DNA of 64,000 nt from Bacteroidota bacterium (GCA_025963725.1 JAOQAE010000002.1:1544411-1608410), one strand, 5' to 3'; positions 1 through 64,000 are shown, counted from the first letter of the stretch. Translations and numbers: made by a program. Notes: generated from the letters alone by a model not told the origin.

Positions 1-2237
1 TAAACGAGGTCGATGTTGAAGGCATTAAAATTCACATTGGAATTGCCGGCATACTGGTTATCATCAAACAGCAATCCCTTATCGCCGAGCGTATAATATT
101 GCCTGTACTCCGCTTTCGACCAGTAATGGCGGCCGCGGAGCGAGAGTGACATTTTATTCGTAAAAATATAATTTACGTTCAGCTCGTTCGTGATGGTCAG
201 CACGCTTCTCCTGCCGAAGGTGATCACATCCGAACTCTCATCGTAATTCACAAAGCCGATGTCGTCATGCTGGTACAGCCTGTTGTAGCTGTACACAAAG
301 GAAAGCTTGTTGTTCACGCGAAAGCGCGGATCGAACCCGAATGAGATGTTATAGCGGTTGTTCTCCTCAAAGTACCGGTAGTTCACGCGGCCGTCGAGGG
401 CAAAGCGCCTCCGGTAATCGGAAGAGAACCAGTAATAGCCCGTGTAATCCTTTGGATAGGCGTAGTAATGGCCTTTCACCCTCGGCTCCCAGTGGTCGTA
501 GGTAACAATGGGCTCGAGGTTAAATCCTGCGCCGGTGGAAAGGAATGAGCGCGTGAATGTGGTATAGGCCTCGCCGAAGATATTGAAGTTCCATAAAAAG
601 CCCGGCTGGTAAAGACGCGAATAACCCACGCCGCCGGAAACTGCGAAATCATTCAGTCTCCAGAAGGGCGTGAAAATATTATATCCTGCATTCGCGTATG
701 TTTCCACGGTATTGTTCATGAAAGAGATCCCCAGGTCGTTCGGATCATAGGTATCACTTTTTACATTCGCTGAAATGCTGTACGTCAGCTTTCCGCTGAT
801 CTTCCCGGCACGCAGGGCGTATGCATATCCCAGCACCGGCTTCGCAGAATCGGAAAAGTACAGCTGGCTTACAGCCCCGTTGCCATTAATGGCATACGTA
901 TTTTTTTTGTCGGCGAATTTAAATTCGGTGCCGGTCACATTCGCATCATACGCTTTTCCTTCGCGTGTTACATTGGTATTGATCAGGCTGATGTAGGAAT
1001 TATTTTTCAGGGCCTGGTCAAACACCAGCACGTTGTAATTGGTAAGCGGCTGCGTGAGCACCTTTCTTGTATTCCCGGCAGAATCAGAGATCACCGCGTA
1101 GGTATTCGCGGATGTTGCATTGAACACCCCGATCCCGAGGTTTCCCCTTGTACGGCCTGAAAGTTTGGTTGCATTGATCAGCTGTGTACTTCCGGGATTT
1201 TCCTTTACGTATTCGCCTTCGTGCAGCTCCGCATAGGGCGCATAATAATCCAGCGGAACACCGCCCACGCGCCTCGAATAGAACAGCCCGCCCTTATTGA
1301 ACAGCTCCGTGCCTTCCGTAAAGAACTGCCGGTTCTCATTATACTGCACTTCAAAAGGCGAAAGGTTCAGTACCTGGTTATCGCTTTGCACCTGCCCGAA
1401 ATCGGGAACCAGCGTCATATCCAGCGTGAAGCTTTCATTGATGCCGTACTTGATGTCCATGCCGCCGTTAAGTGAATATGTATTATTGCTCTTCCCCGGA
1501 AGGTCATACGGATAGTTTTCGAGGTAGGCCGAAACGTATGGCGTAACGGAAAGCCGTAAAGGTGATTTAATATCCGTAATACCGTTGAGGTCGCCGCTCT
1601 GGTTGATCAGCCCGTCAGCTTCCGGCTTTATCTCATTCCAGAATGCATCCTCACGCGTGCGCCTCACCTTCCGGATAATGTTCAGGCCGAACTTTTGCTC
1701 GGCTACATTTGGAAAGCGCAATGCGGAATAAGGGATCCTGAATTCGACAACCCATCCTTTATCGCTGATCTTCACCTGGCTTTGCCAAACAGCGTTCCAG
1801 TTCAGGTCCTGCCCCTGCGAGGAATAGCGGGCATCCAGCTGAACACCGGCGGCAGTGACAAAAAAACCATAGGCATTGATATCGTCGTTGTAAGTATCGA
1901 GAAAAAATCCGAAGGCATCGGCGTTGGCTTCATTATCGCGCTGGCTGAGCTCGTGGAGAATGCTGTCGGGGTTGCTGTCGTACAGCATAGCGCCTACATA
2001 AATGGCAACATCATCATACAGGATCCGTACTTCGCTTTTGAACCGGGAAGGCTGGCCGGGCTTGGGCGCGCGCTGCACAAAATCACCGGCGGGCTCGGCA
2101 GTTTGCCATGCATCTTCGTTCAGCACGCCGTCGATCTTGGGCGCCGTGGCAGTGCGCTGCGCCCTCAGCTGCTTTTTATCGGCAGCCGCGGAAGCAAGCG
2201 TTAAAATGCAAAGAAGGAACAGGAATAAGCGTTTCAT
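1..2237 (-). CDS. DUF5916 / CBM9-like outer-membrane barrel protein (3'-partial)
   Basis: The reading frame starts at the ATG at 2237 and runs off the left edge without a stop, so the C-terminus is missing (about 745 residues visible). A signal peptide (MKRLFLFLLCILTLASA) is followed by a carbohydrate-binding family 9-like beta-sandwich at about residues 25-230 (APKIDGVLNEDAWQTA, then a WVVEFRIPYSALRFP segment). After that comes a long region rich in aromatic beta strands, as in DUF5916 outer-membrane barrels of Bacteroidota. The family is often annotated as a carbohydrate-binding protein, but its real substrate is unknown. A -7-like TAAATTTG lies on the minus strand at 2260-2253. The family call is by motif memory; the barrel is inferred. 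Confidence 0.85.
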   Translation of the reverse strand, partial: MKRLFLFLLCILTLASAAADKKQLRAQRTATAPKIDGVLNEDAWQTAEPAGDFVQRAPKPGQPSRFKSEVRILYDDVAIYVGAMLYDSNPDSILHELSQRDNEANADAFGFFLDTYNDDINAYGFFVTAAGVQLDARYSSQGQDLNWNAVWQSQVKISDKGWVVEFRIPYSALRFPNVAEQKFGLNIIRKVRRTREDAFWNEIKPEADGLINQSGDLNGITDIKSPLRLSVTPYVSAYLENYPYDLPGKSNNTYSLNGGMDIKYGINESFTLDMTLVPDFGQVQSDNQVLNLSPFEVQYNENRQFFTEGTELFNKGGLFYSRRVGGVPLDYYAPYAELHEGEYVKENPGSTQLINATKLSGRTRGNLGIGVFNATSANTYAVISDSAGNTRKVLTQPLTNYNVLVFDQALKNNSYISLINTNVTREGKAYDANVTGTEFKFADKKNTYAINGNGAVSQLYFSDSAKPVLGYAYALRAGKISGKLTYSISANVKSDTYDPNDLGISFMNNTVETYANAGYNIFTPFWRLNDFAVSGGVGYSRLYQPGFLWNFNIFGEAYTTFTRSFLSTGAGFNLEPIVTYDHWEPRVKGHYYAYPKDYTGYYWFSSDYRRRFALDGRVNYRYFEENNRYNISFGFDPRFRVNNKLSFVYSYNRLYQHDDIGFVNYDESSDVITFGRRSVLTITNELNVNYIFTNKMSLSLRGRHYWSKAEYRQYYTLGDKGLLFDDNQYAGNSNVNFNAFNIDLV

Positions 2238-2357
2238 GGGATGCTGCATGCACAAATTTACGCATGCCCGCGGAAAAAGTAAAAAAGGTTTTACTAATGG
2301 TAGTTAATATTGATAAGCGGAGTAATTAATGACGCGGCATCCCGTAAGAAAGTAAAT

Positions 2358-3026
2358 CTAAATAGCTAAGGCATGAGCTATTTTCGCATCAATGGAATCA
2401 AATGTATCCACATAGGGCCGCAAGTCAGCATCCATCCAATCAAGCAAATTATAGATCTCTGTTTTTATGCTGCGGGCACTTGTAAAATCAATTGTAATAT
2501 TATTAAAACAAATGGCTTCGTTATGATAAATTCGGTTACGAAACTCTCGTATGTCTTTCAATTTTTTAGCAATATCAACTCTGTCAATGGTTGCTGGTTT
2601 ATTTGGAAAGCAGCTCATAACGTGCCCACGGATAAGCCTGTAATGCCTCGGCTCAAAAAGGCTCGTCCAAAAGCCAAAAGTTTGCTCGGAAACGATTTTT
2701 CCAGGAGTAATTGTACCTCTCACATTTGCTTCAGCTTTAAGAACTTGCTTTTTGAGCCAAAACTCAGGTCCAAGAGAGGCATTATTCATAAAGCCGTTTT
2801 TTTGAGTAATTATCCAGGCAGTATCTGAAAAATGCACAGCAAGCTTATCATTAATCGAATTTCGAAGAAATGTTTCCAGAAGATTCATAATCGGATAAAA
2901 CGCCTGTGAAACCATTACATTTGCTGAATACAACTTCGTTGCCCCCTCTTGTGAATTGGCACAACTGATCAAATAACGGTCTAACCGGGGTTTGGAGACA
3001 AATTGCTCTAATTTTGCGTAATCCAT
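2358..3026 (-). CDS. Abi-family HEPN protein (Abi_2/AbiF-like), putative RNase toxin
   Basis: 222 aa and mostly helical. The C-terminal half carries a HEPN-type R-x4-H motif, R163-N-R-I-Y-H168, followed by N-E, inside REFRNRIYHNE. An N-terminal helix matches the Abi-family pattern (AFYPIMNLLETFLRNSIND), and a GFWTSLFEPRHYRL segment corresponds to the conserved FW..L block. Abi_2/AbiF proteins (PF07751-type) act in abortive infection. HEPN domains with R-x4-6-H are usually metal-independent ribonucleases. No protein antitoxin is next to it, but a divergent promoter and a structured RNA start about 60 bp upstream (3075-3170). By eye the gene is more AT-rich than its neighbours, which suggests transfer. 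The Abi/HEPN call is strong; AbiF subtype and activity are inferred. Confidence 0.82.
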   Translation of the reverse strand: MDYAKLEQFVSKPRLDRYLISCANSQEGATKLYSANVMVSQAFYPIMNLLETFLRNSINDKLAVHFSDTAWIITQKNGFMNNASLGPEFWLKKQVLKAEANVRGTITPGKIVSEQTFGFWTSLFEPRHYRLIRGHVMSCFPNKPATIDRVDIAKKLKDIREFRNRIYHNEAICFNNITIDFTSARSIKTEIYNLLDWMDADLRPYVDTFDSIDAKIAHALAI

Positions 3027-3048
3027 AGAAGGCAGATTATTATATTTT

Positions 3049-3082
3049 TTGTTGAAATTAGTTTAAAAAAGCCGTATATTTG
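3049..3082 (+). promoter_or_regulatory. Bacteroidota-type promoter for putative sRNA
   Basis: TATATTTG at 3075-3082 fits the -7 consensus TAnnTTTG, and a TTG at 3052-3054 sits 20 bp upstream, the expected -33 position. No start codon with a usable frame follows. Instead a ~85-nt segment ends in a perfect terminator, so the promoter most likely drives a small RNA. Confidence 0.75.
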
Positions 3083-3087
3083 TAGTG

Positions 3088-3170
3088 TAATGATTGGTAA
3101 AGCCTCCTCCCGTAAGGGAACGTAACCAACCAGAAGATACGAAAGCCCCTGAGCAATCAGGGGCTTTTTT
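3088..3170 (+). ncRNA. Putative structured small RNA divergent from the Abi/HEPN gene
   Basis: Predicted transcript of about 80-85 nt between the promoter at 3075-3082 and a terminator. Visible structure: TTGGT (3094-3098) pairs with ACCAA (3125-3129), enclosing a TCCC-GTAA-GGGA hairpin (3108-3119) with a GNRA-type loop. A short single-stranded stretch (3130-3141) leads to the terminator stem at 3142-3167 with a GCAA loop. No ORF of useful length lies inside. Position next to an Abi/HEPN gene recalls AbiF-type systems, in which a non-coding RNA is reported to control the HEPN toxin. The 5' end is estimated from the -7 box. It could instead be an unrelated Rfam sRNA. Confidence 0.65.
3142..3170 (+). 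terminator. Intrinsic terminator of the putative sRNA
   Basis: Perfect 11-bp stem, AAAGCCCCTGA (3142-3152) with TCAGGGGCTTT (3157-3167), GCAA tetraloop, and a T run to 3170. Because both arms end in A/T runs it may also serve minus-strand transcripts. Confidence 0.9.
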
Positions 3171-3212
3171 ATTGCATCTTATTGGGTTCGTTGAACTAAA
3201 ACACTAAGTTGA

Positions 3213-5354
3213 TCAGATCTGAATGCCGATGATCAGCACATCATCCACCTGCTCAAGCCTGCCGATCCAGCTCTCGAAGGTCTTAAACAGCACAGACTTC
3301 TGCTCTCTGGCGGGCTTCACGGAATTATCCTTCAGGAGCTGCTGCAGCTGCTTGTACTTGAATTTCTTTCCGAGCGGGCCGCCGAACTGGTCGGCATATC
3401 CATCGGTGAACAGGTAAATGTTATCGCCTTTCTGAAGCTGGAAGGTTTGGTTGTCGAACCTGCGGATGGTTTCGCCCACAAAGGTTCCCACAGGGAATTT
3501 GTTGGCATTGAGCTCGATCAGCTTTTCATCCCTGATGATCCATAAAGAGTTGTACGCCCCTGCATACTGGAGCTGCAGCGTATCGTAATTAATGTTGCAG
3601 AGGGCGATGTCCATGCCATCCTTCACGGTAGCTTCATCCTCATACTGGCGCAGGGTATCGGTAACGCCGGCATTCATCTCATCAAGGATATCCGAAGGCT
3701 TTGTGACCCCGTGCTCGTTCACAGCCTGGTTCAGCAGGTTAAAGCCTACAATGCTCATGAATGCTCCCGGAACACCATGCCCGGTACAATCTACTGCGGC
3801 GATCAGCAGCTCGCTGCCTTTTTTCTCCATCCAGTAAAAATCGCCGCTTACAATATCTTTCGGCTTGTATAAGATAAAGCCGTTATCCGGAAATTCCTTT
3901 TCAAACCCTGCACTGGGCAGGAATGCCAGCTGGATCCGTTTGGCGTATTTAATGCTGTCGGTGATGTCCTTGTTCTTTGCTTCGATCTGCCCGTATGCAA
4001 TATTGAGCTCATTGTGCTGGCGGATGATCTCCTGCTTCTGCGCTTCGAGCTTGGCATTCGCTTTCTGCTTGAGCTGGTAGCGGTTGAAGATCACAAACGC
4101 GATGATAAGCAGGAGAATGAACCCAATAATGAATGCATTCTTAAAAAGCCGCTGCTTATTGGCATCCAGCGCTTGGATCTCTAAATTCTGCCTGCTGATC
4201 TTCAGCTCCTTTTCCTGCTTTTCAAAATCGAACTTGGCCTGCATCTCGTTCATGGAACGTACGCCCTCGATGTTGTAAATGCTGTCCTTGAGGTCGCCTG
4301 CAAGCATGTAATAATCCGCGGCCTCCTTAAATTTATTTACTTCGAAATACGTTTGCGCAACGTTCTTATAATTGGTAAGCAGCACATCACTTGCGCCGAT
4401 CTGCTTTGCCGCATCGATCGCTTTCAGAAAATACTCGATCGCGGTTTTTTTATCACCGGTGAAATAATAGTTGCCCCCGATATTCCCCAGTGTATTCGCC
4501 ATTCCCAGCTGGTCGCCCACTTCCTTCTTCAGCTCATAGGAACGCAGGTAATATTCACGTGCTTTGGGCTGGTCGTTCATGTAGGTATAAATGCTGCCGA
4601 TATTATTCAGCGTGGACGCGATCCCTTTTTTATTCCCCAGCTTTTCCTTAATGGCAAGCGATTTTCTCAGGTACTCGAGCGCTGTTTGATTTTCACCTTT
4701 ATCGCCATACACGTTGGCGATATTATTATAACATGCGGAGATGCCGGCTTCATCATTCAACAGCATACGCAGCTTCAGCGACTTCTGGTAATATTCGAGC
4801 GCGAGGTTCAGCTTTTGCAGCTTGTAATACACGAGGCCCACATTGATGAGGGAAGAGGCCATCGCCGCCGAATCGTTCAGCTCCTCGCGGATGGTAAGCG
4901 CCTGCAGATTGTAGTTCAGCGATTTTTCATAGTTTCCGAAATCGGTATACACGCTGGCCATGGCAAGAAATACATCCGCAATGCCGGGCTTGTCGGAAAT
5001 GCTCTGAAATGTTTTTTTCGCCTCCAGGTAGTAATTCAGCGCCTTGTTGTTATCGCCTTTTGAATAATACCCGCGGCCAATGTTGAGCATTGCGCGTGCA
5101 AGCCCTGCAGCTGCATTATACTTCTTTGCAAGCGACATGGCCTGCTCGGCATAAGAAATGGCCTTATCTGGATTTTTATCAAAGTAGTGAAGCGACAGTG
5201 CATTCAGCACCTCTATCTTGGAAGTATCGGCAGCGCTTTTTAAAAGGAGCATCAGGCTATCCACATTCGCTGCGCGGGAACGTTGCGGGAGGTGCAGCAT
5301 CACGAAAGTAAAAAACAGGAATGCTGTAAAATAGGTCTTCCTTTTGTAAAACAT
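3213..5354 (-). CDS. TPR-repeat, membrane-anchored SpoIIE/PP2C-type serine phosphatase
   Basis: 713 aa. A signal peptide (residues 1-29) precedes a periplasmic array of about eight TPRs (~40-370; repeated ALEYYQKSLKL-like units with NNIA/NNIG). One TM helix (~410-428, IIGFILLLIIAFVIF) leads to a coiled coil and the linker SIKYAKRIQLAFLPS, then a cytoplasmic SpoIIE/PP2C domain (~485-713). Metal-binding acidic motifs are visible: DIVSGDFYW, AVDCTGHGVPGAFMS, LFTDGYADQ and the final DDVLIIGI. This architecture is common in Bacteroidota and is thought to couple a periplasmic protein signal to dephosphorylation of an anti-sigma-antagonist-type partner. No such partner is encoded nearby. It has a separate promoter region from the genes upstream. 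Confidence 0.9.
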   Translation of the reverse strand: MFYKRKTYFTAFLFFTFVMLHLPQRSRAANVDSLMLLLKSAADTSKIEVLNALSLHYFDKNPDKAISYAEQAMSLAKKYNAAAGLARAMLNIGRGYYSKGDNNKALNYYLEAKKTFQSISDKPGIADVFLAMASVYTDFGNYEKSLNYNLQALTIREELNDSAAMASSLINVGLVYYKLQKLNLALEYYQKSLKLRMLLNDEAGISACYNNIANVYGDKGENQTALEYLRKSLAIKEKLGNKKGIASTLNNIGSIYTYMNDQPKAREYYLRSYELKKEVGDQLGMANTLGNIGGNYYFTGDKKTAIEYFLKAIDAAKQIGASDVLLTNYKNVAQTYFEVNKFKEAADYYMLAGDLKDSIYNIEGVRSMNEMQAKFDFEKQEKELKISRQNLEIQALDANKQRLFKNAFIIGFILLLIIAFVIFNRYQLKQKANAKLEAQKQEIIRQHNELNIAYGQIEAKNKDITDSIKYAKRIQLAFLPSAGFEKEFPDNGFILYKPKDIVSGDFYWMEKKGSELLIAAVDCTGHGVPGAFMSIVGFNLLNQAVNEHGVTKPSDILDEMNAGVTDTLRQYEDEATVKDGMDIALCNINYDTLQLQYAGAYNSLWIIRDEKLIELNANKFPVGTFVGETIRRFDNQTFQLQKGDNIYLFTDGYADQFGGPLGKKFKYKQLQQLLKDNSVKPAREQKSVLFKTFESWIGRLEQVDDVLIIGIQI

Positions 5355-5405
5355 AAAGCTCTGTGTACTTTTTTTAAAGATAGTTTATTTTCTTTAGCCA
5401 ACAAA

Positions 5406-5428
5406 AAAAGCGGGAAATTTCCCGCTTT
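5406..5428 (-). terminator. Intrinsic terminator after the OB-like gene
   Basis: A perfect 22-bp palindrome at 5407-5428 (AAAGCGGGAAA and its complement). Read on the minus strand it is followed by a T run (5409-5403), so it terminates the 131-aa gene that ends at 5450. Confidence 0.85.
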
Positions 5429-5449
5429 CTGTTTTTGTAAATTCACTGT

Positions 5450-5845
5450 TTATGCTTTTGTATCAGGCTCGGTCAGCTTCACGTACACTGCAATCCATCC
5501 CCCGTTCGCATCTTTGATGAGGTCATATTTTACTGTAGAGCCCGAGGTTATCCCCTGCTCTTTCATCATCGGTGCATACGCCATGATATCGCCATAGTTA
5601 GCATCTGCGATCATGCCGGTGTCATTGTCCTTACCTGTGATGATCCCTTTCCTGTACAGCTCCACGTTAAGCGCTGTTTTTTCCTGCGTGGTCGGATCGG
5701 TGTACACATCAAAGCGCACTACTGTTCCCGCTGCGAGGCCAAGCTGCTTGCTGCAGGGCTGGATGTATTTTATCTCCCTGCCGTTTTCATTTATAACAAT
5801 ACCATGCTCATTGTCTGTTGAGACTTTAATTTTACCTTTCGCCAT
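5450..5845 (-). CDS. Two-domain cold-shock/OB-like small protein, function unknown
   Basis: 131 aa, no signal peptide. The sequence divides into two similar halves, each starting with a G-x-I strand and ending in a hydrophobic V-x-F/Y-D strand: KGKIKVSTDNEHGIVI...TVVRFDV (residues 3-47) and KGIITGKDNDTGMIAD...TVKYDL (66-108). This looks like a tandem of cold-shock-domain-like OB folds. The aromatic RNA-binding RNP motifs of classical Csp proteins are not obvious, so the fold assignment is inference. It is probably cytosolic and stands alone with its own terminator; purC ends 82 bp upstream on the same strand. Confidence 0.6.
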   Translation of the reverse strand: MAKGKIKVSTDNEHGIVINENGREIKYIQPCSKQLGLAAGTVVRFDVYTDPTTQEKTALNVELYRKGIITGKDNDTGMIADANYGDIMAYAPMMKEQGITSGSTVKYDLIKDANGGWIAVYVKLTEPDTKA

Positions 5846-5926
5846 AATGTTTTGTTTTGAGTTTATGTTTTGTGTTTGTTTTGTAAATATAGTAACCCAA
5901 AACTAAAATCAAAATTTTAAGGCCGG

Positions 5927-6868
5927 TTATTTTGAAAGGAAGTTGTTGATGTTTTTCTCAACTCTCTCAAGAACGTTGCTGGCATCGGCTTTCACAAACT
6001 TTTCCCCCACAATGTTCTCATACAGCTCAATGTACCTTTCGGATACCGAGCTCACTACTTCGGGCGTCATGTCGGGAACCTGCTGCCCGTCCTTGCCCTG
6101 GAAGCCGTTTTCCATCAGCCATTCGCGTACAAACTCCTTCGAAAGCTGCTTTTGCGCTTCGCCTTTCTGCTGGCGCGCCTCATAGCCTTCCTTGTAAAAA
6201 TAGCGTGATGAATCCGGTGTGTGGATCTCATCGATCAGGTAGATCTTTCCATCCTTCTTCCCAAACTCGTATTTTGTATCCACGAGGATCAGCCCCATTT
6301 TAGCGGCGATCTCGGTCCCGCGCTGGAACACGGCACGTGTATATTTTTCCAGCTGCTCATAATCCTCTTTTGAAACGATGCCCTGCTTCAGGATCTCTTC
6401 CTTTGAAATGTCCTCATCATGCCCTACAGATGCTTTTGTTGTTGGCGTGATCAGCGGCTCAGGGAATTTATCGTTCTCCTTCAGGCCATCCGGCATTGCC
6501 ACACCGCAGATCATACGCTTGCCCGATTTGTATTCCCTCCATGCATGCCCGCTGAGGTAGCCGCGGATCACCATTTCCACCTTGAATGGCTCACAAAAGT
6601 GGCCCACTGTTACCATCGGATCCGGCACAGCAATCATCCAGTTCGGAACAATGTCTTCTGTCGCCTTTAAAAATTTTGCAGCGATCTGGTTCAGCACCTG
6701 CCCTTTGTACGGGATGCCTTTTGGCAGCACTACGTCAAATGCGGAGATCCTGTCGCTTACGATCATCACCAGCATGTTATCATCGATGTTGTACACATCG
6801 CGCACTTTTCCTTTGTAAAAACTTTTTTGTTTCGGGAAGCTGAATTTTGTTTCTGTAATCGCGTTCAT
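5927..6868 (-). CDS. purC: Phosphoribosylaminoimidazole-succinocarboxamide (SAICAR) synthase
   Basis: 313 aa, full length for the longer (yeast-like) PurC form. It ligates aspartate to CAIR with ATP in de novo purine synthesis, in the cytosol. Diagnostic motifs: KVRDVY (21-26), [12 protein letters not shown] (38-49), the [10 protein letters not shown] block (101-110), GHDE (149-152), VDTKYEFG (196-203) and [12 protein letters not shown] (211-222). The start ATG at 6868 fits the usual N-terminus. The next gene upstream on the same strand (6911-7408) ends 42 bp away, so they may be co-transcribed. Confidence 0.96.
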
Positions 6869-6910
6869 AATTTTTAGATGTTGAATTATATAGTTGATTG
6901 ATTTGAAATT

Positions 6911-7408
6911 TTAACCTATAAAAAAATACAATACTTCATTTTCCGCGCTGAGCTCCTTGATATTATCAACCAGCACTTTCAGCGCCTCCAGCTGCTGCTC
7001 TGCAAGCTCTCTTTCGCCATGGTTGCTGAATGCAAGGTTGAATGCGATCAGCTCATTTATATCGATCGGCGCCGAATCGATCTTCTTAATGATCTCGGCC
7101 TTCTTGCTGAATGGCAGCAGGAATACGGTTGCATGCAGCTTCTCGGTAAGCGTATCGCCGAATGCATCCAGCTCATTTTTATCAAGCGCCGCGCCCAGTT
7201 TCTCCTCGAGGAAACAGATCAGGTTTACATAAATGTATCCTGAGCTGTCGATCCCTTTCAGTTCCCGCGAATTTTTCTCCAGGTACGGACGATAATTTTC
7301 CGTTGTGTACTTCCAGAACAGCACCTTCCCTTTCGTTGGCTCCACAGCTGCAACCAAGCCTTCCAGCTTATCCCGTTCTATGATCCTGAACTCCGCTATT
7401 GCCGACAT
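6911..7408 (-). CDS. Conserved hypothetical protein between purC and phoH
   Basis: 165 aa, no signal peptide or TM helix. It reads as a soluble alpha/beta protein with an acidic helical C-terminus (ERELAEQQLEALKVLVDNIKELS). I do not recognise a domain. It lies on the same strand as purC downstream and phoH upstream; a palindromic repeat (7478-7500) occupies the gap to phoH. Length, clean codon use and conserved strand context make it a real gene; function unknown. Confidence 0.7.
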   Translation of the reverse strand: MSAIAEFRIIERDKLEGLVAAVEPTKGKVLFWKYTTENYRPYLEKNSRELKGIDSSGYIYVNLICFLEEKLGAALDKNELDAFGDTLTEKLHATVFLLPFSKKAEIIKKIDSAPIDINELIAFNLAFSNHGERELAEQQLEALKVLVDNIKELSAENEVLYFFIG

Positions 7409-7469
7409 TTTGTTTTTCTATTATGAGATCCTTCGCTGTATTTCATTTCGCTTAAGCCTCCCGCCCTTT

Positions 7470-7510
7470 CTCGATACGTTCTTCCCGAAAAGGGAAGAAC
7501 ACTCGAAATG
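7470..7510. repeat. Palindromic intergenic repeat
   Basis: GTTCTTCCC (7478-7486) and GGGAAGAAC (7492-7500) form a perfect 9-bp stem with a GAAAA loop, flanked by TCTCGATAC and ACTCGAAATGAC. The flanks match the TCGA-rich repeat family seen at 15548-15645, 23232-23322 and 46589-46626. Confidence 0.75.
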
Positions 7511-7531
7511 ACGGCGCACAGCATCTCATTT

Positions 7532-8497
7532 TTATTTTTCTTCCTTCTTATCCTTTACGTTATCGTACATCTCCACGATCCTTTTCACCAGCTTGTGGCG
7601 GATCACATCCGATCCGTCGAGCTTAATGAACTCGATGCCTTCCACCTTGTTCAGAAGGCGCATGGCCTGCGGCAACCCTGAGGGCTGGTTCTTCGGAAGA
7701 TCCACCTGTGTAATATCTCCCGTGATGATGAACTTCGCGGAAGCGCCCATGCGTGTAAGGAACATTTTCAATTGCCCTTCCGTTGCATTCTGCGCCTCAT
7801 CGAGGATCACGAATGCATTATCAAGCGTACGCCCGCGCATGAAGGCAAGCGGCGCTATCTGTATGATCTTGTTCTCGAGGTAGTAGGATAATTTTTCTGC
7901 CGGGATCATGTCGTACAACGCATCGTACAATGGCTGCAGGTACGGATCCAGCTTCTCTTTCAGGTCGCCGGGAAGAAAGCCGAGGTTCTCCCCCGCTTCC
8001 ACCGCAGGACGTGTAAGGATGATCTTCTTCACTTCCCTGTTCTTCAGGGCGCGCACCGCTAAGGCAACAGCAGTGTATGTTTTACCCGTTCCCGCAGGTC
8101 CGATTGCAAACACCATATCATTTTTCGAAATGCTGTCGACGATCCTCCGCTGGTTCTCGGTCCGCGCTTTCACAATGAGGCCGCCGTTTCCAAACACCAG
8201 CACATCATCGCCCGCAGCCTGTTCGGTTTTTGCTCCCGACTCTTTTGTTCCTGCAAGGATCTGCTCTACCGCATTCTCCGTAAGGTTGCCGTACCTGTGA
8301 AAATAATCGATCAGCACATTCAGCACCATCTCCACCTGGTTAAGATCTTCATCCTCGCCGGAAATTTTGATCGTTTCACCGCGCGCTACAATTTTCACTT
8401 TGGGGAACCGCTTCCGGATAAGCCCCATTTTATTGTCGTTCACACCGTACAGATCAACCGGTGCAATATCCTCTAATATTATTTTTCTTTCGTTCAA
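7532..8497 (-). CDS. phoH: PhoH-family ATPase
   Basis: 321 aa, normal for PhoH/PhoL. The N-terminal ~70 residues look like a KH-type RNA-binding segment (GLIRKRFPKVKIVARGETIKI). The ATPase core has Walker A GPAGTGKT at 133-140, a Walker B VILDEAQN segment and the TRPAVEAGENLGFLPGD block typical of PhoH. PhoH proteins are cytosolic ATPases linked to RNA turnover and ribosome maturation (often beside ybeY, which is not seen here). It is divergent from the SAM hydrolase gene, sharing a 120-bp AT-rich intergenic region. Confidence 0.95.
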   Translation of the reverse strand: MNERKIILEDIAPVDLYGVNDNKMGLIRKRFPKVKIVARGETIKISGEDEDLNQVEMVLNVLIDYFHRYGNLTENAVEQILAGTKESGAKTEQAAGDDVLVFGNGGLIVKARTENQRRIVDSISKNDMVFAIGPAGTGKTYTAVALAVRALKNREVKKIILTRPAVEAGENLGFLPGDLKEKLDPYLQPLYDALYDMIPAEKLSYYLENKIIQIAPLAFMRGRTLDNAFVILDEAQNATEGQLKMFLTRMGASAKFIITGDITQVDLPKNQPSGLPQAMRLLNKVEGIEFIKLDGSDVIRHKLVKRIVEMYDNVKDKKEEK

Positions 8498-8561
8498 ATT
8501 CTTATATTTTCAGAAATGTGATTAAATGTGCTATTTTGTTTCTGAAAGCACGAAAATAACA

Positions 8562-8569
8562 TATTTTTG
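8562..8569 (+). promoter_or_regulatory. -7 box for the SAM hydrolase gene
   Basis: TATTTTTG at 8562-8569 matches TAnnTTTG; a TTTG at 8535-8538 lies 23 bp upstream, slightly longer than ideal. The start codon follows at 8620. Confidence 0.5.
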
Positions 8570-8619
8570 CATATTCATTAAGGATTACAGCGAGAGAAAA
8601 CATCAGAAATTACTAACAA

Positions 8620-9390
8620 ATGGCGATCATTACACTCACTACGGATTTCGGGTTGAAGGATCATTATGTAAGCGCCATTAAAGGGGCCATTCTCAGCCAG
8701 CTTCCGGCTGCCGTCATTGTTGACATTTCCCACAAGGTTGAAAAGTACAACCTGCTGGATGCCTCGTATATCCTGAAAGAGAGCTATCCCAATTTCCCGG
8801 AAGGCACTATCCACATCATCGGCATCAACACCGAGCTTTCCACCTCCGGCGGATATGTGCTGCTGAAGCAGAATGGGCATTATTTTGTGGGCGCCGACAA
8901 TGGCATCTTCTCGCTGCTGTTCGAGGAACCCCCGCGTGAGATCAGGGAAATCAGTCCGGCTGACGACCAGAAGCTGAGCTTTCCCGTTCGCGATGTGTTT
9001 GTGAAAGCAGCCTGCGAGCTTGCGTCGGGAACTGCATTCAATGCCATAGGCACTGCCAAGGACGGGCTGCTGGAGCGCATCGCCTTCCGCGCCACATCCA
9101 TGGGCGATAATATCCGCGGCTCATTCGTGTACATCGATTCATACGGCAATGTTACCACTAACATCGACAGGCGGCTGTTCGAGCAGGTGGGCAAGCGCAG
9201 GCCATTCCTCATCGAGCTGGCAAGGCACAGCATCGAGCGCATCAGCAGGGAATACAGCGAAGTGCCCGAAGGTGAAGTGCTCGCCATCTTCAATTCCTCC
9301 GGCCATCTCGAGATCGCAATGCGGAACGGGAAAGCAGGCAGCCTTCTCAACTTAAAGATCAACGATTCCATAACCATCCGGTTCCTATGA
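8620..9390 (+). CDS. SAM hydrolase (DUF62, SAM hydroxide adenosyltransferase)
   Basis: 256 aa, full length for the family. N-terminal LTTDFGLKDHYVSAIKG (6-22) and NGIFSLLFEE, SYGNVTTN blocks are the family signature. These enzymes use a water-derived hydroxide to split S-adenosylmethionine into adenosine and methionine. They are related to SAM chlorinase/fluorinase, but the hydrolase form is the common one. The stop overlaps the ATG of the next gene (ATGA at 9387-9390), so translation is probably coupled. Physiological role is unclear in the family. Confidence 0.92.
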   Translation: MAIITLTTDFGLKDHYVSAIKGAILSQLPAAVIVDISHKVEKYNLLDASYILKESYPNFPEGTIHIIGINTELSTSGGYVLLKQNGHYFVGADNGIFSLLFEEPPREIREISPADDQKLSFPVRDVFVKAACELASGTAFNAIGTAKDGLLERIAFRATSMGDNIRGSFVYIDSYGNVTTNIDRRLFEQVGKRRPFLIELARHSIERISREYSEVPEGEVLAIFNSSGHLEIAMRNGKAGSLLNLKINDSITIRFL

Positions 9391-9683
9391 TCATCCGCAT
9401 CGTAAAAATGAGCTTCGCTCCCGAAAAGGTAAATGAGTTCCTTCAGCTCTTCAACGCATCAAAGCATCAGATCCGGAACTTTAAAGGCTGCAGCCATCTC
9501 GAGCTGCTCAACGATGCAACTCAACAAAACATCTTTTTTACCTACAGCCATTGGGAAAACGAAGCACACCTCGGGGAATACCGCAAATCGGCGCTTTTTG
9601 CGGGCGTATGGGCCAACACTAAAATTTTATTTAACGACAAGCCCCTGGCATGGAGCCTTGTGCAGCATACGCTTGTAACATAA
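9387..9683 (+). CDS. ABM-fold (antibiotic biosynthesis monooxygenase/YgiN-like) protein
   Basis: 98 aa, the usual size for a single dimeric ferredoxin-like ABM domain: VKMSFAPEKVNEFLQLF opening strand-helix, KGCSHLELL second strand, FFTYSHWENEAHLGEY third strand and helix. Such proteins are small quinol/haem-type monooxygenases or non-catalytic relatives. The ATGA overlap ties it to the SAM hydrolase upstream, and the next gene starts 13 bp downstream. The domain is clear, the substrate unknown. Confidence 0.85.
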   Translation: MIIRIVKMSFAPEKVNEFLQLFNASKHQIRNFKGCSHLELLNDATQQNIFFTYSHWENEAHLGEYRKSALFAGVWANTKILFNDKPLAWSLVQHTLVT

Positions 9684-9695
9684 TACCAACGGATC

Positions 9696-11483
9696 GTGAA
9701 CCTTGCTAAAAACAATTCTGTGCTTCTTACCCTGCTTGCTGCGCTCATCGTATGCATTTTCCTCACGGCGCAGTTCTCCTGGCGCGGGCCCGACCGGAAA
9801 GGCTATACACATGTGATCGACAGCGACGGAAAAGGCTATTACATGTACCTGCCTTCTATTTTCATTCAAAAAAACCTTGCATCCTTAACACCCGACGACC
9901 GCTATGTTTTTAAAACACAGTCGGGCGCCGTAAATAAATATTTTTCCGGCACTGCCATTGCCATGCTTCCGTTTTTCGCCGGAGGCTACATTACGGCAAT
10001 CATCACGCACAAGCCGCTTACAGGCTACTCTCCTCCTTTTCAAAAAGCTATCAGCATTGCGGGATGGGCTTATCTCTGCCTCGGCCTGTTCTTTCTTGCC
10101 GGCTTGCTGCAGCTCTATAACATCCGCACGCAGCTGGTCTGCATCACGCTGGTGGCCATTGTTTTCGGCACCAACCTGCTGATGTATGCCGTATATCATC
10201 CCTCCTTCTCTCACGTATATTCCTTTTGCTTTGTAGCAATGTTCCTCTACTATGCAAAACGCGTATTTACGGAGCGGCGGCTCAATCATGCGCTCTTGCT
10301 GGCATTTGCGCTGGGCATGATCGTGATCATCCGTCCAACGAACGGCATCATCCTCCTTGCGCTTCCTTTTATTGCCGGCTCTGCGGATGTGATAAAAGAT
10401 ACGTTCAAAGTATTCCTGAATTACCGGCTGCTCGCTGTACTTGCTGTTTTTTCAGGCATTGTAAGCATCCAGCTAATTCTGTGGCATATCCAGACCGGAT
10501 CCTTTTTTGTGCAGAGCTATAAGCATGAAGGATTTTATTTTGCGCATCCCGAAGTGCTGAACACGCTGTTCAGCTTCCGCAAAGGCTTTTTCCTGTATAC
10601 GCCGCTGGCTGCTGTGTCGCTTTGCGGACTGATCATTGTCGCAAAAAGAAGCCGCTTCCAGCTGTATTCGTTATTGCTGTTCTTTGCGCTGCTGGTGTAC
10701 ATTACGGCATCGTGGTGGAACTGGTATTACGGCCCGTCGTTCGGACAAAGGCCTTTTGTTGAGTTTTACCCCTTGAATGCAGTGCTGCTGGCGGTGCTGC
10801 TTTCTTCGCTGAACAAGCCTAAGCACCTCAGGGGCTTTTATTCGTTCATCGGATTACTGCTTGCCTTCAACCTGCTGCAAAGCTTCCAGTATGTGAAGAA
10901 CATTATTTCACCATGGGATATGAACTTTGAAAAATACAAATACACCTTCATGAGAACCTCGCCGAAATATTATTCCTGCCTCGGCGGCAACAACGACATT
11001 GTTCCTTATCCCGGCTCAAAATCACTGCTGCTCGACACCGGGAACGATTATGAAAAAGAACATCCGTACTGGTCTGAAAGCAAGATAAAGCCTGTTGGAG
11101 GAGATCACAAAAATGTGGCTGATTTTACGGCGCTTGAATTTAACTCCGCCTGCGATATAGAAGCCAATGCGGCCATCATAAAATACCGCCTGCTGTATGC
11201 AGAGATCGGCCTGGAGAAGCTGGAAGTAAGTCCTGCAGGCAGCAAAGGCCCCCTGATCGGGATCGTGGTGTCGGATGCAAAAGGGAAAGCCTATACCTAC
11301 AGCACGTTCGGGATCAACGAGATCCCCACCAGGGCTTCCGGCTACTGGAAAGCCTTTAGTTATAACGTGGAGCTGCCGAAGGTAAAAAAGCAGGGCGATG
11401 TGATCCGCGTGTACATCTGGAACAAAACGTTGCAGCCGTTCTATATCGACAACTTCCGCGTAAGGCTGTACGGCATCGAGTAA
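9696..11483 (+). CDS. Polytopic membrane protein, GT-C glycosyltransferase-like
   Basis: 595 aa with a GTG start at 9696, needed to include the first TM helix (VLLTLLAALIVCIFLTAQF). About ten further hydrophobic helices follow up to residue ~430, then a ~160-residue extracytoplasmic C-terminal beta-rich domain. A DSDGKGYYMYLPSIF segment after TM1 contains acidic residues in the position of the GT-C catalytic loop. The layout matches ArnT/Pmt-like GT-C transferases that use polyprenyl-phosphate sugars, but I cannot name a substrate. It is closely spaced with the ABM gene upstream. Confidence 0.7.
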   Translation: MNLAKNNSVLLTLLAALIVCIFLTAQFSWRGPDRKGYTHVIDSDGKGYYMYLPSIFIQKNLASLTPDDRYVFKTQSGAVNKYFSGTAIAMLPFFAGGYITAIITHKPLTGYSPPFQKAISIAGWAYLCLGLFFLAGLLQLYNIRTQLVCITLVAIVFGTNLLMYAVYHPSFSHVYSFCFVAMFLYYAKRVFTERRLNHALLLAFALGMIVIIRPTNGIILLALPFIAGSADVIKDTFKVFLNYRLLAVLAVFSGIVSIQLILWHIQTGSFFVQSYKHEGFYFAHPEVLNTLFSFRKGFFLYTPLAAVSLCGLIIVAKRSRFQLYSLLLFFALLVYITASWWNWYYGPSFGQRPFVEFYPLNAVLLAVLLSSLNKPKHLRGFYSFIGLLLAFNLLQSFQYVKNIISPWDMNFEKYKYTFMRTSPKYYSCLGGNNDIVPYPGSKSLLLDTGNDYEKEHPYWSESKIKPVGGDHKNVADFTALEFNSACDIEANAAIIKYRLLYAEIGLEKLEVSPAGSKGPLIGIVVSDAKGKAYTYSTFGINEIPTRASGYWKAFSYNVELPKVKKQGDVIRVYIWNKTLQPFYIDNFRVRLYGIE

Positions 11484-11565
11484 GATCCGGGAACGCTTTG
11501 TCATCGAAATTTTCCATGTCTGCCCGTAATCACTCAATATTTCATACATTTGCTCAGCACGCAGC

Positions 11566-12105
11566 ATGAAAAAAGCATTCGCCATCTTCTTTTTATTCGT
11601 CTTCCTCTTTAATACAGCGGGCTACTTTCTCGTGTTCCATGCGCAGCAGTATTCCATCAAACAGGAGATGAAGGCCAACATCAGGCTCGGCGTTTTTGAT
11701 GACCGCGTATGTGCCATCACTATCGACAATCACCTTCTTTCATCGGCCGGTTCGTCATTTGAGCTCCAGGGCGATGAGTTTATTTACAAGGGAAAACAAT
11801 ACGATATCCTCAGCCGGAAAACGGAAGGCAATACCACTACTTTTTATGCGGTGAACGATACGAAGGAAGAGCATCTCCTCGCCTCCCTCGAAGATCACAT
11901 CCAGAATACCGCCGACCTTACAACCACCCATAAGCAGCCCCTGCATTCGAAGAACCTCTGTAAAAACGTTGTGCTGCTGTACTATTCAGAGATCAGCTCT
12001 TTGTACATGGCCCTGCCTTCCAATACCGTTACCTACTCTTCCCTTGAATGCATTTATCATTCGATCGATAAGAAGGCAGCTTTGCTTCCTCCCAAAATAG
12101 CTTAA
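11566..12105 (+). CDS. Conserved hypothetical exported protein preceding TonB receptor
   Basis: 179 aa. It begins with a hydrophobic segment (AFAIFFLFVFLFNTAGYF) that could be a signal peptide or anchor. The remainder is beta-rich with EFIYKGKQYDILSRK and a two-cysteine tail region (NLCKNVV, LECIYHS). I recognise this as a Bacteroidota-typical protein found just before TonB-dependent receptors but know no function. The gap to the receptor is short (46 bp to its likely ATG), which supports an operon. Confidence 0.65.
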   Translation: MKKAFAIFFLFVFLFNTAGYFLVFHAQQYSIKQEMKANIRLGVFDDRVCAITIDNHLLSSAGSSFELQGDEFIYKGKQYDILSRKTEGNTTTFYAVNDTKEEHLLASLEDHIQNTADLTTTHKQPLHSKNLCKNVVLLYYSEISSLYMALPSNTVTYSSLECIYHSIDKKAALLPPKIA

Positions 12106-12151
12106 CTATTCCAGAATAATTGTGACCGGCAAAGCCTGCCGGCATATCGGG

Positions 12152-14194
12152 ATGTTTCTCATTAAGCTTTTCAGCCAATTGAAATCAATAGTTAGCAGTT
12201 GTTTATTCCTCATGGGTAGTGTTATCGCCTGTGCGCAGAACGACACTTCTTCGGTAAAGCACCTGAAAGAAGTGGAGGTTGCCGTAGTACACAACACCTA
12301 CACGAACAAAACCGCGTTGAATGTAAGCGGGCTTTCCGCCGAAAGGATGCGGAGCCGCGGCGCGTTCAATATTTCCGACGGATTAACCGCTGTTCCGGGC
12401 ATCAGCCAGATGAGCACGGGAGTGGGTATTTCAAAGCCCGTGATCAGAGGCCTGCACGGGAACAGGCTGCAGACGGTGTTTTCGGGGCTGCGGTTCGACA
12501 ACCAGCAATGGCAGGATGAGCACGGACTGGGCATCTCCGACATCGGCATTGACCATGTGGAGATCATCAAAGGGCCTGCATCGCTGCTCTACGGCTCGGA
12601 GGCTGTTGGCGGTGTGATCAATATCATTGAAGAAAAAAATGCGGAAGAAGGAAAGATCGCTGGCGATCTGAACACCCGCTTTCTAAGCAATACATACGGC
12701 AATGCCACCGACCTCGGGTTCAAGGGAAATAACAACAATAAGAACTGGAGGATCCGCGCAGGCTATGAATCGGATGCCGATTACCAGGATGGAAAAGATG
12801 TGCGCATTTTAAACTCGCGCTTCAGCGGATATTATTTCAAAGCATCCTACGGCTTTACTAAAAAGAGATGGATCTGCCAGAACAATTACAACGGATCGCT
12901 GAATAATTTCGGCTTCATTATGTCGGACAGCAAAACCGACAAGGACCTCGATAACCGCCTCAGCCGCACAATGGACGGGCCGCATCATACCGTGCTGCTG
13001 AACATACTTTCGTCGCAGAACATCCTTGTGCTGAAGAACTCCCTGCTCAAGCTCAACCTTGGCGCCCAATCGAACATCCGCATGGAAGACGAAGGCGGCG
13101 GCGAGATCAGCCTGAACATGCACCTGAGCTCCCTGGTATACAACCTGCAATGGATCAAAATGCTGACAGAAAAAACCGAGCTGATCATCAGCAGCCAGGG
13201 CATCCTGCAGAACAACAGCAACTACGGGAAGCGCATCATTGTGCCTGATGCCAATATGACGGAGACGGGGCTTTCATTTTTCCTTAACCGCAAATTCGGA
13301 ATGCTCATCCTCGAAGGCGGGATTGGCGGCAACTACAGGCATATCAAAACAGTTGAGTCGGGCAGCTTTAACACGCCTGACAAGGAGATCGGCCCTTTCG
13401 AACGTTCTTTACCTTCACTCAACGGAATGCTGGGCGCAACCCTGAACCCGAACGCCCACTGGAACATCAAGCTTTGCGGAAGCAGCGGATTCCGCTCCGG
13501 CAACATGGCAGAGCTGGCATCAAACGGCCTGCACGAAGGTATTTTTCAATATGAGATCGGCAACCCGGATCTAAAAGCGGAGCAAAATTTCAATGCCGAG
13601 CTTGCAGTGAATTATACATCGGAGCAGTTCGAGTTCTCCGTTGCGGCCTTCAATAATTATTTCAACAATTACATTTACCTCGCTCCCACCTCCGAAACAT
13701 TTTACGGCATCACGATCTTCCGTTATTTTCAAAGCAATGCCGACCTGTACGGAGGAGAAGCGGCGGTTACCATTAAGCCCAAAGCGTTAAAGGGACTGGA
13801 AGTATCATCCTCCTTCGCAACGGTAACGGGCTTGCTGAGCGACACGACTTACCTGCCTTTTATTCCTGCCGACAAGCTGCACGGCGAGATCAGGTACACA
13901 TTCAGCTTCAAAAAAGCAGTGAAGGATTTTTATGTTTCCCTGGGCAATGATTATCTGTTCCGCCAAAATCATCCCGCCGTGAATGAAACCCGGACAGCTG
14001 ATTACAACCTTCTGAATGCGGGAATAGGAACCGAGCTTTTAATCGGGAAACAAACGCTGAAGCTGGGCCTTATTTGCAACAACCTGCTCAATGAATATTA
14101 TTACGATCACCTTTCACGCTTCAAGCCCTATGGCTTTCACAACATCGGGCGGAACATTATCCTGAACATTCAAATCCCTTTTAACATAAAATAA
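12152..14194 (+). CDS. TonB-dependent outer-membrane receptor
   Basis: About 680 aa from the ATG at 12152. A GTG at 12122 is in frame, but the ATG gives a clean signal peptide (MFLIKLFSQLKSIVSSCLFLMGSVIACA). The plug domain (~40-170) has the classical ISDGLTAVPGIS, KPVIRGLHGNRLQTV, HVEIIKGPASLLYGSEAVGGVINI motifs. The rest is a 22-strand type barrel ending in INIQIPFNI-like terminal strand with C-terminal hydrophobics. There is no N-terminal carboxypeptidase-regulatory domain, so it resembles metal/siderophore receptors more than SusC. The neighbouring lipoproteins may be accessory; substrate unknown. Confidence 0.93.
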   Translation: MFLIKLFSQLKSIVSSCLFLMGSVIACAQNDTSSVKHLKEVEVAVVHNTYTNKTALNVSGLSAERMRSRGAFNISDGLTAVPGISQMSTGVGISKPVIRGLHGNRLQTVFSGLRFDNQQWQDEHGLGISDIGIDHVEIIKGPASLLYGSEAVGGVINIIEEKNAEEGKIAGDLNTRFLSNTYGNATDLGFKGNNNNKNWRIRAGYESDADYQDGKDVRILNSRFSGYYFKASYGFTKKRWICQNNYNGSLNNFGFIMSDSKTDKDLDNRLSRTMDGPHHTVLLNILSSQNILVLKNSLLKLNLGAQSNIRMEDEGGGEISLNMHLSSLVYNLQWIKMLTEKTELIISSQGILQNNSNYGKRIIVPDANMTETGLSFFLNRKFGMLILEGGIGGNYRHIKTVESGSFNTPDKEIGPFERSLPSLNGMLGATLNPNAHWNIKLCGSSGFRSGNMAELASNGLHEGIFQYEIGNPDLKAEQNFNAELAVNYTSEQFEFSVAAFNNYFNNYIYLAPTSETFYGITIFRYFQSNADLYGGEAAVTIKPKALKGLEVSSSFATVTGLLSDTTYLPFIPADKLHGEIRYTFSFKKAVKDFYVSLGNDYLFRQNHPAVNETRTADYNLLNAGIGTELLIGKQTLKLGLICNNLLNEYYYDHLSRFKPYGFHNIGRNIILNIQIPFNIK

Positions 14195-14207
14195 AACCAT
14201 AGAAAAA

Positions 14208-14621
14208 ATGAAAACAACCGCAACAACACTGTTTTTCGGACTGCTCCTGCTCACAGCAGCCACGCTGAGTCCGGCATGTAAAAAAGAAAAAGACGAACAG
14301 ATCCCGCCTGAGATCTCTTTCAAAACGGGAAGCGGCTACACGTACGCCAACGATTCGGTGGGGACCAACGACACGTTGCTTGTGGGGATCAATGCAAGCA
14401 AAACGGAGGAAAAAGACCTTCTGCAGCGCTTTATTGTAACGCGGCAGTATGATGCCAATTCGGCAACAACCATTCTTACGGAATCGTTCAACCAGGATAC
14501 GTACTCCAAGGACATGACAATTATTACGAGAAGCGTTGCAGGCACTGAAAAGTATACTTATACCATTATCAACCGCGACGGGCTTACAAAAACAATTTCA
14601 TTAGTGCTTGCAGTACATTAA
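14208..14621 (+). CDS. Lipoprotein downstream of TonB receptor
   Basis: 137 aa. Signal peptide with a lipobox-like end (TLSPACKKEKDE; lipidated Cys at ~24). The mature part is a small beta-rich domain (about 110 residues) with SVGTNDTLLVGINAS and YTYTIINRDGL strands, Ig-like in appearance. It starts 13 bp after the receptor stop, so it is probably in the same transcript and surface or periplasmic on the outer membrane. Function unknown. Confidence 0.75.
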   Translation: MKTTATTLFFGLLLLTAATLSPACKKEKDEQIPPEISFKTGSGYTYANDSVGTNDTLLVGINASKTEEKDLLQRFIVTRQYDANSATTILTESFNQDTYSKDMTIITRSVAGTEKYTYTIINRDGLTKTISLVLAVH

Positions 14622-14680
14622 AACCTTACCAGTAAATAACAATCAAAACAATTAATTAACCAATCAAAAACCAAAACAAA

Positions 14681-14917
14681 ATGAAAAAAGTAATTTTATT
14701 TGCCGCGGCAGTAGCTGCAATTTCAATGTCGTCATGCGTTAAAGAACGCGATTGCACCTGCACAACAACTTCTTCTTATGCAGGAACAAGCCAATCTTCA
14801 ACACAAACCATCGTGTACAAGGATGTAACAAAGAAACAGGCGAAAACGCTTTGTGCAAGCTACACCACAACTGACGATAGCGGCATAACGACCACACAGG
14901 ACTGCTCTTTAAAATAG
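14681..14917 (+). CDS. Small cysteine-rich lipoprotein
   Basis: 78 aa. Lipobox-type signal (AISMSSCVKERDC). The mature ~60 residues are rich in Thr/Ser with four further Cys (CTCTTTSS, TLCASY, QDCSLK) that could form two disulfides. It is common as an orphan type in Bacteroidota; function unknown. A strong terminator directly follows, closing the TonB-receptor gene set. Confidence 0.7.
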   Translation: MKKVILFAAAVAAISMSSCVKERDCTCTTTSSYAGTSQSSTQTIVYKDVTKKQAKTLCASYTTTDDSGITTTQDCSLK

Positions 14918-14950
14918 CCGGCAGCCAAACCCTTTTATGTTGGTTTGTAA

Positions 14951-14985
14951 AAAGGCCCGTACGAATGTTTCGTACGGGCCTTTCC
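14951..14985 (+). terminator. Strong bidirectional-looking intrinsic terminator
   Basis: Perfect 15-bp stem, 14951-14965 with 14969-14983, TGT loop, A run before and T run after. It separates the plus-strand lipoprotein gene from the convergent peroxiredoxin. Confidence 0.85.
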
Positions 14986-15004
14986 TGTTATCGCATCCGG
15001 CACA

Positions 15005-15472
15005 TCAGCTGAGCGCTGACAATGTTTCTTTTATTTTAGCAAAATCTGGGATCTCTGAGGCATTCTCCATCACCTCCGCATAACGCACAATACCTTCCTT
15101 GTCGATCACAAAAGCGGCACGCATCGAAACACCTTTCATTCCAAGCAGCTCCTCGTACAGCACGCCGTAATTTTCCGAAACCTCCTTATTAAAATCCGAA
15201 AGCAATTCAAAGTTTAGATGCTGGTCCTCCTTGTATTTTGCCAGCGTAAAGAAGGAATCGATGGAAATGCCGAACACCACCGCATTGGCATTATTGTAAG
15301 AGGCGATGTCGTCGCGCGTGGCGCACAGCTCTTTGGTGCAGGTGCCTGAAAAAGCGAAAGGAAAGAACAGGAGCAATACGTTCTTTCCCTGCTGGTCGGC
15401 AAGGGAAACTTTCTTCCGCTGGGTATCCGTTAAGGTAAATAAAGGGGCTTTTTCGCCTGTCTGTATCTTCAT
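15005..15472 (-). CDS. Peroxiredoxin, AhpE/1-Cys-like
   Basis: 155 aa thioredoxin-fold peroxidase. The peroxidatic site is FPFAFSGTCTKELC, with Cp at C45 and a second Cys at C50, as in AhpE-type enzymes. The N-terminus (GEKAPLFTLTDTQRKKVSL) is canonical. It reduces peroxides in the cytosol with thiol donors. It is divergent from a 2-Cys peroxiredoxin starting at 15730, so two peroxide-scavenging enzymes share one intergenic region. Confidence 0.92.
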   Translation of the reverse strand: MKIQTGEKAPLFTLTDTQRKKVSLADQQGKNVLLLFFPFAFSGTCTKELCATRDDIASYNNANAVVFGISIDSFFTLAKYKEDQHLNFELLSDFNKEVSENYGVLYEELLGMKGVSMRAAFVIDKEGIVRYAEVMENASEIPDFAKIKETLSALS

Positions 15473-15547
15473 GGCTTATTTTGATTAAAATCGGTATTTA
15501 ACTCAACAATAAAGGTAGTGATTTGTTACTTAATTACGCCGATGTTA

Positions 15548-15645
15548 GTCGAACGCACTTTCTCGACTTCGCTCGAAATGACTTCGCGCGTGGTCATTTC
15601 GAACGATTCCGATAGCTATCGGAACGAGAAGCGGGAGGCAAAGGC
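15548..15645. repeat. TCGA-rich palindromic repeat cluster
   Basis: CTCGACTTCGCTCGAAATGA, then GTCATTTCGAACG, then the 18-bp palindrome TTCCGATAGCTATCGGAA (15607-15624), then GAGAAGCGGGAGGC. The palindrome core is the one that ends acpH (38231-38246); the flanks match other repeats in this window. Confidence 0.75.
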
Positions 15646-15679
15646 CATAAATCGTATAGATGGAATTAATCAAATTTCG

Positions 15680-15687
15680 TAACTTTG
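15680..15687 (+). promoter_or_regulatory. -7 box for 2-Cys peroxiredoxin
   Basis: TAACTTTG at 15680-15687 fits TAnnTTTG; the start codon is 43 bp downstream. No clear -33 TTG is seen at ideal spacing. Confidence 0.6.
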
Positions 15688-15729
15688 CCCCGTAATTATT
15701 TTGTTTAACCTTTAAAACACATAAACATA

Positions 15730-16359
15730 ATGTCATTAGTAGGAAAAAAAGCGCCATCATTTAAAGCGCAGGCCGTAGTTGACGGCGGAGAAATTGTTGC
15801 CGACTTCTCCCTGGAGCAGTATATCGGTAAAAAACACGTGATCTTCTTCTTCTACCCGAAGGATTTCACATTTGTATGTCCAACAGAGCTGCATGCTTTC
15901 CAGGACAAGATCGCGGAATTTGAAAAACGCAATGTTGCAGTGGTTGCCTGCTCAACAGATACGGAGCAGTCGCACTGGGGCTGGCTGCAGGTGCCAAAAG
16001 CAAGCGGCGGGATCCAGGGTGTTAAATACCCGATCGTTGCAGATACAACAAAGATCATCTCCATGGATTTCGATGTATTGTTCGGAGAATATGAGATCGA
16101 CGATAACAACCGCCTCGTGGCGAATGGCCCGATGATCGCTTTCCGCGGACTGTACCTGATCGATAAAAAAGGGATCGTACGCCACCAGCTGATCAACGAC
16201 CTTCCGCTGGGACGCAATGTTGACGAGGCGCTTCGCATGGTGGATGCGCTGCAGTTCAACGAAGAGAACGGAGAAGTTTGCCCTGCAAACTGGGTGAAAG
16301 GCGAAACAGCTATGAAGGCTACGCACGACGGTGTTGCCAGCTACCTTGCTGCAAATTAA
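15730..16359 (+). CDS. 2-Cys peroxiredoxin (AhpC/Prx1-type)
   Basis: 209 aa, typical length. Peroxidatic site FYPKDFTFVCPTELHAF with Cp at C50; resolving Cys in GEVCPANW (~C184). Reduces H2O2 and organic peroxides in the cytosol as an obligate dimer or decamer. A Bacteroidota -7 box lies upstream and an intrinsic terminator follows, so it is monocistronic. It is divergent from the AhpE-like gene. Confidence 0.95.
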   Translation: MSLVGKKAPSFKAQAVVDGGEIVADFSLEQYIGKKHVIFFFYPKDFTFVCPTELHAFQDKIAEFEKRNVAVVACSTDTEQSHWGWLQVPKASGGIQGVKYPIVADTTKIISMDFDVLFGEYEIDDNNRLVANGPMIAFRGLYLIDKKGIVRHQLINDLPLGRNVDEALRMVDALQFNEENGEVCPANWVKGETAMKATHDGVASYLAAN

Positions 16360-16382
16360 TTGTTAATAGTTTTTTATATTTC

Positions 16383-16416
16383 AAAAAGCGCGCTTCACAT
16401 GAAGCGCGCTTTTTTA
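16383..16416 (+). terminator. Intrinsic terminator after peroxiredoxin
   Basis: Stem AAAAAGCGCGCTTCA (16383-16397) with its complement (16400-16414) followed by T's. The -7 box of the next gene starts immediately after (16420). Confidence 0.85.
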
Positions 16417-16419
16417 ATT

Positions 16420-16427
16420 TATATTTG
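16420..16427 (+). promoter_or_regulatory. -7 box for OmpH-like gene
   Basis: TATATTTG at 16420-16427, 22 bp before the ATG, directly behind the preceding terminator. Confidence 0.55.
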
Positions 16428-16449
16428 TTCATCATAAAAAAACAGAAAA

Positions 16450-17112
16450 ATGAATAAGAAAGCTGCCATTATCCTCAATGTTATACTGATCCTTGCCGTT
16501 GGAGTGCTGTATTATCTCCACTTTTCATCCTGCAGCAGCTGCGAAGCGCCCGTAACCGCTAACACCGGCGATTCTGCCGCAGCGTCCAAGCCTGTTGTTG
16601 CCGACCCGAAAGACATCAAGCCTTCCAAGATCGTGTATGTGAACATTGATGTGCTGAATGATAAATACGAGTACCTCCGGGACATCAGCTCCGCCGCAAA
16701 GGCTGAGCATGCTTCGCTTCAGGGCCAGTATCAATCGAAAGGCGAAAAGCTGCAGAAGGATTATGAAGAGTTCCAGCAGAGCGCACAGGGCGGATTGCTT
16801 TCTGAAAACCAGATCGGCCAGAAGCAGGAAGAATTCGCAAAAAGAAAGGAAGACCTCGATCAGCTGCAAATGAAAGCGGACGACCTGATGACGAAGATCC
16901 AGGATGAATCGTTCAAGGCAATGGAGAACGTGAAAAATTACATCACCGAATACAACAAGAAAAGCAATTACGATTATGTGATCGCCTACAGCGATCAGCC
17001 CGGAGCAACGCAGCTGCTGCTGGCAAATCCTGCATACGATATCACCGCTGAGATCCTTGAAGGATTGAATGCACAATACCAGGCTGAAAAGGCCGCTAAA
17101 AAGAAAAAATAA
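16450..17112 (+). CDS. OmpH/Skp-family periplasmic chaperone-like protein
   Basis: 220 aa. An N-terminal TM/signal anchor (IILNVILILAVGVLYYLHF, ~8-26) is followed by a short Cys pair (CSSC), a linker, and a Skp-type domain from ~60. KIVYVNIDVLNDKY is the family's first strand; a long charged coiled coil (~85-165) ends with YDYVIAYSD. Skp/OmpH proteins hold unfolded outer-membrane proteins in the periplasm. The non-standard N-terminus suggests it stays membrane-tethered. The MazG-like gene follows 5 bp later. Confidence 0.88.
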   Translation: MNKKAAIILNVILILAVGVLYYLHFSSCSSCEAPVTANTGDSAAASKPVVADPKDIKPSKIVYVNIDVLNDKYEYLRDISSAAKAEHASLQGQYQSKGEKLQKDYEEFQQSAQGGLLSENQIGQKQEEFAKRKEDLDQLQMKADDLMTKIQDESFKAMENVKNYITEYNKKSNYDYVIAYSDQPGATQLLLANPAYDITAEILEGLNAQYQAEKAAKKKK

Positions 17113-17117
17113 CAGCC

Positions 17118-17519
17118 ATGGAAACGAACACCCTCATTCATAAGATCAAACACGTGGAAAAGTTCCACGATACATTCAGGATCGGCAACCGCTACGAGCC
17201 CACCGCCGTGGTGCCCGAAAGCGAATACATGCTCCGCTACAACCTTATCAAGGAGGAGAACGACGAATACCTTGAAGCCTGCAAGAACGGCGACATCGTG
17301 GAGATCGCGGATGCTCTGGGCGACCAGCTGTATATTTTATTCGGGACCATCCTGCGCCACGGGCTGCAGCACAAGATCGAGGAAGTGTTTGACGAGATCC
17401 AGCGCAGCAACATGAGCAAGCTGGACGAGAACGGTGAGCCGATCTTCCGCGAAGACGGCAAGATCCTGAAAAGCAAGCTGTATTTTAAGCCGGATATTAA
17501 GGCGATCCTGGAGAAGTAA
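17118..17519 (+). CDS. MazG-like/PRA-PH-type NTP pyrophosphohydrolase
   Basis: 133 aa, all-alpha. The metal-binding acidic helices are visible: RYNLIKEENDEYLEA and IVEIADALGDQLYILFG, the E-E-x2-E plus E-x2-D pattern of the MazG/PRA-PH superfamily. It would hydrolyse an NTP or related substrate to the NMP and PPi. It is a single-domain relative of the full MazG at 36783 and follows ompH by 5 bp. Substrate unknown. Confidence 0.85.
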   Translation: METNTLIHKIKHVEKFHDTFRIGNRYEPTAVVPESEYMLRYNLIKEENDEYLEACKNGDIVEIADALGDQLYILFGTILRHGLQHKIEEVFDEIQRSNMSKLDENGEPIFREDGKILKSKLYFKPDIKAILEK

Positions 17520-17540
17520 ATTCCTTTTTACATTCGTTCA

Positions 17541-17659
17541 ACCACCCCTAACCCCTCCTGCCAGGAGGGGGACGCATAGTGCTAGCGAAAATATATTAGT
17601 AAAGAATAATCATAGTTATAGCAGTGTCAGCTCCCTCCTCTCAGGAGGGTCGGGGTGGT
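17541..17659. repeat. 119-bp palindrome-ended interspersed element, copy A
   Basis: Ends ACCACCCC (17541-17548) and GGGGTGGT (17652-17659) are inverted repeats. Each end carries its own hairpin: CCCCTCCT-gcc-AGGAGGGG at the left and CCCTCCT-ctc-AGGAGGG at the right. A ~65-bp AT-rich core (GCGAAAATATATTAGTAA) is shared with copies B and C. Confidence 0.85.
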
Positions 17660-17677
17660 ACAAGACGCAACGTGTAA

Positions 17678-17798
17678 ACCACCCCTAACCCCTCCTAAGA
17701 GGATGGGAATACACCCTGCTGGCGAAAGCTTTTTAGTATATAATAATAATACATTTTCAGCAGGATCAGCTCCCTCCTCCCAGGAGGGCCGGGGCAGT
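17678..17798. repeat. 121-bp interspersed element, copy B (degenerate)
   Basis: Same order as copy A: ACCACCCCTAACCCCTCCT at the left, GCTGGCGAAAGC...TTTTAGTAT core, CTCCCTCCTCCCAGGAGGG at the right, but the outer right end is GGGGCAGT, so terminal complementarity is partly lost. It is a direct repeat of A, 18 bp away. The segment after it (17805-17833) carries the common repeat text CCGTGAAATCCGTGTAATC. Confidence 0.8.
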
Positions 17799-17839
17799 AA
17801 AAATGTTCCGTGAAATCCGTGTAATCTGTGGTGAATTAT

Positions 17840-18487
17840 CTACTTCACCTGGAAAAAATGCTCATAGATCAGCACCAATCCGAAAATGATCAGCGCGCTG
17901 CCCGTAATATAATTCACGATCGTCATCAGCCTGTCGGTAAGGAAGCGCTTGATCTTTCCTGCAAGGTATACTTTCGTGAGCTCCACCACCAGCGTTATTG
18001 CAAGCACGATCGAGAAGAACAGGATCATCTTCACCATTGAATAATCCAGCGTTTTACTGATCGCCGTAACATTTCCCAGCCAGAGGAACCACACCGTGGG
18101 ATTGAAAAGATTGATCACAAAGCCTTTTAAGATGGTAACGGAGGGATGCGGCTCCTGGTAATCGACCTCGATCACCGCATCTGTTCTTGCAGCGGGCTTC
18201 CGGAAATAAAAAGCGCCGAATACAACCAGGATCACGCCGCCGATAACAGCGGAAAAGGTCTGCGCTTTTTCCGAATGCAGCAAATTTATAGCACCGAAAT
18301 GCACGATCAGGCAAATGGCGAGGCAAAGCATGAAATCGCTGAGCACAATACCTATCGCCAGGAGGGAGCCGGGCTTATAACCATACTTAATACCGGTATT
18401 GATGAGGGCAAAAAATGCAGGGCCGAAAGAAAATGTCAGCAGCAGCACAATGATCAATCCCTGGTATATAAGGCTTAAAATAACCAT
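17840..18487 (-). CDS. LysE/RhtB-family amino-acid exporter
   Basis: 215 aa with about six TM helices. N-terminal LLLTFSFGPAFFALINTGIKYGYKPG matches the LysE GP-x-F...G...G signature, and NLFNPTVWFLWL matches the second conserved NP/N-x-W block. Exports amino acids or related metabolites across the inner membrane. It starts 3 bp after the GH3-like gene stop, so the two are co-transcribed. Substrate unknown. Confidence 0.9.
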   Translation of the reverse strand: MVILSLIYQGLIIVLLLTFSFGPAFFALINTGIKYGYKPGSLLAIGIVLSDFMLCLAICLIVHFGAINLLHSEKAQTFSAVIGGVILVVFGAFYFRKPAARTDAVIEVDYQEPHPSVTILKGFVINLFNPTVWFLWLGNVTAISKTLDYSMVKMILFFSIVLAITLVVELTKVYLAGKIKRFLTDRLMTIVNYITGSALIIFGLVLIYEHFFQVK

Positions 18488-18490
18488 GCA

Positions 18491-20023
18491 TTATTTTTTA
18501 ATTTGGGCGATGCAGTCTTTCCAGCCCTGCAGGTCCTTGTGTTTAAGCACCCGCGGGAACTTTGATGCGGCGCCTACTTTCACCCTTGCGCGCAGGTATT
18601 CCTGGAACACCGATGAAGGCAGCACATCCACGATCACTTCTTTCAGCGCCGCTGTGCGCTCCACACGGTAATCATCATTCAGGTTCTTCAGGTTCTCATC
18701 GATCAGCGTGCGCAGCCTTGCCACATCCACCGGCTCATCTATCCCAACATACCAGTGATGCGCAAAAAGCGTTTCATAATTGATCCCCGCCACTGTAAAT
18801 TCGTTGATCTCCACATCCAGCTCGTTGGCCGCAAGCTCTATCGCACGGTTCATGTTATCCACCGAAAGGTGCTCGCCGCAAAGGCTCAGGTATTGCTTGG
18901 TACGGCCGGCAATGGCGATCTCGTAATGCTCGAGGGAAGTAAATTTGATCACATCGCCTATGAGGTAGCGCCATGCGCCTGCAACGGTGCTCATCAGCAG
19001 CGCATACTCCACGCCCTCCTCTACCTGCCCGATATGCAGCGTTTGCGGCTTCTCCACGATGTTGCCTTCCTCATCAAAATTGTCGGAAGTAAACGGAACG
19101 AATTCGAAAAAGATCCCGTTGTCGAGCACCATCGCGATGCCGGTAGCATTCGGACGGTTCTGGTAGCCGATCAGCCCTTCGGAAGCAAGATAGGAATCGG
19201 AATATACGATGGGCTTGCCCAGCAGCTTCTCAAAGCCTTTTTTGTAAGGGGCGATGGCCACGCCGCCGTGTACATAAGCGGCAAGGTTTGGCCAGATATC
19301 GTGAATGGTGTTTACCTTGTAATGAGCGATGATCTTTTCAAACAGGATCTGCACCCATGCAGGCACGCCTACCACAATGCCGATGTCCCAGTCCTTCGCT
19401 TTCAGCGTGATCTCTTCCAGCTTCTGGTCCCAGTTGGTTTCCTTTGCAATGCGGTTGCCCGGCTTGTAATAGTGCTGGAAGAAGAAGGGGATCTTAGCGG
19501 CGGTGATCCCGCTCAGGTCGCCTTCAAAATAAGTTCCGTTATAGTTCAGGTGCGTGCTGCCCCCGAGCATCAGCATGCCGCGCTCGTAATGCTCTTTCGG
19601 GAAATCATACTGCCCCTGCGAGATCATCTGGCGGATGCTTGCCTTCTGGATCGCTTTCAGCATGTCGGAAGTAACGGGAATGTATTTGCTGGCAGCCTCG
19701 GAAGTGCCGGAGCTGAGCGCAAAATATTTTACGCGCTTCGGCCAGGTAACATACGATTCGCCGTTCACCGCCCTGTACCACCATTTTTTGAACATGGCAT
19801 TGTAATCGTGCGTGGGCACCGCTTGCTGGAATGCCGCTACGTGGTCCTTCTCGCTTAAGATCTTCGAAAAATTATAATGCTCGCCGAACGCGGTGAATTC
19901 TGCCTTGGTAAGTAATTTACGCAATACCTTTTCCTGCTGTTTAAAGCCGTTCACTTTCCTGATCCGGGGCATACGCTCCCTGATCTCAAATGTGCGCTTC
20001 AATATCGAACCTAAAATTGCCAT
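18491..20023 (-). CDS. GH3 auxin-responsive promoter-family acyl-adenylate-forming enzyme
   Basis: About 510 aa from the ATG at 20023 (MAILGSILKRT, the usual bacterial GH3 N-terminus; an upstream ATG at 20086 gives an atypical hydrophobic extension). Adenylation motifs: FALSSGTSEAASKYIPVT (P-loop-like, SSGTS), then the YLASEG segment and the LCGEHLS C-terminal block. Plant GH3 enzymes conjugate acyl acids to amino acids; the bacterial role is unknown. Co-transcription with a LysE exporter is suggestive of making and exporting an amino-acid conjugate, which is inference. Confidence 0.9.
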   Translation of the reverse strand: MAILGSILKRTFEIRERMPRIRKVNGFKQQEKVLRKLLTKAEFTAFGEHYNFSKILSEKDHVAAFQQAVPTHDYNAMFKKWWYRAVNGESYVTWPKRVKYFALSSGTSEAASKYIPVTSDMLKAIQKASIRQMISQGQYDFPKEHYERGMLMLGGSTHLNYNGTYFEGDLSGITAAKIPFFFQHYYKPGNRIAKETNWDQKLEEITLKAKDWDIGIVVGVPAWVQILFEKIIAHYKVNTIHDIWPNLAAYVHGGVAIAPYKKGFEKLLGKPIVYSDSYLASEGLIGYQNRPNATGIAMVLDNGIFFEFVPFTSDNFDEEGNIVEKPQTLHIGQVEEGVEYALLMSTVAGAWRYLIGDVIKFTSLEHYEIAIAGRTKQYLSLCGEHLSVDNMNRAIELAANELDVEINEFTVAGINYETLFAHHWYVGIDEPVDVARLRTLIDENLKNLNDDYRVERTAALKEVIVDVLPSSVFQEYLRARVKVGAASKFPRVLKHKDLQGWKDCIAQIKK

Positions 20024-20115
20024 CCTGTAAGAGTAAATTTTCACTAAAATAGTCATTTTCAGAAATAAAATCACGATTTTTAGCAATAATTAAAACCCCT
20101 GCAAGCCCGCTTATT

Positions 20116-20922
20116 TTGAGCCATCTGAAACCCATCGCTTTACCGTTGCTTTTCATTTTCTGCCTTTTTGCCCTGCCTGCAAATTCGCAGGTAAAGCAGC
20201 TGCGGAATGCTCATGCGCACAACGACTATAAGCACCGGCACCCGCTGTGCGATGCCATGCGCTGCGGCTTCACCAGCTTTGAAGCGGATGTTTTTTTGAG
20301 AAGAGGCAAGCTCATTGTAGCGCACCTTTCTCCCTTTCTGAACTATAAAACCGCGGAACAGCTGTATTTTCAGCCTTTGTACGACTCCCTCGTAAAGAAT
20401 AAAGGCTCAGTTTATGCTTCCGGCACAAGCCCCGTGATCCTCCTGATCGATATTAAATCGGATGCAGATAAAACATACGCGGCCTTAAAGCCTTTGCTTG
20501 AAAAATATGCGTCGATGCTTACCTGGGCCGGTGATGGAATAGTGCATGCAGGTGCTGTTACTGTGATCCTCTCCGGGCATAAGCCGTATGCTGCGCTGCA
20601 GAAGGAAAGCCACCGGCTGGCGTTCATCGACCAGCCGCTTTTGAATGTTGCAGAGCCGGCGAAAGACAGCTCCGTTTATGCCCTTGCAAGCTGCAAATAC
20701 TCTTCGCTGATTAGCTGGAAAGGAAAAGGCGATATCGATAAAGCGGAAGAGAACAACCTGAAAGCGCTGGTTGCGCTTACGCATGCGCAGGGAAAAAAAG
20801 TAAGGCTTTGGGCTTCACCGGAAAATAAGGAAGTGTGGGCGATGCTGCTGAAGAATGGCGTGGACCTCATTAATACGGATGAGCTGGAAGAGCTGAAGGA
20901 GTTTTTATTGAACCACCCCTAA
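20116..20922 (+). CDS. Secreted GDPD/PI-PLC-like phosphodiesterase
   Basis: 268 aa with an apparent TTG start at 20116; no ATG or GTG is in frame before the signal peptide (SHLKPIALPLLFIFCLFALPANSQ). Catalytic-type motifs of the TIM-barrel phosphodiesterases are present: AHAHNDY (H35), FEADVF (E57, D59) and VAHLSP (H70), plus VILLIDIKSD. Likely cleaves a glycerophosphodiester or related ester in the periplasm. The last residues N-H-P and the TAA stop lie inside the interspersed element copy C, so the original C-terminus may have been replaced. Confidence 0.82.
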   Translation: MSHLKPIALPLLFIFCLFALPANSQVKQLRNAHAHNDYKHRHPLCDAMRCGFTSFEADVFLRRGKLIVAHLSPFLNYKTAEQLYFQPLYDSLVKNKGSVYASGTSPVILLIDIKSDADKTYAALKPLLEKYASMLTWAGDGIVHAGAVTVILSGHKPYAALQKESHRLAFIDQPLLNVAEPAKDSSVYALASCKYSSLISWKGKGDIDKAEENNLKALVALTHAQGKKVRLWASPENKEVWAMLLKNGVDLINTDELEELKEFLLNHP

Positions 20923-21030
20923 CCCCTCCTAAGAGGAGGGGAATGCATTGTGCAAGCGAGAACATATTAGTAAGAACAATGATATAGTATAGCAGTATGT
21001 GCTCCCTCCTTCCAGGAGGGTCGGGGCGGT
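20912..21030. repeat. 119-bp interspersed element, copy C
   Basis: ACCACCCC (20912-20919) to GGGGCGGT (21023-21030), with left hairpin CCCCTCCTAAGAGGAGGGG, core GCAAGCGAGAACATATTAG and right hairpin CCCTCCTTCCAGGAGGG. It has the same length and order as copy A. Its left end overlaps the preceding CDS and provides its stop codon. Confidence 0.85.
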
Positions 21031-21053
21031 GAAACAAACCGACACTATATAAA

Positions 21054-21911
21054 TTACAAGCCTTCCACGATCTTATTCCTCAGCTTCTCCACTTTCTGGT
21101 TGATGAAGACCAGCTGGCGCTCGTTCATCACCGCATTCGTAGTTACCTTATCATAAAGCGAGGTGATCTCCTTCAGGTCTTCGATGAGGGAAGCGATGTA
21201 AGCATCCTTTTTATACTCCTCCAGCAGCTTCACCACAATGCCGAGGCTTTGCTTTTGTCCGCCGATGGTCCTGTACAGGCCCATGTTGTCGGGGGTTTTA
21301 TCTGCATTCACAAAAGTACGGGTGGAAAGGTAAAGCCCTTCGAGCCAGCTCCCGGTAACCACCAGCGCTGCAATCCCAACGCGGTCATCGTCTTTCAGCG
21401 ATTTGTCAACCTCATTGTAGGAATTATACACCACCTGCGTGAGTGAATCTTTATTATCCCTGAACTTATTGTACTTGTCCATCATATCCTGGTTGAAGCC
21501 GAAGGGAATGTTCAGGTCATCCGCCAGCTTTTTTGCATTTTTCACATACGCGCCGATCTGCTGGAACTGCTCATAGGTAACTACATAAGCGAGGTCGGCG
21601 CCGTAAACACCGAGGTTGAGCGCCTTTGAATTGTACTGGTTGTATTTTGATGTATTGCTTACCGGGTTCATCACCTTCTGGTCGAAAGGGATATGGGAAT
21701 CATGCAGATTTTCGAGGATCTCGAAAGGGAAAGGGATATCGCTGATCACCATGTCTACCTTGCCGGAAGCAACCTGCTGGCTTGAATCCTTTACCACCGC
21801 GGCTGTATCGGCAACCGGCAGGCTTTCTTTGTTGGAGTTGTCGCTGCCGCAGGAAAATAATCCTGACAGTAAAAAAGCAATCAGTACGACTGGCAGGTAT
21901 CTTTGTTGCAT
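21054..21911 (-). CDS. Conserved lipoprotein, function unknown
   Basis: 285 aa. Lipobox-type signal (AFLLSGLFSCGSDNS, Cys ~21) then a Ser/Asp linker and a helical domain from ~60 on (LNLGVYGADLAYVVTYEQF, GIAALVVTGSWLEGLYLST, LIEDLKEITSLYDKV). This pattern is frequent in Bacteroidota but I know no function. It stands alone between two repeat-containing gaps. Confidence 0.75.
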   Translation of the reverse strand: MQQRYLPVVLIAFLLSGLFSCGSDNSNKESLPVADTAAVVKDSSQQVASGKVDMVISDIPFPFEILENLHDSHIPFDQKVMNPVSNTSKYNQYNSKALNLGVYGADLAYVVTYEQFQQIGAYVKNAKKLADDLNIPFGFNQDMMDKYNKFRDNKDSLTQVVYNSYNEVDKSLKDDDRVGIAALVVTGSWLEGLYLSTRTFVNADKTPDNMGLYRTIGGQKQSLGIVVKLLEEYKKDAYIASLIEDLKEITSLYDKVTTNAVMNERQLVFINQKVEKLRNKIVEGL

Positions 21912-21980
21912 GGATCTGTGGGTTTGCCCTTTTTACGTTTAAAATTCTGAAAGGTTTGCTTTTTAAAACAACTTGATGAA

Positions 21981-22017
21981 TGAGATTGCTTCTCCGCCGG
22001 GACGGATCGCAATGACG
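21981..22017. repeat. GATTGCTTC...CGCAATGAC-type repeat
   Basis: GATTGCTTCTCCGCC...GATCGCAATGACG. This is the same family as the inverted copy at 50988-51016 (TCATTGCGAGG...GAAGCAATC), common in bacterial intergenic DNA. Confidence 0.65.
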
Positions 22018-22035
22018 TTCAAAAGCCCTCCCTTG

Positions 22036-23154
22036 TTATTTCTTCATGTATTTAAAATCGTGATTGTTACGGATGGCCTTCAATGATTCGAAGATCAGCT
22101 TGATCACATTCTCCACATCGTCCTTGTGAACGCTTTCAACAGTGGTGTGCATGTAGCGCAAAGGCAAAGAGATCAATGCCGATGGCACGCCCCCAACCGA
22201 ATAGGCAAAAGCATCGGTATCCGTTCCTGTGGCACGCGATGCCGCTGCACGCTGGAAAGGGATCTTGTTCTTTGTTGCCGAATCGATGATCAGCTTCAGC
22301 AGGTTGTTCTGCACTGCCGGGCCGTATGTAAGCACCGGGCCTTTACCGCAGGCAAGGTCGCCGCTGGTTACCTTGTTCATCATTGGTGACTGTGTATCGT
22401 GGCATACATCGGTGATAATGGCCACATTCGGCCTTATCGTTTGCGAGATCATTTCGGCACCACGCAGGCCTACTTCTTCCTGCACCGAATTGGTGATGTA
22501 CAGTCCGAATGGCAGCTTCGTTTTGCTTTCTTTGATCAGTCGCGCAACCTCCGCGATCATGAATCCGCCGATGCGGTTATCCAGCGCACGGCCTACATAA
22601 TAGCGGTCGTTCAGCACCATGAACTCATCTTCATACGTTACCACGCAGCCAACATGAATTCCCAGATCTTCCACTTCCTTTTTGGTAGCGCAGCCGCAAT
22701 CGAGGAAAATATTTTTTAAGGATGGCGGCTCTTCACGCGCTGCATCGCGCACGTGGATGGCCGGCCAGCCGAACACTGCTTTTACAATTCCCTTATCGGT
22801 ATGGATGTTCACCCGCTTGGAAGGCGCGATCATGTGATCGCTTCCGCCGTTTCTTCTCAGGTAAATAAATCCGTCGCTGGTGATGTAATGCACAAACCAG
22901 GAGATCTCATCGGCATGCGCCTCTATCACAACCTTGAAATCCGCCTTCGGATTGATCACCGCTACGGCAGTGCCGTAATTATCTGTAAAGTGGTCGTCCA
23001 CATACGGACGGATATATTCCAGCCATAATTTCTGTCCTTCGCTTTCAAAGCCTGTCGGCGATGCATTGTTGAGGTAATTTCTCAGGAACGCATGAGAGTT
23101 GGAGGTTAAGATCGATTTTGGAGATTTTGTTTTAGTGTCTGCTTTTTTTGCCAT
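22036..23154 (-). CDS. M42-family metallo-aminopeptidase
   Basis: 372 aa, typical of M42 (TET-type) peptidases. Metal and catalytic motifs: VVIEAHADEISW (H80, D82), RALDNRIGGF (central Asp), TNSVQEEVGLRGAE (Glu pair), and AASRATGTDTDAFAYSVGG near the C-terminus with the final histidine in RYMHTTVE. Di-zinc/cobalt enzyme that trims peptides in the cytosol as a dodecamer. The lysine-rich N-terminus has no signal peptide. Confidence 0.93.
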   Translation of the reverse strand: MAKKADTKTKSPKSILTSNSHAFLRNYLNNASPTGFESEGQKLWLEYIRPYVDDHFTDNYGTAVAVINPKADFKVVIEAHADEISWFVHYITSDGFIYLRRNGGSDHMIAPSKRVNIHTDKGIVKAVFGWPAIHVRDAAREEPPSLKNIFLDCGCATKKEVEDLGIHVGCVVTYEDEFMVLNDRYYVGRALDNRIGGFMIAEVARLIKESKTKLPFGLYITNSVQEEVGLRGAEMISQTIRPNVAIITDVCHDTQSPMMNKVTSGDLACGKGPVLTYGPAVQNNLLKLIIDSATKNKIPFQRAAASRATGTDTDAFAYSVGGVPSALISLPLRYMHTTVESVHKDDVENVIKLIFESLKAIRNNHDFKYMKK

Positions 23155-23231
23155 GCGGATAACGGTGCTTTATTTACTGATCTGAGTTTTTATAAAAATT
23201 TATCTATTATTACAACGAAACCCGTGTGCGG

Positions 23232-23322
23232 GTCATTTCGAGTTCGACCGAAGGGAGAGTATCGAGAAAGCGTGCGGGCTTGTTCTCGATATGCTCGTTC
23301 CTCGCTACTCGAACTGACGCTA
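23232..23322. repeat. TCGA-rich repeat pair
   Basis: GTCATTTCGAGTTCGACCG...GTATCGAGAAAG (23232-23270), then a second unit TGTTCTCGATATGCTCG...CTACTCGAACTGACG in opposite orientation. The first unit is almost identical to the reverse complement of 46589-46626. A third repeat type (CCCGTGTCGGGGCACGGGAT, ending 23402) adjoins the next gene. Confidence 0.75.
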
Positions 23323-23409
23323 ATAAAATCCGGCCACACAACTACGTTATAGTATAATCATTGTAGTTCTTTTTGAAAAGATCCCGTGTCGGGGCACGGG
23401 ATGACAGAA

Positions 23410-25248
23410 CTACGAACCTTTTTTCTTAATCCAGCTATTCACCATCTCTTCCAGGATGTTCAGCGGCACCGGCCCCGAGGTCAGCACCACATCATGGAAT
23501 TCACGGAGGTCGAACTTATCGCCCAGTTTGCTTTTCGCATTCTCACGCAGCTCTATGATCTTGTTCATGCCGATCTTGTAGCCTGTTGCCTGCGAAGGCC
23601 AAACGATGTAACGCTCGATCTCTTTTTTGTTATCTCCTTCCGGGTTAGGCGTGTTCTCCTTAAAGTATGCCAGCGCCTTTTCGCGCGACCATTTTTTACG
23701 GTGAATTCCTGTATCAACTACAAGGCGCGCCGCACGGAACAATTCCATTGCCAGCCTTCCGAAATCGGAATACGGGTCCTGGTAGAAGCCGATCTCTTTC
23801 GGAAGCTTTTCGGAATACAATCCCCAGCCTTCCACATAGGCCGTATTCCCGCCATGCATCCTGAATTTCGGAATGCCTTTGAGCTCCTGCGCGATCGCGA
23901 TCTGCATGTGATGGCCCGGAATGCCTTCGTGGTACGCCAGCGCTTCCATCTGGTAAATCGCCTGGTCGGCCATATTATACAGGTTGATGTAATACCTTCC
24001 CGGGCGTGATCCGTCGGGTGCAGGATCTTCGTAAAAAGCACCTCCCGCGGATTTCTCACGGAATGCTTCCACCGGCATTACAACAATATCCGCTTTCGGC
24101 TTGGTAAGGAATAATTTATCGAGCTCCTTTTTCATGTCATCGATGATCTTCACCGCTTTCACGCGGTACGCCTCTTTTCCTTCGGCCGTATTCGGGTAAT
24201 AGAACTGTTTGTCGGTACGCATAAAATCGAAGAACTCCTGCAGGTTATCGCTTTTGAATTTCACCTTCTTCATGATCTCCCTCATCTCGTTGTGAATGCG
24301 CTCTACCTCTTTCAGGCCGATCTCGTGGATCTGGTCGGCGGTAAGGTCGGTTGTGGTGGTTTGCTTCAGGGCCGCATCGTAAAAAGCATCACCCTCAGGC
24401 AGCTTCCATGCGCCATCATCGGTGGTCGCTTTTTTCTCCAGCTCCGTCCAGTACGCGATCAGCTTTTCATAAGCAGGCTTCACGGATGTGAGCAGGGCTT
24501 CATTCGCGCGTTTGATCAGGTCTTTCTTGCCCGCATCATCCACATCCTTCAATGTATTTACTTTAGCAGTGATGTCTTCCAGCAATGGATTGTCAGCTCC
24601 GGATTTCTCGAACGGGCGTCCGCTGATAATGCCTTTGCAGTCATTCAGCACATACGGGAATACGAATTTCGGAGGAATGATATTCTTTGCTTCACGCAGC
24701 TTCAGGTTCACGATCAGCTGGTCGAACATGGCATTTACTTTCGACAGGCGCGAAATGTATGCTTCCGCATCGCTTTTATTATCCACGCGGTGAACATTGA
24801 TCAGGAAGGTCGGCATATCCACCTGCGTTCCTCCCATCTGGTTCACGGGGTAATCATGCAGGTGCCATTTGTAGTTATCGATCCTTTGCTTTGCATCGTT
24901 CTCGAACAGGCGGTAGCTGATCTTCGTCTGCTCATCCAGCATGTCCGGGTTAAAGCTTTTCAGTGAATCGAGGTTCGCTTTTACGATCTCCAGCTCCTTC
25001 TGCGAATGCTCCTCGCTGATGTCGGTCCATTGGTCATAATCTTTCTTGATCCCCAGCAATGCAGCCTTCACCGGGTCACGGTCCACCTCACGGTCAAACA
25101 CCCTGTCGAAAAACGCATTGGCCTTTGCGCTCTCATTTTTTATTTCTTCCTCACTGTAGGTTTTATTCTCAGCGGTTTTTTCTTTATCGCCCCCGCATGC
25201 TGTAAGCATTACACAGGCAAGGGACGAAAGCAGGATCGTTTTTCTCAT
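23410..25248 (-). CDS. DUF885 lipoprotein, putative zinc peptidase
   Basis: 612 aa. Lipobox-like signal (LLSSLACVMLTACGGDKE, Cys 19). The catalytic-type HExxGHH motif lies in LAYHEGIPGHHMQIA (~436-446), with the downstream EGWGLYSEKL glutamate motif. DUF885 proteins are M32-like metallopeptidases of uncertain specificity, exported and membrane-bound in Bacteroidota. Downstream gap holds repeats; upstream 154 bp has no gene. Confidence 0.9.
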   Translation of the reverse strand: MRKTILLSSLACVMLTACGGDKEKTAENKTYSEEEIKNESAKANAFFDRVFDREVDRDPVKAALLGIKKDYDQWTDISEEHSQKELEIVKANLDSLKSFNPDMLDEQTKISYRLFENDAKQRIDNYKWHLHDYPVNQMGGTQVDMPTFLINVHRVDNKSDAEAYISRLSKVNAMFDQLIVNLKLREAKNIIPPKFVFPYVLNDCKGIISGRPFEKSGADNPLLEDITAKVNTLKDVDDAGKKDLIKRANEALLTSVKPAYEKLIAYWTELEKKATTDDGAWKLPEGDAFYDAALKQTTTTDLTADQIHEIGLKEVERIHNEMREIMKKVKFKSDNLQEFFDFMRTDKQFYYPNTAEGKEAYRVKAVKIIDDMKKELDKLFLTKPKADIVVMPVEAFREKSAGGAFYEDPAPDGSRPGRYYINLYNMADQAIYQMEALAYHEGIPGHHMQIAIAQELKGIPKFRMHGGNTAYVEGWGLYSEKLPKEIGFYQDPYSDFGRLAMELFRAARLVVDTGIHRKKWSREKALAYFKENTPNPEGDNKKEIERYIVWPSQATGYKIGMNKIIELRENAKSKLGDKFDLREFHDVVLTSGPVPLNILEEMVNSWIKKKGS

Positions 25249-25402
25249 TTATTGCAATTTATAAATCAGCACAAACTTAGGGAATTTGTTCGGCTTTTAG
25301 CAGGGTTATTTCAATAGATTTTTAGCCGGTATTTTTTATTCTCAGAACTTATTTTTACATTTAATTATTCATACAGGTTCAATACTTAAACTTACGCACC
25401 CG

Positions 25403-26065
25403 ATGAAGATTTTATTACGAAGCTCAACGGCGCTTATGCTGCTCTTTTTTTGTTCGGGGAAGCTTTTCTCACAGGAACAGGAAGGACGATTTTTCTTTTC
25501 GAGGAGCATGTCTGTGGATTTTGATAAAATGTTGAGCGTACCTGGCTTATACGGGTATCCCATCCCCCGATCAGAGCTTGGACCGTGGGAGCCCAGCTGG
25601 CATAGCACATGGCTTTTTTCCTACAGAATAAAAAGGAGATGGGCCTTATCAACCGGGTTTCTTCTCTACCGGTTCTCTTGGTCTCAAATAACCAATTATA
25701 AAGAGTACGACAAGTATGGCCATTACCTGTCGAGCCATACATACAGAGAATATTACAAGAGTTATGACCCGGGCATTCCTCTTATTTTATCCTATAGTAT
25801 CCCGATAGGGAAAACGACTTCTATCCTCACCGAAGGCGGATTAGTCTATTTTACTGATTTTCACAGCCAGTATTTTATACTGGGAACAAAAGAAGCCATT
25901 GGCCTGCAATACACGGAGGACTATATTGCCTTTACACTGAAAGCAAACAGCTTTTATTCTGCAGGTGCATTTCCTCACCCTGACACACGCTATTATTCCA
26001 TCGGGGCGGAGCTGTCCTTCCGGATCACATTAGGGAAATTAAAGCCAGTTAAACAACGCAGTTAA
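25403..26065 (+). CDS. Putative small outer-membrane beta-barrel protein
   Basis: 220 aa. Signal peptide (MKILLRSSTALMLLFFCSGKLFS) then ~190 residues of alternating aromatic/polar strands (WLFSYRIKRRWALSTGFLLYRFSW, AIGLQYTEDYIAFTLKANSF, YYSIGAELSFRITLG). This fits an eight-strand outer-membrane barrel such as the OMP_b-brl families. No specific family recognised; function unknown. By eye more AT-rich than the neighbours. Confidence 0.7.
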   Translation: MKILLRSSTALMLLFFCSGKLFSQEQEGRFFFSRSMSVDFDKMLSVPGLYGYPIPRSELGPWEPSWHSTWLFSYRIKRRWALSTGFLLYRFSWSQITNYKEYDKYGHYLSSHTYREYYKSYDPGIPLILSYSIPIGKTTSILTEGGLVYFTDFHSQYFILGTKEAIGLQYTEDYIAFTLKANSFYSAGAFPHPDTRYYSIGAELSFRITLGKLKPVKQRS

Positions 26066-26160
26066 CAACCCTTGACCGGCAGTCAGAGATTCTGGAATCA
26101 TCGGTATTTTTTATTCCCCGAAAACTTTCTATATTTAGCCTTAATAAAAACTAAACAGAT

Positions 26161-27216
26161 ATGAAAAAAGTAATCTTTACACTTTTTGCAGCAATCTCAT
26201 TCCTGGCCGTTGCAACTGCGCAAACCGACAGTATTGTGAAGGCCAAGGTGCTCGACGATGGCTCACAGGACGCCGAGAAATTCTACAACGCGGGCATCTC
26301 TGCCTTTGCGGCGAAAAATTTTCAGTCGGCACTCAGCAACTTCAGCGATGCGATCGGGAAAAAAGCTGATTTTGAACGCGCATGGTACAACCGCGGAACC
26401 ACCAAATTTGAAATGAAAGATTATAACGGCGCGATCTCCGATTTCGACAAGGCGCTGACGATCGTACAGAGCCCCGATAGCTATTTCAGCCGCGGACAAG
26501 CGAAGTACGCGCTGGGCAATAAATCCGGCGCAGCGGAAGACTACTCCAAAACAATAGAAGTGAAAAGCGATTATGCACAGGCCTATTATTACCGCGGCGG
26601 CATTAAATTCGAGAACGGCGATTACAAGGGAGCTATCGAAGATTTCAGCGCAGCCATAAAAGCAAAGCCCGATTACGCCTATGCGTATAACGACCGCGGC
26701 AGCGCAAAGCGCATGCTGGATGATATCGACGGCGCCATCAGCGATTACAACAAAGCGCTGGTTGCCAATTCGGAAATGGCATTCGCCTATAACAACATTG
26801 CGAGCGCAAAACGCAAAAAAGGCGATTTCAAAGGCGCTATCAGCGATTACTCGGAAGCGATCCGCATCCAGAAAGATTATTACATCGCCTACAACAACCG
26901 CGGCAGCGCAAAATTCGATGCCGGCGATTATGCAGGCGCCATCGAAGATTTTAATAAGGCGATCTCTCTGAAGCCCGACTATGCATTCGCATACAATAAC
27001 CGCGCATCTGCCAAATTCAAGCAGAAGGATTACAAAGGGAGCGTTGAAGATTGCAACAAGGCTATCCAGCTGAATGCCTCTTACGGATACGCTTACATGA
27101 ACCGGGGAATTGCAAAGGAAATGCTGCGCGATGATGCAGGCGCCTGCGCCGACTGGAAAAAAGCAGCAGAGCTGGGAGCTGAAACGGCGAAAAATTATAC
27201 GGGAGACTGTAAATAG
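26161..27216 (+). CDS. Secreted TPR-repeat protein
   Basis: 351 aa. Signal peptide (MKKVIFTLFAAISFLAVATAQ) followed by about eight or nine near-identical 34-residue TPRs (repeating AFAYNNRASAKFKQKDYKGSVEDCNKAI-type units, in particular DYKGAIEDFSAAIKAKPDYA). The highly regular repeats are recent duplications. The protein likely scaffolds periplasmic or outer-membrane complexes; the OmpA/PorE-like gene follows downstream on the same strand. Partner unknown. Confidence 0.85.
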   Translation: MKKVIFTLFAAISFLAVATAQTDSIVKAKVLDDGSQDAEKFYNAGISAFAAKNFQSALSNFSDAIGKKADFERAWYNRGTTKFEMKDYNGAISDFDKALTIVQSPDSYFSRGQAKYALGNKSGAAEDYSKTIEVKSDYAQAYYYRGGIKFENGDYKGAIEDFSAAIKAKPDYAYAYNDRGSAKRMLDDIDGAISDYNKALVANSEMAFAYNNIASAKRKKGDFKGAISDYSEAIRIQKDYYIAYNNRGSAKFDAGDYAGAIEDFNKAISLKPDYAFAYNNRASAKFKQKDYKGSVEDCNKAIQLNASYGYAYMNRGIAKEMLRDDAGACADWKKAAELGAETAKNYTGDCK

Positions 27217-27261
27217 AACGGAGAGAGGCGAACGGAGGTTGGAGAAATTAGAACTATAATC

Positions 27262-27292
27262 ATCGTCATTCCGTGCCACGACACGGAATCTC
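27262..27292. repeat. GTCATTCCGTGCC...GACACGGAATC palindromic repeat
   Basis: CCGTGCCACGACACGG forms a stem and is flanked by GTCATT and AATCTCT. Related copies are at 23383-23406 (reverse) and 30240-30285. Confidence 0.65.
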
Positions 27293-27352
27293 TCTAAAAT
27301 CACAAAGCGATTCCAATTTATAAGTACACAGTAACAAACTGAAAAACCAAAA

Positions 27353-29404
27353 ATGAAAAAGATCATAACCTTCTTAGTATGTATTTTCTCCGTAACCGCT
27401 TTCGCGCAGAATGTGGAATTTACCAAAGAGAATTTCAAGGACAATAAAGACGGCCTCAAGGAAGCAAAGAACAATATCGAAACGGGCGACAAGCTCTTCG
27501 AACAAGGCTCCATCTTTTACAAGCAGGCGATCGATCCCTACCTGCTCGCAAACAAGTTCAACCCGAACAATGCGCTGCTGAACTTCAAGATCGGGAAATG
27601 CTACCTGTACTCGAACTATAAGTTAAAGTCGATCCCGTTTCTTGAAAAAGCGATCCAGCTGAACCCTTCTGTTGATCCGCAGGTGCATTACGTAATGGCG
27701 AAGGCATATCACCTCGACATGCAGTGGGACAAAGCCATTACCGAATACAAAGCCTTCCAGGCAACGCTTACAAAGGTCGACGAGTTCAAGGACCTGATCG
27801 AAGAAGTGAACAAGCACATTACCGAATGCATTACAGGAAAAGAGCTGGTAAAAAAGCCATTGCGCGTGTTCATCGACAATGCAGGCGCGGAGATCAATTC
27901 ACAATATCCCGATTACGGCCCTGTAATTTCGGCGGATGAATCGGTAATGCTCTTTACTTCCCGCAGGCCCACCACCACCGGCGGCGCTATTGATCCGGGC
28001 ATCAACGAATATTACGAGGACATTTATATCTCCACGAAAAAGGACGGCAAATGGACACCTGCCCAGAACATGGGCAAGCCGATCAATACCGAAGACCACG
28101 ATGCCAACTCCGGCTTATCGGCCGATGGCCAGAAGTTCCTCATCTACATCGGGAAGAACAACGGCGATTTGTACGAAGCTGAATTAAAAGGAGAAACATG
28201 GAGCAAGCCGGAGCGCATGAACAAGAACATCAATACGGATTTCCATGAATCATCCGCCTGCTATTCACCCGACGGGAAATCGGTTTACTTTGTTTCCGAC
28301 AAGCCTGAAGGCGGACTTGGCGACCGCGATATTTACATGTCGACAAAAGACGAAAAAGGCAAATGGGGAAAAGCCGTTAACCTTGGCCCTACCATCAACA
28401 CCGCGTATGGCGAGGAAGGCGTGTTCATTCACCCCGACGGAAAAACAATGTATTTCAGCTCGCAGGGGCACAAAACCATGGGCGGGTACGATATCTTTAA
28501 ATCTGTGCTCGAGAACGGAAAATGGAGCGAGCCGGTGAACATCGGATACCCTGTGAACACTCCTGATGATGACGTGTTCTTCGTAACCTCCGCCAGCGGA
28601 AAGCATGGTTATTATGCCTCGTTCAACGCGAACGGATTCGGTGAAAAAGATATTTACATGATCACATTCCTGGGCTATGAAAAGCCGTTGGTGCTCAACA
28701 ACGAGGACAACCTGCTTGCCAGCCAAACCGCTCCTGTAAAGGAAACGGTGATCGCACCAACCGTGCAGATCAAGGAAGCGCAGCTCACTATCTTAAAAGG
28801 CGTGATCACCGATGACCTTACAAAGAAGCCGCTGGAAGCCACTATCGAGATCATCGACAACCAGAAGAACGAGATCATCGCCAGCTTTACCTCCAACAGC
28901 TCCACAGGTAAATACCTTGTATCGCTGCCTGCGGGAAGAAATTACGGGATCGCAGTGAAGAAGGAAAATTACCTGTTCCACTCCGAAAATTTCGACATCC
29001 CCAACACGGCGGCTTACCAGGAAGTAGTGAAGGATGTTGCATTGAAGAACATCGCGGTGGGAAGCAAGATCATCCTGAAAAATATTTTCTTTGACTTCGA
29101 TAAGGCAACGCTTCGCCCTGAATCTACGAACGAGCTGGAGCGCCTCACAAAATTACTGAACGATGTGCCTACATTGAAGATCGAGATCTCCGGCCACACC
29201 GATTCGAAAGGAGCCGATGCCTACAACAAAACATTATCGAACAACCGCGCAAAAGCAGTGGTTGATTACCTAATCTCCAAGGGTATTGCAGCCGACCGCC
29301 TCACCTCAGTGGGTTACGGCGAGGAGCAGCCGATAGCTACCAACGATACCGATGAAGGAAGACAATTGAACAGAAGGACGGAGTTTAAGATCCTCAGCAA
29401 ATAA
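27353..29404 (+). CDS. PorE-like TPR-PD40-CRD-OmpA outer-membrane/peptidoglycan protein
   Basis: 683 aa. Order of domains: signal peptide (1-19), TPR-type helices (~25-165), WD40/PD40-like propeller (~185-435; SADESVMLFTSRRP, GLSADGQKFLIY, YSPDGKSVYFVSDKPEGGLG, HPDGKTMYFSS), carboxypeptidase-regulatory-like domain (~475-560; LKGVITDDLTKKPLEATIEI) and a C-terminal OmpA domain (~575-683; NIFFDFDKATL, ISGHTDSKGADAYN, NRAKAVVDYL). This exact order is that of PorE of the type IX secretion system, which binds peptidoglycan; a PorE role is inferred. The last strand is followed by a repeat-derived terminator. Confidence 0.88.
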   Translation: MKKIITFLVCIFSVTAFAQNVEFTKENFKDNKDGLKEAKNNIETGDKLFEQGSIFYKQAIDPYLLANKFNPNNALLNFKIGKCYLYSNYKLKSIPFLEKAIQLNPSVDPQVHYVMAKAYHLDMQWDKAITEYKAFQATLTKVDEFKDLIEEVNKHITECITGKELVKKPLRVFIDNAGAEINSQYPDYGPVISADESVMLFTSRRPTTTGGAIDPGINEYYEDIYISTKKDGKWTPAQNMGKPINTEDHDANSGLSADGQKFLIYIGKNNGDLYEAELKGETWSKPERMNKNINTDFHESSACYSPDGKSVYFVSDKPEGGLGDRDIYMSTKDEKGKWGKAVNLGPTINTAYGEEGVFIHPDGKTMYFSSQGHKTMGGYDIFKSVLENGKWSEPVNIGYPVNTPDDDVFFVTSASGKHGYYASFNANGFGEKDIYMITFLGYEKPLVLNNEDNLLASQTAPVKETVIAPTVQIKEAQLTILKGVITDDLTKKPLEATIEIIDNQKNEIIASFTSNSSTGKYLVSLPAGRNYGIAVKKENYLFHSENFDIPNTAAYQEVVKDVALKNIAVGSKIILKNIFFDFDKATLRPESTNELERLTKLLNDVPTLKIEISGHTDSKGADAYNKTLSNNRAKAVVDYLISKGIAADRLTSVGYGEEQPIATNDTDEGRQLNRRTEFKILSK

Positions 29405-29415
29405 CCTCAGCCCAA

Positions 29416-29474
29416 CCCCTCTCCATGTGCCTGCGCTGAAGCTTTAGCGCAAGCGTATGGAGAGGGGCTTTTTA
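29416..29474 (+). terminator. Repeat-derived terminator after the PorE-like gene
   Basis: CCCCTCTCCAT (29416-29426) pairs with ATGGAGAGGGG (29457-29467), followed by CTTTTTAATT. A nested TGCGCT/AGCGCA hairpin sits inside. The left arm is preceded by CCTCAGCCCAA, the same leader as the repeats at 61504 and 63544. Confidence 0.75.
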
Positions 29475-29523
29475 ATTCTGCTTCTCTGCGAACTCCGCGT
29501 CTCTGCGAGAAAAGAAAAACACT

Positions 29524-30192
29524 ATGCAGCGACAAATAATCACTACCTCCGATGGCTCCCACTCTTTATACGTTCCGGAGCTGAACGAGCACTACCATTC
29601 CATTCACGGCGCCATACAGGAATCACGGCATGTGTTCATTGAAGCGGGGTTAAAGCATACACTGAATAATAATCATTCCGCTCTCTCTGTTTTTGAAGTG
29701 GGCTTTGGAACAGGATTGAACGCATTGCTCACGTATCTTGAATCGGAACGATCAGGAGTAAAGATCGATTACACTTCGGTTGAAGCATTTCCGCTCGAAG
29801 AAGCGATCTTCCATGAGCTTAATTATCCGGCCGAGATCGGCGCAGGCAGGGAAGCGTTTGAGCAGCTGCACGCCTCTTCATGGGAAGTTAAGACAAACAT
29901 CTCAGAAAATTTTTCATTGCTGAAGCTAAAAACGAGCCTGCTGGATGTGGTGCTTAAAGATGAGCTGTATGATCTTGTTTACTTCGATGCCTTCGGTCCG
30001 CCGGTGCAGCCGGAGATGTGGACGGATGAAGTATTTTCGAAGCTCTGCAAGGCAATGAAGAAAGGCGGGGTGCTTGTTACCTATTGCGCGAAAGGCGAAG
30101 TGCGGCGCGCCATGAAGCGTGCGGGGCTTAGCGTTGAAAAAATTCCGGGCCCTCCGGGGAAAAGAGAAATGGTGAGGGCGGTGAAGGATTAG
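29524..30192 (+). CDS. mnmD: tRNA (mnm5s2U34) methyltransferase MnmD
   Basis: 222 aa, the stand-alone methyltransferase corresponding to the N-terminal half of MnmC. SAM-binding FEVGFGTGLNALL (57-69), then VYFDAFGPPVQPEMWTDEVF, GGVLVTYCAKGEVRRAM and the family's C-terminal PGPPGKREM. It methylates nm5s2U34 of wobble uridine in certain tRNAs, in the cytosol. The FAD oxidoreductase half (MnmC2) is absent, as is common outside Gammaproteobacteria. Confidence 0.93.
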   Translation: MQRQIITTSDGSHSLYVPELNEHYHSIHGAIQESRHVFIEAGLKHTLNNNHSALSVFEVGFGTGLNALLTYLESERSGVKIDYTSVEAFPLEEAIFHELNYPAEIGAGREAFEQLHASSWEVKTNISENFSLLKLKTSLLDVVLKDELYDLVYFDAFGPPVQPEMWTDEVFSKLCKAMKKGGVLVTYCAKGEVRRAMKRAGLSVEKIPGPPGKREMVRAVKD

Positions 30193-30239
30193 TTTGAAGC
30201 CTGTTTTTAGAAGCCTGTTTAGGAGCGCAGGATGACCGG

Positions 30240-30480
30240 TCATCCCGTGCTGCAGCGTGTCATCCCGAGTTTGCCCGAGGGATCTTATTCTGTGTGCAGG
30301 CTATGTTCAATGGTACGCTGATCTCCACAGATCTTTTTATGTCTTAAAATATGATCGTCTGCGACGATTATGATGGCTTATGATTGACGTACCGGGTGTT
30401 TCTGTGGGTTGTCAGTTCGAGCGAAGTCGAGAACGTGCGGGGCGTTTGATATGCTGCGTTACGCAGATCTTCTACTTCCA
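30240..30480. repeat. Composite repeat region (no gene)
   Basis: The 291-bp gap 30193-30483 holds CATCCCGTGCTGCAGCGTGTC and CATCCCGAG...GAGGGATCTTA units, then GTACGCTGATCTCCACAGAT, TTATGATGGCTTATGATTGA and TTCGAGCGAAGTCGAGAACG (30416-30437). The 30310-30437 part recurs in the same order at 45790-45941. No ORF or promoter seen. Confidence 0.75.
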
Positions 30481-30483
30481 GGA

Positions 30484-31704
30484 TCAAGGCCTTACCACCA
30501 CTTTCAATGAAGGATACCTGAAATAGCATCCGGCAGAATCATTCTCCAGCACACTTACAGTTCCCTGCTTTTTCCCGAAATCAAGAATAAGCTCGTTTGT
30601 ATTTTCCGGTCCAACCGGCACCGCGTCATCAGGGTACGACCAGCTGTAAGTGGAGCCTTTGTTAAAGGGAACACTGTATTTCACATGCTGTTCACCTTCT
30701 GTCACCTCTGCTTTTCCAATGATCTTCGGCTCGGGGATCAACCCGAAATCAATAGCGGTCCAGTAGGTTGAAAAGAAATCGTCATCCACCGAAAAGGGCA
30801 CCATCTTGCCTCCTTCATCCCGGCAGTTTCCCGGGTTGATCATCAGCGCATGGCCAATATTCTTCACTTCGTAATACGTTACAACGGGTTCGTTCGCCGG
30901 ATTCCTGTACACGTATTTCCGGATGTTCACATTATTTGCAAAATCAGCCACAGTATCATCCGCCAGCGTGTCGGCGCCATGCACATTTGTCCACTGCTCG
31001 ATGAGCTCGTACGCATTTTTACTATTCACCACAATGTCGCGGCGGCCCTGGTAAACGATCATTTTGGGATAAGGGCCTTTGAAGGCAGGATTGGCATCCC
31101 GCACAAAATCGCCCCATTCTTTCGGACTGCGGTTCACCCAGCCCATCATGGCGCTGGTGGTGCTGAACACGTTTACGGCAGACTTATACGCACCGCCTGC
31201 GAAAATGGCGCCGGTATTGAAGGTTCCGGGATATACGGCCATCATCACTACACCCATGGCAGCACCCGCCGAAAGGCCGGTAATGAACACCCGCGATGAA
31301 TCCACATGATATTCCTTCTCAAACTCATCGATCATTTGTTTGATGGATGCACATTCGCCACGGTCGCGGTCGATATCCGCAGCGCGGTACCAATTGAAGC
31401 ACATGGAAGGGTTGTTGCTTGCTTTCTGCTGCGGGTATAGCACGCGGAAGCCATACGTATCCGCCAGCCTGCTCCAGCCGCTCTGCTCAGAGACCAGCTG
31501 TGCCGACTGCGAGCAACCGTGCAGCACTACCACCAGCGGGCGCCTGTCGTCCTTCGCCAAAGCGGCCGGCGCATACACATACATGCTCAGGTTACCGGGA
31601 TTGGTGCCAAAATAAGGAACTTCCGTAACCGGGGCTTGCGGAAACAGGGAAAACGGGGCCGCTAAAAGCAGGGAAAGCAGGAATATTTTCGCGAAGCTGT
31701 TCAC
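30484..31704 (-). CDS. PHB-depolymerase-family esterase with C-terminal Ig/PKD-like domain
   Basis: 406 aa. Signal peptide (MNSFAKIFLLSLLLAAPFSLFPQ), then an alpha/beta-hydrolase core (~40-300) with VVLHGCSQSAQ (oxyanion) and nucleophile motif ITGLSAGAAM (Ser ~144), and HALMINPGN near the catalytic His. A ~75-residue C-terminal beta domain (KAEVTEGEQHVKYSV...GTVSVLENDSAGC) looks PKD/Ig-like. The family includes poly(hydroxybutyrate) depolymerases and feruloyl-type esterases; no substrate can be named here. Confidence 0.88.
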   Translation of the reverse strand: MNSFAKIFLLSLLLAAPFSLFPQAPVTEVPYFGTNPGNLSMYVYAPAALAKDDRRPLVVVLHGCSQSAQLVSEQSGWSRLADTYGFRVLYPQQKASNNPSMCFNWYRAADIDRDRGECASIKQMIDEFEKEYHVDSSRVFITGLSAGAAMGVVMMAVYPGTFNTGAIFAGGAYKSAVNVFSTTSAMMGWVNRSPKEWGDFVRDANPAFKGPYPKMIVYQGRRDIVVNSKNAYELIEQWTNVHGADTLADDTVADFANNVNIRKYVYRNPANEPVVTYYEVKNIGHALMINPGNCRDEGGKMVPFSVDDDFFSTYWTAIDFGLIPEPKIIGKAEVTEGEQHVKYSVPFNKGSTYSWSYPDDAVPVGPENTNELILDFGKKQGTVSVLENDSAGCYFRYPSLKVVVRP

Positions 31705-31754
31705 AGGGAGCTATAATTGGTTCGGTTACCGGTAAATTTATATAATTTTGCAGT

Positions 31755-32204
31755 ATGGCTGCAAAACATTTTAACGTGCGTGTTTACGGCGTCCTGATCG
31801 AAAACGGGAAGGTACTGGTATGCGATGAGCTGATCAAGGGGCATGAGATCACGAAATTTCCTGGCGGCGGACTGGAACACGGGGAAGGCACCATCGATTG
31901 CCTGAAAAGGGAATTTGTGGAAGAAACGGGACATGCGGTGGAGGTAACGGAGCATTTTTACACGACCGACTTCTACCAGAAATCAGCTTATAACCCCAAT
32001 CACCAGATCATCAGTATTTACTACATAGTAAAGCCTCTTGAAGGATTTACGGTAAAAAGCACCGATAAGGTCTTTGATTTCGTGAATAAAACCGATTACG
32101 CCCAAACGTTCCGCTGGGTAGACGTGAAAACGATCAGTGGCGAAGATTTTACCCTGCCGATCGATAAAAAAGTGGGTGAGCTGATAAAAGAAAGATTTAG
32201 TTAA
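31755..32204 (+). CDS. Nudix hydrolase
   Basis: 149 aa. Complete Nudix box G-x5-E-x7-R-E-x2-E-E-x-G at 38-60 (GGGLEHGEGTIDCLKREFVE then ETG). The single-domain form hydrolyses a nucleoside diphosphate linked to another moiety; the substrate cannot be told. Its 3' end overlaps the end of the convergent apaG by 8 bp. Confidence 0.9.
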   Translation: MAAKHFNVRVYGVLIENGKVLVCDELIKGHEITKFPGGGLEHGEGTIDCLKREFVEETGHAVEVTEHFYTTDFYQKSAYNPNHQIISIYYIVKPLEGFTVKSTDKVFDFVNKTDYAQTFRWVDVKTISGEDFTLPIDKKVGELIKERFS

Positions 32205-32592
32205 GGCGCTGCGGAACGATCAGCTCGAATTCGGGGATGTTCACATAAAAGCGCGCCTTGTCGATCTTGCGCTCCATCATGTAGGTTCCGCGCATCTTAC
32301 CGATATCCGTGGTAAGGCTGCAGGCCGATTCGTACTCGAACACTTCCCCCGGCTCCAAAACAGGCTGTTCGCCTACCACTCCCTCGCCGTCAACCTCACT
32401 GTGCTCGCTGGAAGAATCGTAGATGTCCCAGTGGCGGGACAGCAGCTGGACGGTGAAATCGCTCTTATTCTCGATGGTGATCCTGTAGCTGAATAAGAAA
32501 TGACGGTGTTCAGCCACCGAATGTTCGCTTTGAAACCTTGTTTCAACGCTGATCCGGATCCCGTGAGTTACCTCTGTTGCTTGTGTTCCCAT
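32197..32592 (-). CDS. apaG: ApaG-family protein
   Basis: 131 aa, standard ApaG beta-sandwich. Family motifs: HFLFSYRITIENKSDFTVQLLSRHW, then EGVVGEQPVLEPGEVFEYESAC and MRGTYMM. ApaG is linked to cation efflux and diadenosine-tetraphosphate metabolism in Enterobacteria, mechanism unclear; DUF525 also occurs in eukaryotic F-box proteins. Lies downstream of the T9SS plug gene (127 bp gap, same strand). Confidence 0.93.
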   Translation of the reverse strand: MGTQATEVTHGIRISVETRFQSEHSVAEHRHFLFSYRITIENKSDFTVQLLSRHWDIYDSSSEHSEVDGEGVVGEQPVLEPGEVFEYESACSLTTDIGKMRGTYMMERKIDKARFYVNIPEFELIVPQRLN

Positions 32593-32719
32593 AACATTAA
32601 CGTTTTAAATGTTTGGTGTTAGTTTTTACAATATTAAACATTTACCCTCCAGATTAACAAGTTTCAAGCCAAAAGGTTTTAAACAACCGGCCCTTCTACA
32701 ATCAGGCAAACCTTTCCGC

Positions 32720-34096
32720 TTAGTAATCCCTGTGGGAATTCAGGCGCTTCACCCCGATCAGCTGGTCGTAAAAAGTACCCTGCTGGCGGTGATACACATA
32801 GATCATGTAATCATTCTCCGTTTCGTAATGCGAGCCTTCAATGAGCGTTTCATCCGCAACCGTTGAGCCATCCTTCATGAACACATACTCGTAATTGTAA
32901 AGCCCCTGCTTTAAGTACAGCGTGCATTCATAGCCAAGGCGCGTCTTATTGTAATGCATGAGGTTCTCCTTGTTGCATCTCCAGTCGTTAAAAGCCCCGA
33001 ACACATACAAATTCCCTTCGAGCAGCGGATCGGTAAGTGGGAGAAAGAACTTCACAAAGCAGTAATCCGCTTCCACTTCACTGTTAGTTCCCTCCTGTAC
33101 TTTGATGAAATAATTGCCGTTCATTTCAGTATACGTAGAATAGCGCTTGTAGGATCTTTTCTCATCCTTATAAAGCTCCACATGATTTCCCAGCGAATCG
33201 GCCTTCACAGAGAACACAAACTCGGTATGGTAGCGCAGGCTCTTGATATCGAAATAGCGGAACTCATTCCCACCGGGGAACACATTGAGGTCGTCGTTAT
33301 CATACACCAGCTCATTGTCCTTTACGAACTGCGGCCGAAAGCCTGTTTTCATGTTGTCCCAACGGTTGTTCTGGGTCATCACAATGGTAAGGTCATTATA
33401 CGGATTCTTAATATCATAGCCGGTATGGTCGATCGTAAAATCCAGCTCCTGCCTGTAATTCCGCTCCTCTATGATGCTTGCCTGCGTCACCCTTGAAATA
33501 ATGTTCAGCCTGTTCTGGTGGATCATGAAGCGCCTTGTAAGCACGAGGTTATTAGGATCCGAATCGGCATACACCTTCAGGATGTAATTCCCCGTTTTGG
33601 TGATCCGCATGCTGTTATTCGGAAAGGTAGCGCTGTAATGCGTGAATTTCTGCAGGGTGTTGAAGGAATAGCGGTAATCATTAATGTTGTTGTCGGCAAA
33701 GCCATCGATGTACTCGGCGGGGACAAGATCGGAAGGCTCCCAGTTGGCGTTGCAGTGGATGATGGTGTAGGAATAGCTTTTCAGGTCGGCATCCAGGTCG
33801 TCGAAAGCCAGCTTCAGCTTTTCCGTGGAGCCCAGCGCAAGCAGCGGCTGGCTCAGCTCGAAGCTTTCATCATACAGCTGCACGGATTTAATATTGGGCT
33901 TGTAAACGTAATTCTCGTAGCGAATGGAATTGTCGCCGTAGTAATCGTCGGTGACCGTGTCGGTTGCCGATTCCATCATTGTTTTCCATTTGCTTTTCTT
34001 CTTTTCCTTTTGCGCGGATACATCGCCGGAAAAGGCCAGAAGCAGCAGCGCAGGCAGGAAATAACGGAAAGTGAGATTAGTGAACAGCTGCATCAT
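32720..34096 (-). CDS. T9SS plug-family protein (DUF5103)
   Basis: 458 aa. Signal peptide (TNLTFRYFLPALLLLAFSGDVSAQ) then the N-terminal beta-sandwich of DUF5103, recognised by NPYNDLTIVMTQNNRWDN, the ELVYDNDDLNVFPGGNEFRY block and the SLRYHTEFV strand. The family includes the plug protein of the SprA translocon in the type IX secretion system, which sits in the outer-membrane complex. It is the last gene of a minus-strand operon and follows the truncated LTA-like gene by 17 bp. Confidence 0.88.
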   Translation of the reverse strand: MMQLFTNLTFRYFLPALLLLAFSGDVSAQKEKKKSKWKTMMESATDTVTDDYYGDNSIRYENYVYKPNIKSVQLYDESFELSQPLLALGSTEKLKLAFDDLDADLKSYSYTIIHCNANWEPSDLVPAEYIDGFADNNINDYRYSFNTLQKFTHYSATFPNNSMRITKTGNYILKVYADSDPNNLVLTRRFMIHQNRLNIISRVTQASIIEERNYRQELDFTIDHTGYDIKNPYNDLTIVMTQNNRWDNMKTGFRPQFVKDNELVYDNDDLNVFPGGNEFRYFDIKSLRYHTEFVFSVKADSLGNHVELYKDEKRSYKRYSTYTEMNGNYFIKVQEGTNSEVEADYCFVKFFLPLTDPLLEGNLYVFGAFNDWRCNKENLMHYNKTRLGYECTLYLKQGLYNYEYVFMKDGSTVADETLIEGSHYETENDYMIYVYHRQQGTFYDQLIGVKRLNSHRDY

Positions 34097-34113
34097 TCGA
34101 TGTATACTAACAG

Positions 34114-34809
34114 TTATTGTGCCGGATTATTGTAAACCATGCTGTTTGCAAAGTACCAGATGTTGTTGGTGGCAATGTGGTTGTTGATCTCCAGTTCCGA
34201 ATAATGAAGCTGATCACCTTTAATGGCTGCAATATTCAAATCGATGCGGTAGCCGACGATGAACATCAGCCCGATCCCGATAATGTGGAAGGTCCTCAGC
34301 CGCTTGTTTTCCAGCGGATACGAAAAGTTGGTGATGTAATTCCTGTAAAAGCGGATGCCGATGTACGTGAACAGCCCGGCAAAAGCAAACAGCAGCAGCA
34401 CCGACCAGAGCGAAAAAAAAGAGATGGCGTGCTCAGGGTCGAACAGCTGCTTCAGCATGCTGAAATTCAGCAGCCGGCCCCATTCGCCATACATTTTTAT
34501 GTTGGTGACGCTGAGCAGCGATGTTAAAATGATGAGCCCGAAATTATAGGCAAGGTTTAAGCGGTGGATGAACCTTGTTTTATAAAACTGCTGGGAGATC
34601 CAGAGGAGGTAAGGAATGAAGGCCATAACGCATGCCGCGGAAATATCCACGGGCAGGGCATAGTAAAAGCCGAGGCCGGTCTCCGAATGCCCATGATCGG
34701 GGATCCTTGCATGCTGGTAGATGATGAACAAAACACGGAATGCCACAAAAAAAGCCAGCCAGAAAATGATCAGGCGGAGTACATACGGTATTTTTAAGTT
34801 CAGGTCCAT
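34114..34809 (-). pseudogene. LTA-synthase-like membrane N-terminus lacking the sulfatase domain
   Basis: 231 aa with about five TM helices (e.g. LRLIIFWLAFFVAFRVLFIIY, LIILTSLLSVTNIKMYGEWG, WSVLLLFAFAGLFTYIGIRFY, FHIIGIGLMFIVGYRID). This matches the N-terminal membrane half of LTA-synthase/sulfatase-family transferases, including the closing NNHIATNNIWYFANS before the point where the extracellular catalytic domain should begin. The frame stops a few residues later and the plug gene starts 17 bp on; no sulfatase motifs occur in any frame nearby. Either a remnant or a protein reduced to its membrane part. It starts 2 bp after the GIN gene stop. Confidence 0.6.
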
Positions 34810-34811
34810 TG

Positions 34812-35558
34812 TCAGCGAAGATATAATTTCCCGGTTCCGTTCTGCTCTTTCTGCACGGTGGCGGGTGCGCCGAAGCAGAATACATCGCCTTTCTCATCGA
34901 GCCGGCAGATCAGGAGGCTGCTTGCACGAATGTAGCTGATGCCCAGGGTAAAGGTATGAATATAAGTATAGGTGGTTTGCAGCTCCTGCGCGTAAATGTA
35001 CGCGGTGCCGCCAATGCTGATGTCGTGCTCGCTGGTATTGCCGCGCAGCACTACGTCGCCGGAGCCGTGCATGTGAGACAATACGCGCAGGTTATTCACC
35101 GTAAGCTCGATACCTCCGGAGTTCTTCGTCTGCACATCCAGCGTATCCGTTGTAATGGTGTTCAGCGATTTGATATCGCCTGTTCCGTCGGAGGTGATGA
35201 AGCTGATCTTCGGCATGCGGATGTATACGTTCAAAGGCTTTTTATAGCTGCGTGTCCAGTTGCACCTGTTCTTGTTGCGGATGAACAGCGTTCCGTCCAC
35301 CACTTCGGTTTTAATAAGCGGCGCAATATTCTCACCGGCTTCCACGGTTACTTCGGTAACGGAATCCTGGGTTATAAAAACGTTCAGGTTGTTCTCCAGG
35401 AAGATCTTATCAAAAGCTCCGGGGTGGCGCACATCCATGATGATATCGCCGGTGCGCTTAATGCAGTCGCAGCGGTTCTCCTTTTTGCAGGAGCCGAGCA
35501 GCAGCGGCAGCAGGAGCAGCAGAACGCTTATGTGTTTTATTTTTTTCATCTTGCTCAT
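34812..35558 (-). CDS. GIN-domain (DUF2807) lipoprotein
   Basis: About 248 aa from the ATG at 35558 (MSKMKKIKHISVLL), which overlaps the upstream stop as ATGA. Lipobox LLLLPLLLGSCKKE. Mature protein is a right-handed beta-helix-like GIN domain: NVFITQDSVTEVTVEAGENI, LFIRNK, and GTGDIKSLN / SGGIELTV / GSGDVVLRG rungs. Outer-membrane attached, adhesin-head type domain of unknown ligand. Second gene of a four-gene envelope operon. Confidence 0.9.
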   Translation of the reverse strand: MSKMKKIKHISVLLLLLPLLLGSCKKENRCDCIKRTGDIIMDVRHPGAFDKIFLENNLNVFITQDSVTEVTVEAGENIAPLIKTEVVDGTLFIRNKNRCNWTRSYKKPLNVYIRMPKISFITSDGTGDIKSLNTITTDTLDVQTKNSGGIELTVNNLRVLSHMHGSGDVVLRGNTSEHDISIGGTAYIYAQELQTTYTYIHTFTLGISYIRASSLLICRLDEKGDVFCFGAPATVQKEQNGTGKLYLR

Positions 35559-36679
35559 AATACGTAGCCTATCCCCCATTCAAAGTAATCGGCGCGAGCC
35601 CAGTGTGTGAGCAGCGTAATATTTGTGATCACATGCTTCGTTACCATATACCGTACGCCGATCCGGTGAAACATGGTGCCGTAAGCAGGCTGTTTCTTGT
35701 ACAGGTAATAGCCGAACTCAACAGGAAGGGATACGCGGTTAAATACAAATTCGTAGCAGAGCTTTGCGCCGAAGGTGGAGATGTCTTTATACGTGGTATT
35801 GTAAATCGAATCATTCTCATAGATCTTCCGTGTGGCATTGTTATAGCCAAACTCGAGGCCCGGCCCGAGCCTGTTCTTGCGGTTGAGCGTGCGGTACATA
35901 TTCAGCTCGAGGCCGAACGCAAGGTATTTCGGGCCATCGGGCTGCTCCAGCTCGCGAACGCCCACCACGCCGATGAGTGTGGGTACCCATTTATTCTTAA
36001 ACGGCTCGGTCGAATCCTTTTTATAGACCAGCTCCTTGTTTCCGAAGGCGTATCCCAATCCCATGCTAACCGTGGCGATGTTCAATCCGAGGTTCGGGGT
36101 GGCGATGGCGCCATTGGAAGCATGTGTAAGGCCAACACCTGCATCCAGCCTCCATGATTTTGAAAGCATGAAAGCATATCCCAGGCGCAGGTTCACAAAT
36201 CCGTTCAGGTGGGAGCCGATCGCATTGTTCTTATTGTTCGTAATACGGTCAAAAGGTTTGGTGACCCATGCCAGCCCAACGCCGAGGCGTAAATTCAGCT
36301 TCCAGCTCCGGTTCAGCCTGTTCAGGCGGATGTTGGTGTATGGATACAGCGCTTCCATTGTTCCCAGCTGCTTCGGGTTGGCAAGGTACAGGTGCAGCGC
36401 GCAAAATCCCAGCTCAGGGTATTTGTAGTACTGCTGCCAGCTTTTATTGCCGGTGCTGCGGAATACATAGCTGATCTCCCCGCCGTAAATATGTCCTTTG
36501 ATGAGATGGGAAATGTTGTTCCGGTGGCTGATGATATACCCGTAATGCCCCTGTCCTGAAACAATGAAATCATGCCCGGGTGAAACCTGCCCTTTCAGCG
36601 GTACGGAACAGTACAGCAGGAAGAGAAAAGCAAGCAGCCGGGAAAAAGATCTTACCGTGTAATTTTTATCCATGTACAT
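35555..36679 (-). CDS. PagL-like acyloxyacyl hydrolase (lipid A 3-O-deacylase family)
   Basis: 374 aa. Signal peptide (LLAFLFLLYCSVPLKGQ) and a beta-barrel. The catalytic PagL signature H-x-SNG is present as LTHASNGAIATPN (~192-204). The strand-rich C-terminus ends in GIGYVL as expected for an outer-membrane protein. PagL removes the 3-O acyl chain from lipid A in the outer membrane; the protein is longer than proteobacterial PagL (~170 aa), typical of the Bacteroidota family. First gene of the operon with GIN, LTA-like fragment and plug. Confidence 0.88.
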   Translation of the reverse strand: MYMDKNYTVRSFSRLLAFLFLLYCSVPLKGQVSPGHDFIVSGQGHYGYIISHRNNISHLIKGHIYGGEISYVFRSTGNKSWQQYYKYPELGFCALHLYLANPKQLGTMEALYPYTNIRLNRLNRSWKLNLRLGVGLAWVTKPFDRITNNKNNAIGSHLNGFVNLRLGYAFMLSKSWRLDAGVGLTHASNGAIATPNLGLNIATVSMGLGYAFGNKELVYKKDSTEPFKNKWVPTLIGVVGVRELEQPDGPKYLAFGLELNMYRTLNRKNRLGPGLEFGYNNATRKIYENDSIYNTTYKDISTFGAKLCYEFVFNRVSLPVEFGYYLYKKQPAYGTMFHRIGVRYMVTKHVITNITLLTHWARADYFEWGIGYVL

Positions 36680-36744
36680 TTCAGTTCAGGCACACAAAAA
36701 TATTAAAAATATTGGCTTGGAAGCCGTATTTTATTTGAGATGCT

Positions 36745-36752
36745 TACATTTG
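36745..36752 (+). promoter_or_regulatory. -7 box for mazG
   Basis: TACATTTG at 36745-36752 fits TAnnTTTG, 31 bp before the ATG of mazG. The -33 box is unclear (TTGG at 36717 is too far). Confidence 0.6.
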
Positions 36753-36782
36753 TAATACCTCTAAAATAAAGAGGTCTGACAA

Positions 36783-37550
36783 ATGGATGAAAAACTAAAA
36801 GCTTTCGAACGCTTACTCATAATCATGGACGAATTAAGGGAGCAATGCCCCTGGGATAAAAAGCAAACTTTCGAAAGCCTGCGGCATTTAACCATTGAAG
36901 AAACCTACGAGCTGGCCGACGCGATCCTCGATAAGGACATGAACGGGATCAAGAAAGAGCTGGGCGATGTATTGCTGCATATCGTTTTTTATGCGCGCAT
37001 GGGCTCCGAGACCAATACCTTCAACATTGCGGATGTGATCAATTCCCTTTGCGACAAGCTGATCCACCGCCACCCGCATATTTACGGCGATGTAAAAGTG
37101 GATAACGAGGAGCAGGTGAAAGAGAACTGGGAAAAGCTGAAATTAAAGGAAGGCACCAAATCGGTGCTTGCAGGCGTTCCTGTGTCCTTACCTTCACTGG
37201 TGAAAGCTTCACGCATCCAGGAAAAGGCGCGCGCCGTTGGCTTCGACTGGGAAAAGCCGGAGCAGGTTTGGGAAAAGGTGCAGGAAGAGCTGGACGAGTT
37301 CAAGCACGAGGTGGATACTAATTCCTCCCATGAAAAGATGGAAGCGGAATTCGGCGATGTGCTGTTCTCCCTGATCAATTACGGGCGCTTTAAAGGCATC
37401 AACCCCGAAGATGCGCTCGAGCGCACGAATAAAAAATTCATTAAACGCTTTCAATACCTCGAAGCGGAAGCGCTGAAAGCAGGCAAAGAGCTGAGCGACA
37501 TGACGCTTGCGGAGATGGATGTATACTGGAACAAGGCGAAGGAGCTGTAA
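36783..37550 (+). CDS. mazG: Nucleoside triphosphate pyrophosphohydrolase MazG
   Basis: 255 aa with two MazG domains. First: LRHLTIEETYELADAI and KKELGDVLLHIVFYARM (E-E-x2-E and E-x2-D). Second: EVQEELDEFKHEV-like helix (VQEELDEFKHEVD) and EFGDVLFSLINYGR. The CPWDKKQTFESL N-terminal block is diagnostic of full MazG. Hydrolyses NTPs to NMP plus PPi in the cytosol, lowering damaged nucleotides and (p)ppGpp-linked pools. Followed by an inverted pair of intergenic repeats. Confidence 0.95.
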   Translation: MDEKLKAFERLLIIMDELREQCPWDKKQTFESLRHLTIEETYELADAILDKDMNGIKKELGDVLLHIVFYARMGSETNTFNIADVINSLCDKLIHRHPHIYGDVKVDNEEQVKENWEKLKLKEGTKSVLAGVPVSLPSLVKASRIQEKARAVGFDWEKPEQVWEKVQEELDEFKHEVDTNSSHEKMEAEFGDVLFSLINYGRFKGINPEDALERTNKKFIKRFQYLEAEALKAGKELSDMTLAEMDVYWNKAKEL

Positions 37551-37552
37551 TG

Positions 37553-37636
37553 AGATTCATTCGCTTCGCTCAGGATGACAAAGTGCTCAACCGAATCATT
37601 ATCTGTTCTTGTCATGCTGAGGAACGAAGCATCTCT
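37553..37636. repeat. Head-to-head pair of CATCCTGAG-type repeats
   Basis: GAGATTCATTCGCTTCGCTC...GATGAC (37553-37579) and GTCATGCTGAGGAACGAAGC (37611-37630) plus ATCTC are inverted relatives. They can form a long imperfect hairpin between mazG and acpH, similar to a BIME arrangement, perhaps acting as terminator. Confidence 0.7.
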
Positions 37637-37650
37637 TTAATATTAAAAAA

Positions 37651-38238
37651 ATGAACTTCCTCTCTCACCTTTTTCTCTCCGGCGATTCCGAAGGCCTCAT
37701 CATCGGGAACTTCATTGCCGACTCGGTGAAAGGAAGCGATTATAAGAACTACTCCCCCGCGATCCAGGAAGGCATATTGCTGCACCGCAAGATCGATACA
37801 TTCACAGATACGCACCCGGTGGTGGAAGAAAGCAAACAACGCCTGCGCCCCGCCTACAGGAAATATGCAAGCGTGATCGTGGATGTGTATTATGATCATT
37901 ATCTCGCCGTCAACTGGCATCACTATTCCAATGAAGCATTAAGCAGCTACGTACAAAGGATCTATTCGCTCATCCGGCGCAATGAAGCACTGCTGCCATT
38001 GAAATCGGCACACTTCACAAATTACATGGTACGCTATAATATCCTCGAAGCTTATGCAAGGCTGGAAGGGATCGACCGCGTGCTGCAGGGAATGGCTGCA
38101 AGGGCAAAGTTTCAATCGAACATGGAGCTTGCGGTTAAAGATCTTGAAGAGCATTATCTGCTGTTTGAAAATGAGTTCAGGCGGTTCTTTCCGGAACTGC
38201 AGGAGTTTGTTACGAAAGAGATCAGTTCGTCCCGATAG
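37651..38238 (+). CDS. acpH: Acyl-carrier-protein phosphodiesterase-family protein
   Basis: 195 aa. N-terminal NFLSHLFLSGDSEGLIIGNFIAD matches the AcpH/DUF479 helical HD-like fold, with LLHRKIDTFTDTHP and the VDVYYDHYLAVNW metal/active motif. AcpH removes 4'-phosphopantetheine from holo-ACP; many homologues are untested. The final codons and TAG stop sit in the palindrome CCCGATAGCTATCGGG (38231-38246), so the C-terminus has been reshaped by a repeat. Confidence 0.9.
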   Translation: MNFLSHLFLSGDSEGLIIGNFIADSVKGSDYKNYSPAIQEGILLHRKIDTFTDTHPVVEESKQRLRPAYRKYASVIVDVYYDHYLAVNWHHYSNEALSSYVQRIYSLIRRNEALLPLKSAHFTNYMVRYNILEAYARLEGIDRVLQGMAARAKFQSNMELAVKDLEEHYLLFENEFRRFFPELQEFVTKEISSSR

Positions 38239-38246
38239 CTATCGGG
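38231..38246. repeat. Palindrome providing the acpH stop codon
   Basis: CCCGATAGCTATCGGG, perfect 16-bp palindrome with the TAG stop at its centre (38236-38238). A second TCGGGAAC-containing fragment follows (38265-38271), and the same core recurs at 15607-15624. Confidence 0.75.
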
Positions 38247-38315
38247 AAGCGAGGTACGAGCGTATCGGGAACAAGTGTGACGTACTCTCAGCGATGAATA
38301 CCTCCCTTTTAACGA

Positions 38316-38419
38316 AATTAAATAGTTATTGCCTATTTAATTGGTACCTTCCACGAAACAAGATGTGATTTTGCCCCTGCAAAACCCTTAAAAGCACCGT
38401 GTAATGCACGGTGCTTTTT
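38316..38419 (+). promoter_or_regulatory. Three-hairpin leader/attenuator-like region before the nine-gene operon
   Basis: Hairpin 1: AATTAAATAG (38316-38325) with CTATTTAATT (38333-38342), loop TTATTGC. Hairpin 2: TTTTGC-CCCT-GCAAAA (38369-38384). Hairpin 3: AAAAGCACCGTG (38390-38401) with CACGGTGCTTTT (38407-38418) and a T run to 38419, an intrinsic terminator. The first ATG is only 29 nt beyond and no TAnnTTTG lies in that space. So either the operon reads through this hairpin (attenuation) or a small RNA ends here; it could also simply be the acpH terminator. No ligand class recognised. Confidence 0.55.
38390..38419 (+). terminator. Intrinsic terminator/attenuator hairpin
   Basis: GCACCGTG-TAATG-CACGGTGC stem flanked by A's and a T5 run. 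Strong by shape; its role (terminator of upstream RNA or conditional attenuator) is open. Confidence 0.85.
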
Positions 38420-38448
38420 CTTTTCTGGCTTATTAATACACGACGATC

Positions 38449-38667
38449 ATGAAAAACGAAAAAGAACTCTATGCAGATATTCTGAAAATCCTAACAGCTA
38501 TAGAAGACAGATTTCCTGAATTATCGAAATACATAACTGAAATGCCGGTTAAGATTTCGGCAGGCACGGATATGACCGTTAAAAATCTAAAGAATTATTA
38601 CGATTCATTAAATGCCTTATTGAATAATTACATGTCCACGCATACGCCTCTCACGAATAACCAATAA
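38449..38667 (+). CDS. Small hypothetical protein, first gene of operon
   Basis: 72 aa, cytosolic, helical (ELYADILKILTAIEDRFPELSKYI, MTVKNLKNYYDSLNALLNNYM). No domain recognised. It ends 14 bp before yceI and begins 29 nt after a terminator-like hairpin. By eye more AT-rich than the surrounding genes, as are the next three genes. Function unknown; small size could suit a regulator or adaptor, which is speculation. Confidence 0.65.
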   Translation: MKNEKELYADILKILTAIEDRFPELSKYITEMPVKISAGTDMTVKNLKNYYDSLNALLNNYMSTHTPLTNNQ

Positions 38668-38681
38668 AAAGACAGAGAACA

Positions 38682-39260
38682 ATGTCAAAAATAAAATGGT
38701 CGGTCGACCCAGAAAAAAGCTTCATTTCCTTCAGAGTAGATCCTCTGATCTTCGGCCCTGTTGAAGGATCATTCAGGATATTTGATGCAGACATCCAGAC
38801 AACGGGGGATGCCTTCAGCACCATTGATCTTATTCTATACATAGATGCCGCCTCTATAAGTACAGGCGACATTGAACGCGACCAGCATTTAAAAAGCGCG
38901 GACTTCTTCGATGTTCAAAATCATAAGCAAATAAAATTCACCTCAAAAAGAATAAGGATGGAAAGCCATGATGAAAATCATGAGCTATGCGGTGAGCTTA
39001 AGATCAAAGATATTTCCATAGAGGTAAAAGTGGCCGTACAGGCCGGAGAGATCCTGGAAGATGCTTCCGGCAATGAGAATTCCGTATTTACCATTAACGG
39101 CAAAGTAAACAGAACGGATTGGGGGCTTACCTGGAATGCTTCGCCGCAAACGGGAGGATTAATGGAGAGTGAGGAAGTAACTATTTACTGCAAGGTTACG
39201 ATTACCCGCAAGCATGCTGCATCCAGCAGTGATTTAACAGTAAAACCTTTCACAACATGA
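38682..39260 (+). CDS. YceI-family lipid-binding-like protein
   Basis: 192 aa, lipocalin-like YceI fold: WSVDPEKSFISFRVDPLIFGPVEGSF opening, LYIDAASISTGDIERDQHLKSADFFD signature, ITFTSKRI-type strand (IKFTSKRI), GELKIKDISIEVKV and DWGLTWNA. No signal peptide is evident, unusual since most YceI proteins are periplasmic isoprenoid binders. The stop overlaps the next ATG as ATGA (39257-39260). Confidence 0.9.
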   Translation: MSKIKWSVDPEKSFISFRVDPLIFGPVEGSFRIFDADIQTTGDAFSTIDLILYIDAASISTGDIERDQHLKSADFFDVQNHKQIKFTSKRIRMESHDENHELCGELKIKDISIEVKVAVQAGEILEDASGNENSVFTINGKVNRTDWGLTWNASPQTGGLMESEEVTIYCKVTITRKHAASSSDLTVKPFTT

Positions 39261-39652
39261 AAACGGCCCGGATCATCGCCTTAACACTCTTGTTCTTTGT
39301 AGCCTTAAGCTCACTCGTAGCCGGCTATCTTTTTATAACTGACCCTTCCGGCGCAGCGCTGCATATACCTGTGCGCTGGCTTCTTCACAGCCCCTTTGAT
39401 GATTTTTTTATTCCGGGCATCATCCTGTTCATTGTAAACGGCGTGCTGAGCTTATTAGCGGCAGCCTGCACCATCTGGAGAATAAGAACATATCCGAGAA
39501 TGGTTTCATTGCAGGGCATTCTGCTAACGGGCTGGATAGTTGTACAGATCATTATGCTTCAGCAGCTCCTTCTTCTTCACCTTATCTATGGCGGGATCGG
39601 AATCCTTCTTTTCATTTTGGGAATAAAGCTTAAATCAAATCATCACAGATGA
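39257..39652 (+). CDS. Four-TM membrane protein, function unknown
   Basis: 131 aa with four hydrophobic helices: IIALTLLFFVALSSLVAGYLF, FFIPGIILFIVNGVLSLLAA, GILLTGWIVVQIIML, and LHLIYGGIGILLFILGI. No enzymatic motifs. Coupled by ATGA overlaps to both neighbours (YceI and CPBP), so it acts with them in the membrane. A family with similar topology is common as hypothetical proteins; I cannot assign a role. Confidence 0.7.
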   Translation: MKTARIIALTLLFFVALSSLVAGYLFITDPSGAALHIPVRWLLHSPFDDFFIPGIILFIVNGVLSLLAAACTIWRIRTYPRMVSLQGILLTGWIVVQIIMLQQLLLLHLIYGGIGILLFILGIKLKSNHHR

Positions 39653-40461
39653 ACAGAGCTGCGTGGACCTATATCCTCATCGCCTACCTTGTTACATGGA
39701 GCATTACGCTGACCGCTTACTGCCTGTATAGAACCGGCGCATTAACTCTCGACCAGCTGAACCTTGTATATAACGTTGGCGCCGCAGGCCCCTTACTGGG
39801 AGCTTTGATCAGCGCAAAAATATACTATGGCAACAGCGGCATAAAAAAATTGTTTTCCACCCTCAGCTTTAAAACATTAAATAAAAGAGCCTTGCTCATT
39901 GCCTTCAGCCCTCTTGTTTTTTTAGGGATCGGCTTATTACTGTTTCCCGTTTTTGCAGGACACTGGTATACTTTTTCCGATACACAGGAACAATTTAAGC
40001 TCAGTACGCCAATCAGCTATCTTAGCTGGATCCTTCCCTTTATTACCTATTCGCTGCTTGAAGAGTTCGGCTGGAGAGCATTTTTATTACCGCACCTGCA
40101 ATCCCGGTACACGGCCTTTAAATCCACAATGCTCCTTACTGCTTTTTGGGCATGCTGGCATCTGCCTTTCTTTTTGTGGCGCTTCCAGTTTTCATTATTT
40201 ATCACTATCGGCTTCTTTTTTTCCATATTCATTGGAGCCCTCATTATTACATCCATATTTAACCTGGGCAAAGGCAGCATCATTCCGGTTATTATTTTTC
40301 ATCTCACCAATAATATTGCATCTGCAATAGACAAAAAATATCTTGTTGCAGTTGTAAGCACAGGCTTTGTTCTTTTAGCTCTCTGGATCATCAGAACCTA
40401 TAAAACAAAGGACCTGGCGGATGTTCCCAGAGTTCAGAATTTTTATCTATCAGCTAAATGA
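39649..40461 (+). CDS. CPBP-family intramembrane metalloprotease
   Basis: 270 aa, about eight TM helices. Catalytic CPBP motifs: EExxxR at E138-E139-x-x-x-R143 (LLEEFGWRAFLLPHL), a His in ACWHLPFF (H171), and FHLTNN (~222). CPBP (CAAX/bacteriocin-processing) glutamic proteases act in the membrane; substrates vary from prenylated proteins to signal proteins. ATGA overlaps with both neighbours. In this operon it may process a membrane partner, inferred. Confidence 0.9.
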   Translation: MNRAAWTYILIAYLVTWSITLTAYCLYRTGALTLDQLNLVYNVGAAGPLLGALISAKIYYGNSGIKKLFSTLSFKTLNKRALLIAFSPLVFLGIGLLLFPVFAGHWYTFSDTQEQFKLSTPISYLSWILPFITYSLLEEFGWRAFLLPHLQSRYTAFKSTMLLTAFWACWHLPFFLWRFQFSLFITIGFFFSIFIGALIITSIFNLGKGSIIPVIIFHLTNNIASAIDKKYLVAVVSTGFVLLALWIIRTYKTKDLADVPRVQNFYLSAK

Positions 40462-41324
40462 AGAGCCAGTTACAGGTCATAAAAGCTTCGGGAGAAAGCG
40501 CAGCATTCTCCGAAGTAAAATTACGCAGCTCCCTTGAGCGTTCGGGGGCGACAGAGGAACAGATCGAAGCGGTGATGGATAAAATATCCGCGAAGATTTA
40601 CGATGGCATCTCTACAAAAAAGATCTACCGCCTTGCCTTTAGCCTGCTCAAGGGAAGCTCGGCGCACCTCGCAGCTAAATACCATTTGAAGCAGGCCATC
40701 ATGGAGCTGGGGCCCTCCGGCTACCCTTTTGAAAAATACATTGCTGAAATTTTACGCTACCAGGGCTATCATACGAGGGTAGGCGAACTGGTGCAGGGGC
40801 ATTGTGTGCAGCATGAGGTGGATGTAATTGCGAAGACCGGCAATAAGCAATTAATGATCGAGTGCAAATACCATAATCAACCGGGCATATTCTGTGATGT
40901 AAAAGTTCCGCTGTACATCCATTCAAGATTCAAGGACGTGGAAACAGCGTGGATGAAGTTACCGCAGAATGAGAACCTTTCATACGAAGGCTGGGTAGTT
41001 ACAAACACGCGCTTTTCAACCGATGCCATCCGTTATGGAACCTGTGCCGGCCTTAAGCTCATCGGCTGGGATTATCCCGCCAAGGGCAGCCTCAAAGAGC
41101 AGGTTGACACATTGGGGCTCTACCCGCTTACCTGCCTTACCTCGTTAACAAAGATCGAAAAGCAGCTGCTGCTGGATAAAAAAATAGTTCTGTGCCAGGA
41201 GCTGAACAAGAACACAAGCCCGCTTGAACAGCTGGGAATTAAAGCTTCACGCATCGCTGTTGTGGTGAAGGAAGCCCAGGACCTGTGCAAGCATCTAACA
41301 TCAAATTCAAACCTTATATCTTAA
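40458..41324 (+). CDS. ATP-cone domain fused to Mrr-like PD-(D/E)xK nuclease
   Basis: 288 aa. Residues ~5-90 form an ATP-cone (VIKASGESAAFSEVKLRSSL, SAKIYDGISTKKIYRLAFSLL), the nucleotide-sensing domain of ribonucleotide reductases and NrdR. From ~90, a restriction-endonuclease-like domain: helix FEKYIAEILR (E92), D122 in HEVDVIA and E135-C-K137 in LMIECKYHN, the D...ExK catalytic set, followed by a FCDVKVPLYIHSRFKDV helix as in Mrr/REase-fold enzymes. A ~90-residue C-terminal tail follows. Likely a nuclease gated by ATP/dATP. ATG overlaps the protease stop; the MBL gene starts 9 bp later. Confidence 0.85.
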   Translation: MKSQLQVIKASGESAAFSEVKLRSSLERSGATEEQIEAVMDKISAKIYDGISTKKIYRLAFSLLKGSSAHLAAKYHLKQAIMELGPSGYPFEKYIAEILRYQGYHTRVGELVQGHCVQHEVDVIAKTGNKQLMIECKYHNQPGIFCDVKVPLYIHSRFKDVETAWMKLPQNENLSYEGWVVTNTRFSTDAIRYGTCAGLKLIGWDYPAKGSLKEQVDTLGLYPLTCLTSLTKIEKQLLLDKKIVLCQELNKNTSPLEQLGIKASRIAVVVKEAQDLCKHLTSNSNLIS

Positions 41325-41333
41325 AAAATAAAA

Positions 41334-42740
41334 ATGTCATCAATAAACACATCAGAAATAAAAATTCAATTCCTCGGAGCTGCCGGTACGGTTACCGGAT
41401 CGAAATACCTTATTCAGACTCCGCTTAAAAACATCCTGGTTGATTGCGGAATGTTCCAGGGCCTGAAAGAATTGCGGCTCTTAAACTGGAACAGCCTGCC
41501 GGTTGATGCGGCCGAAATCGACCTTGTACTGCTTACCCACGGGCATCTCGATCATACAGGCTACCTTCCGAGACTGGTCAAGGGAGGCTTTTCAGGGCAG
41601 ATATTCGGAACACAGCCAACACTTGAGATCACAAAAATAATATTGCAGGACAGTGCAAGGATCCAGGAAGAAGATGCAGAAAGAGCAAACGAGGAAGGAT
41701 TCTCAAAGCACAAGCCGGCAATACCTTTATATGGCCTGGAAGATGTAGAAAAAACGTTAGTGCTGCTGCGTCCGCAGGCGCCTGACAAATGGATCGAGAT
41801 CGATAAAGAGATCTATTGCAGGTTTCGTTACAACGGGCATATTATTGGCGCCACCTTTATCGAATTAAAGATCGGCACAAAAACAATTGTTTTTTCGGGT
41901 GATATCGGCAGGGAAAAAGACCTGCTGATGTATCCGCCTCAAAAGCCGGAAACAGCCGATGTTCTATTGATAGAGGCCACCTATGGCGACCGGATGCACC
42001 CCGAGAACGGCGAGGAAGCGCTGGTGGCAATAATTAATAAAGCGCTGGCGGCGCAGGGAACGATCATTATTCCAAGCTTTGCGGTGGAGCGGACGCAAAC
42101 ATTGATGTACCTGCTCTGGAAGCTGAAAAAAAAGGGAACCATTCCTGACATTCCCATTTACATGGATAGCCCGATGGGAACAAATGTGCTGGACGTTTTC
42201 CGGAATAATCCTTCCTGGCATAAGCTTCCACTGGATGATTGCAATGAAATGTGCAATGACATCAGGCTGATCAGGACGATCCAGGAAACATACGCTTTGG
42301 CTAAATCCGACCACTCAAAGATCATTATTGCGGGAAGCGGAATGGCCTCCGGCGGACGAGTGCTTACTTATTTTCTTCAATACCTTGGAAAAACATCCTC
42401 TACCATTTTATTGGTTGGTTACCAGGCAGAAGGCACCCGCGGCAGGGCATTGCTGGAAGGCGCAACAGAAGTGAAGCTTTTTGGGAAGATGTATCCCGTT
42501 AAGGCAACGATCATAAACGCGGAAGGCTTATCCTCTCATGCCGATCAGCGCGGGCTCATCGGGTGGCTCTCCAAGCTTGCCTCCGCCCCCGAAAAAATAT
42601 TTATTGTGCATGCCGAGCAAACATCAGCGGAAGGATTAAGAGACAAGATCAAGGAAGTATATAATTGGAATGCAGCTATTCCCCAGCTGAACCAGGTGAT
42701 AACGCTGCAGGAAACAAAAGCTCAAATTAAGATCCGATGA
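41334..42740 (+). CDS. Metallo-beta-lactamase/beta-CASP RNA-processing nuclease (RMMBL)
   Basis: 468 aa. MBL core with THGHLDHTG (H69, H71, D73, H74), HIIGAT and FSGDIGR; IEATYGDRMH is the fourth motif. The beta-CASP insert has GSGMASGGR and GYQAEGTRGRAL, and C-terminal RMMBL has SSHADQRG and FIVHAE. This is the CPSF73/YSH1-like architecture of RNA endo/exonucleases, not a classical beta-lactamase. Expected in the cytosol with two zincs. It overlaps the phosphorylase start as ATGA (42737-42740). Confidence 0.93.
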   Translation: MSSINTSEIKIQFLGAAGTVTGSKYLIQTPLKNILVDCGMFQGLKELRLLNWNSLPVDAAEIDLVLLTHGHLDHTGYLPRLVKGGFSGQIFGTQPTLEITKIILQDSARIQEEDAERANEEGFSKHKPAIPLYGLEDVEKTLVLLRPQAPDKWIEIDKEIYCRFRYNGHIIGATFIELKIGTKTIVFSGDIGREKDLLMYPPQKPETADVLLIEATYGDRMHPENGEEALVAIINKALAAQGTIIIPSFAVERTQTLMYLLWKLKKKGTIPDIPIYMDSPMGTNVLDVFRNNPSWHKLPLDDCNEMCNDIRLIRTIQETYALAKSDHSKIIIAGSGMASGGRVLTYFLQYLGKTSSTILLVGYQAEGTRGRALLEGATEVKLFGKMYPVKATIINAEGLSSHADQRGLIGWLSKLASAPEKIFIVHAEQTSAEGLRDKIKEVYNWNAAIPQLNQVITLQETKAQIKIR

Positions 42741-44242
42741 ATAATCCGCAATTGCATTCATTAAAGATCAAAGATCTTGGAATCGACTCCTACCGCGAAA
42801 ATATTATTTTCATAAAGGCAGACAGTCCGGTGTGCATTTCAGAAGGCTTTACCGCGCTTGCCAGGGTGATCGTTCACAGGAACAACAACAGGATCATTGC
42901 CACACTCAATGTAGTGAAATCGGACATTATCAACAACGGTGAAGCAGGCTTGTCAACAGAGGCCATGAAACGCCTGGAAGTAAAAGAGGGCGACATGATC
43001 CTCGTTTCCCATCTGCATCCTATTGAATCCCTGGGCAAGGTCAGGGCCAAGGTATATGGAAAAGAGCTGGATGAAGCTTCGTACCATGAGATCATTAAGG
43101 ATGTGGTTGCCGGTCATTACGCCAATATTGAAATAGCGGCATTTGTTTCCGCCTGCGCAGGAGATAACATGACCATGAATGAAATGATCTCGCTTACAAA
43201 AGCGATGATGGCAGTCGGGACAAAAATGCGCTGGGAAAAGGAAATGATCCTCGACAAGCATTGTGTGGGAGGGCTTCCGGGCAACCGCACTACTCCCATA
43301 GTAGTTGGCATAATAGCAGCCGCCGGGCTGACCATTCCAAAAACTTCCTCCAGGGCCATTACTTCTCCTGCGGGAACAGCAGATACAATGGAAACAATGG
43401 CCCCTGTGAATTTAAGCATAGAAAAAATTCAGGAAGTAGTCATTAAACAAGGAGGCTGCATCGCCTGGGGCGGAGCTGTAATGCTGAGCCCCGCAGATGA
43501 CCTGCTGATAGCAGTTGAAAAATCGCTCGACATTGACAGCACAGGCCAGATGGTGGCATCTGTATTGTCGAAAAAGGCAGCGGCAGGATCAACACATGTT
43601 GTAATTGACATCCCGGTAGGCCCCACGGCAAAGGTCCGGACCCATGAAGAGGCCCTCAAGCTCGGATATTATTTCAAAACGGTGAGCGAAGCGATCGGCA
43701 TTCATTCTGAAGTTATTATTACCGACGGCACCCAACCGGTAGGCAAAGGGATCGGGCCTTCACTGGAAGCGATGGATGTATTGGCCGTTCTCCAAAATAA
43801 AACGGATGCACCCCTCGATCTGAAGGAGCGCGCCATCACTCTCGCGGCAGCTTTACTCAGGCTGTCGGGACAATTTTCATTGGGAACCGAAGATACCGTA
43901 GCAAGGGCATTGCTGGAAAGCGGAAAAGCATACCGGAAATTCATGGACATTTGCGAAGCGCAGGGCGGCTTCCGGGAGCCGCGGTTCGCCCGGTTCCGCT
44001 TTGATGTACTGTCCGAAAAAAGCGGAACTGTAAAAGCTATCGACAGCAGGAAGCTGGCACGCGTTGCAAAGCTTGCAGGCGCACCCAAAGAACCATGCGC
44101 AGGCATGCTTTTTAATGCATCACTCGGAAAGAACATTAAAAAGGGTGATCTGCTTTTCAGCATTTATGCTGAATCAAACGGCGAAATGGAATATGCCAAA
44201 GAATATTTAAATAGTTTAAAAGACCTCATTCATATAAGCTGA
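42737..44242 (+). CDS. Archaeal-type AMP phosphorylase / thymidine-phosphorylase family
   Basis: 501 aa, the length of archaeal AMP phosphorylase (DeoA-long) rather than bacterial thymidine phosphorylase (~440). It has the extra N-terminal domain (~1-85) that archaeal enzymes use for assembly, then the phosphorylase core: DKHCVGGLPGNRTT (173-186) and KTSSRAITSPAGTADTMETM (202-221), the variant of the SGRG..GTLD signature found in AMP phosphorylases. Predicted reaction: NMP + phosphate to free base + ribose 1,5-bisphosphate (or nucleoside to ribose 1-phosphate). It shares one base with the PRPP synthetase start. Substrate choice is inferred. Confidence 0.88.
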   Translation: MNNPQLHSLKIKDLGIDSYRENIIFIKADSPVCISEGFTALARVIVHRNNNRIIATLNVVKSDIINNGEAGLSTEAMKRLEVKEGDMILVSHLHPIESLGKVRAKVYGKELDEASYHEIIKDVVAGHYANIEIAAFVSACAGDNMTMNEMISLTKAMMAVGTKMRWEKEMILDKHCVGGLPGNRTTPIVVGIIAAAGLTIPKTSSRAITSPAGTADTMETMAPVNLSIEKIQEVVIKQGGCIAWGGAVMLSPADDLLIAVEKSLDIDSTGQMVASVLSKKAAAGSTHVVIDIPVGPTAKVRTHEEALKLGYYFKTVSEAIGIHSEVIITDGTQPVGKGIGPSLEAMDVLAVLQNKTDAPLDLKERAITLAAALLRLSGQFSLGTEDTVARALLESGKAYRKFMDICEAQGGFREPRFARFRFDVLSEKSGTVKAIDSRKLARVAKLAGAPKEPCAGMLFNASLGKNIKKGDLLFSIYAESNGEMEYAKEYLNSLKDLIHIS

Positions 44243-45132
44243 TGAAACCAATTGTTTTTGCACTGCCGGGGAATGAGCTTCTTTCCCGGAAGATCATCGA
44301 GGGAACAAATGCAGAGCAAGCCGATTTTGTGCTGCGCTCATTTCCGGATGGTGAAACCTACCTGAGAGTACTGAGCAATATGGAAGGCAAAGAGGTGATC
44401 ATTGTTTGCACGCTTCATGAACCGGACAATAAATTGCTTCCGCTTCTTTTTCTCTGCAGGTTACTGAGAGAGCAAAAGGCCGGATCCATCTGCCTCGTTG
44501 CGCCCTATCTTTCATACATGCGGCAGGATATGAAGTTTAAATCCGGTGAAGCGGTAACATCGGATTATTTTGCAACGCTGCTCTCTTCACTTGCCGACCG
44601 CCTGATCACCATCGATCCGCATTTACACCGCAGGGTGTCCATGAAAGAGATCTATACGATCCCATGCGATGTTTTACATGCGGCGGAGCTGATCTCAGGA
44701 TGGATAAAGAAAAACATTCCGGATGCGCTGATAATAGGCCCTGACGCAGAAAGCGAGCAATGGGTGGCGCAGGTTGCAGCAAATGCAAATGCACCTTTTA
44801 TTATCCTGGAAAAAACAAGGTCGGGCGACAGCAATGTAAAAGTAACGGTTCCGCAGGTTAAAAACTACAGGAACCATACGCCTGTGCTTGTAGATGATAT
44901 TATTTCCACCGCAAGAACAATGATTGAAACAATCGGCCACCTTCAGCATGCCGGAATGCGGGCTCCTGTGTGCATTGGCGTACACGCAGTATTTGCGAAG
45001 AATGCTTACAAAGACCTGAAAAATTCAGGCCCCGCCAGGGTGATAACATGCAACACCATCAGCCATGAAACAAATGCGATCGATATCAGTGAAATGCTGA
45101 TCCGGCAGTTACAGAAGGCGATGGAAAAATAA
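44242..45132 (+). CDS. prs: Ribose-phosphate pyrophosphokinase, short archaeal-like form
   Basis: 296 aa, shorter than housekeeping bacterial Prs (~310). Motifs: SFPDGETYLRV (34-42), PYLSYMRQDMKF (88-99), DPHLHR (125-130) and the PRPP loop LVDDIISTART (216-226). Normally makes PRPP from ribose 5-phosphate and ATP. Position after an AMP-phosphorylase-type enzyme suggests recycling of ribose phosphates to PRPP and base salvage. The essential housekeeping Prs is probably encoded elsewhere, so this is a specialised copy (inference). Confidence 0.9.
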   Translation: MKPIVFALPGNELLSRKIIEGTNAEQADFVLRSFPDGETYLRVLSNMEGKEVIIVCTLHEPDNKLLPLLFLCRLLREQKAGSICLVAPYLSYMRQDMKFKSGEAVTSDYFATLLSSLADRLITIDPHLHRRVSMKEIYTIPCDVLHAAELISGWIKKNIPDALIIGPDAESEQWVAQVAANANAPFIILEKTRSGDSNVKVTVPQVKNYRNHTPVLVDDIISTARTMIETIGHLQHAGMRAPVCIGVHAVFAKNAYKDLKNSGPARVITCNTISHETNAIDISEMLIRQLQKAMEK

Positions 45133-45161
45133 TGTCCGGTTGAATATTAACACAAAGCAGC

Positions 45162-45704
45162 ATGACTAAAAAAGCAATAAAAACAATACAGGAACATTCC
45201 GAAACACGCATTTTGCTGGATTCTTATGATGATATTTTTTCCGATTTTGATCCCGGGGAATATGCAGAAAGGACTTTGTCCGATGATTTTATTATCCAGC
45301 TGAAAAAAATCGCAAGGAATAAAAACGGGGACAAGCCTTTGCTAAAGCTTCTTTTACCAGCCGGCAAACGGAATGAGCAGGAAGAAGAAATAATTGTAAA
45401 AAGGCTGCATTCCTATTTTAAAAATGTTCATAAGCAGCTGGAAACAGAAGCCCGCAAGGCAAAAAGAACCGGCTGGATCCTGACATTCATCGGGATCATC
45501 GTAATGGTAGTGGCAAGCTATATCTCGTTTATGAAGCCGCAAAAATATTATGTGCATATCCTGCTGGTGCTGTTCGAGCCGGGCGGCTGGTTCTTATTAT
45601 GGACCGGGCTCGATCATTTGGTGTACTCTTCAAAGGAAGCGAAAAAGGACCGCAGCTTTTACCAGCGAATGATCAGATCAGAGATTATTTTTCTTGCACA
45701 TTAG
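45162..45704 (+). CDS. Two-TM hypothetical protein ending the operon
   Basis: 180 aa. A charged cytosolic N-terminal domain (~1-100, HSETRILLDSYDDIFSDFD) leads to two TM helices (~103-123, ILTFIGIIVMVVASYIS; ~131-150, HILLVLFEPGGWFLLWTGL) joined by a short loop, then a C-terminal tail (AKKDRSFYQRMIRSEIIF). The EPGGWFLLW hairpin looks conserved in form. No domain recognised. It follows prs by 29 bp, so it is probably in the same transcript. It could tether or sense for the operon's enzymes. Confidence 0.65.
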   Translation: MTKKAIKTIQEHSETRILLDSYDDIFSDFDPGEYAERTLSDDFIIQLKKIARNKNGDKPLLKLLLPAGKRNEQEEEIIVKRLHSYFKNVHKQLETEARKAKRTGWILTFIGIIVMVVASYISFMKPQKYYVHILLVLFEPGGWFLLWTGLDHLVYSSKEAKKDRSFYQRMIRSEIIFLAH

Positions 45705-45734
45705 GTGAATTGTTCGTGTGCGGGGTGTTTTCCT

Positions 45735-45945
45735 AGCCGCAGATTCACAGATTTATGCATGCCGCTTGATAAGCTACGCGTAATTGGTACGCAGATCTCA
45801 ACAGATTTTTTATGATTAAATTATGATGGTCTTCGACGCTTATGATGGATTATGATTGACGTACTGGGTGTTTCTTAGCCGCAGATTCACAGATTAATTG
45901 CCTGAAAGCGTGCTGTCAGTTCGAGCGAAGTCGAGAACGTGGGAG
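45735..45945. repeat. Composite repeat region (no gene)
   Basis: The gap 45705-45951 contains CCGCAGATTCACAGATT (twice), GTACGCAGATCTCAACAGAT, TTATGATGGATTATGATTGA and TTCGAGCGAAGTCGAGAACG (45920-45939). The same order appears at 30310-30437. No ORF or promoter seen. Confidence 0.75.
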
Positions 45946-45951
45946 GCCTTC

Positions 45952-46566
45952 TTATTTCGGAATGAGCGCACGCGCAAGCCTCACCGCAACCCATGCCGCA
46001 ACCGGCGCCACAGCCACATCAATACTATAATGCACATGCTGCAGCATCAGCAGGATGCCCACAAGCAGCGCTGCACATGCGAATGTAATTTTAAGCGCAG
46101 GCTTCCTGAATGCGAATGCAAATAAAAAAAGAGTGGCCGTGTGGCCTGAGAAAAATAAGTCTTTCAGGTTCGCCCTTCCCGAATAAAAAGAAAAGCGGAG
46201 CAGCACATCTTCAAGCGGAAGGATGCCGGCAGGCGGCTCCAGCGGCAACAGGTAAAGCGTGCAGATCCTGAGCAGGGTAAGGATCGCATACGCAGCAAAC
46301 AGCTTTACAAGCACTGCCGGATCACGCAAGGCAATGAGCAGCCCGGCAATAGCAAATCCGTAAGTAAGAATAAAAGTGACGAGGGAAAGATCGCGGGCTG
46401 CAACTAAATTCAGCACCGGATCATTGAAATGATAACCGCTGCGTGCTTCGTTATAGGTAAGAAAATGCAGGAACGCGAACAGGATCAGCGCGAGTGATGC
46501 TATTGTAATAATAAATGCATTCGTGTTCTTCCGTTCCGAAAAATAAGAGCGCCACGAAGAGTTCAT
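45952..46566 (-). CDS. PAP2_C (sphingomyelin-synthase-related) membrane phosphatase/transferase
   Basis: 204 aa, about six TM helices. The PAP2 C-terminal-type motifs are present: DLFFSGHTATLFLF (catalytic His) and HVHYSIDVAVAP (second His and Asp), the HYSIDV form seen in sphingomyelin-synthase relatives rather than the classical phosphatidate-phosphatase set. In Bacteroidota such proteins could act on ceramide- or phosphatidyl-head groups; substrate unknown. Confidence 0.85.
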   Translation of the reverse strand: MNSSWRSYFSERKNTNAFIITIASLALILFAFLHFLTYNEARSGYHFNDPVLNLVAARDLSLVTFILTYGFAIAGLLIALRDPAVLVKLFAAYAILTLLRICTLYLLPLEPPAGILPLEDVLLRFSFYSGRANLKDLFFSGHTATLFLFAFAFRKPALKITFACAALLVGILLMLQHVHYSIDVAVAPVAAWVAVRLARALIPK

Positions 46567-46588
46567 ATTTTTAATTATCAGTTTATCA

Positions 46589-46626
46589 CTTCTCGATACT
46601 CTCCCTTCGGTCGAACTCGAAGTGAC
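46589..46626. repeat. TCGA-rich repeat (inverse copy of 23232-23269)
   Basis: CTTCTCGATACTCTCCCTTC...TCGAAGTGAC, nearly identical over its whole length to the reverse complement of the repeat at 23232-23269. It overlaps or abuts the end of the LytTR gene (stop at 46628). Confidence 0.8.
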
Positions 46627-46627
46627 A

Positions 46628-47350
46628 TCAGAGGCTCATCATATCTTTCAGCTTGGCAGCCTGCCTGCGCGAGATCTCCACCTGCTCGCCTCCGCGAAGC
46701 TTCACCATGAGCCCGCCGTTGAACCAGTTCTCAATGCTTTCTACCCATTTCAGGTTGATGATATGCTTCCTGCTGGCGCGAAAAAATGTACGGTTGTTCA
46801 GCCGCTCATCGAGGTTATTGAGCGAGCGCAGGATCAGCGGGCGGTTCTTTTCAAAATGCACACGCACATAATTCCCCTCGCTTTCAAACAAGCGGATATC
46901 CGACAATTTCACGAACCAGCATTTTTCGCCATCCTTCACAAACACCTGGTCGTTATCGTTCAGCGGCTGCGTTTGCTCTTTCTGCTCCTGCGGCGCCGAT
47001 GAATCCCTGTTCAATATTTTCTTTACCGTTTCCGCAAGGCGGTTGGGCTGCACCGGCTTTAACAAATAATCCAGCGCATTCACTTCAAAGGCGCGGATCG
47101 CATATTCGTCATACGCCGTTACAAACACAACCTCGGGCAACCCGCTGATCTCCTCCAGCAATTCAAAGCCGTTCTTGCCGGGCATCTGGATGTCGAGAAA
47201 AATAACATCCGGCTTGAGGTTCTTAATGCTTTCAATAGCGGCTTCCGCATTGTTTGCTTCGCCAACCACCTGGATCTCCGGGTAGGATGCCAGCAGGCTT
47301 TTCAGTTCCTGGCGGGCAAGGCGCTCATCGTCTATCAATAGTGCTTTCAT
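46628..47350 (-). CDS. LytTR-family response regulator
   Basis: 240 aa. Receiver domain with acidic pocket DDER (8-11) and phospho-acceptor D53 (VIFLDIQMPGKNG), the conserved Lys in LLKPVQP, and a C-terminal LytTR DNA-binding domain (~140-240; LFESEGNYVRVH, FFRASRKHIINL). The cognate kinase gene ends 11 bp upstream on the same strand. Likely regulates envelope or extracellular functions as in other Lyt systems. Confidence 0.95.
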   Translation of the reverse strand: MKALLIDDERLARQELKSLLASYPEIQVVGEANNAEAAIESIKNLKPDVIFLDIQMPGKNGFELLEEISGLPEVVFVTAYDEYAIRAFEVNALDYLLKPVQPNRLAETVKKILNRDSSAPQEQKEQTQPLNDNDQVFVKDGEKCWFVKLSDIRLFESEGNYVRVHFEKNRPLILRSLNNLDERLNNRTFFRASRKHIINLKWVESIENWFNGGLMVKLRGGEQVEISRRQAAKLKDMMSL

Positions 47351-47361
47351 GTGTATGTATT

Positions 47362-48402
47362 TTATTCGATCGTATTTTTCGGGATCACCAGCTCGGTGAG
47401 CACCGTTGTATCATTTTCATTGCTGATCTTCAGTGATGCCGCTTTTCCGTACAGCAGCTGCAGGCGCTGCAATGTATTTTTTATGCCGAAGCCGCTGTCG
47501 GTTTCCTTCGCTGCGCTGATCTGTCCGCTGTTCCTGATAAATATCGCGAGCTGTTCGTTCTGCACTTCCGTTCTTATTTCCAGCACCCCGCCCGCGGTAA
47601 GCTTCGAGATGCCGTGCTTGATGCCGTTTTCCACCAGCGTCTGGATCATCAACGGCGGCACCTGGAAAGCCTTGCTTTCGGGATGCAGCTGCACCGTTGA
47701 TTTCAGTCGCTCTTCATAGCGGATCGACTCGAGCGCAAGATAATCGTTCACGATCCGCATCTCCTCCTCGAAAGGGATCACCTTGTTCTTTCCCATCTGC
47801 AGCGTGTTGCGCAGGATGTTCGAGAGCTGCGTAATGGCATCCTTCGACTTTCCCGGATTTTCATCCACCAATGCGCGGATGCTGTTCATCGCGTTGAACA
47901 TAAAATGCGGGTTCAGCTGCGATTTCAGCTTGTTCAACTCGATCTCGTTGATGGATGCCGCCCACTTTAAATTCTCGATCTCCGCCTTCTTATAGTTTTC
48001 AAGGAAATGAAATGAGAAATAGAACAATGACCAGAAGAAGAATACAAAGGCAAGGTTCAGGATATTGCCCGCAATGGTCACAAAGTTCTCGTGCTTGGCC
48101 CCTGCAATATCAATGCTCAGCTCGATGCCGTACTGCGCATAATCCATGATGGTTGCAAACACCACGGTGGCAACGATCACGCGGGGTATGAGGTAAAGCA
48201 TCCGGAGCTTCAGCCAGCCGAGGTGCACGATCACATTCCTGTACACATGCGATACCGCGATCCCGAACAGCAGCATCAGGCACTGGCTGATGGCCACATT
48301 TGTATTGAATGCATTCTGCAGCTGAAAGAAGAGGCTGTTGAAGAGCACGTAAAATAACCAGCCGCTGACCTGGCAGATCCAATACAGATTTTTTTTGCTC
48401 AT
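47362..48402 (-). CDS. LytS-type sensor histidine kinase
   Basis: 346 aa with four or five TM helices (1-130), then the His_kinase (PF06580) region: LKSQLNPHFMFNAMNSIRAL with phospho-acceptor H166, IPFEEEMRIVNDYLALESIR and ATPase N-box PPLMIQTLVENGIKHGI, G-box DSGFGIKNTLQRL. No extracellular sensor domain besides the membrane part. It works with the LytTR regulator downstream, and the M61 peptidase gene ends 15 bp upstream (same strand). Confidence 0.95.
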   Translation of the reverse strand: MSKKNLYWICQVSGWLFYVLFNSLFFQLQNAFNTNVAISQCLMLLFGIAVSHVYRNVIVHLGWLKLRMLYLIPRVIVATVVFATIMDYAQYGIELSIDIAGAKHENFVTIAGNILNLAFVFFFWSLFYFSFHFLENYKKAEIENLKWAASINEIELNKLKSQLNPHFMFNAMNSIRALVDENPGKSKDAITQLSNILRNTLQMGKNKVIPFEEEMRIVNDYLALESIRYEERLKSTVQLHPESKAFQVPPLMIQTLVENGIKHGISKLTAGGVLEIRTEVQNEQLAIFIRNSGQISAAKETDSGFGIKNTLQRLQLLYGKAASLKISNENDTTVLTELVIPKNTIE

Positions 48403-48417
48403 TGCAAAAAGCGTTTG

Positions 48418-50265
48418 TTAATGTTTTCCGATCCAGGCCGCACGCACCTGCAGCTGCTTTGTTGTAGGATCCGGCAGCAGCGCAAGGTTCGATTTGCGTG
48501 AAGGAAGCACCGCGAACACCTTAGAGTGCAGCTTCACTTTCTTTGCTTTCCCCTTTTCTGTTTTTTTCCGCAGCACCACTACTTTCAGCACATCTCCCTC
48601 CTTCACGTTTGTCATATAATCGGAGATCAGCACCTGTGCATTTTCAAGCGTCAGCTTTTTTCCGTTGAACTTTACGATCTCATCGTATTCCTGGTAACCC
48701 ATCGCCTTTCCGAAATCATCCATTTTAGGGGTGTTTACAATGATCAGCCTGTTGGTTGCAGCATTCAGCCCGATGGAAATGCCGCCGAGGGTGATCTCTT
48801 TTTTTGTTGGCTGCGCGCCAAAGCCGATGCCGGCAAGCGCCAGTGTTTCCTCAATTGGCAGCGGCTCCGAGCCGGCCACGTGACGCTTCAAAAAATCGCC
48901 GATCTCGGGGTAGGTCAGCTTCACGATCTGCGCGAACAATTCCTCATCCCTGAATGAGCGCTCTTTTCCATACGTTTTGGAAAGGTCTTTCATTAATTCC
49001 TGCAGGCCGTATTTTCCATCCGACAATGACCTTAATTTCAAATCGAGGCATAAGCCGATGAGCGCGCCTTTCTGGTATACGTTATTATATTGATCGCGGT
49101 ATTTGGTAAGGCATTCCCTGCTCATTACCGTAAAAGGCAGTGAATCGTTGTAAGCGGCCGCCCCCGACATTTTATCCTCGATCACACGCAGGTACTCGTC
49201 AACGCTCATCTTTCCATACTTCACCTGCACAAGCCCGGCCGCATATTCGGTGGTGCCTTCGTACAGCCAGAGGTGCTCCGACATCTGCGGATTGCTGTAA
49301 TCGAAATTCCCGATCTGCTCCGCATGAATGCTCAGCGGCGTTACAATGTGAAAGAACTCATGCGCAGAAACATTGGTGATGGTTTGCGCAAGCTGCTCGC
49401 CTGTCATTTCCGGGAGAAAATACATCGATGAATAAGAATGCTCCAGCGCGCCGCTTGCTCCCGACCCGCTTTCCCCGCCGGTGAGGTAAATGAGATAAGC
49501 ATATTTTTTTATCGGCAGCGAACCGCCGAGGTATTCCTGCTGCGCAGCAAGGATCTCGCTGATCTTGCCGGCAATGAATTTAGAGGTGGTTACTTTATTC
49601 GGTGAGTACAGGGAAATGATGATCTGCGCGCCGCCAACATTCAGCACCGTTGTATCCGGCACATTGTACATCATCGGCGCATCCTGCAAACGGTAATAAT
49701 CGGGCACCGAATACGTATCGGTGTTTCCGTTATAGCTTACATCCGTGAGGCTGCAGCTGCCGTAAAAAGAGGCCGGATGAGTAATGCTGATCGTGTAAGG
49801 GTTACGGAGCATATCATCGAAATAGCCAAAGAGGCAATGCGTGTTCAGCATAAAATTCTTCCCTGCCTCGAAATTGCTGCCCCCCGGCTCAAACACAAAC
49901 TTTTCCTTGATATTGGTATCCCAGGTATCTTCCACCTTATACGTGATCTTCGCAAGCTTTTTAGCATCGGAGATCTTCCAGCTGTTCTTGTCGGTTTGCT
50001 CCACTTTCAGCTCTTTGCCTTCCGCATCAAGGGCTTTGAACTCCGACACAAAGCGCCCGAAATCATAGATCTCGTAAGTGCCGGGCACCATTTTAGGAAG
50101 ATGATACGTGATCTCGTTAACGCTGAGCTCCGGGCTTTGCAGCTCGATGAGCAGCTTGTCGTCGGTACAGTTCTCAAGGTTGACCGAAAAGCGGTAGTTA
50201 TTGCCTGCAAGGCTGCCGGCCGCCATTACAATGGAAAAGATGAAATATAAAAGGAAATGTTTCAT
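48418..50265 (-). CDS. M61-family metallopeptidase with PDZ domain
   Basis: 615 aa. Signal peptide (LLYFIFSIVMAAGSLAG), N-terminal beta domain, then the HExxH zinc site SAHEFFHIVTPL (~303-313) with downstream Glu in LWLYEGTTEYAAGL. C-terminal PDZ-like segment (~500-580; YDEIVKFNGKKLTLENA, EGDVLKVVVLRK). M61 glycyl-aminopeptidases are typical Bacteroidota exported enzymes. It leads the transcript continuing into the LytS/LytTR pair (15 bp and 11 bp gaps). Confidence 0.93.
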   Translation of the reverse strand: MKHFLLYFIFSIVMAAGSLAGNNYRFSVNLENCTDDKLLIELQSPELSVNEITYHLPKMVPGTYEIYDFGRFVSEFKALDAEGKELKVEQTDKNSWKISDAKKLAKITYKVEDTWDTNIKEKFVFEPGGSNFEAGKNFMLNTHCLFGYFDDMLRNPYTISITHPASFYGSCSLTDVSYNGNTDTYSVPDYYRLQDAPMMYNVPDTTVLNVGGAQIIISLYSPNKVTTSKFIAGKISEILAAQQEYLGGSLPIKKYAYLIYLTGGESGSGASGALEHSYSSMYFLPEMTGEQLAQTITNVSAHEFFHIVTPLSIHAEQIGNFDYSNPQMSEHLWLYEGTTEYAAGLVQVKYGKMSVDEYLRVIEDKMSGAAAYNDSLPFTVMSRECLTKYRDQYNNVYQKGALIGLCLDLKLRSLSDGKYGLQELMKDLSKTYGKERSFRDEELFAQIVKLTYPEIGDFLKRHVAGSEPLPIEETLALAGIGFGAQPTKKEITLGGISIGLNAATNRLIIVNTPKMDDFGKAMGYQEYDEIVKFNGKKLTLENAQVLISDYMTNVKEGDVLKVVVLRKKTEKGKAKKVKLHSKVFAVLPSRKSNLALLPDPTTKQLQVRAAWIGKH

Positions 50266-50457
50266 AAAGGAGATGATAAGCGAATGTAAAAATAAATAAG
50301 GGAATGGCTGCTACGGTACCATTCCCTTTTTGAAAAGAACCTTATGACACGTCTAACGGTGTTCCTAAGAATAATTTCATGACAAACTTACAACATGCAC
50401 ATACTGCTTATTCAAACAATTACATGAATGGTAAATTTTTACTGTTAGCGGAAAAAA

Positions 50458-50892
50458 TTATGCTTCCGTGACCGTGATCTTCTTGATCACATCTCCCTGG
50501 CGGATGGTATCGATCACCTCGAGGCCCTCTACCACTTTGCCAAAGCAGGTATGCTTGCGGTCGAGATGCGCTGTCTGCGCCCTGCTCATCACGATAAAGA
50601 ACTGGGATCCGCCCGTATCGCGGCCTGCATGCGCCATTGAAAGCACACCTTTATCGTGGAACTGGTTATCGCCGGTCAATTCGCATTTAATGGTGTAACC
50701 CGGCCCGCCGGCGCCTGTGCCCTTCGGACATCCACCCTGGAGTACAAATCCCGGGATCACACGGTGAAATGTAAGGCCGTCGTAAAAGCCTTTTTTAGCA
50801 AGGTCTGTAAAATTTTTCACTGTTCCGGGAGCATCCTTTTCGAAGAACTCCACTTTCATTGTTCCTTTTTCTGTAACGATTTCTGCTTTCAT
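50458..50892 (-). CDS. Cyclophilin-type peptidyl-prolyl isomerase
   Basis: 144 aa, a short cytosolic-type cyclophilin. Motifs: [46 protein letters not shown] and the [17 protein letters not shown] block with the aromatic pocket residues. No signal peptide. Catalyses proline isomerisation in protein folding. Stands alone next to a repeat-rich 500-bp gap. Confidence 0.95.
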
Positions 50893-50930
50893 GACGTATT
50901 TATTAATTGAATGACAAATATAAGTAACTA

Positions 50931-51180
50931 CTAAATACGAATTTGTACGAATTTACGAATTACGAATCTGGAAGCATTTACATGCAGTCATTGCGAGGCG
51001 GCACGACGAAGCAATCTTACCGCTACTAAATACGAATCTTGTACGAATTTTACGAATTACTAGTTTGAACTAATTTACAAAACAGTGCACTATCAATTCC
51101 CCTCTTGAGAGGGGTTAGGGGTGTGTTTTTCCACAAAGTTGTACGAATTTACGAATACGAATCTACGAAGCGTTTACGCG
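50931..51180. repeat. Repeat-rich intergenic region (no gene)
   Basis: The ~500-bp gap 50893-51390 holds three TACGAAT-rich units (50931-50969, 51026-51060, 51139-51164), one CATTGCGAGG...GAAGCAATC repeat (50988-51016), and one half-element CCCCTCTTGAGAGGGGTTAG (51099-51118) related to the 119-bp elements' ends. The last ~200 bp are AT-rich and probably carry the promoter of the next gene; no clean TAnnTTTG. Confidence 0.75.
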
Positions 51181-51390
51181 CTGTTGTTTCGAAAACGCCT
51201 TTGTGTATATTTTTTAATTTTTTTTTCAATCACTCAAAAGCATTGATTCTACAACACATTCGCGGCAATGCAAAGCCATGTAAAGAGCATTAACATTAAT
51301 TAACACTTGCTTTTTTCAAAAAAATATACATCTTTGCATATCCGAAAAAAAATATGGACCCCGATAGTTATAAATTTTGTTGTTTAATAC

Positions 51391-52299
51391 ATGAAAAAGA
51401 TCTTCTTTTCAATACTCCTTTTTTCATCGCTGCAGCCGGCATGTGCCATTGCGGATAACAACATAACGGACCTTCCTGAGGATAGCCTTACCACCCCGAT
51501 AGATACAGTACCCTTTACGCTTGACGAAGAAGAAATGATGGATTATAATGATTCACTCGTTTCATTTCCGGCGTATGACCTTTACTGCGGATGGGATACC
51601 GTGAACATTCACTCCATTAAGTTCAATGTGGCATCCCTGAAGGATACTACAAAGAACATTGTTCTGTTCGACGAGAAAAGCTGCGGATATGTTCATCCTT
51701 TCGAAGGAAAGATCACCTCTACATTCGGGCCGCGTAAAAAGCGCTACCATTATGGCGTTGACATCGACCTGGAAACCGGCGACTGTGTTGCCGCCGCATT
51801 CGACGGAAAAGTACGCATCGCGAAGAAAAGCAAATCATACGGGAATGTAATTGTGATCCGTCACGCCAACGGGCTCGAAACATATTATGCACACCTTTCC
51901 AAGATCAACGTGGAGATAGGGCAGGAAGTATTTGCAGGGCAGGTGATCGGACTCGGCGGAAATACAGGCCGTTCAAGGGGAAGCCATCTTCATTTCGAGG
52001 TGCGCTACATGGGCCAGCCGCTTAATCCTTCACAGCTGATCTCTTTTGAGCAGCATAAATTATTATCCGACACGCTCACGCTTTCCAGCAAAACATTCAA
52101 TTACCTTTCTGAAGCAAAGAAAGCTGCTGCAAAAAGCTATTCCGCAAAAGGCGGTAAAGGCAGGATCCATGTTGTGAAAAAAGGCGATACGCTTTCTGCT
52201 ATCGCGAAGAGATACGGCACCACCACAAAAGCGCTTTGCCAGAAGAATGGCCTGAAAGCTACTGCAAAGCTTCGCCTGGGCCAGAAGATCAAAACCTAA
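51391..52299 (+). CDS. M23 LytM-type endopeptidase with C-terminal LysM
   Basis: 302 aa. Signal peptide (1-21), an acidic linker, then an M23 domain (~100-215) with all ligands visible: H120 and D124 (HYGVDID), H168 (AHLSK), H199/H201 (SHLHFEVR). LysM domain at ~258-302 (HVVKKGDTLSAIAKRYGT). Cuts peptidoglycan cross-links or acts as amidase activator. Its paralogue is at 56618. The 3' end overlaps the convergent WG-repeat gene by 4 bp. Confidence 0.93.
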   Translation: MKKIFFSILLFSSLQPACAIADNNITDLPEDSLTTPIDTVPFTLDEEEMMDYNDSLVSFPAYDLYCGWDTVNIHSIKFNVASLKDTTKNIVLFDEKSCGYVHPFEGKITSTFGPRKKRYHYGVDIDLETGDCVAAAFDGKVRIAKKSKSYGNVIVIRHANGLETYYAHLSKINVEIGQEVFAGQVIGLGGNTGRSRGSHLHFEVRYMGQPLNPSQLISFEQHKLLSDTLTLSSKTFNYLSEAKKAAAKSYSAKGGKGRIHVVKKGDTLSAIAKRYGTTTKALCQKNGLKATAKLRLGQKIKT

Positions 52300-54410
52300 A
52301 ATCCGGATTCCTTCCAGATAAAATTCCTTGTCAGCCTGTTGTAATACGCGAATTTCGAATTCTTTTCGAGCTTCAGCACCGCGCCCCTTTCCTGGCTCGC
52401 TTCATCCAGCTCGCAGGGGATCACAAATGCGCCTGAGAGATCGATGAAACCCGTTTTATCATCCAGCTTCACCTCGCATAATCCGTCCCGGAATTCGCCC
52501 ACCTCATCAAACATATACTCAACGATCATTTTACCATTGCGATTGATAAAGCCGATCTCGTCGTTCTTGGAAACTGCCGCAACGCACTCTTTAAAGTCGG
52601 TAGCTTTCTGATACGCAAAAGGGATCTGCAGCTTCATCTTTTTATCGATGTAGCCCCATTTATCCTTTTTCATAACCGCAGCCAAACCTTCGCTGAATGG
52701 CGAAATGCGGTCGTAGTCCTTAGCGGTGACATACTTTCCCGACTTGTCGATCAATCCCTGCTTTTTATTTTTTTCCGCTACAGCGATGCCATCCCGGAAT
52801 GAAAAGGAAAGAAGCGATGCTTCATTAAAATCATAGTCGAGCGGAATGAACACAGCGCCATTCCGGTCGGCAAAGCCATACTTCCCCTCCTTCACCACAA
52901 TGATCGCATCCTCGGAGAAATCGCCCAGCAGGTCGTACTCGCAGGGGATCACGATCTCTCCTTTTGTATTGATGATGCCGAATTTTTTCAGGGATTTCAC
53001 CTTTGCAAGCCCGTTCTTAAAATTATCCACCCAGTCGTACCTGCAGGGGATCACGATCTTTCCATTTTTATCCGTAAAGCCGCTTTGTCCGCCGAACTCT
53101 ACCGCTGCAAGGCCCTCTTTAAAATCAGCCGCTTTGGTATAAGCCACGGGGATCACAAGATTGCCCGACTCATCCACATAGCCGTATTTACCATCTTTTT
53201 CAACAGCCGCAAGCCCTTCGGAAAATTCCGCGATCTCCTCATATTCGTAACCTGCTACCAGCTTGCCAGTTTTATTGATGATCCCATATTTTCCGTTTTG
53301 CTTTACAATGGAAAAGCCGTTGTGGAATGATTCAACTTCCTCATACATAAACGGCACCACGAGCGTTCCCGCTTTGTTGATGAAGCCCGCCTTTCCGTTC
53401 AGCCCGCACTCCGCCAGGCCTTCCGAATACTCGTCCACCCATTCGTAAATGCAGGAAATGCTCACATGCCCGAGGCTATCGATAAAGCCCCATTTGCCAT
53501 TCTCCCTCACCGGGAGCAATTGCTTCTGCGAAAGCTCTATGTCCTGGATCACCGCATCCATAAAGGGATAATCGGGGTATTCCTTTTTGAAGCGGAGAAT
53601 GGATGCCGTGCTGTAATCGGCAGTATACATGGTGTATACACTGTGCCAGGCGGTTTCAACATTGTGGTTGGATGGGTATTTTTTAATGAAACTGTAATAC
53701 TCTTCAATTGTTCCATGCAGTGTCGACAATGAATAGATCGCATTTTCAGCCTCGCTGATGAACGGGCTGTTGGGCTGCTCCGAGATGAATTTCTCAAACT
53801 CCTGGATGGTGTTGTTCTTTGTTGATGACAGGAAAAGGGCGGAGGAATACAGCTCCTTCGCTTCATTCAGCTCTTTAGAGAAGGGATATTTTTCAATGAA
53901 CTGGGCGTATGCGGTATAGGTGCCCTCTTTCCGGGCCGCTTCAAATGCCATTGCATTGCGCATGTCGATCGCGTCGAAGCACTGAGGCGCCGTGGGATAT
54001 GATTCAATGAACTTATCCAGCGCGCCGATCGTGCCTTTGGAACGGTATGCTTCAAAGGCTTTCAGGTGGATCAGCTGCTTTAATGAATCGATCGTAAGCG
54101 GGGAAATATCGTATTTCAGCAGCAGGGGCATCGACTTTACCGGGAGGCGGCTAAAGGCCTGTTCCGATAAAACAATGTATTTGTAAGCGCTGTCGATGTT
54201 GGCAAAAGGATTGTCGTTTCTGGAATAGATCACGCTTAAGCCATAGGCCGCAGGTGAAGGCTGCTTTTTCAGCGAACGCTCGAACAGGCGCTTCGCTTCA
54301 AAATAATTGTAGATTTTCAAGGCTTGGTATGCTTTGTCGATCTTATTCGCTTTGAGCGCGACACAGGAGCAAACCAAAAGTGCGCTTAACAGCGTTCGTA
54401 ACACATTCAT
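52296..54410 (-). CDS. WG-repeat protein
   Basis: About 704 aa from the ATG at 54410 (MNVLRTLLSALLVCSCVALKA, a signal peptide; an earlier ATG at 54461 gives a less typical start). N-terminal ~300 residues are helical repeats (TPR-like, DKAYQALKIYNYFEAKRLFE). From ~310, eleven WG repeats of KWGFIDSLG-type followed by VIPxxYD-type strands; several vary at the W (KYG, KAG, KQG). WG repeats form a beta-propeller-like scaffold of unknown ligand. Exported. Confidence 0.9.
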   Translation of the reverse strand: MNVLRTLLSALLVCSCVALKANKIDKAYQALKIYNYFEAKRLFERSLKKQPSPAAYGLSVIYSRNDNPFANIDSAYKYIVLSEQAFSRLPVKSMPLLLKYDISPLTIDSLKQLIHLKAFEAYRSKGTIGALDKFIESYPTAPQCFDAIDMRNAMAFEAARKEGTYTAYAQFIEKYPFSKELNEAKELYSSALFLSSTKNNTIQEFEKFISEQPNSPFISEAENAIYSLSTLHGTIEEYYSFIKKYPSNHNVETAWHSVYTMYTADYSTASILRFKKEYPDYPFMDAVIQDIELSQKQLLPVRENGKWGFIDSLGHVSISCIYEWVDEYSEGLAECGLNGKAGFINKAGTLVVPFMYEEVESFHNGFSIVKQNGKYGIINKTGKLVAGYEYEEIAEFSEGLAAVEKDGKYGYVDESGNLVIPVAYTKAADFKEGLAAVEFGGQSGFTDKNGKIVIPCRYDWVDNFKNGLAKVKSLKKFGIINTKGEIVIPCEYDLLGDFSEDAIIVVKEGKYGFADRNGAVFIPLDYDFNEASLLSFSFRDGIAVAEKNKKQGLIDKSGKYVTAKDYDRISPFSEGLAAVMKKDKWGYIDKKMKLQIPFAYQKATDFKECVAAVSKNDEIGFINRNGKMIVEYMFDEVGEFRDGLCEVKLDDKTGFIDLSGAFVIPCELDEASQERGAVLKLEKNSKFAYYNRLTRNFIWKESGF

Positions 54411-54521
54411 AATTGCCTTTAAAATTTCAGTAAAATTAACAATAACAGTTAATTTGTTCATTTATTTTTAAAACGGAGTGTTTTAAAAACTGTACTTTCA
54501 CATGCTTAAAATAAAGATGCC

Positions 54522-54716
54522 ATGCTTTCGAGAGGACAAATCATTTTCGCTATCGTGTTTTTTGTAGCCTTTGTGATCGCGATCACCTGGGCATACACGA
54601 AAGATAAGCAGGGAAACCGGGCTTTTTTCAAAGGAAGCTATAAAGTACTCCTGTTCATTCTACTGGTGTTCTTCCTGCTGTTCGGGATCGTTAAAATGAA
54701 GCATTTCATGTTTTAG
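54522..54716 (+). CDS. Small two-TM membrane protein
   Basis: 64 aa: TM1 IIFAIVFFVAFVIAITWAY, a charged loop (TKDKQGNRAFFKGSYK) and TM2 VLLFILLVFFLLFGIV. A conserved small Bacteroidota membrane protein type; function unknown. Monocistronic between divergent WG-repeat and a downstream secreted protein. Confidence 0.75.
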   Translation: MLSRGQIIFAIVFFVAFVIAITWAYTKDKQGNRAFFKGSYKVLLFILLVFFLLFGIVKMKHFMF

Positions 54717-54831
54717 GCCTCCGAAACCTTAGCTTGGGCTAAAAAAGAATTGCAGGCCTCAATCTAATTATCTAATTTTGAGCCACATAGAACCGAGCAA
54801 CTCTCTTTGAGAAATAAAAAACACCGATAAA

Positions 54832-54865
54832 TTTGCATTTATCAACGATTAATTTTATATATTTG
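54832..54865 (+). promoter_or_regulatory. Promoter for the secreted sorting-domain protein
   Basis: TATATTTG at 54858-54865 fits TAnnTTTG, with TTTG at 54832-54835 at 22 bp. Start ATG at 54895. Confidence 0.65.
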
Positions 54866-54894
54866 TAGACGAAAATTCAGTTTTAAAACCGATA

Positions 54895-55680
54895 ATGAAA
54901 AAACTACTCACATCATTAGCAGTTATTACCGCAGCCACAGCCTCTTTTGCAGGAGTTATTGTTGTGGAAGGCAAATACCAGGACAAAAACCTGTACGTTC
55001 AGAACGGCTATGCCGGCAATGGCGTTGGTTTCTGTACCTACGAAGTCACCATCAACGGCAAAACAACCACGGATGAAGTGAATTCAAGCGCATTCGAAAT
55101 TGATTTTGCAGCTTACCAGATCCAGCCGGGAACTCCTGTTGTTGTTGAGATCCGCCATAAGGACGATTGCAGCCCGAAAGTGCTGAACCCTGAAGCATTA
55201 AAGCCGAAGGCAACGTTTGAAGTGGTGGACATCGCCATTGACAAGAATGGCCTTCTTTCCTGGAGCACCAAGAATGAAATGGGCTCTATCCCTTATGTGA
55301 TCGAGCAATTCCGCTGGAACAAATGGATCCCTGTGGGTGAAGTTCAGGGCGGCGGCAAAATGGATAAGAACAGTTACACCTTCCAGACAACAGCCCATTC
55401 AGGAGAAAATAAATTCCGCGTGAAGCAGGTTGGCTTTGGCGGCATCGCTAAAAAATCGGACGAAGTTAAGTTTGTATCCACCATCGGGCAACCGACCTAC
55501 ACCATCTCCAGGGACAAATCCGATATCCAGTTCTCGGGCGAAACACTTTACGAAGTGTACGATGCCTATGGAAATGTTGTTAAGCGCGGCTTCGGCAACG
55601 ACCTCAATATTACCACGCTGAGCAAAGGAAATTATTATCTCTGCTATGACAATATCATGGCCGACTTCGCTAAGAAATAA
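54895..55680 (+). CDS. Secreted protein with T9SS-like C-terminal domain, function unknown
   Basis: 261 aa. Signal peptide (MKKLLTSLAVITAATASFA), two or three beta-sandwich-like segments, then a C-terminal ~45 residues (LYEVYDAYGNVVKRGFGN, ITTLSKGNYYLCYDN, end FAKK) that resemble the type A T9SS sorting domain (Y.V.D..GN.V..G...I.TLSKG.YYL). So it is probably a secreted or surface T9SS cargo. The 3' end overlaps the convergent Nudix gene by 11 bp. Confidence 0.7.
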   Translation: MKKLLTSLAVITAATASFAGVIVVEGKYQDKNLYVQNGYAGNGVGFCTYEVTINGKTTTDEVNSSAFEIDFAAYQIQPGTPVVVEIRHKDDCSPKVLNPEALKPKATFEVVDIAIDKNGLLSWSTKNEMGSIPYVIEQFRWNKWIPVGEVQGGGKMDKNSYTFQTTAHSGENKFRVKQVGFGGIAKKSDEVKFVSTIGQPTYTISRDKSDIQFSGETLYEVYDAYGNVVKRGFGNDLNITTLSKGNYYLCYDNIMADFAKK

Positions 55681-56326
55681 GCTTCGCCTCCTCCACAACG
55701 GCATTCAGCTCGCTGATGATCATTGCTGTTGCACCCCATACAGTTAAACCCTCTACCTCATAGTAGGGGGTTTTTAATTTTAAGCCGCCGCTGTACGCGA
55801 TCGTTTTTGTTCCCCTGATCGACATGTCATTCAGCAAATCGAGGTCAATGGTAATTACTTTATTCACTTCGCGCGGATTGGGAATAAATTCAGGAACCCG
55901 CTTCATATAGCCTACATAAGGACTTACAAGAAAGTTGCTGGGGTTGATATACAGATCTGTCAAACGGCCGATCACGGTCACCTCATCGCTCATCACTCCT
56001 ATCTCCTCAAAGGTTTCCCGCAAAGCGGTATTGACGAGGTCCACGTCCTCCGGCTCGAACTTGCCGCCGGGAAAAGCCATCTGCCCGCTGTGCACACCAT
56101 CATATACCGGACGTTCGATAAGTACCGTCCTTACAGTATTCTCATGAGGGAACAGGAGGATCAGCACCGCGCTTTTCCTGGGCTCCAGCGTTTGCATCGG
56201 CAGGTCACGCATGCGTTCCCTGTGCAGCGGCGCCATCAGGAATTGCCTGTCTTCACCGGGAAGGGTTTGCTGCAGGCGTTTCCTGAGCTGCTCTATAAAC
56301 TGGTCGAAGCTAAACACAAAATTCAT
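55670..56326 (-). CDS. CoA pyrophosphatase-type Nudix hydrolase
   Basis: 218 aa. Nudix box GGKFEPEDVDLVNTALRETF then EEIGV, with the longer-than-usual spacing typical of CoA diphosphatases; LLFPHENTVRTVLIERP and an IPNPREVNKVI loop also fit. Hydrolyses CoA or oxidised CoA to phosphopantetheine and 3',5'-ADP. N-terminal helix is soluble. Confidence 0.85.
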   Translation of the reverse strand: MNFVFSFDQFIEQLRKRLQQTLPGEDRQFLMAPLHRERMRDLPMQTLEPRKSAVLILLFPHENTVRTVLIERPVYDGVHSGQMAFPGGKFEPEDVDLVNTALRETFEEIGVMSDEVTVIGRLTDLYINPSNFLVSPYVGYMKRVPEFIPNPREVNKVITIDLDLLNDMSIRGTKTIAYSGGLKLKTPYYEVEGLTVWGATAMIISELNAVVEEAKLIS

Positions 56327-56434
56327 CTTTTAAATTCCTGCAAATATCTTAATTAATCGGTAATTCGCCTTCCGGCGAAACTTTGAAACGCAGTTGCCCG
56401 TAGTAAGACAAGAACCCTAAAAACTCACATCCCC

Positions 56435-56611
56435 ATGAAACCAGAACAACTACAAGAAATGGTTCAGTGGCTGAATCAGCAGATAGCACACATCAATCAT
56501 GCGATCAACGAAGCCCACAATGAGAGTAATTACGGCAGGGAGTCTCAATACGAAGGAATGCGGGATGCTTTTATGAGATGCCTGAACAAGCTGAATACTT
56601 CTGCCGAATGA
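56435..56611 (+). CDS. Very small hypothetical protein (58 aa)
   Basis: ATG at 56435 to TGA at 56609-56611, 58 residues: an MKPEQLQEMVQWLNQQIAHI amphipathic opening and a short helical region (INEAHNESN, MRDAFMRCLNKLN). Predominantly helical, probably soluble. No domain. It sits between two convergent-facing minus genes. Codon use looks ordinary, but small size means modest confidence. Confidence 0.5.
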   Translation: MKPEQLQEMVQWLNQQIAHINHAINEAHNESNYGRESQYEGMRDAFMRCLNKLNTSAE

Positions 56612-56617
56612 AGTACG

Positions 56618-57634
56618 CTAACGCATCACACTGATCTGTTGTCCGACCTTTAACCTTACCCTGCCACCCGTAAAGCCGTTGATCTGCTTGATGGTGGCGG
56701 TGGTTGTGCCAAAGCGCTTGGCTATTTCAAAAATCGTGTCGCCCTTCTCTATTGTATAATACCGTGCATCTTTCGGGTATGCAGCCAGCCCCCATTTGCT
56801 TTTCCGGATCACCAGCTCATTGCAGAGCAGCTTCTGGTCGGGAAATGAGATCAGGTATTTGGGATTGATGGGCACTCCTTTAAAACGCACCTCGAAATGC
56901 AGATGGCTCCCCGTAGAATGCCCTGTGCTGCCTCCAAGCCCGATCACTTGTCCCGCAACCACTACCTGCCCCGGCTTTACCTTTATTTTTGAGAGGTGTG
57001 CATACACGGTTTCAAGCCCGTTGTAATGCCGGATGATCACCACATTGCCGAAGCCTCCCCCATTCTTCGCGATCCTTACCATCCCGTCGAAAGCTGCCGA
57101 TACCTTATCCCCTTTGTTCAGGTCGATGTCGATGCCGTTGTGCTGGGTGCTGTCGCGCCAGCCGAAATTAGAGGTCACCGGGCCGTTGAAGGGATGAAAA
57201 TATTCTCCCCGCTCCCCGCCGTTCAGCGTAAGGCAAACCGAAGTATCTCCCTTGAATTTAAGCATGTCCTTTTCAGGAAAAAGGTTATTGATCTCCCAGC
57301 TTACGTACAGGTCGGAAGCCGGAACAGTGCCGGCAGCATGTATCGCAGCGCCGTTATCGGTGTCCCTGAACTTTGCCGAAGCGATCTCGATCTCTTTTGC
57401 AAGGTCGGTAGGAATGGTATCCATCTCCATAAGAAAATCGATGAGGGCATTGAGCTGCTCGCGGCTCATGCTCTGCACAAGGCTTTTCGGCAATGCGCTT
57501 TCGCGAACGGCAACCGTGTCCCCGGGCAGGGCCACAACTGTTCTTGCCTGCATCCGCGGGGACGCAAAGCACAGCAGGAGCAAAAAGAAGGCCGCACCTG
57601 CCTTTAAAAAAGCATGTTGTTTATTACCGTTCAT
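56618..57634 (-). CDS. M23 LytM-type endopeptidase with C-terminal LysM (paralogue)
   Basis: 338 aa. Signal peptide (~10-31), an extra ~100-residue helical N-terminal region absent from the 51391 paralogue, then M23 with H165/D169 (HNGIDID), AHLSK and SHLHFEVR. LysM at ~292-338 (YYTIEKGDTIFEIAKRFGT). The catalytic domain and the ISFPDQKLL segment following it are close to those of 51391, so these are paralogues. The larger N-terminus may adapt it to another partner. Confidence 0.93.
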   Translation of the reverse strand: MNGNKQHAFLKAGAAFFLLLLCFASPRMQARTVVALPGDTVAVRESALPKSLVQSMSREQLNALIDFLMEMDTIPTDLAKEIEIASAKFRDTDNGAAIHAAGTVPASDLYVSWEINNLFPEKDMLKFKGDTSVCLTLNGGERGEYFHPFNGPVTSNFGWRDSTQHNGIDIDLNKGDKVSAAFDGMVRIAKNGGGFGNVVIIRHYNGLETVYAHLSKIKVKPGQVVVAGQVIGLGGSTGHSTGSHLHFEVRFKGVPINPKYLISFPDQKLLCNELVIRKSKWGLAAYPKDARYYTIEKGDTIFEIAKRFGTTTATIKQINGFTGGRVRLKVGQQISVMR

Positions 57635-57743
57635 TAAAAACCTTGATTTTTCAGGAACGCTAATTTATCAAATAAATGGTGGAAAAACAAACGGACACTG
57701 CGTTTTATCGCAATGTCCGTTAAATTATTTTCGAAAGGATCTA

Positions 57744-58946
57744 TCAGGAGTTTGTGCGTCCCGGATAAACTTTTAGCGCTTCTTCGAGACATGCCATGGC
57801 GTTTTTCAGGGCATCCCTGTTCAGCACATAGGCCAGGCGTACTTCGTTGATCCCCGACCCCGGCGTTGAATAAAAGCCTGTAGCAGGCGCCAGCATTACC
57901 GTTTCACCATTGTGCTCAAATGATTCGAGCAGCCACTGGCAGAACTTATCGGCATTATCGATCGGCAGGCGCGCGATGCAATAGAAAGCACCGCTGGGCT
58001 TCGGACAGAACACGCCGTTCATTTTATTCAGCGCGTCGATCAGGAAATCCCTTCTTGCCACATATTCCTTCTGCACCTGTTCAAAATATTCTTTCGGCGT
58101 ATCGAGCGCAGCCTCCGCACCTATTTGCCCGAAGGTTGGCGGACTTAGCCGCGCCTGCGCAAACTTCATTGCTGCAGCCATTACTTCCTTGTTGCGGGAG
58201 ATCATCGCGCCGATACGCGCTCCGCAGGCACTGTAGCGCTTGGAGATGGAATCCAGCAGCACCGTATTGTTCTCGATGCCTTCGAGGTGCATTACGGAAA
58301 CATATTCTTTTCCGTCGTAACAGAATTCGCGGTAAACTTCATCACTCAATAAAAAGAGGTCGTATTTCAATACCAGCTCCTTCAGCAATTCGAGCTCCCC
58401 GCGTGAATACAAATAACCGGTAGGGTTACCGGGGTTACAGATCATGATCCCTTTTGTTTTCGGGGTGATCAGCTTTTCAAATTCTGAAATGGGAGGCAAT
58501 GCAAAGCCTGTTTCAATGTATGATTTTACGGGCTTCACCACCACATCGGCAGCGCAGGAAAAGCCATTGTAATTTGCGTAAAAGGGCTCGGGGATAATGA
58601 TCTCGTCGCCGGGATTGAAGCAGGTCATCATCGCGATCTCGATCGCTTCCGAACCGCCGGTGGTGATAATTATATCATCAAGGGTGATGTTGATATTAAA
58701 GGAGCCGTAATAATCAGCCAGCTTCCTGCGGTACGATTCAATGCCTGCGGAATGCGAATATTCCAGGATCTTGATGTCCGTATTTTTCACGGCATTCATC
58801 ATCACTTCCGGGGTTTCAATATCGGGTTGCCCGATGTTGAGGTGATATATTTTTCTTCCCTTCTTTTTTGCAGCTTCGGCAAATGGAACCAGCTTACGGA
58901 TGGGTGATGCAGGCATGTGTTCGCCCTTGGAGGATACTTTTGGCAT
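57744..58946 (-). CDS. Class I/II PLP aminotransferase
   Basis: About 400 aa from the ATG at 58946 (MPKVSSKGEHMPASPIRKL, the expected N-terminus; an upstream ATG would add 43 atypical residues). PLP fold: NIGQPDIETP, GGSEAIEIAM, NPGNPTGYLYSRGE, LLSDEVYREF and the Schiff-base lysine in LDSISKRYSACGARIG. Cytosolic transamination of an amino acid; substrate not determined by motif alone (aspartate/alanine types likely). The 5' side has tandem CTCC repeats. Confidence 0.92.
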   Translation of the reverse strand: MPKVSSKGEHMPASPIRKLVPFAEAAKKKGRKIYHLNIGQPDIETPEVMMNAVKNTDIKILEYSHSAGIESYRRKLADYYGSFNINITLDDIIITTGGSEAIEIAMMTCFNPGDEIIIPEPFYANYNGFSCAADVVVKPVKSYIETGFALPPISEFEKLITPKTKGIMICNPGNPTGYLYSRGELELLKELVLKYDLFLLSDEVYREFCYDGKEYVSVMHLEGIENNTVLLDSISKRYSACGARIGAMISRNKEVMAAAMKFAQARLSPPTFGQIGAEAALDTPKEYFEQVQKEYVARRDFLIDALNKMNGVFCPKPSGAFYCIARLPIDNADKFCQWLLESFEHNGETVMLAPATGFYSTPGSGINEVRLAYVLNRDALKNAMACLEEALKVYPGRTNS

Positions 58947-59025
58947 TGATGTTTTTTTTGTGTGGCTGCAAAGATAGAAAAAGTTTACCATGGAGTAACG
59001 GGAAACATGGGTATAGTAAGCCAGC

Positions 59026-59100
59026 CCCCGGAGGGGCGACCTGTTTATTGACAAGGATACATGACTGTGAATCAAGCTCCGTAGGAGCGGCCTGTTAAAT
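59026..59100. repeat. Tandem CTCC...GGAG-CCTGTT repeats
   Basis: Two direct units ~50 bp apart: CCCC-GGA-GGGG followed by CGACCTGTTTAT (59026-59048), and GCTCC-GTA-GGAGC followed by GGCCTGTTAAAT (59076-59100). Each is a short hairpin with the same tail, upstream of the aminotransferase. Confidence 0.7.
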
Positions 59101-59131
59101 TAACACGTGGCATCAGGCTCTGGTTAAAACA

Positions 59132-59572
59132 TTATCTTGGAACAGCAGGCGCAACGATCACCGAATCGATCTGAACCGGCGGCAAAACCTTTCCTTTCAC
59201 CCTGATCACAATGCTCGGCTCGCTTGCATTTGAACTAATGGTGAGCGTCTTCTCAAACACACCCACACGCCCTGTATCGTAACGCACTTTGATCACACCT
59301 GTGCCTCCCGGCCTGATCGGTTCCTTCGGATAGTTAGGCACAATGCAGCCACAGCTTCCCTGCACATTGCTGATGATCAGCGGCTCCTTGCCGGTATTGC
59401 TGAACTTGAACTCGCAGATGCCGTTGCCCTGATACGGAACCGTGCCGTAATCATACACGCGCGACTGGAACGTCATTACGGGAGCGTTAGGATTAACAGG
59501 AATAGTTTGTGCCCGGGCGCTGCCTGTAAAAAGGCAAAGCAATCCCATGGCAATAAATATTGCTTTTTTCAT
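59132..59572 (-). CDS. DUF1573 exported protein, copy 1
   Basis: About 146 aa from ATG at 59572. Signal peptide then one DUF1573 beta-sandwich: YDYGTVPYQGNGICEFKFSN, GKEPLIISNVQGSCGC and PGGTGVIKVRYDTGRVG. The SCGC pair can form a disulfide. DUF1573 is Ig-like, exported; role unknown. The other two copies lie directly upstream on the same strand. Confidence 0.9.
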   Translation of the reverse strand: MKKAIFIAMGLLCLFTGSARAQTIPVNPNAPVMTFQSRVYDYGTVPYQGNGICEFKFSNTGKEPLIISNVQGSCGCIVPNYPKEPIRPGGTGVIKVRYDTGRVGVFEKTLTISSNASEPSIVIRVKGKVLPPVQIDSVIVAPAVPR

Positions 59573-59603
59573 TAGGTTCGGATTTAAGAGTGAAAGGGAC
59601 ATA

Positions 59604-59644
59604 AAAAGCCCCTTCGTAATTATTCAATCAGCGAAGGGGCTTTT
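59604..59644 (-). terminator. Terminator between DUF1573 copies 2 and 1
   Basis: AAAAGCCCCTTCG (59604-59616) pairs with CGAAGGGGCTTTT (59632-59644). On the minus strand it lies just after the stop of copy 2 (59670). Confidence 0.8.
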
Positions 59645-59669
59645 AAAGATACTTGTACTGGCAAACAAA

Positions 59670-60128
59670 TTAGTGCTTTTCTGCAGGAGGAGTTGTTCCG
59701 TCAGCAGGAGCAGCAGGAGTTGGATCCGGCTTAACAACGCCTTTGATCTTGATCACTTTTGAAGGGGTATCGGCATTGGAAGTGATGGTGATCGTTTTTT
59801 CAAACGCTCCAACACGGTCAGTTGCATAGTGTACTTTAATTACGCCTGTTGCACCTGGCTTGATCGGCTCTTTAGGAGCTGTAGGAACTGTACATCCGCA
59901 AGAACCTACGGTGCTTGAAATGATCAATGGCTCCTTACCAACGTTCGTAAATTTGAATTCGCGGTTTCCATCTGCATTGTGCTCAATAGTTCCGTAATCA
60001 ATTACTTCCGTTTCGAATTTGAACTTAGGGGCATTTGGATTTACCGGGTTTGGAGTTGCAGTTTCCTGTGCATTCGCACCGATCGCAACACAAACAAATA
60101 ATCCGATTGATAAGATTGCTTTTTTCAT
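59670..60128 (-). CDS. DUF1573 exported protein, copy 2
   Basis: 152 aa. Signal peptide (MKKAILSIGLFVCVAIGANA) then DUF1573: IDYGTIEHNADGNREFKFTN, GKEPLIISSTVGSCGC, PGATGVIKVHYATDRVGAF. Its Pro/Ala-rich tail (PDPTPAAPADGTTPPAEKH) is a disordered C-terminus. Same strand as copies 1 and 3, 43 bp after copy 3. Confidence 0.92.
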   Translation of the reverse strand: MKKAILSIGLFVCVAIGANAQETATPNPVNPNAPKFKFETEVIDYGTIEHNADGNREFKFTNVGKEPLIISSTVGSCGCTVPTAPKEPIKPGATGVIKVHYATDRVGAFEKTITITSNADTPSKVIKIKGVVKPDPTPAAPADGTTPPAEKH

Positions 60129-60171
60129 TTGGTTTAGATTTGGGTTTAGTTGATATATTTAGTTGATTGAA

Positions 60172-60657
60172 TTAATGTTTTTCAAACGGAGTTGCACCGT
60201 CATCTTTTTTTCCGTTTGCCGGAAAAGCTTCTTCAGTTGGTGCAGGATCCACATGGCCTTTGATGGTTAAGATCTTGTCCCCGCTTTTGGCATTTGAATG
60301 AATGGTCACCGTTTTGGTAAAGTTACCCGCACGCTTCGTATCGTAAGTTACCTTGATCACCTGGGTTTCGCCCGGCTTGATCGGGATGTTCTTCGGATAA
60401 GTAGGAACGGTACATCCGCAGGAGCCTTTTGCCTCGCTGATGATGAGCGGCTCTTTGCCGGTGTTTTTGAATTTGAATTCGTAGGTGCCGTTGCCTGCAT
60501 ACTCGATGGCGCCGAAATCGTGCACATCAGTTTCAAAGGTCATTTCCGCCTGGCTCACAGGAGCTGTGGTAGCTGCTGCAGGAGCGGTGGTGGTGGTTTG
60601 GGCATTTGCAAAAAATGCCGCCGTTAAAATGCCGAATGTGAGTACTACTTTTTTCAT
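60172..60657 (-). CDS. DUF1573 exported protein, copy 3 (most upstream)
   Basis: 161 aa. Signal peptide (MKKVVLTFGILTAAFFANA), an Ala/Thr-rich linker (TTTAPAAATTAPV) and one DUF1573 domain: VHDFGAIEYAGNGTYEFKF, GKEPLIISEAKGSCGC, PGETQVIKVTYDTKRAGNF. All three copies have the same order and probably arose by tandem duplication; they may form a stoichiometric complex or be surface sheath subunits. Confidence 0.92.
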   Translation of the reverse strand: MKKVVLTFGILTAAFFANAQTTTTAPAAATTAPVSQAEMTFETDVHDFGAIEYAGNGTYEFKFKNTGKEPLIISEAKGSCGCTVPTYPKNIPIKPGETQVIKVTYDTKRAGNFTKTVTIHSNAKSGDKILTIKGHVDPAPTEEAFPANGKKDDGATPFEKH

Positions 60658-60841
60658 GTCTGGAATTTAATCTGTTAGGGTTAAATTTTCCCGGCTCGAA
60701 ATCAGCCAAAACCGTGCCATATTCGGAAAACCGGGATTTAAGTCTTTGTTCGTATTTTATTTTTGAGATCCTTTATAAATTCCGGAGGGGTGAACCTCCA
60801 TAATCGCAGGCTTTTTAGCCCATTAATTGCGAAAAAATATG

Positions 60842-60849
60842 TAGGTTTG
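60842..60849 (+). promoter_or_regulatory. -7 box for valS
   Basis: TAGGTTTG at 60842-60849 fits TAnnTTTG, 36 bp before the valS ATG. No clear -33 at ideal spacing. A GGAGGGGTGAACCTCC hairpin lies upstream (60784-60799). Confidence 0.55.
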
Positions 60850-60885
60850 TGCCTCCGAAAAAGAAAACGAAGTAAGTAAATTATT

Positions 60886-63543
60886 ATGGAAATTCCTAAA
60901 ACCTACGATCCGAAAATTACCGAGGACAAATGGTACAGCTACTGGCTACAGCATAAATTCTTTAAATCGGTTCCTGACGAGCGCGAACCCTATACAATTG
61001 TGATCCCCCCGCCCAATGTTACCGGCGTGCTTCACATGGGCCACATGCTCAACAATACCATCCAGGACGTGCTGATCCGCCGCGCAAGGATGCAGGGCAA
61101 GAACGCCTGCTGGGTCCCCGGAACCGACCATGCCTCCATTGCTACGGAAGCCAAGGTTGTAGCCCTTCTGAAGGAAAAAGGAATCAATAAAACCGACCTT
61201 TCCCGCGAGGACTTTTTAAAGCATGCCTGGGAATGGAAGGAAAAATACGGCGGCATCATCCTGAAGCAGCTGGAAAAGCTGGGCGCTTCCTGCGACTGGG
61301 ACCGCACGCGCTTTACCATGGAGGATGACCTGAGCGAAGCGGTGATCAATGTATTTATCGATCTCTATAAAAAAGGACAGATCTACCGCGGAGTGCGCAT
61401 GGTGAACTGGGATCCGCAGGGATTGACAGCCGTTTCGGATGAAGAGGTGCATCACAAGGAAGTGAATTCCAAATTATACTATGTAAAATATAAGATCGAG
61501 GACCTCAGCCTGGCCCTCTCCAAAGGAGAGGGAGAAGAATGGATAACAATTGCAACCACGCGCCCGGAGACAATCCTTGGCGATACTGCAGTGTGCGTAC
61601 ATCCTGACGACGAGCGATACAAGCACCTGCATGGCAGGCGCTGCATCATCCCGATGGTGAACCGCAGCGTGCCGATTATCACAGACGATTACATCACGAT
61701 GGAATTCGGTACAGGCGCGCTTAAAGTGACGCCGGCACATGATATTAATGACTACAACCTTGGCGTAAAGCACAAGCTGGAAGTGATCGACACGATAGCT
61801 GCGGATGGAAAGATGAGCGAAGCAGCCAAATTTTATGTGGGCGAAGACCGCTTCACCGTAAGGAAAAAGATCGCGAAGGACCTTGAAGAGCTGGGGCACA
61901 TTGTGAAGGTAGAGGACATCAAAAATAAAGTCGGCTACAGCGAGCGTACCAACGCGGTGATCGAGCCGAAGCTCTCCATGCAGTGGTTTTTGAAAATGGA
62001 TAAAATTTCTAAGCCCGCCCTGGAAAATGTACTGAACGGAGAAGTGAAGCTGATCCCGGAAAAGTATGTGAATACCTACAAGCACTGGATGGAAAATGTA
62101 CACGATTGGTGCATCAGCCGCCAGCTCTGGTGGGGACAACGGATCCCGGCATGGTACGATAACAAAGGGAATACCGTTGTTTGCAAAACGAAAGAGGAAG
62201 CCATACAAAAGTTAAAAGGGATAAATTCAGAAGTCAAAAGTGAAGATATACGCCAGGACGAAGATGTGCTCGACACATGGTTCTCTTCCTGGCTGTGGCC
62301 GATCAGCGTATTCGACGGATTTAAGAACCCCGAAGGAAAAGACATCAATTATTATTACCCGACGAATGATCTCGTAACCGGGCCGGATATTTTATTTTTC
62401 TGGATCGCGCGGATGATCATTGCAGGCTATGAATACAAAGGCCAGAAGCCATTTTCGAATGTATATTTAACGGGGATCGTTCGCGATAAGCTGGGCCGTA
62501 AAATGAGCAAGCAGCTGGGTAATTCACCCGACCCGATCGAATTGATCGAGAAGTACGGCGCTGACGGCGTACGCGTGGGAATGCTGCTTTGCGCCCCTGC
62601 GGGAAATGACCTTTTATTTGACGAAAGCTATACGGAACAGGGAAGGAATTTTTCGAACAAGATCTGGAATGCATTCCGCCTGATCAATGGCTGGGAAACC
62701 GCCTATACAAAGCAAACACAGGCAAATACCATCGCCATCCGCTGGTTTGAAGCGAAGTTCAATGAGCAGCTGGAGATCATCAACGACCTCTATTCCAAAT
62801 ACAGGATGAGCGAAGCACTGATGGCCACTTACAAGCTGGTTTGGGACGATTTCTGCGCCTGGTACCTCGAGATGATCAAGCCTGAATTTGTGGACGGGAA
62901 ATCGCTGCCGATCGATAATGAGACGTACGATGCAACAATTGTTTTCTTTGAGAAGATCCTGAAAGTGCTGCATCCCTTCATGCCGTTCATTACGGAAGAG
63001 CTCTGGCACCTGATCAGGGAACGCGCAGAAAAGGATTGCATCATTGTAGCTGAATGGCCGAAGCCAAGCGGTGAAACGGATGAGATCACCAGGCATTTCG
63101 ACGTGGTGATGGAAGTAATAACGAACATCCGGAACCTCCGCAAGCAGAAGAACATTCCGCAGAAAGAGCAGTTGCAGGTATTCGAAAAAGTGAACCAGGG
63201 AGAGGTAATTAAAACATACGACGAGATCATCATCAAGCTCTGCAACCTCAGCAGCTTTGAGTATGTAACGGCAAATGTGGACAATGCATTTTCCTTTGTG
63301 CTGAAGCATGCCGAATTCTTTGTGCCGCTTTCGCAGAACATGGATGTGGCAGCCGAAAAAGAAAGGCTTGCAAAAGACCTTGAATACAATAAAGGCTTCC
63401 TTAAATCCGTTGAAATAAAGCTGTCCAACGAGAAATTTGTTGCGAATGCAAAGCCTGAATTAATTGAGAATGAACGTAAAAAACAGTCGGATGCAATGGC
63501 GAAGATCAAGGCGATCGAAGAGCAGCTGGCAGGATTAAAATAA
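60886..63543 (+). CDS. valS: Valyl-tRNA synthetase
   Basis: 885 aa class I synthetase. HIGH-type motif in PNVTGVLHMGHM (~44-55), tRNA-editing domain with TTRPETILGDT (~222), KMSKQ (~538) and a C-terminal anticodon-binding region plus coiled coil (AAEKERLAKDLEYNKGFLKS). Charges tRNA-Val in the cytosol. Odd: residues 206-217 (DLSLALSKGEGE) encode the palindromic CCCTCTCCAAAGGAGAGGG (61514-61532) in frame, in the loop just before the editing-domain strand. The start site is typical and has a -7 box. Confidence 0.96.
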   Translation: MEIPKTYDPKITEDKWYSYWLQHKFFKSVPDEREPYTIVIPPPNVTGVLHMGHMLNNTIQDVLIRRARMQGKNACWVPGTDHASIATEAKVVALLKEKGINKTDLSREDFLKHAWEWKEKYGGIILKQLEKLGASCDWDRTRFTMEDDLSEAVINVFIDLYKKGQIYRGVRMVNWDPQGLTAVSDEEVHHKEVNSKLYYVKYKIEDLSLALSKGEGEEWITIATTRPETILGDTAVCVHPDDERYKHLHGRRCIIPMVNRSVPIITDDYITMEFGTGALKVTPAHDINDYNLGVKHKLEVIDTIAADGKMSEAAKFYVGEDRFTVRKKIAKDLEELGHIVKVEDIKNKVGYSERTNAVIEPKLSMQWFLKMDKISKPALENVLNGEVKLIPEKYVNTYKHWMENVHDWCISRQLWWGQRIPAWYDNKGNTVVCKTKEEAIQKLKGINSEVKSEDIRQDEDVLDTWFSSWLWPISVFDGFKNPEGKDINYYYPTNDLVTGPDILFFWIARMIIAGYEYKGQKPFSNVYLTGIVRDKLGRKMSKQLGNSPDPIELIEKYGADGVRVGMLLCAPAGNDLLFDESYTEQGRNFSNKIWNAFRLINGWETAYTKQTQANTIAIRWFEAKFNEQLEIINDLYSKYRMSEALMATYKLVWDDFCAWYLEMIKPEFVDGKSLPIDNETYDATIVFFEKILKVLHPFMPFITEELWHLIRERAEKDCIIVAEWPKPSGETDEITRHFDVVMEVITNIRNLRKQKNIPQKEQLQVFEKVNQGEVIKTYDEIIIKLCNLSSFEYVTANVDNAFSFVLKHAEFFVPLSQNMDVAAEKERLAKDLEYNKGFLKSVEIKLSNEKFVANAKPELIENERKKQSDAMAKIKAIEEQLAGLK
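61504..61533. repeat. Palindromic repeat inserted inside the valS reading frame
   Basis: CCTCAGCCTGG then CCCTCTCC-AAA-GGAGAGGG (arms 61514-61521 and 61525-61532). The CCTCA leader and the stem match intergenic copies at 29404-29426 and 63547-63577. It adds residues in frame at ~206-217, at a loop position. Origin as an insertion is inferred. Confidence 0.75.
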
Positions 63544-63580
63544 ACACCTCACCCCAACCCCTCTCCAAAGGAGAGGGACT
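63544..63580. repeat. Intergenic copy of the CCTCACC...CTCTCC palindrome
   Basis: CCTCACCCCAACCCCTCTCC-AAA-GGAGAGGG between valS and the small downstream gene; the same stem and leader as the copy inside valS. Confidence 0.75.
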
Positions 63581-63595
63581 AAAAATGTAAAAATC

Positions 63596-63868
63596 ATGAA
63601 CAGAAGAGAACTAAAAAGAAACATCAATGGCCTGCTGGGCGATGTAATCGAAGAATGTTATGAATCACTGCTGAACAACGAAGGCAAGAACGAAGAAGCT
63701 GTGGAAGCGATCGTTGACGAAGCTGTTGACGCAGCGGACGACCTGATCGCAAGGGCAAATGCCGCTAAAAAATTAAAGCCGAAAGAAATGAAAAAACACT
63801 TTTCCGACATTAAGGAAGAGCTCGGTGATAAAGTGATCGGCTTCATTGAAAAGCTGAATACATTGTAA
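63596..63868 (+). CDS. Small conserved helical protein
   Basis: 90 aa, highly charged, all-helical (LKRNINGLLGDVIEECYESL, EEAVEAIVDEAVDAADDLIARANAAKKL, KHFSDIKEELGDKVIGFIEK). No signal peptide. A Bacteroidota-conserved protein of unknown role that follows valS by 52 bp (a repeat sits in the gap). A terminator follows. Confidence 0.75.
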   Translation: MNRRELKRNINGLLGDVIEECYESLLNNEGKNEEAVEAIVDEAVDAADDLIARANAAKKLKPKEMKKHFSDIKEELGDKVIGFIEKLNTL

Positions 63869-63871
63869 AAT

Positions 63872-63900
63872 AAAAGGCTGTCGGAACGATGGCCTTTTTT
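63872..63900 (+). terminator. Intrinsic terminator after the 90-aa gene
   Basis: AAAAGGC (63872-63878) pairs with GCCTTTT (63892-63898), followed by T's to 63900. A's before it could also terminate a minus-strand transcript. Confidence 0.65.
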
Positions 63901-63936
63901 CTTTGCTACAGATCTACAGATGTGAACTGATTAAAC

Positions 63937-64000
63937 TTAACAGTAGCCGAACACTTTATAAGTAAGATATCCCACCATTTCATGGATGATGATATCCCAA
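63937..64000 (-). CDS. Possible C-terminal end of a minus-strand gene (partial)
   Basis: Reading in from the right edge on the minus strand gives an open frame WDIIIHEMVGYLTYKVFGYC ending in TAA at 63939-63937. The composition looks protein-like, but only 21 residues are in the window and the start is outside. It may be a chance frame. Confidence 0.35.
   Translation of the reverse strand, partial: WDIIIHEMVGYLTYKVFGYC

Follow-up and report, generated by a model that had tools for sequence, protein, structure and literature searches.

What becomes of the ribose 1,5-bisphosphate (R15P) released by nucleoside monophosphate (NMP) phosphorylases is established for archaea. In Escherichia coli, the step from R15P to PRPP is carried out by the ribose 1,5-bisphosphokinase PhnN. 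Classical PRPP synthetases (PRS) take ribose 5-phosphate (R5P), not R15P. The pentose bisphosphate pathway of the Thermococcales runs through R15P isomerase and RuBisCO. Its phosphorylase, TK0352, is reported to be active on AMP, CMP and UMP (PMC9700705). A bacterial arrangement of related genes occurs in Bradyrhizobium diazoefficiens, where bll3117, bll3116 and bll3115 (phosphorylase, PRS and MBL hydrolase) are predicted to be one operon and have a FixK2 box at −74. According to the sections of two reports that deal with it, mutation of fixK2 lowers expression of bll3117 and bll3115, and microoxia raises all three genes at both RNA and protein level (PMC6515984, PMC9104804).

Here we describe a locus of a Bacteroidota bacterium (GCA_025963725.1), lying in a window of 64,000 nucleotides, by which we mean the whole stretch of DNA that was analysed. 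All of its gene families are already known, as is the archaeal pathway. We tentatively read the locus as the four-gene core of a bacterial module that is widespread, moves horizontally and would serve to degrade nucleotides under energy, oxygen or metal stress, NMPs being cleaved to bases and R15P that a dedicated synthetase handles; we regard this as a serious possibility that falls just short of probable. In the open-licence literature we found no description, as a system, of a bacterial phosphorylase combined with a specialised synthetase and nucleases but lacking the archaeal outlet, and no paper addressing the fate of R15P in bacteria with this phosphorylase. Nor did the same literature yield an assay of any enzyme from the bacterial phosphorylase family, which counts against our reading.

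The locus and its conserved core

The locus comprises nine open reading frames (ORFs), all on the + strand, between 38449 and 45704. ATGA overlaps are present at 39257, 39649, 40458 and 42737, and one base is shared at 44242. The sequence-only reading that preceded this work had given these ORFs, coordinates and overlaps correctly, and its family names hold at the curated Pfam and NCBIfam cut-offs. A leader ORF of 72 aa with no assigned family (38449..38667) is followed by a YceI-like protein (38682..39260; PF04264, 114 bits), a hydrophobic protein of 131 aa for which the search returned no Pfam or NCBIfam family (39257..39652) and a CPBP/Rce1-like membrane protease (39649..40461; PF02517, 41 bits); both named families score above their curated cut-offs. 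Then come an ATP-cone nuclease (40458..41324), a beta-CASP ribonuclease (41334..42740), the phosphorylase (42737..44242) and a short PRPP-synthetase-like enzyme (44242..45132), and a hydrophobic protein of 180 aa (45162..45704) closes the series. Directly upstream on the same strand lie genes for a MazG nucleotide pyrophosphohydrolase and an ACP phosphodiesterase (36783-38238), which a terminator-like hairpin at ∼38392-38422 seems to part from the operon. No Rfam elements were found in the window.

We compared 89 loci: the window, 8 plasmid loci and the 80 bacterial genome loci that were best by phosphorylase similarity, a ranking that ignored neighbours. In 75 of the 89, a synthetase gene is found no more than 3 kb from the phosphorylase; 74 of these have it downstream on the same strand, and many of the pairs show a 4-base overlap. 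The 14 loci that have no PRS inside 3 kb count against our reading. For the beta-CASP/MBL enzyme the same 3-kb limit gives 55/89 loci, and for the ATP-cone nuclease a 5-kb limit gives 17/89; carriers of the latter are Bacteroidota, one Verrucomicrobia MAG and Marinicella, and most proteobacterial copies of the module do without it. Because the core recurs with its order kept across phyla, the locus is far beyond chance. The sequence-only reading had proposed co-occurrence of the four enzyme genes in other genomes as its own test, and the neighbourhood comparison found them together in many genomes.

The wider idea of a nine-gene functional set did not survive this comparison, since only four of the nine genes are conserved. 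The YceI, CPBP and 131-aa proteins were found in none of the other loci compared. The 72-aa ORF has one weak 32-bit match (L044), and the genus offers a single further case of the 180-aa protein (241 bits), adjoining a second module copy of a congeneric genome (L143). The four core genes are present in every congeneric locus examined (L139, L140, L142-L145). In L141, from a relative in another family, the phosphorylase and PRS are kept and the nuclease and RNase were not called. The conserved unit is thus the ATP-cone nuclease, beta-CASP RNase, phosphorylase and short PRPP synthetase, with local additions. In L142 and L144 a P-type cation ATPase of ∼875 aa separates the ATP-cone nuclease from the RNase, and in L141 such an ATPase is found upstream of the phosphorylase; ion pumping may be part of some versions of the module.

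Features of the four core enzymes

The 288-aa product of the first core gene combines an ATP-cone with a PD-(D/E)xK (Mrr/AF1548-like) nuclease. The ATP-cone match is marginal (PF03477, 26.3 bits against a cut-off of 25.8; 28.6 bits in the genome search), which counts against our reading. The protein also has Mrr_cat (PF04471) at 26.4 bits against a cut-off of 21, a match to solved AF1548 (1y88) at E 4e-32, and a HEvDV...ECK site that is kept in 18 relatives. We infer that this protein may control nucleic-acid breakdown. The second core protein (468 aa; PF10996, PF07521, PF00753) is an MBL-fold enzyme whose beta-CASP and RMMBL domains score 112 and 54 bits, over their cut-offs, and whose metal motifs, including HxHxDH, are kept. 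Its nearest solved relative is the Thermus beta-CASP RNase TTHA0252 (E 1.7e-66), which it resembles in domain layout and metal motifs but not in genomic partners.

The phosphorylase (501 aa, including an N-terminal extension) matches PRK04350 and TIGR02645 over its full length, at 651.5 and 584.5 bits against cut-offs of 434 and 434.6. The canonical thymidine and pyrimidine phosphorylase models are missed (TIGR02643, 138 vs 571 bits; TIGR02644, 192 vs 409 bits). Module phosphorylases have the blocks SSRAITSPAGTADTME and DKHCVGGLPGNRT as well as PGNRT. The SSRAITSPAGTADTME block is common to the module enzyme and the archaeal AMP phosphorylases, whereas canonical enzymes have SGRGLGHTGGTLDKLE in its place; those of Bacteroidota carry SGRGLGHTGGTLDKLE and DKHSTGGVGDK. 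Haloarchaeal AMP phosphorylases have SSRAVTSPAGTADTME or a near copy, and the solved Thermococcus enzyme has SSRAITSAAGTADVVE and GGVPGNKT. TK0352 belongs to the same superfamily and shares the N-terminal extension, PGN(K/R)T and SSRAITSxAGTAD, but has DVH where the module enzyme keeps DKH. The agreement of the base-site blocks with archaeal AMP phosphorylases makes NMP phosphorolysis the likelier reaction, to judge from the motifs. The description of this protein as an archaeal-type AMP phosphorylase therefore stands as regards the sequence block and the extension, but the protein misses the AMP phosphorylase equivalog TIGR03327 (471.4 bits against a cut-off of 535; haloarchaeal members score 611 and 616), and this counts against our reading.

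The synthetase (296 aa) scores 382.8 bits with PRK07199 against a cut-off of 322. Its catalytic residues are intact: K191, R193 and D219 are invariant in 71 members and D218 is kept in 70, while FPD and RQD are likewise invariant in the 71. Synthetases of the archaeal class (1u9y, 4twb) have the same fold and share FPD[GN]E, RQD, the K-x-R catalytic pair and DDIIST. In this family the substrate is gripped at its C1 and C5 groups by the PP and ribose-phosphate loops, and it is here that the enzymes differ. The archaeal class has APDxGA and GGT, whereas the module enzyme has GPDxESxQW and [AG][RHQ]T, plus DPHLHR; most module members thus place Arg, His or Gln in the ribose-phosphate loop where Gly is standard. 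A separate housekeeping PRS with the standard loop is encoded elsewhere in the genome, so the operon PRS is a specialised one. The genome holds a third PRPP synthetase (L123; G000:C6:502732-503475 plus flanks), with an NrtR-type NUDIX regulator on one side and a Tpt1/KptA RNA 2'-phosphotransferase plus a metallophosphatase-like ORF on the other; this group may be an NAD/RNA-repair cluster.

Fate of the ribose phosphate

We infer the substrates, the direction of the synthetase reaction and the role of the ATP-cone as follows. The beta-CASP RNase, judging by its family, would degrade RNA and supply NMPs. In Bacteroidota the ATP-cone nuclease would assist it, and the ATP-cone may sense nucleotide levels. 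From NMP and phosphate the phosphorylase would yield free base and R15P, as suggested by its motif agreement with the assayed archaeal enzymes. The synthetase-like enzyme would then handle the ribose phosphate, most simply by producing PRPP for re-use, alternatively by taking it down to R5P. Linkage, the loop changes and the absence of other outlets suggest that this step would replace the archaeal isomerase and RuBisCO, or the PhnN kinase.

The first reading of the sequence had noted that the window lacks an R15P isomerase and type III RuBisCO, and this extends to the whole genome, where neither R15P isomerase nor RuBisCO gave a match. Here, a dedicated PRS and an RNase are found instead of the two enzymes of the Thermococcales route. 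The search elsewhere in the genome that it had advised, for PhnN or an R15P isomerase, brought up neither over cut-off. The search for phosphoketolase in this genome gave only a transketolase-type match. Among 40 other genomes that carry the phosphorylase, no R15P isomerase scores over cut-off, PhnN does so in 5 and phosphoketolase in 6. We therefore rejected PhnN as a general outlet for R15P, and phosphoketolase as a universal partner. The linked synthetase is thus the only tested enzyme that generally accompanies the phosphorylase.

PhnN differs in fold from the module synthetase. On a Pacificitalea plasmid (L037:9335-11461), one gene combines a PhnN kinase with a divergent phosphorylase relative; the fusion comes after nadC and TRAP transporter genes, and no PRS is nearby. 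This arrangement suggests that PhnN and the linked synthetase occupy the same slot. However, the fusion lies on a long branch of the phosphorylase tree, which counts against our reading. A bolder proposal would be that phosphorylase-linked PRK07199 synthetases have a new R15P activity, giving PRPP or, with AMP or ADP, R5P and ADP or ATP. They would thereby complete a bacterial pathway from RNA to PRPP or to energy, tied to an ATP-sensing nuclease, that needs neither R15P isomerase and RuBisCO nor PhnN. We consider this proposal plausible but somewhat doubtful. Since the classical substrate is R5P and not R15P, the step from R15P to PRPP calls for a changed activity, and this weighs against our main reading.

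Distribution, regulation and alternative explanations

Among 59 related genomes the phosphorylase occurs in 8, and the PRK07199 synthetase is over cut-off in exactly those 8, a one-to-one pairing; one genome (G199) carries the pair twice. Presence is patchy inside the genus, and of 198 Bacteroidota genomes sampled, that of the window alone passes the family cut-off for the phosphorylase. In another class member (G002), a shortened phosphorylase of ∼290 aa with a transposase-like ORF downstream and heavy-metal efflux-like genes near is probably a broken module. Sequences from Bacteroidota, Verrucomicrobia, Marinicella and one from Levybacteria are intermixed in the phosphorylase tree, which fits horizontal transfer. 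Module islands of 18-21 kb that are 98.9-99.5% identical occur in four different proteobacterial genomes (L115, L116, L117, L120), those of Pseudomonas, Achromobacter, Hydrogenophaga and another Burkholderiales; identity of this degree is a sign of recent transfer. Eight of the loci are plasmid-borne.

Recurrent neighbours in the 89 loci are P-type ATPases (38), an ICMT-like methyltransferase (20), RND efflux (17), 2-hydroxyacid dehydrogenase (17), phosphoketolase (15), USP (7), GAPDH-like proteins (7) and acetate kinase (6). L093 and L097 have an unbroken series of phosphorylase, acetate kinase, phosphoketolase and synthetase genes, and L103 has the first three in a row. The Bradyrhizobium operon joins phosphorylase, PRS and MBL hydrolase as the module does, but the parts of the two reports that describe it name no ATP-cone nuclease, and its FixK2 box has no counterpart here (PMC6515984, PMC9104804). 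FNR/FixK2-type boxes (TTGA-N6-TCAA) lie upstream of the core in 2/85 loci, compared with 3.3% of other genes, and none was found in the window. With no such enrichment, general FNR control is unsupported, and the regulation seen in Bradyrhizobium may not hold here, which counts against our reading. Together, the low-oxygen regulation in Bradyrhizobium, the linkage to phosphoketolase, acetate kinase and metal export, and plasmid carriage point to a stress module besides plain salvage. A uranium-stress paper that features thymidine phosphorylase (PMC6315756) concerns deoA and was set aside.

The same neighbours could speak for an energy role, in which RNA ribose is fed to fermentation: R15P would be brought to R5P, perhaps by the synthetase-like enzyme working in the R5P direction with AMP or ADP as acceptor of the 1-phosphate. 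R5P would then enter the pentose phosphate pathway or be processed by phosphoketolase and acetate kinase, giving ATP without oxygen. The gene rows in L093, L097 and L103 and the presence of phosphoketolase in 15/89 loci agree with this, as does the B. diazoefficiens phosphoketolase-acetate kinase operon, which belongs to the same FixK2 regulon in the relevant section of that report (PMC9104804). We nevertheless think it unlikely, given that phosphoketolase is missing from the window's genome and from most of the 40 carriers, and that the reverse synthetase chemistry is conjecture and looks uphill by textbook values. Another alternative is ordinary nucleoside salvage: a thymidine or pyrimidine nucleoside phosphorylase, with freed bases re-used and PRPP made from R5P by a synthetase whose catalytic Lys and Arg are indeed intact. 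The database label (thymidine phosphorylase family) and the fold fit, and as the window's genome has no second match to the phosphorylase family, the role could be its own. Yet the base-site block is of the archaeal AMP phosphorylase type rather than canonical, the named recurrent neighbours include no deoxyribose or nucleoside genes, and a full-length enzyme of this type is missing from the majority of class members sampled, which leaves no evident gap for it to fill; this explanation strikes us as distinctly unlikely.

The metal-export genes, plasmid carriage and near-identical islands raise the alternative that the module is a passenger of metal-resistance elements, its genes carried jointly and its true role being detoxification, for example the removal of damaged RNA during copper stress. 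The strict pairing of phosphorylase and PRS and the 4-base overlaps exceed mere co-transport, however, and the surroundings of the window copy and of several congeneric copies showed no recognisable heavy-metal genes, which leaves this account very improbable. Anti-phage defence, with a nucleotide-sensing nuclease and an RNase that kill or starve the infected cell, would suit two nucleases, an ATP-cone and a patchy distribution, and the MBL enzyme does give 376 bits with the type VII CRISPR Cas14 model (NF045584). That score (375.6 bits) is well below the cut-off of 800, none of the nine proteins matches PADLOC models at E 1e-5, and the neighbours are metabolic and metal genes. Defence is in our view hardly credible.

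Our preferred reading, nucleotide breakdown with R15P passed to a dedicated synthetase, bears on many bacteria that carry the phosphorylase yet have no archaeal R15P enzymes. The one-to-one partner with altered substrate loops offers a single, cheap biochemical test. If the reading is true, the 'thymidine phosphorylase' label of a large protein family would be corrected, and stressed bacteria would be seen to couple RNA decay to the supply of PRPP or of energy.
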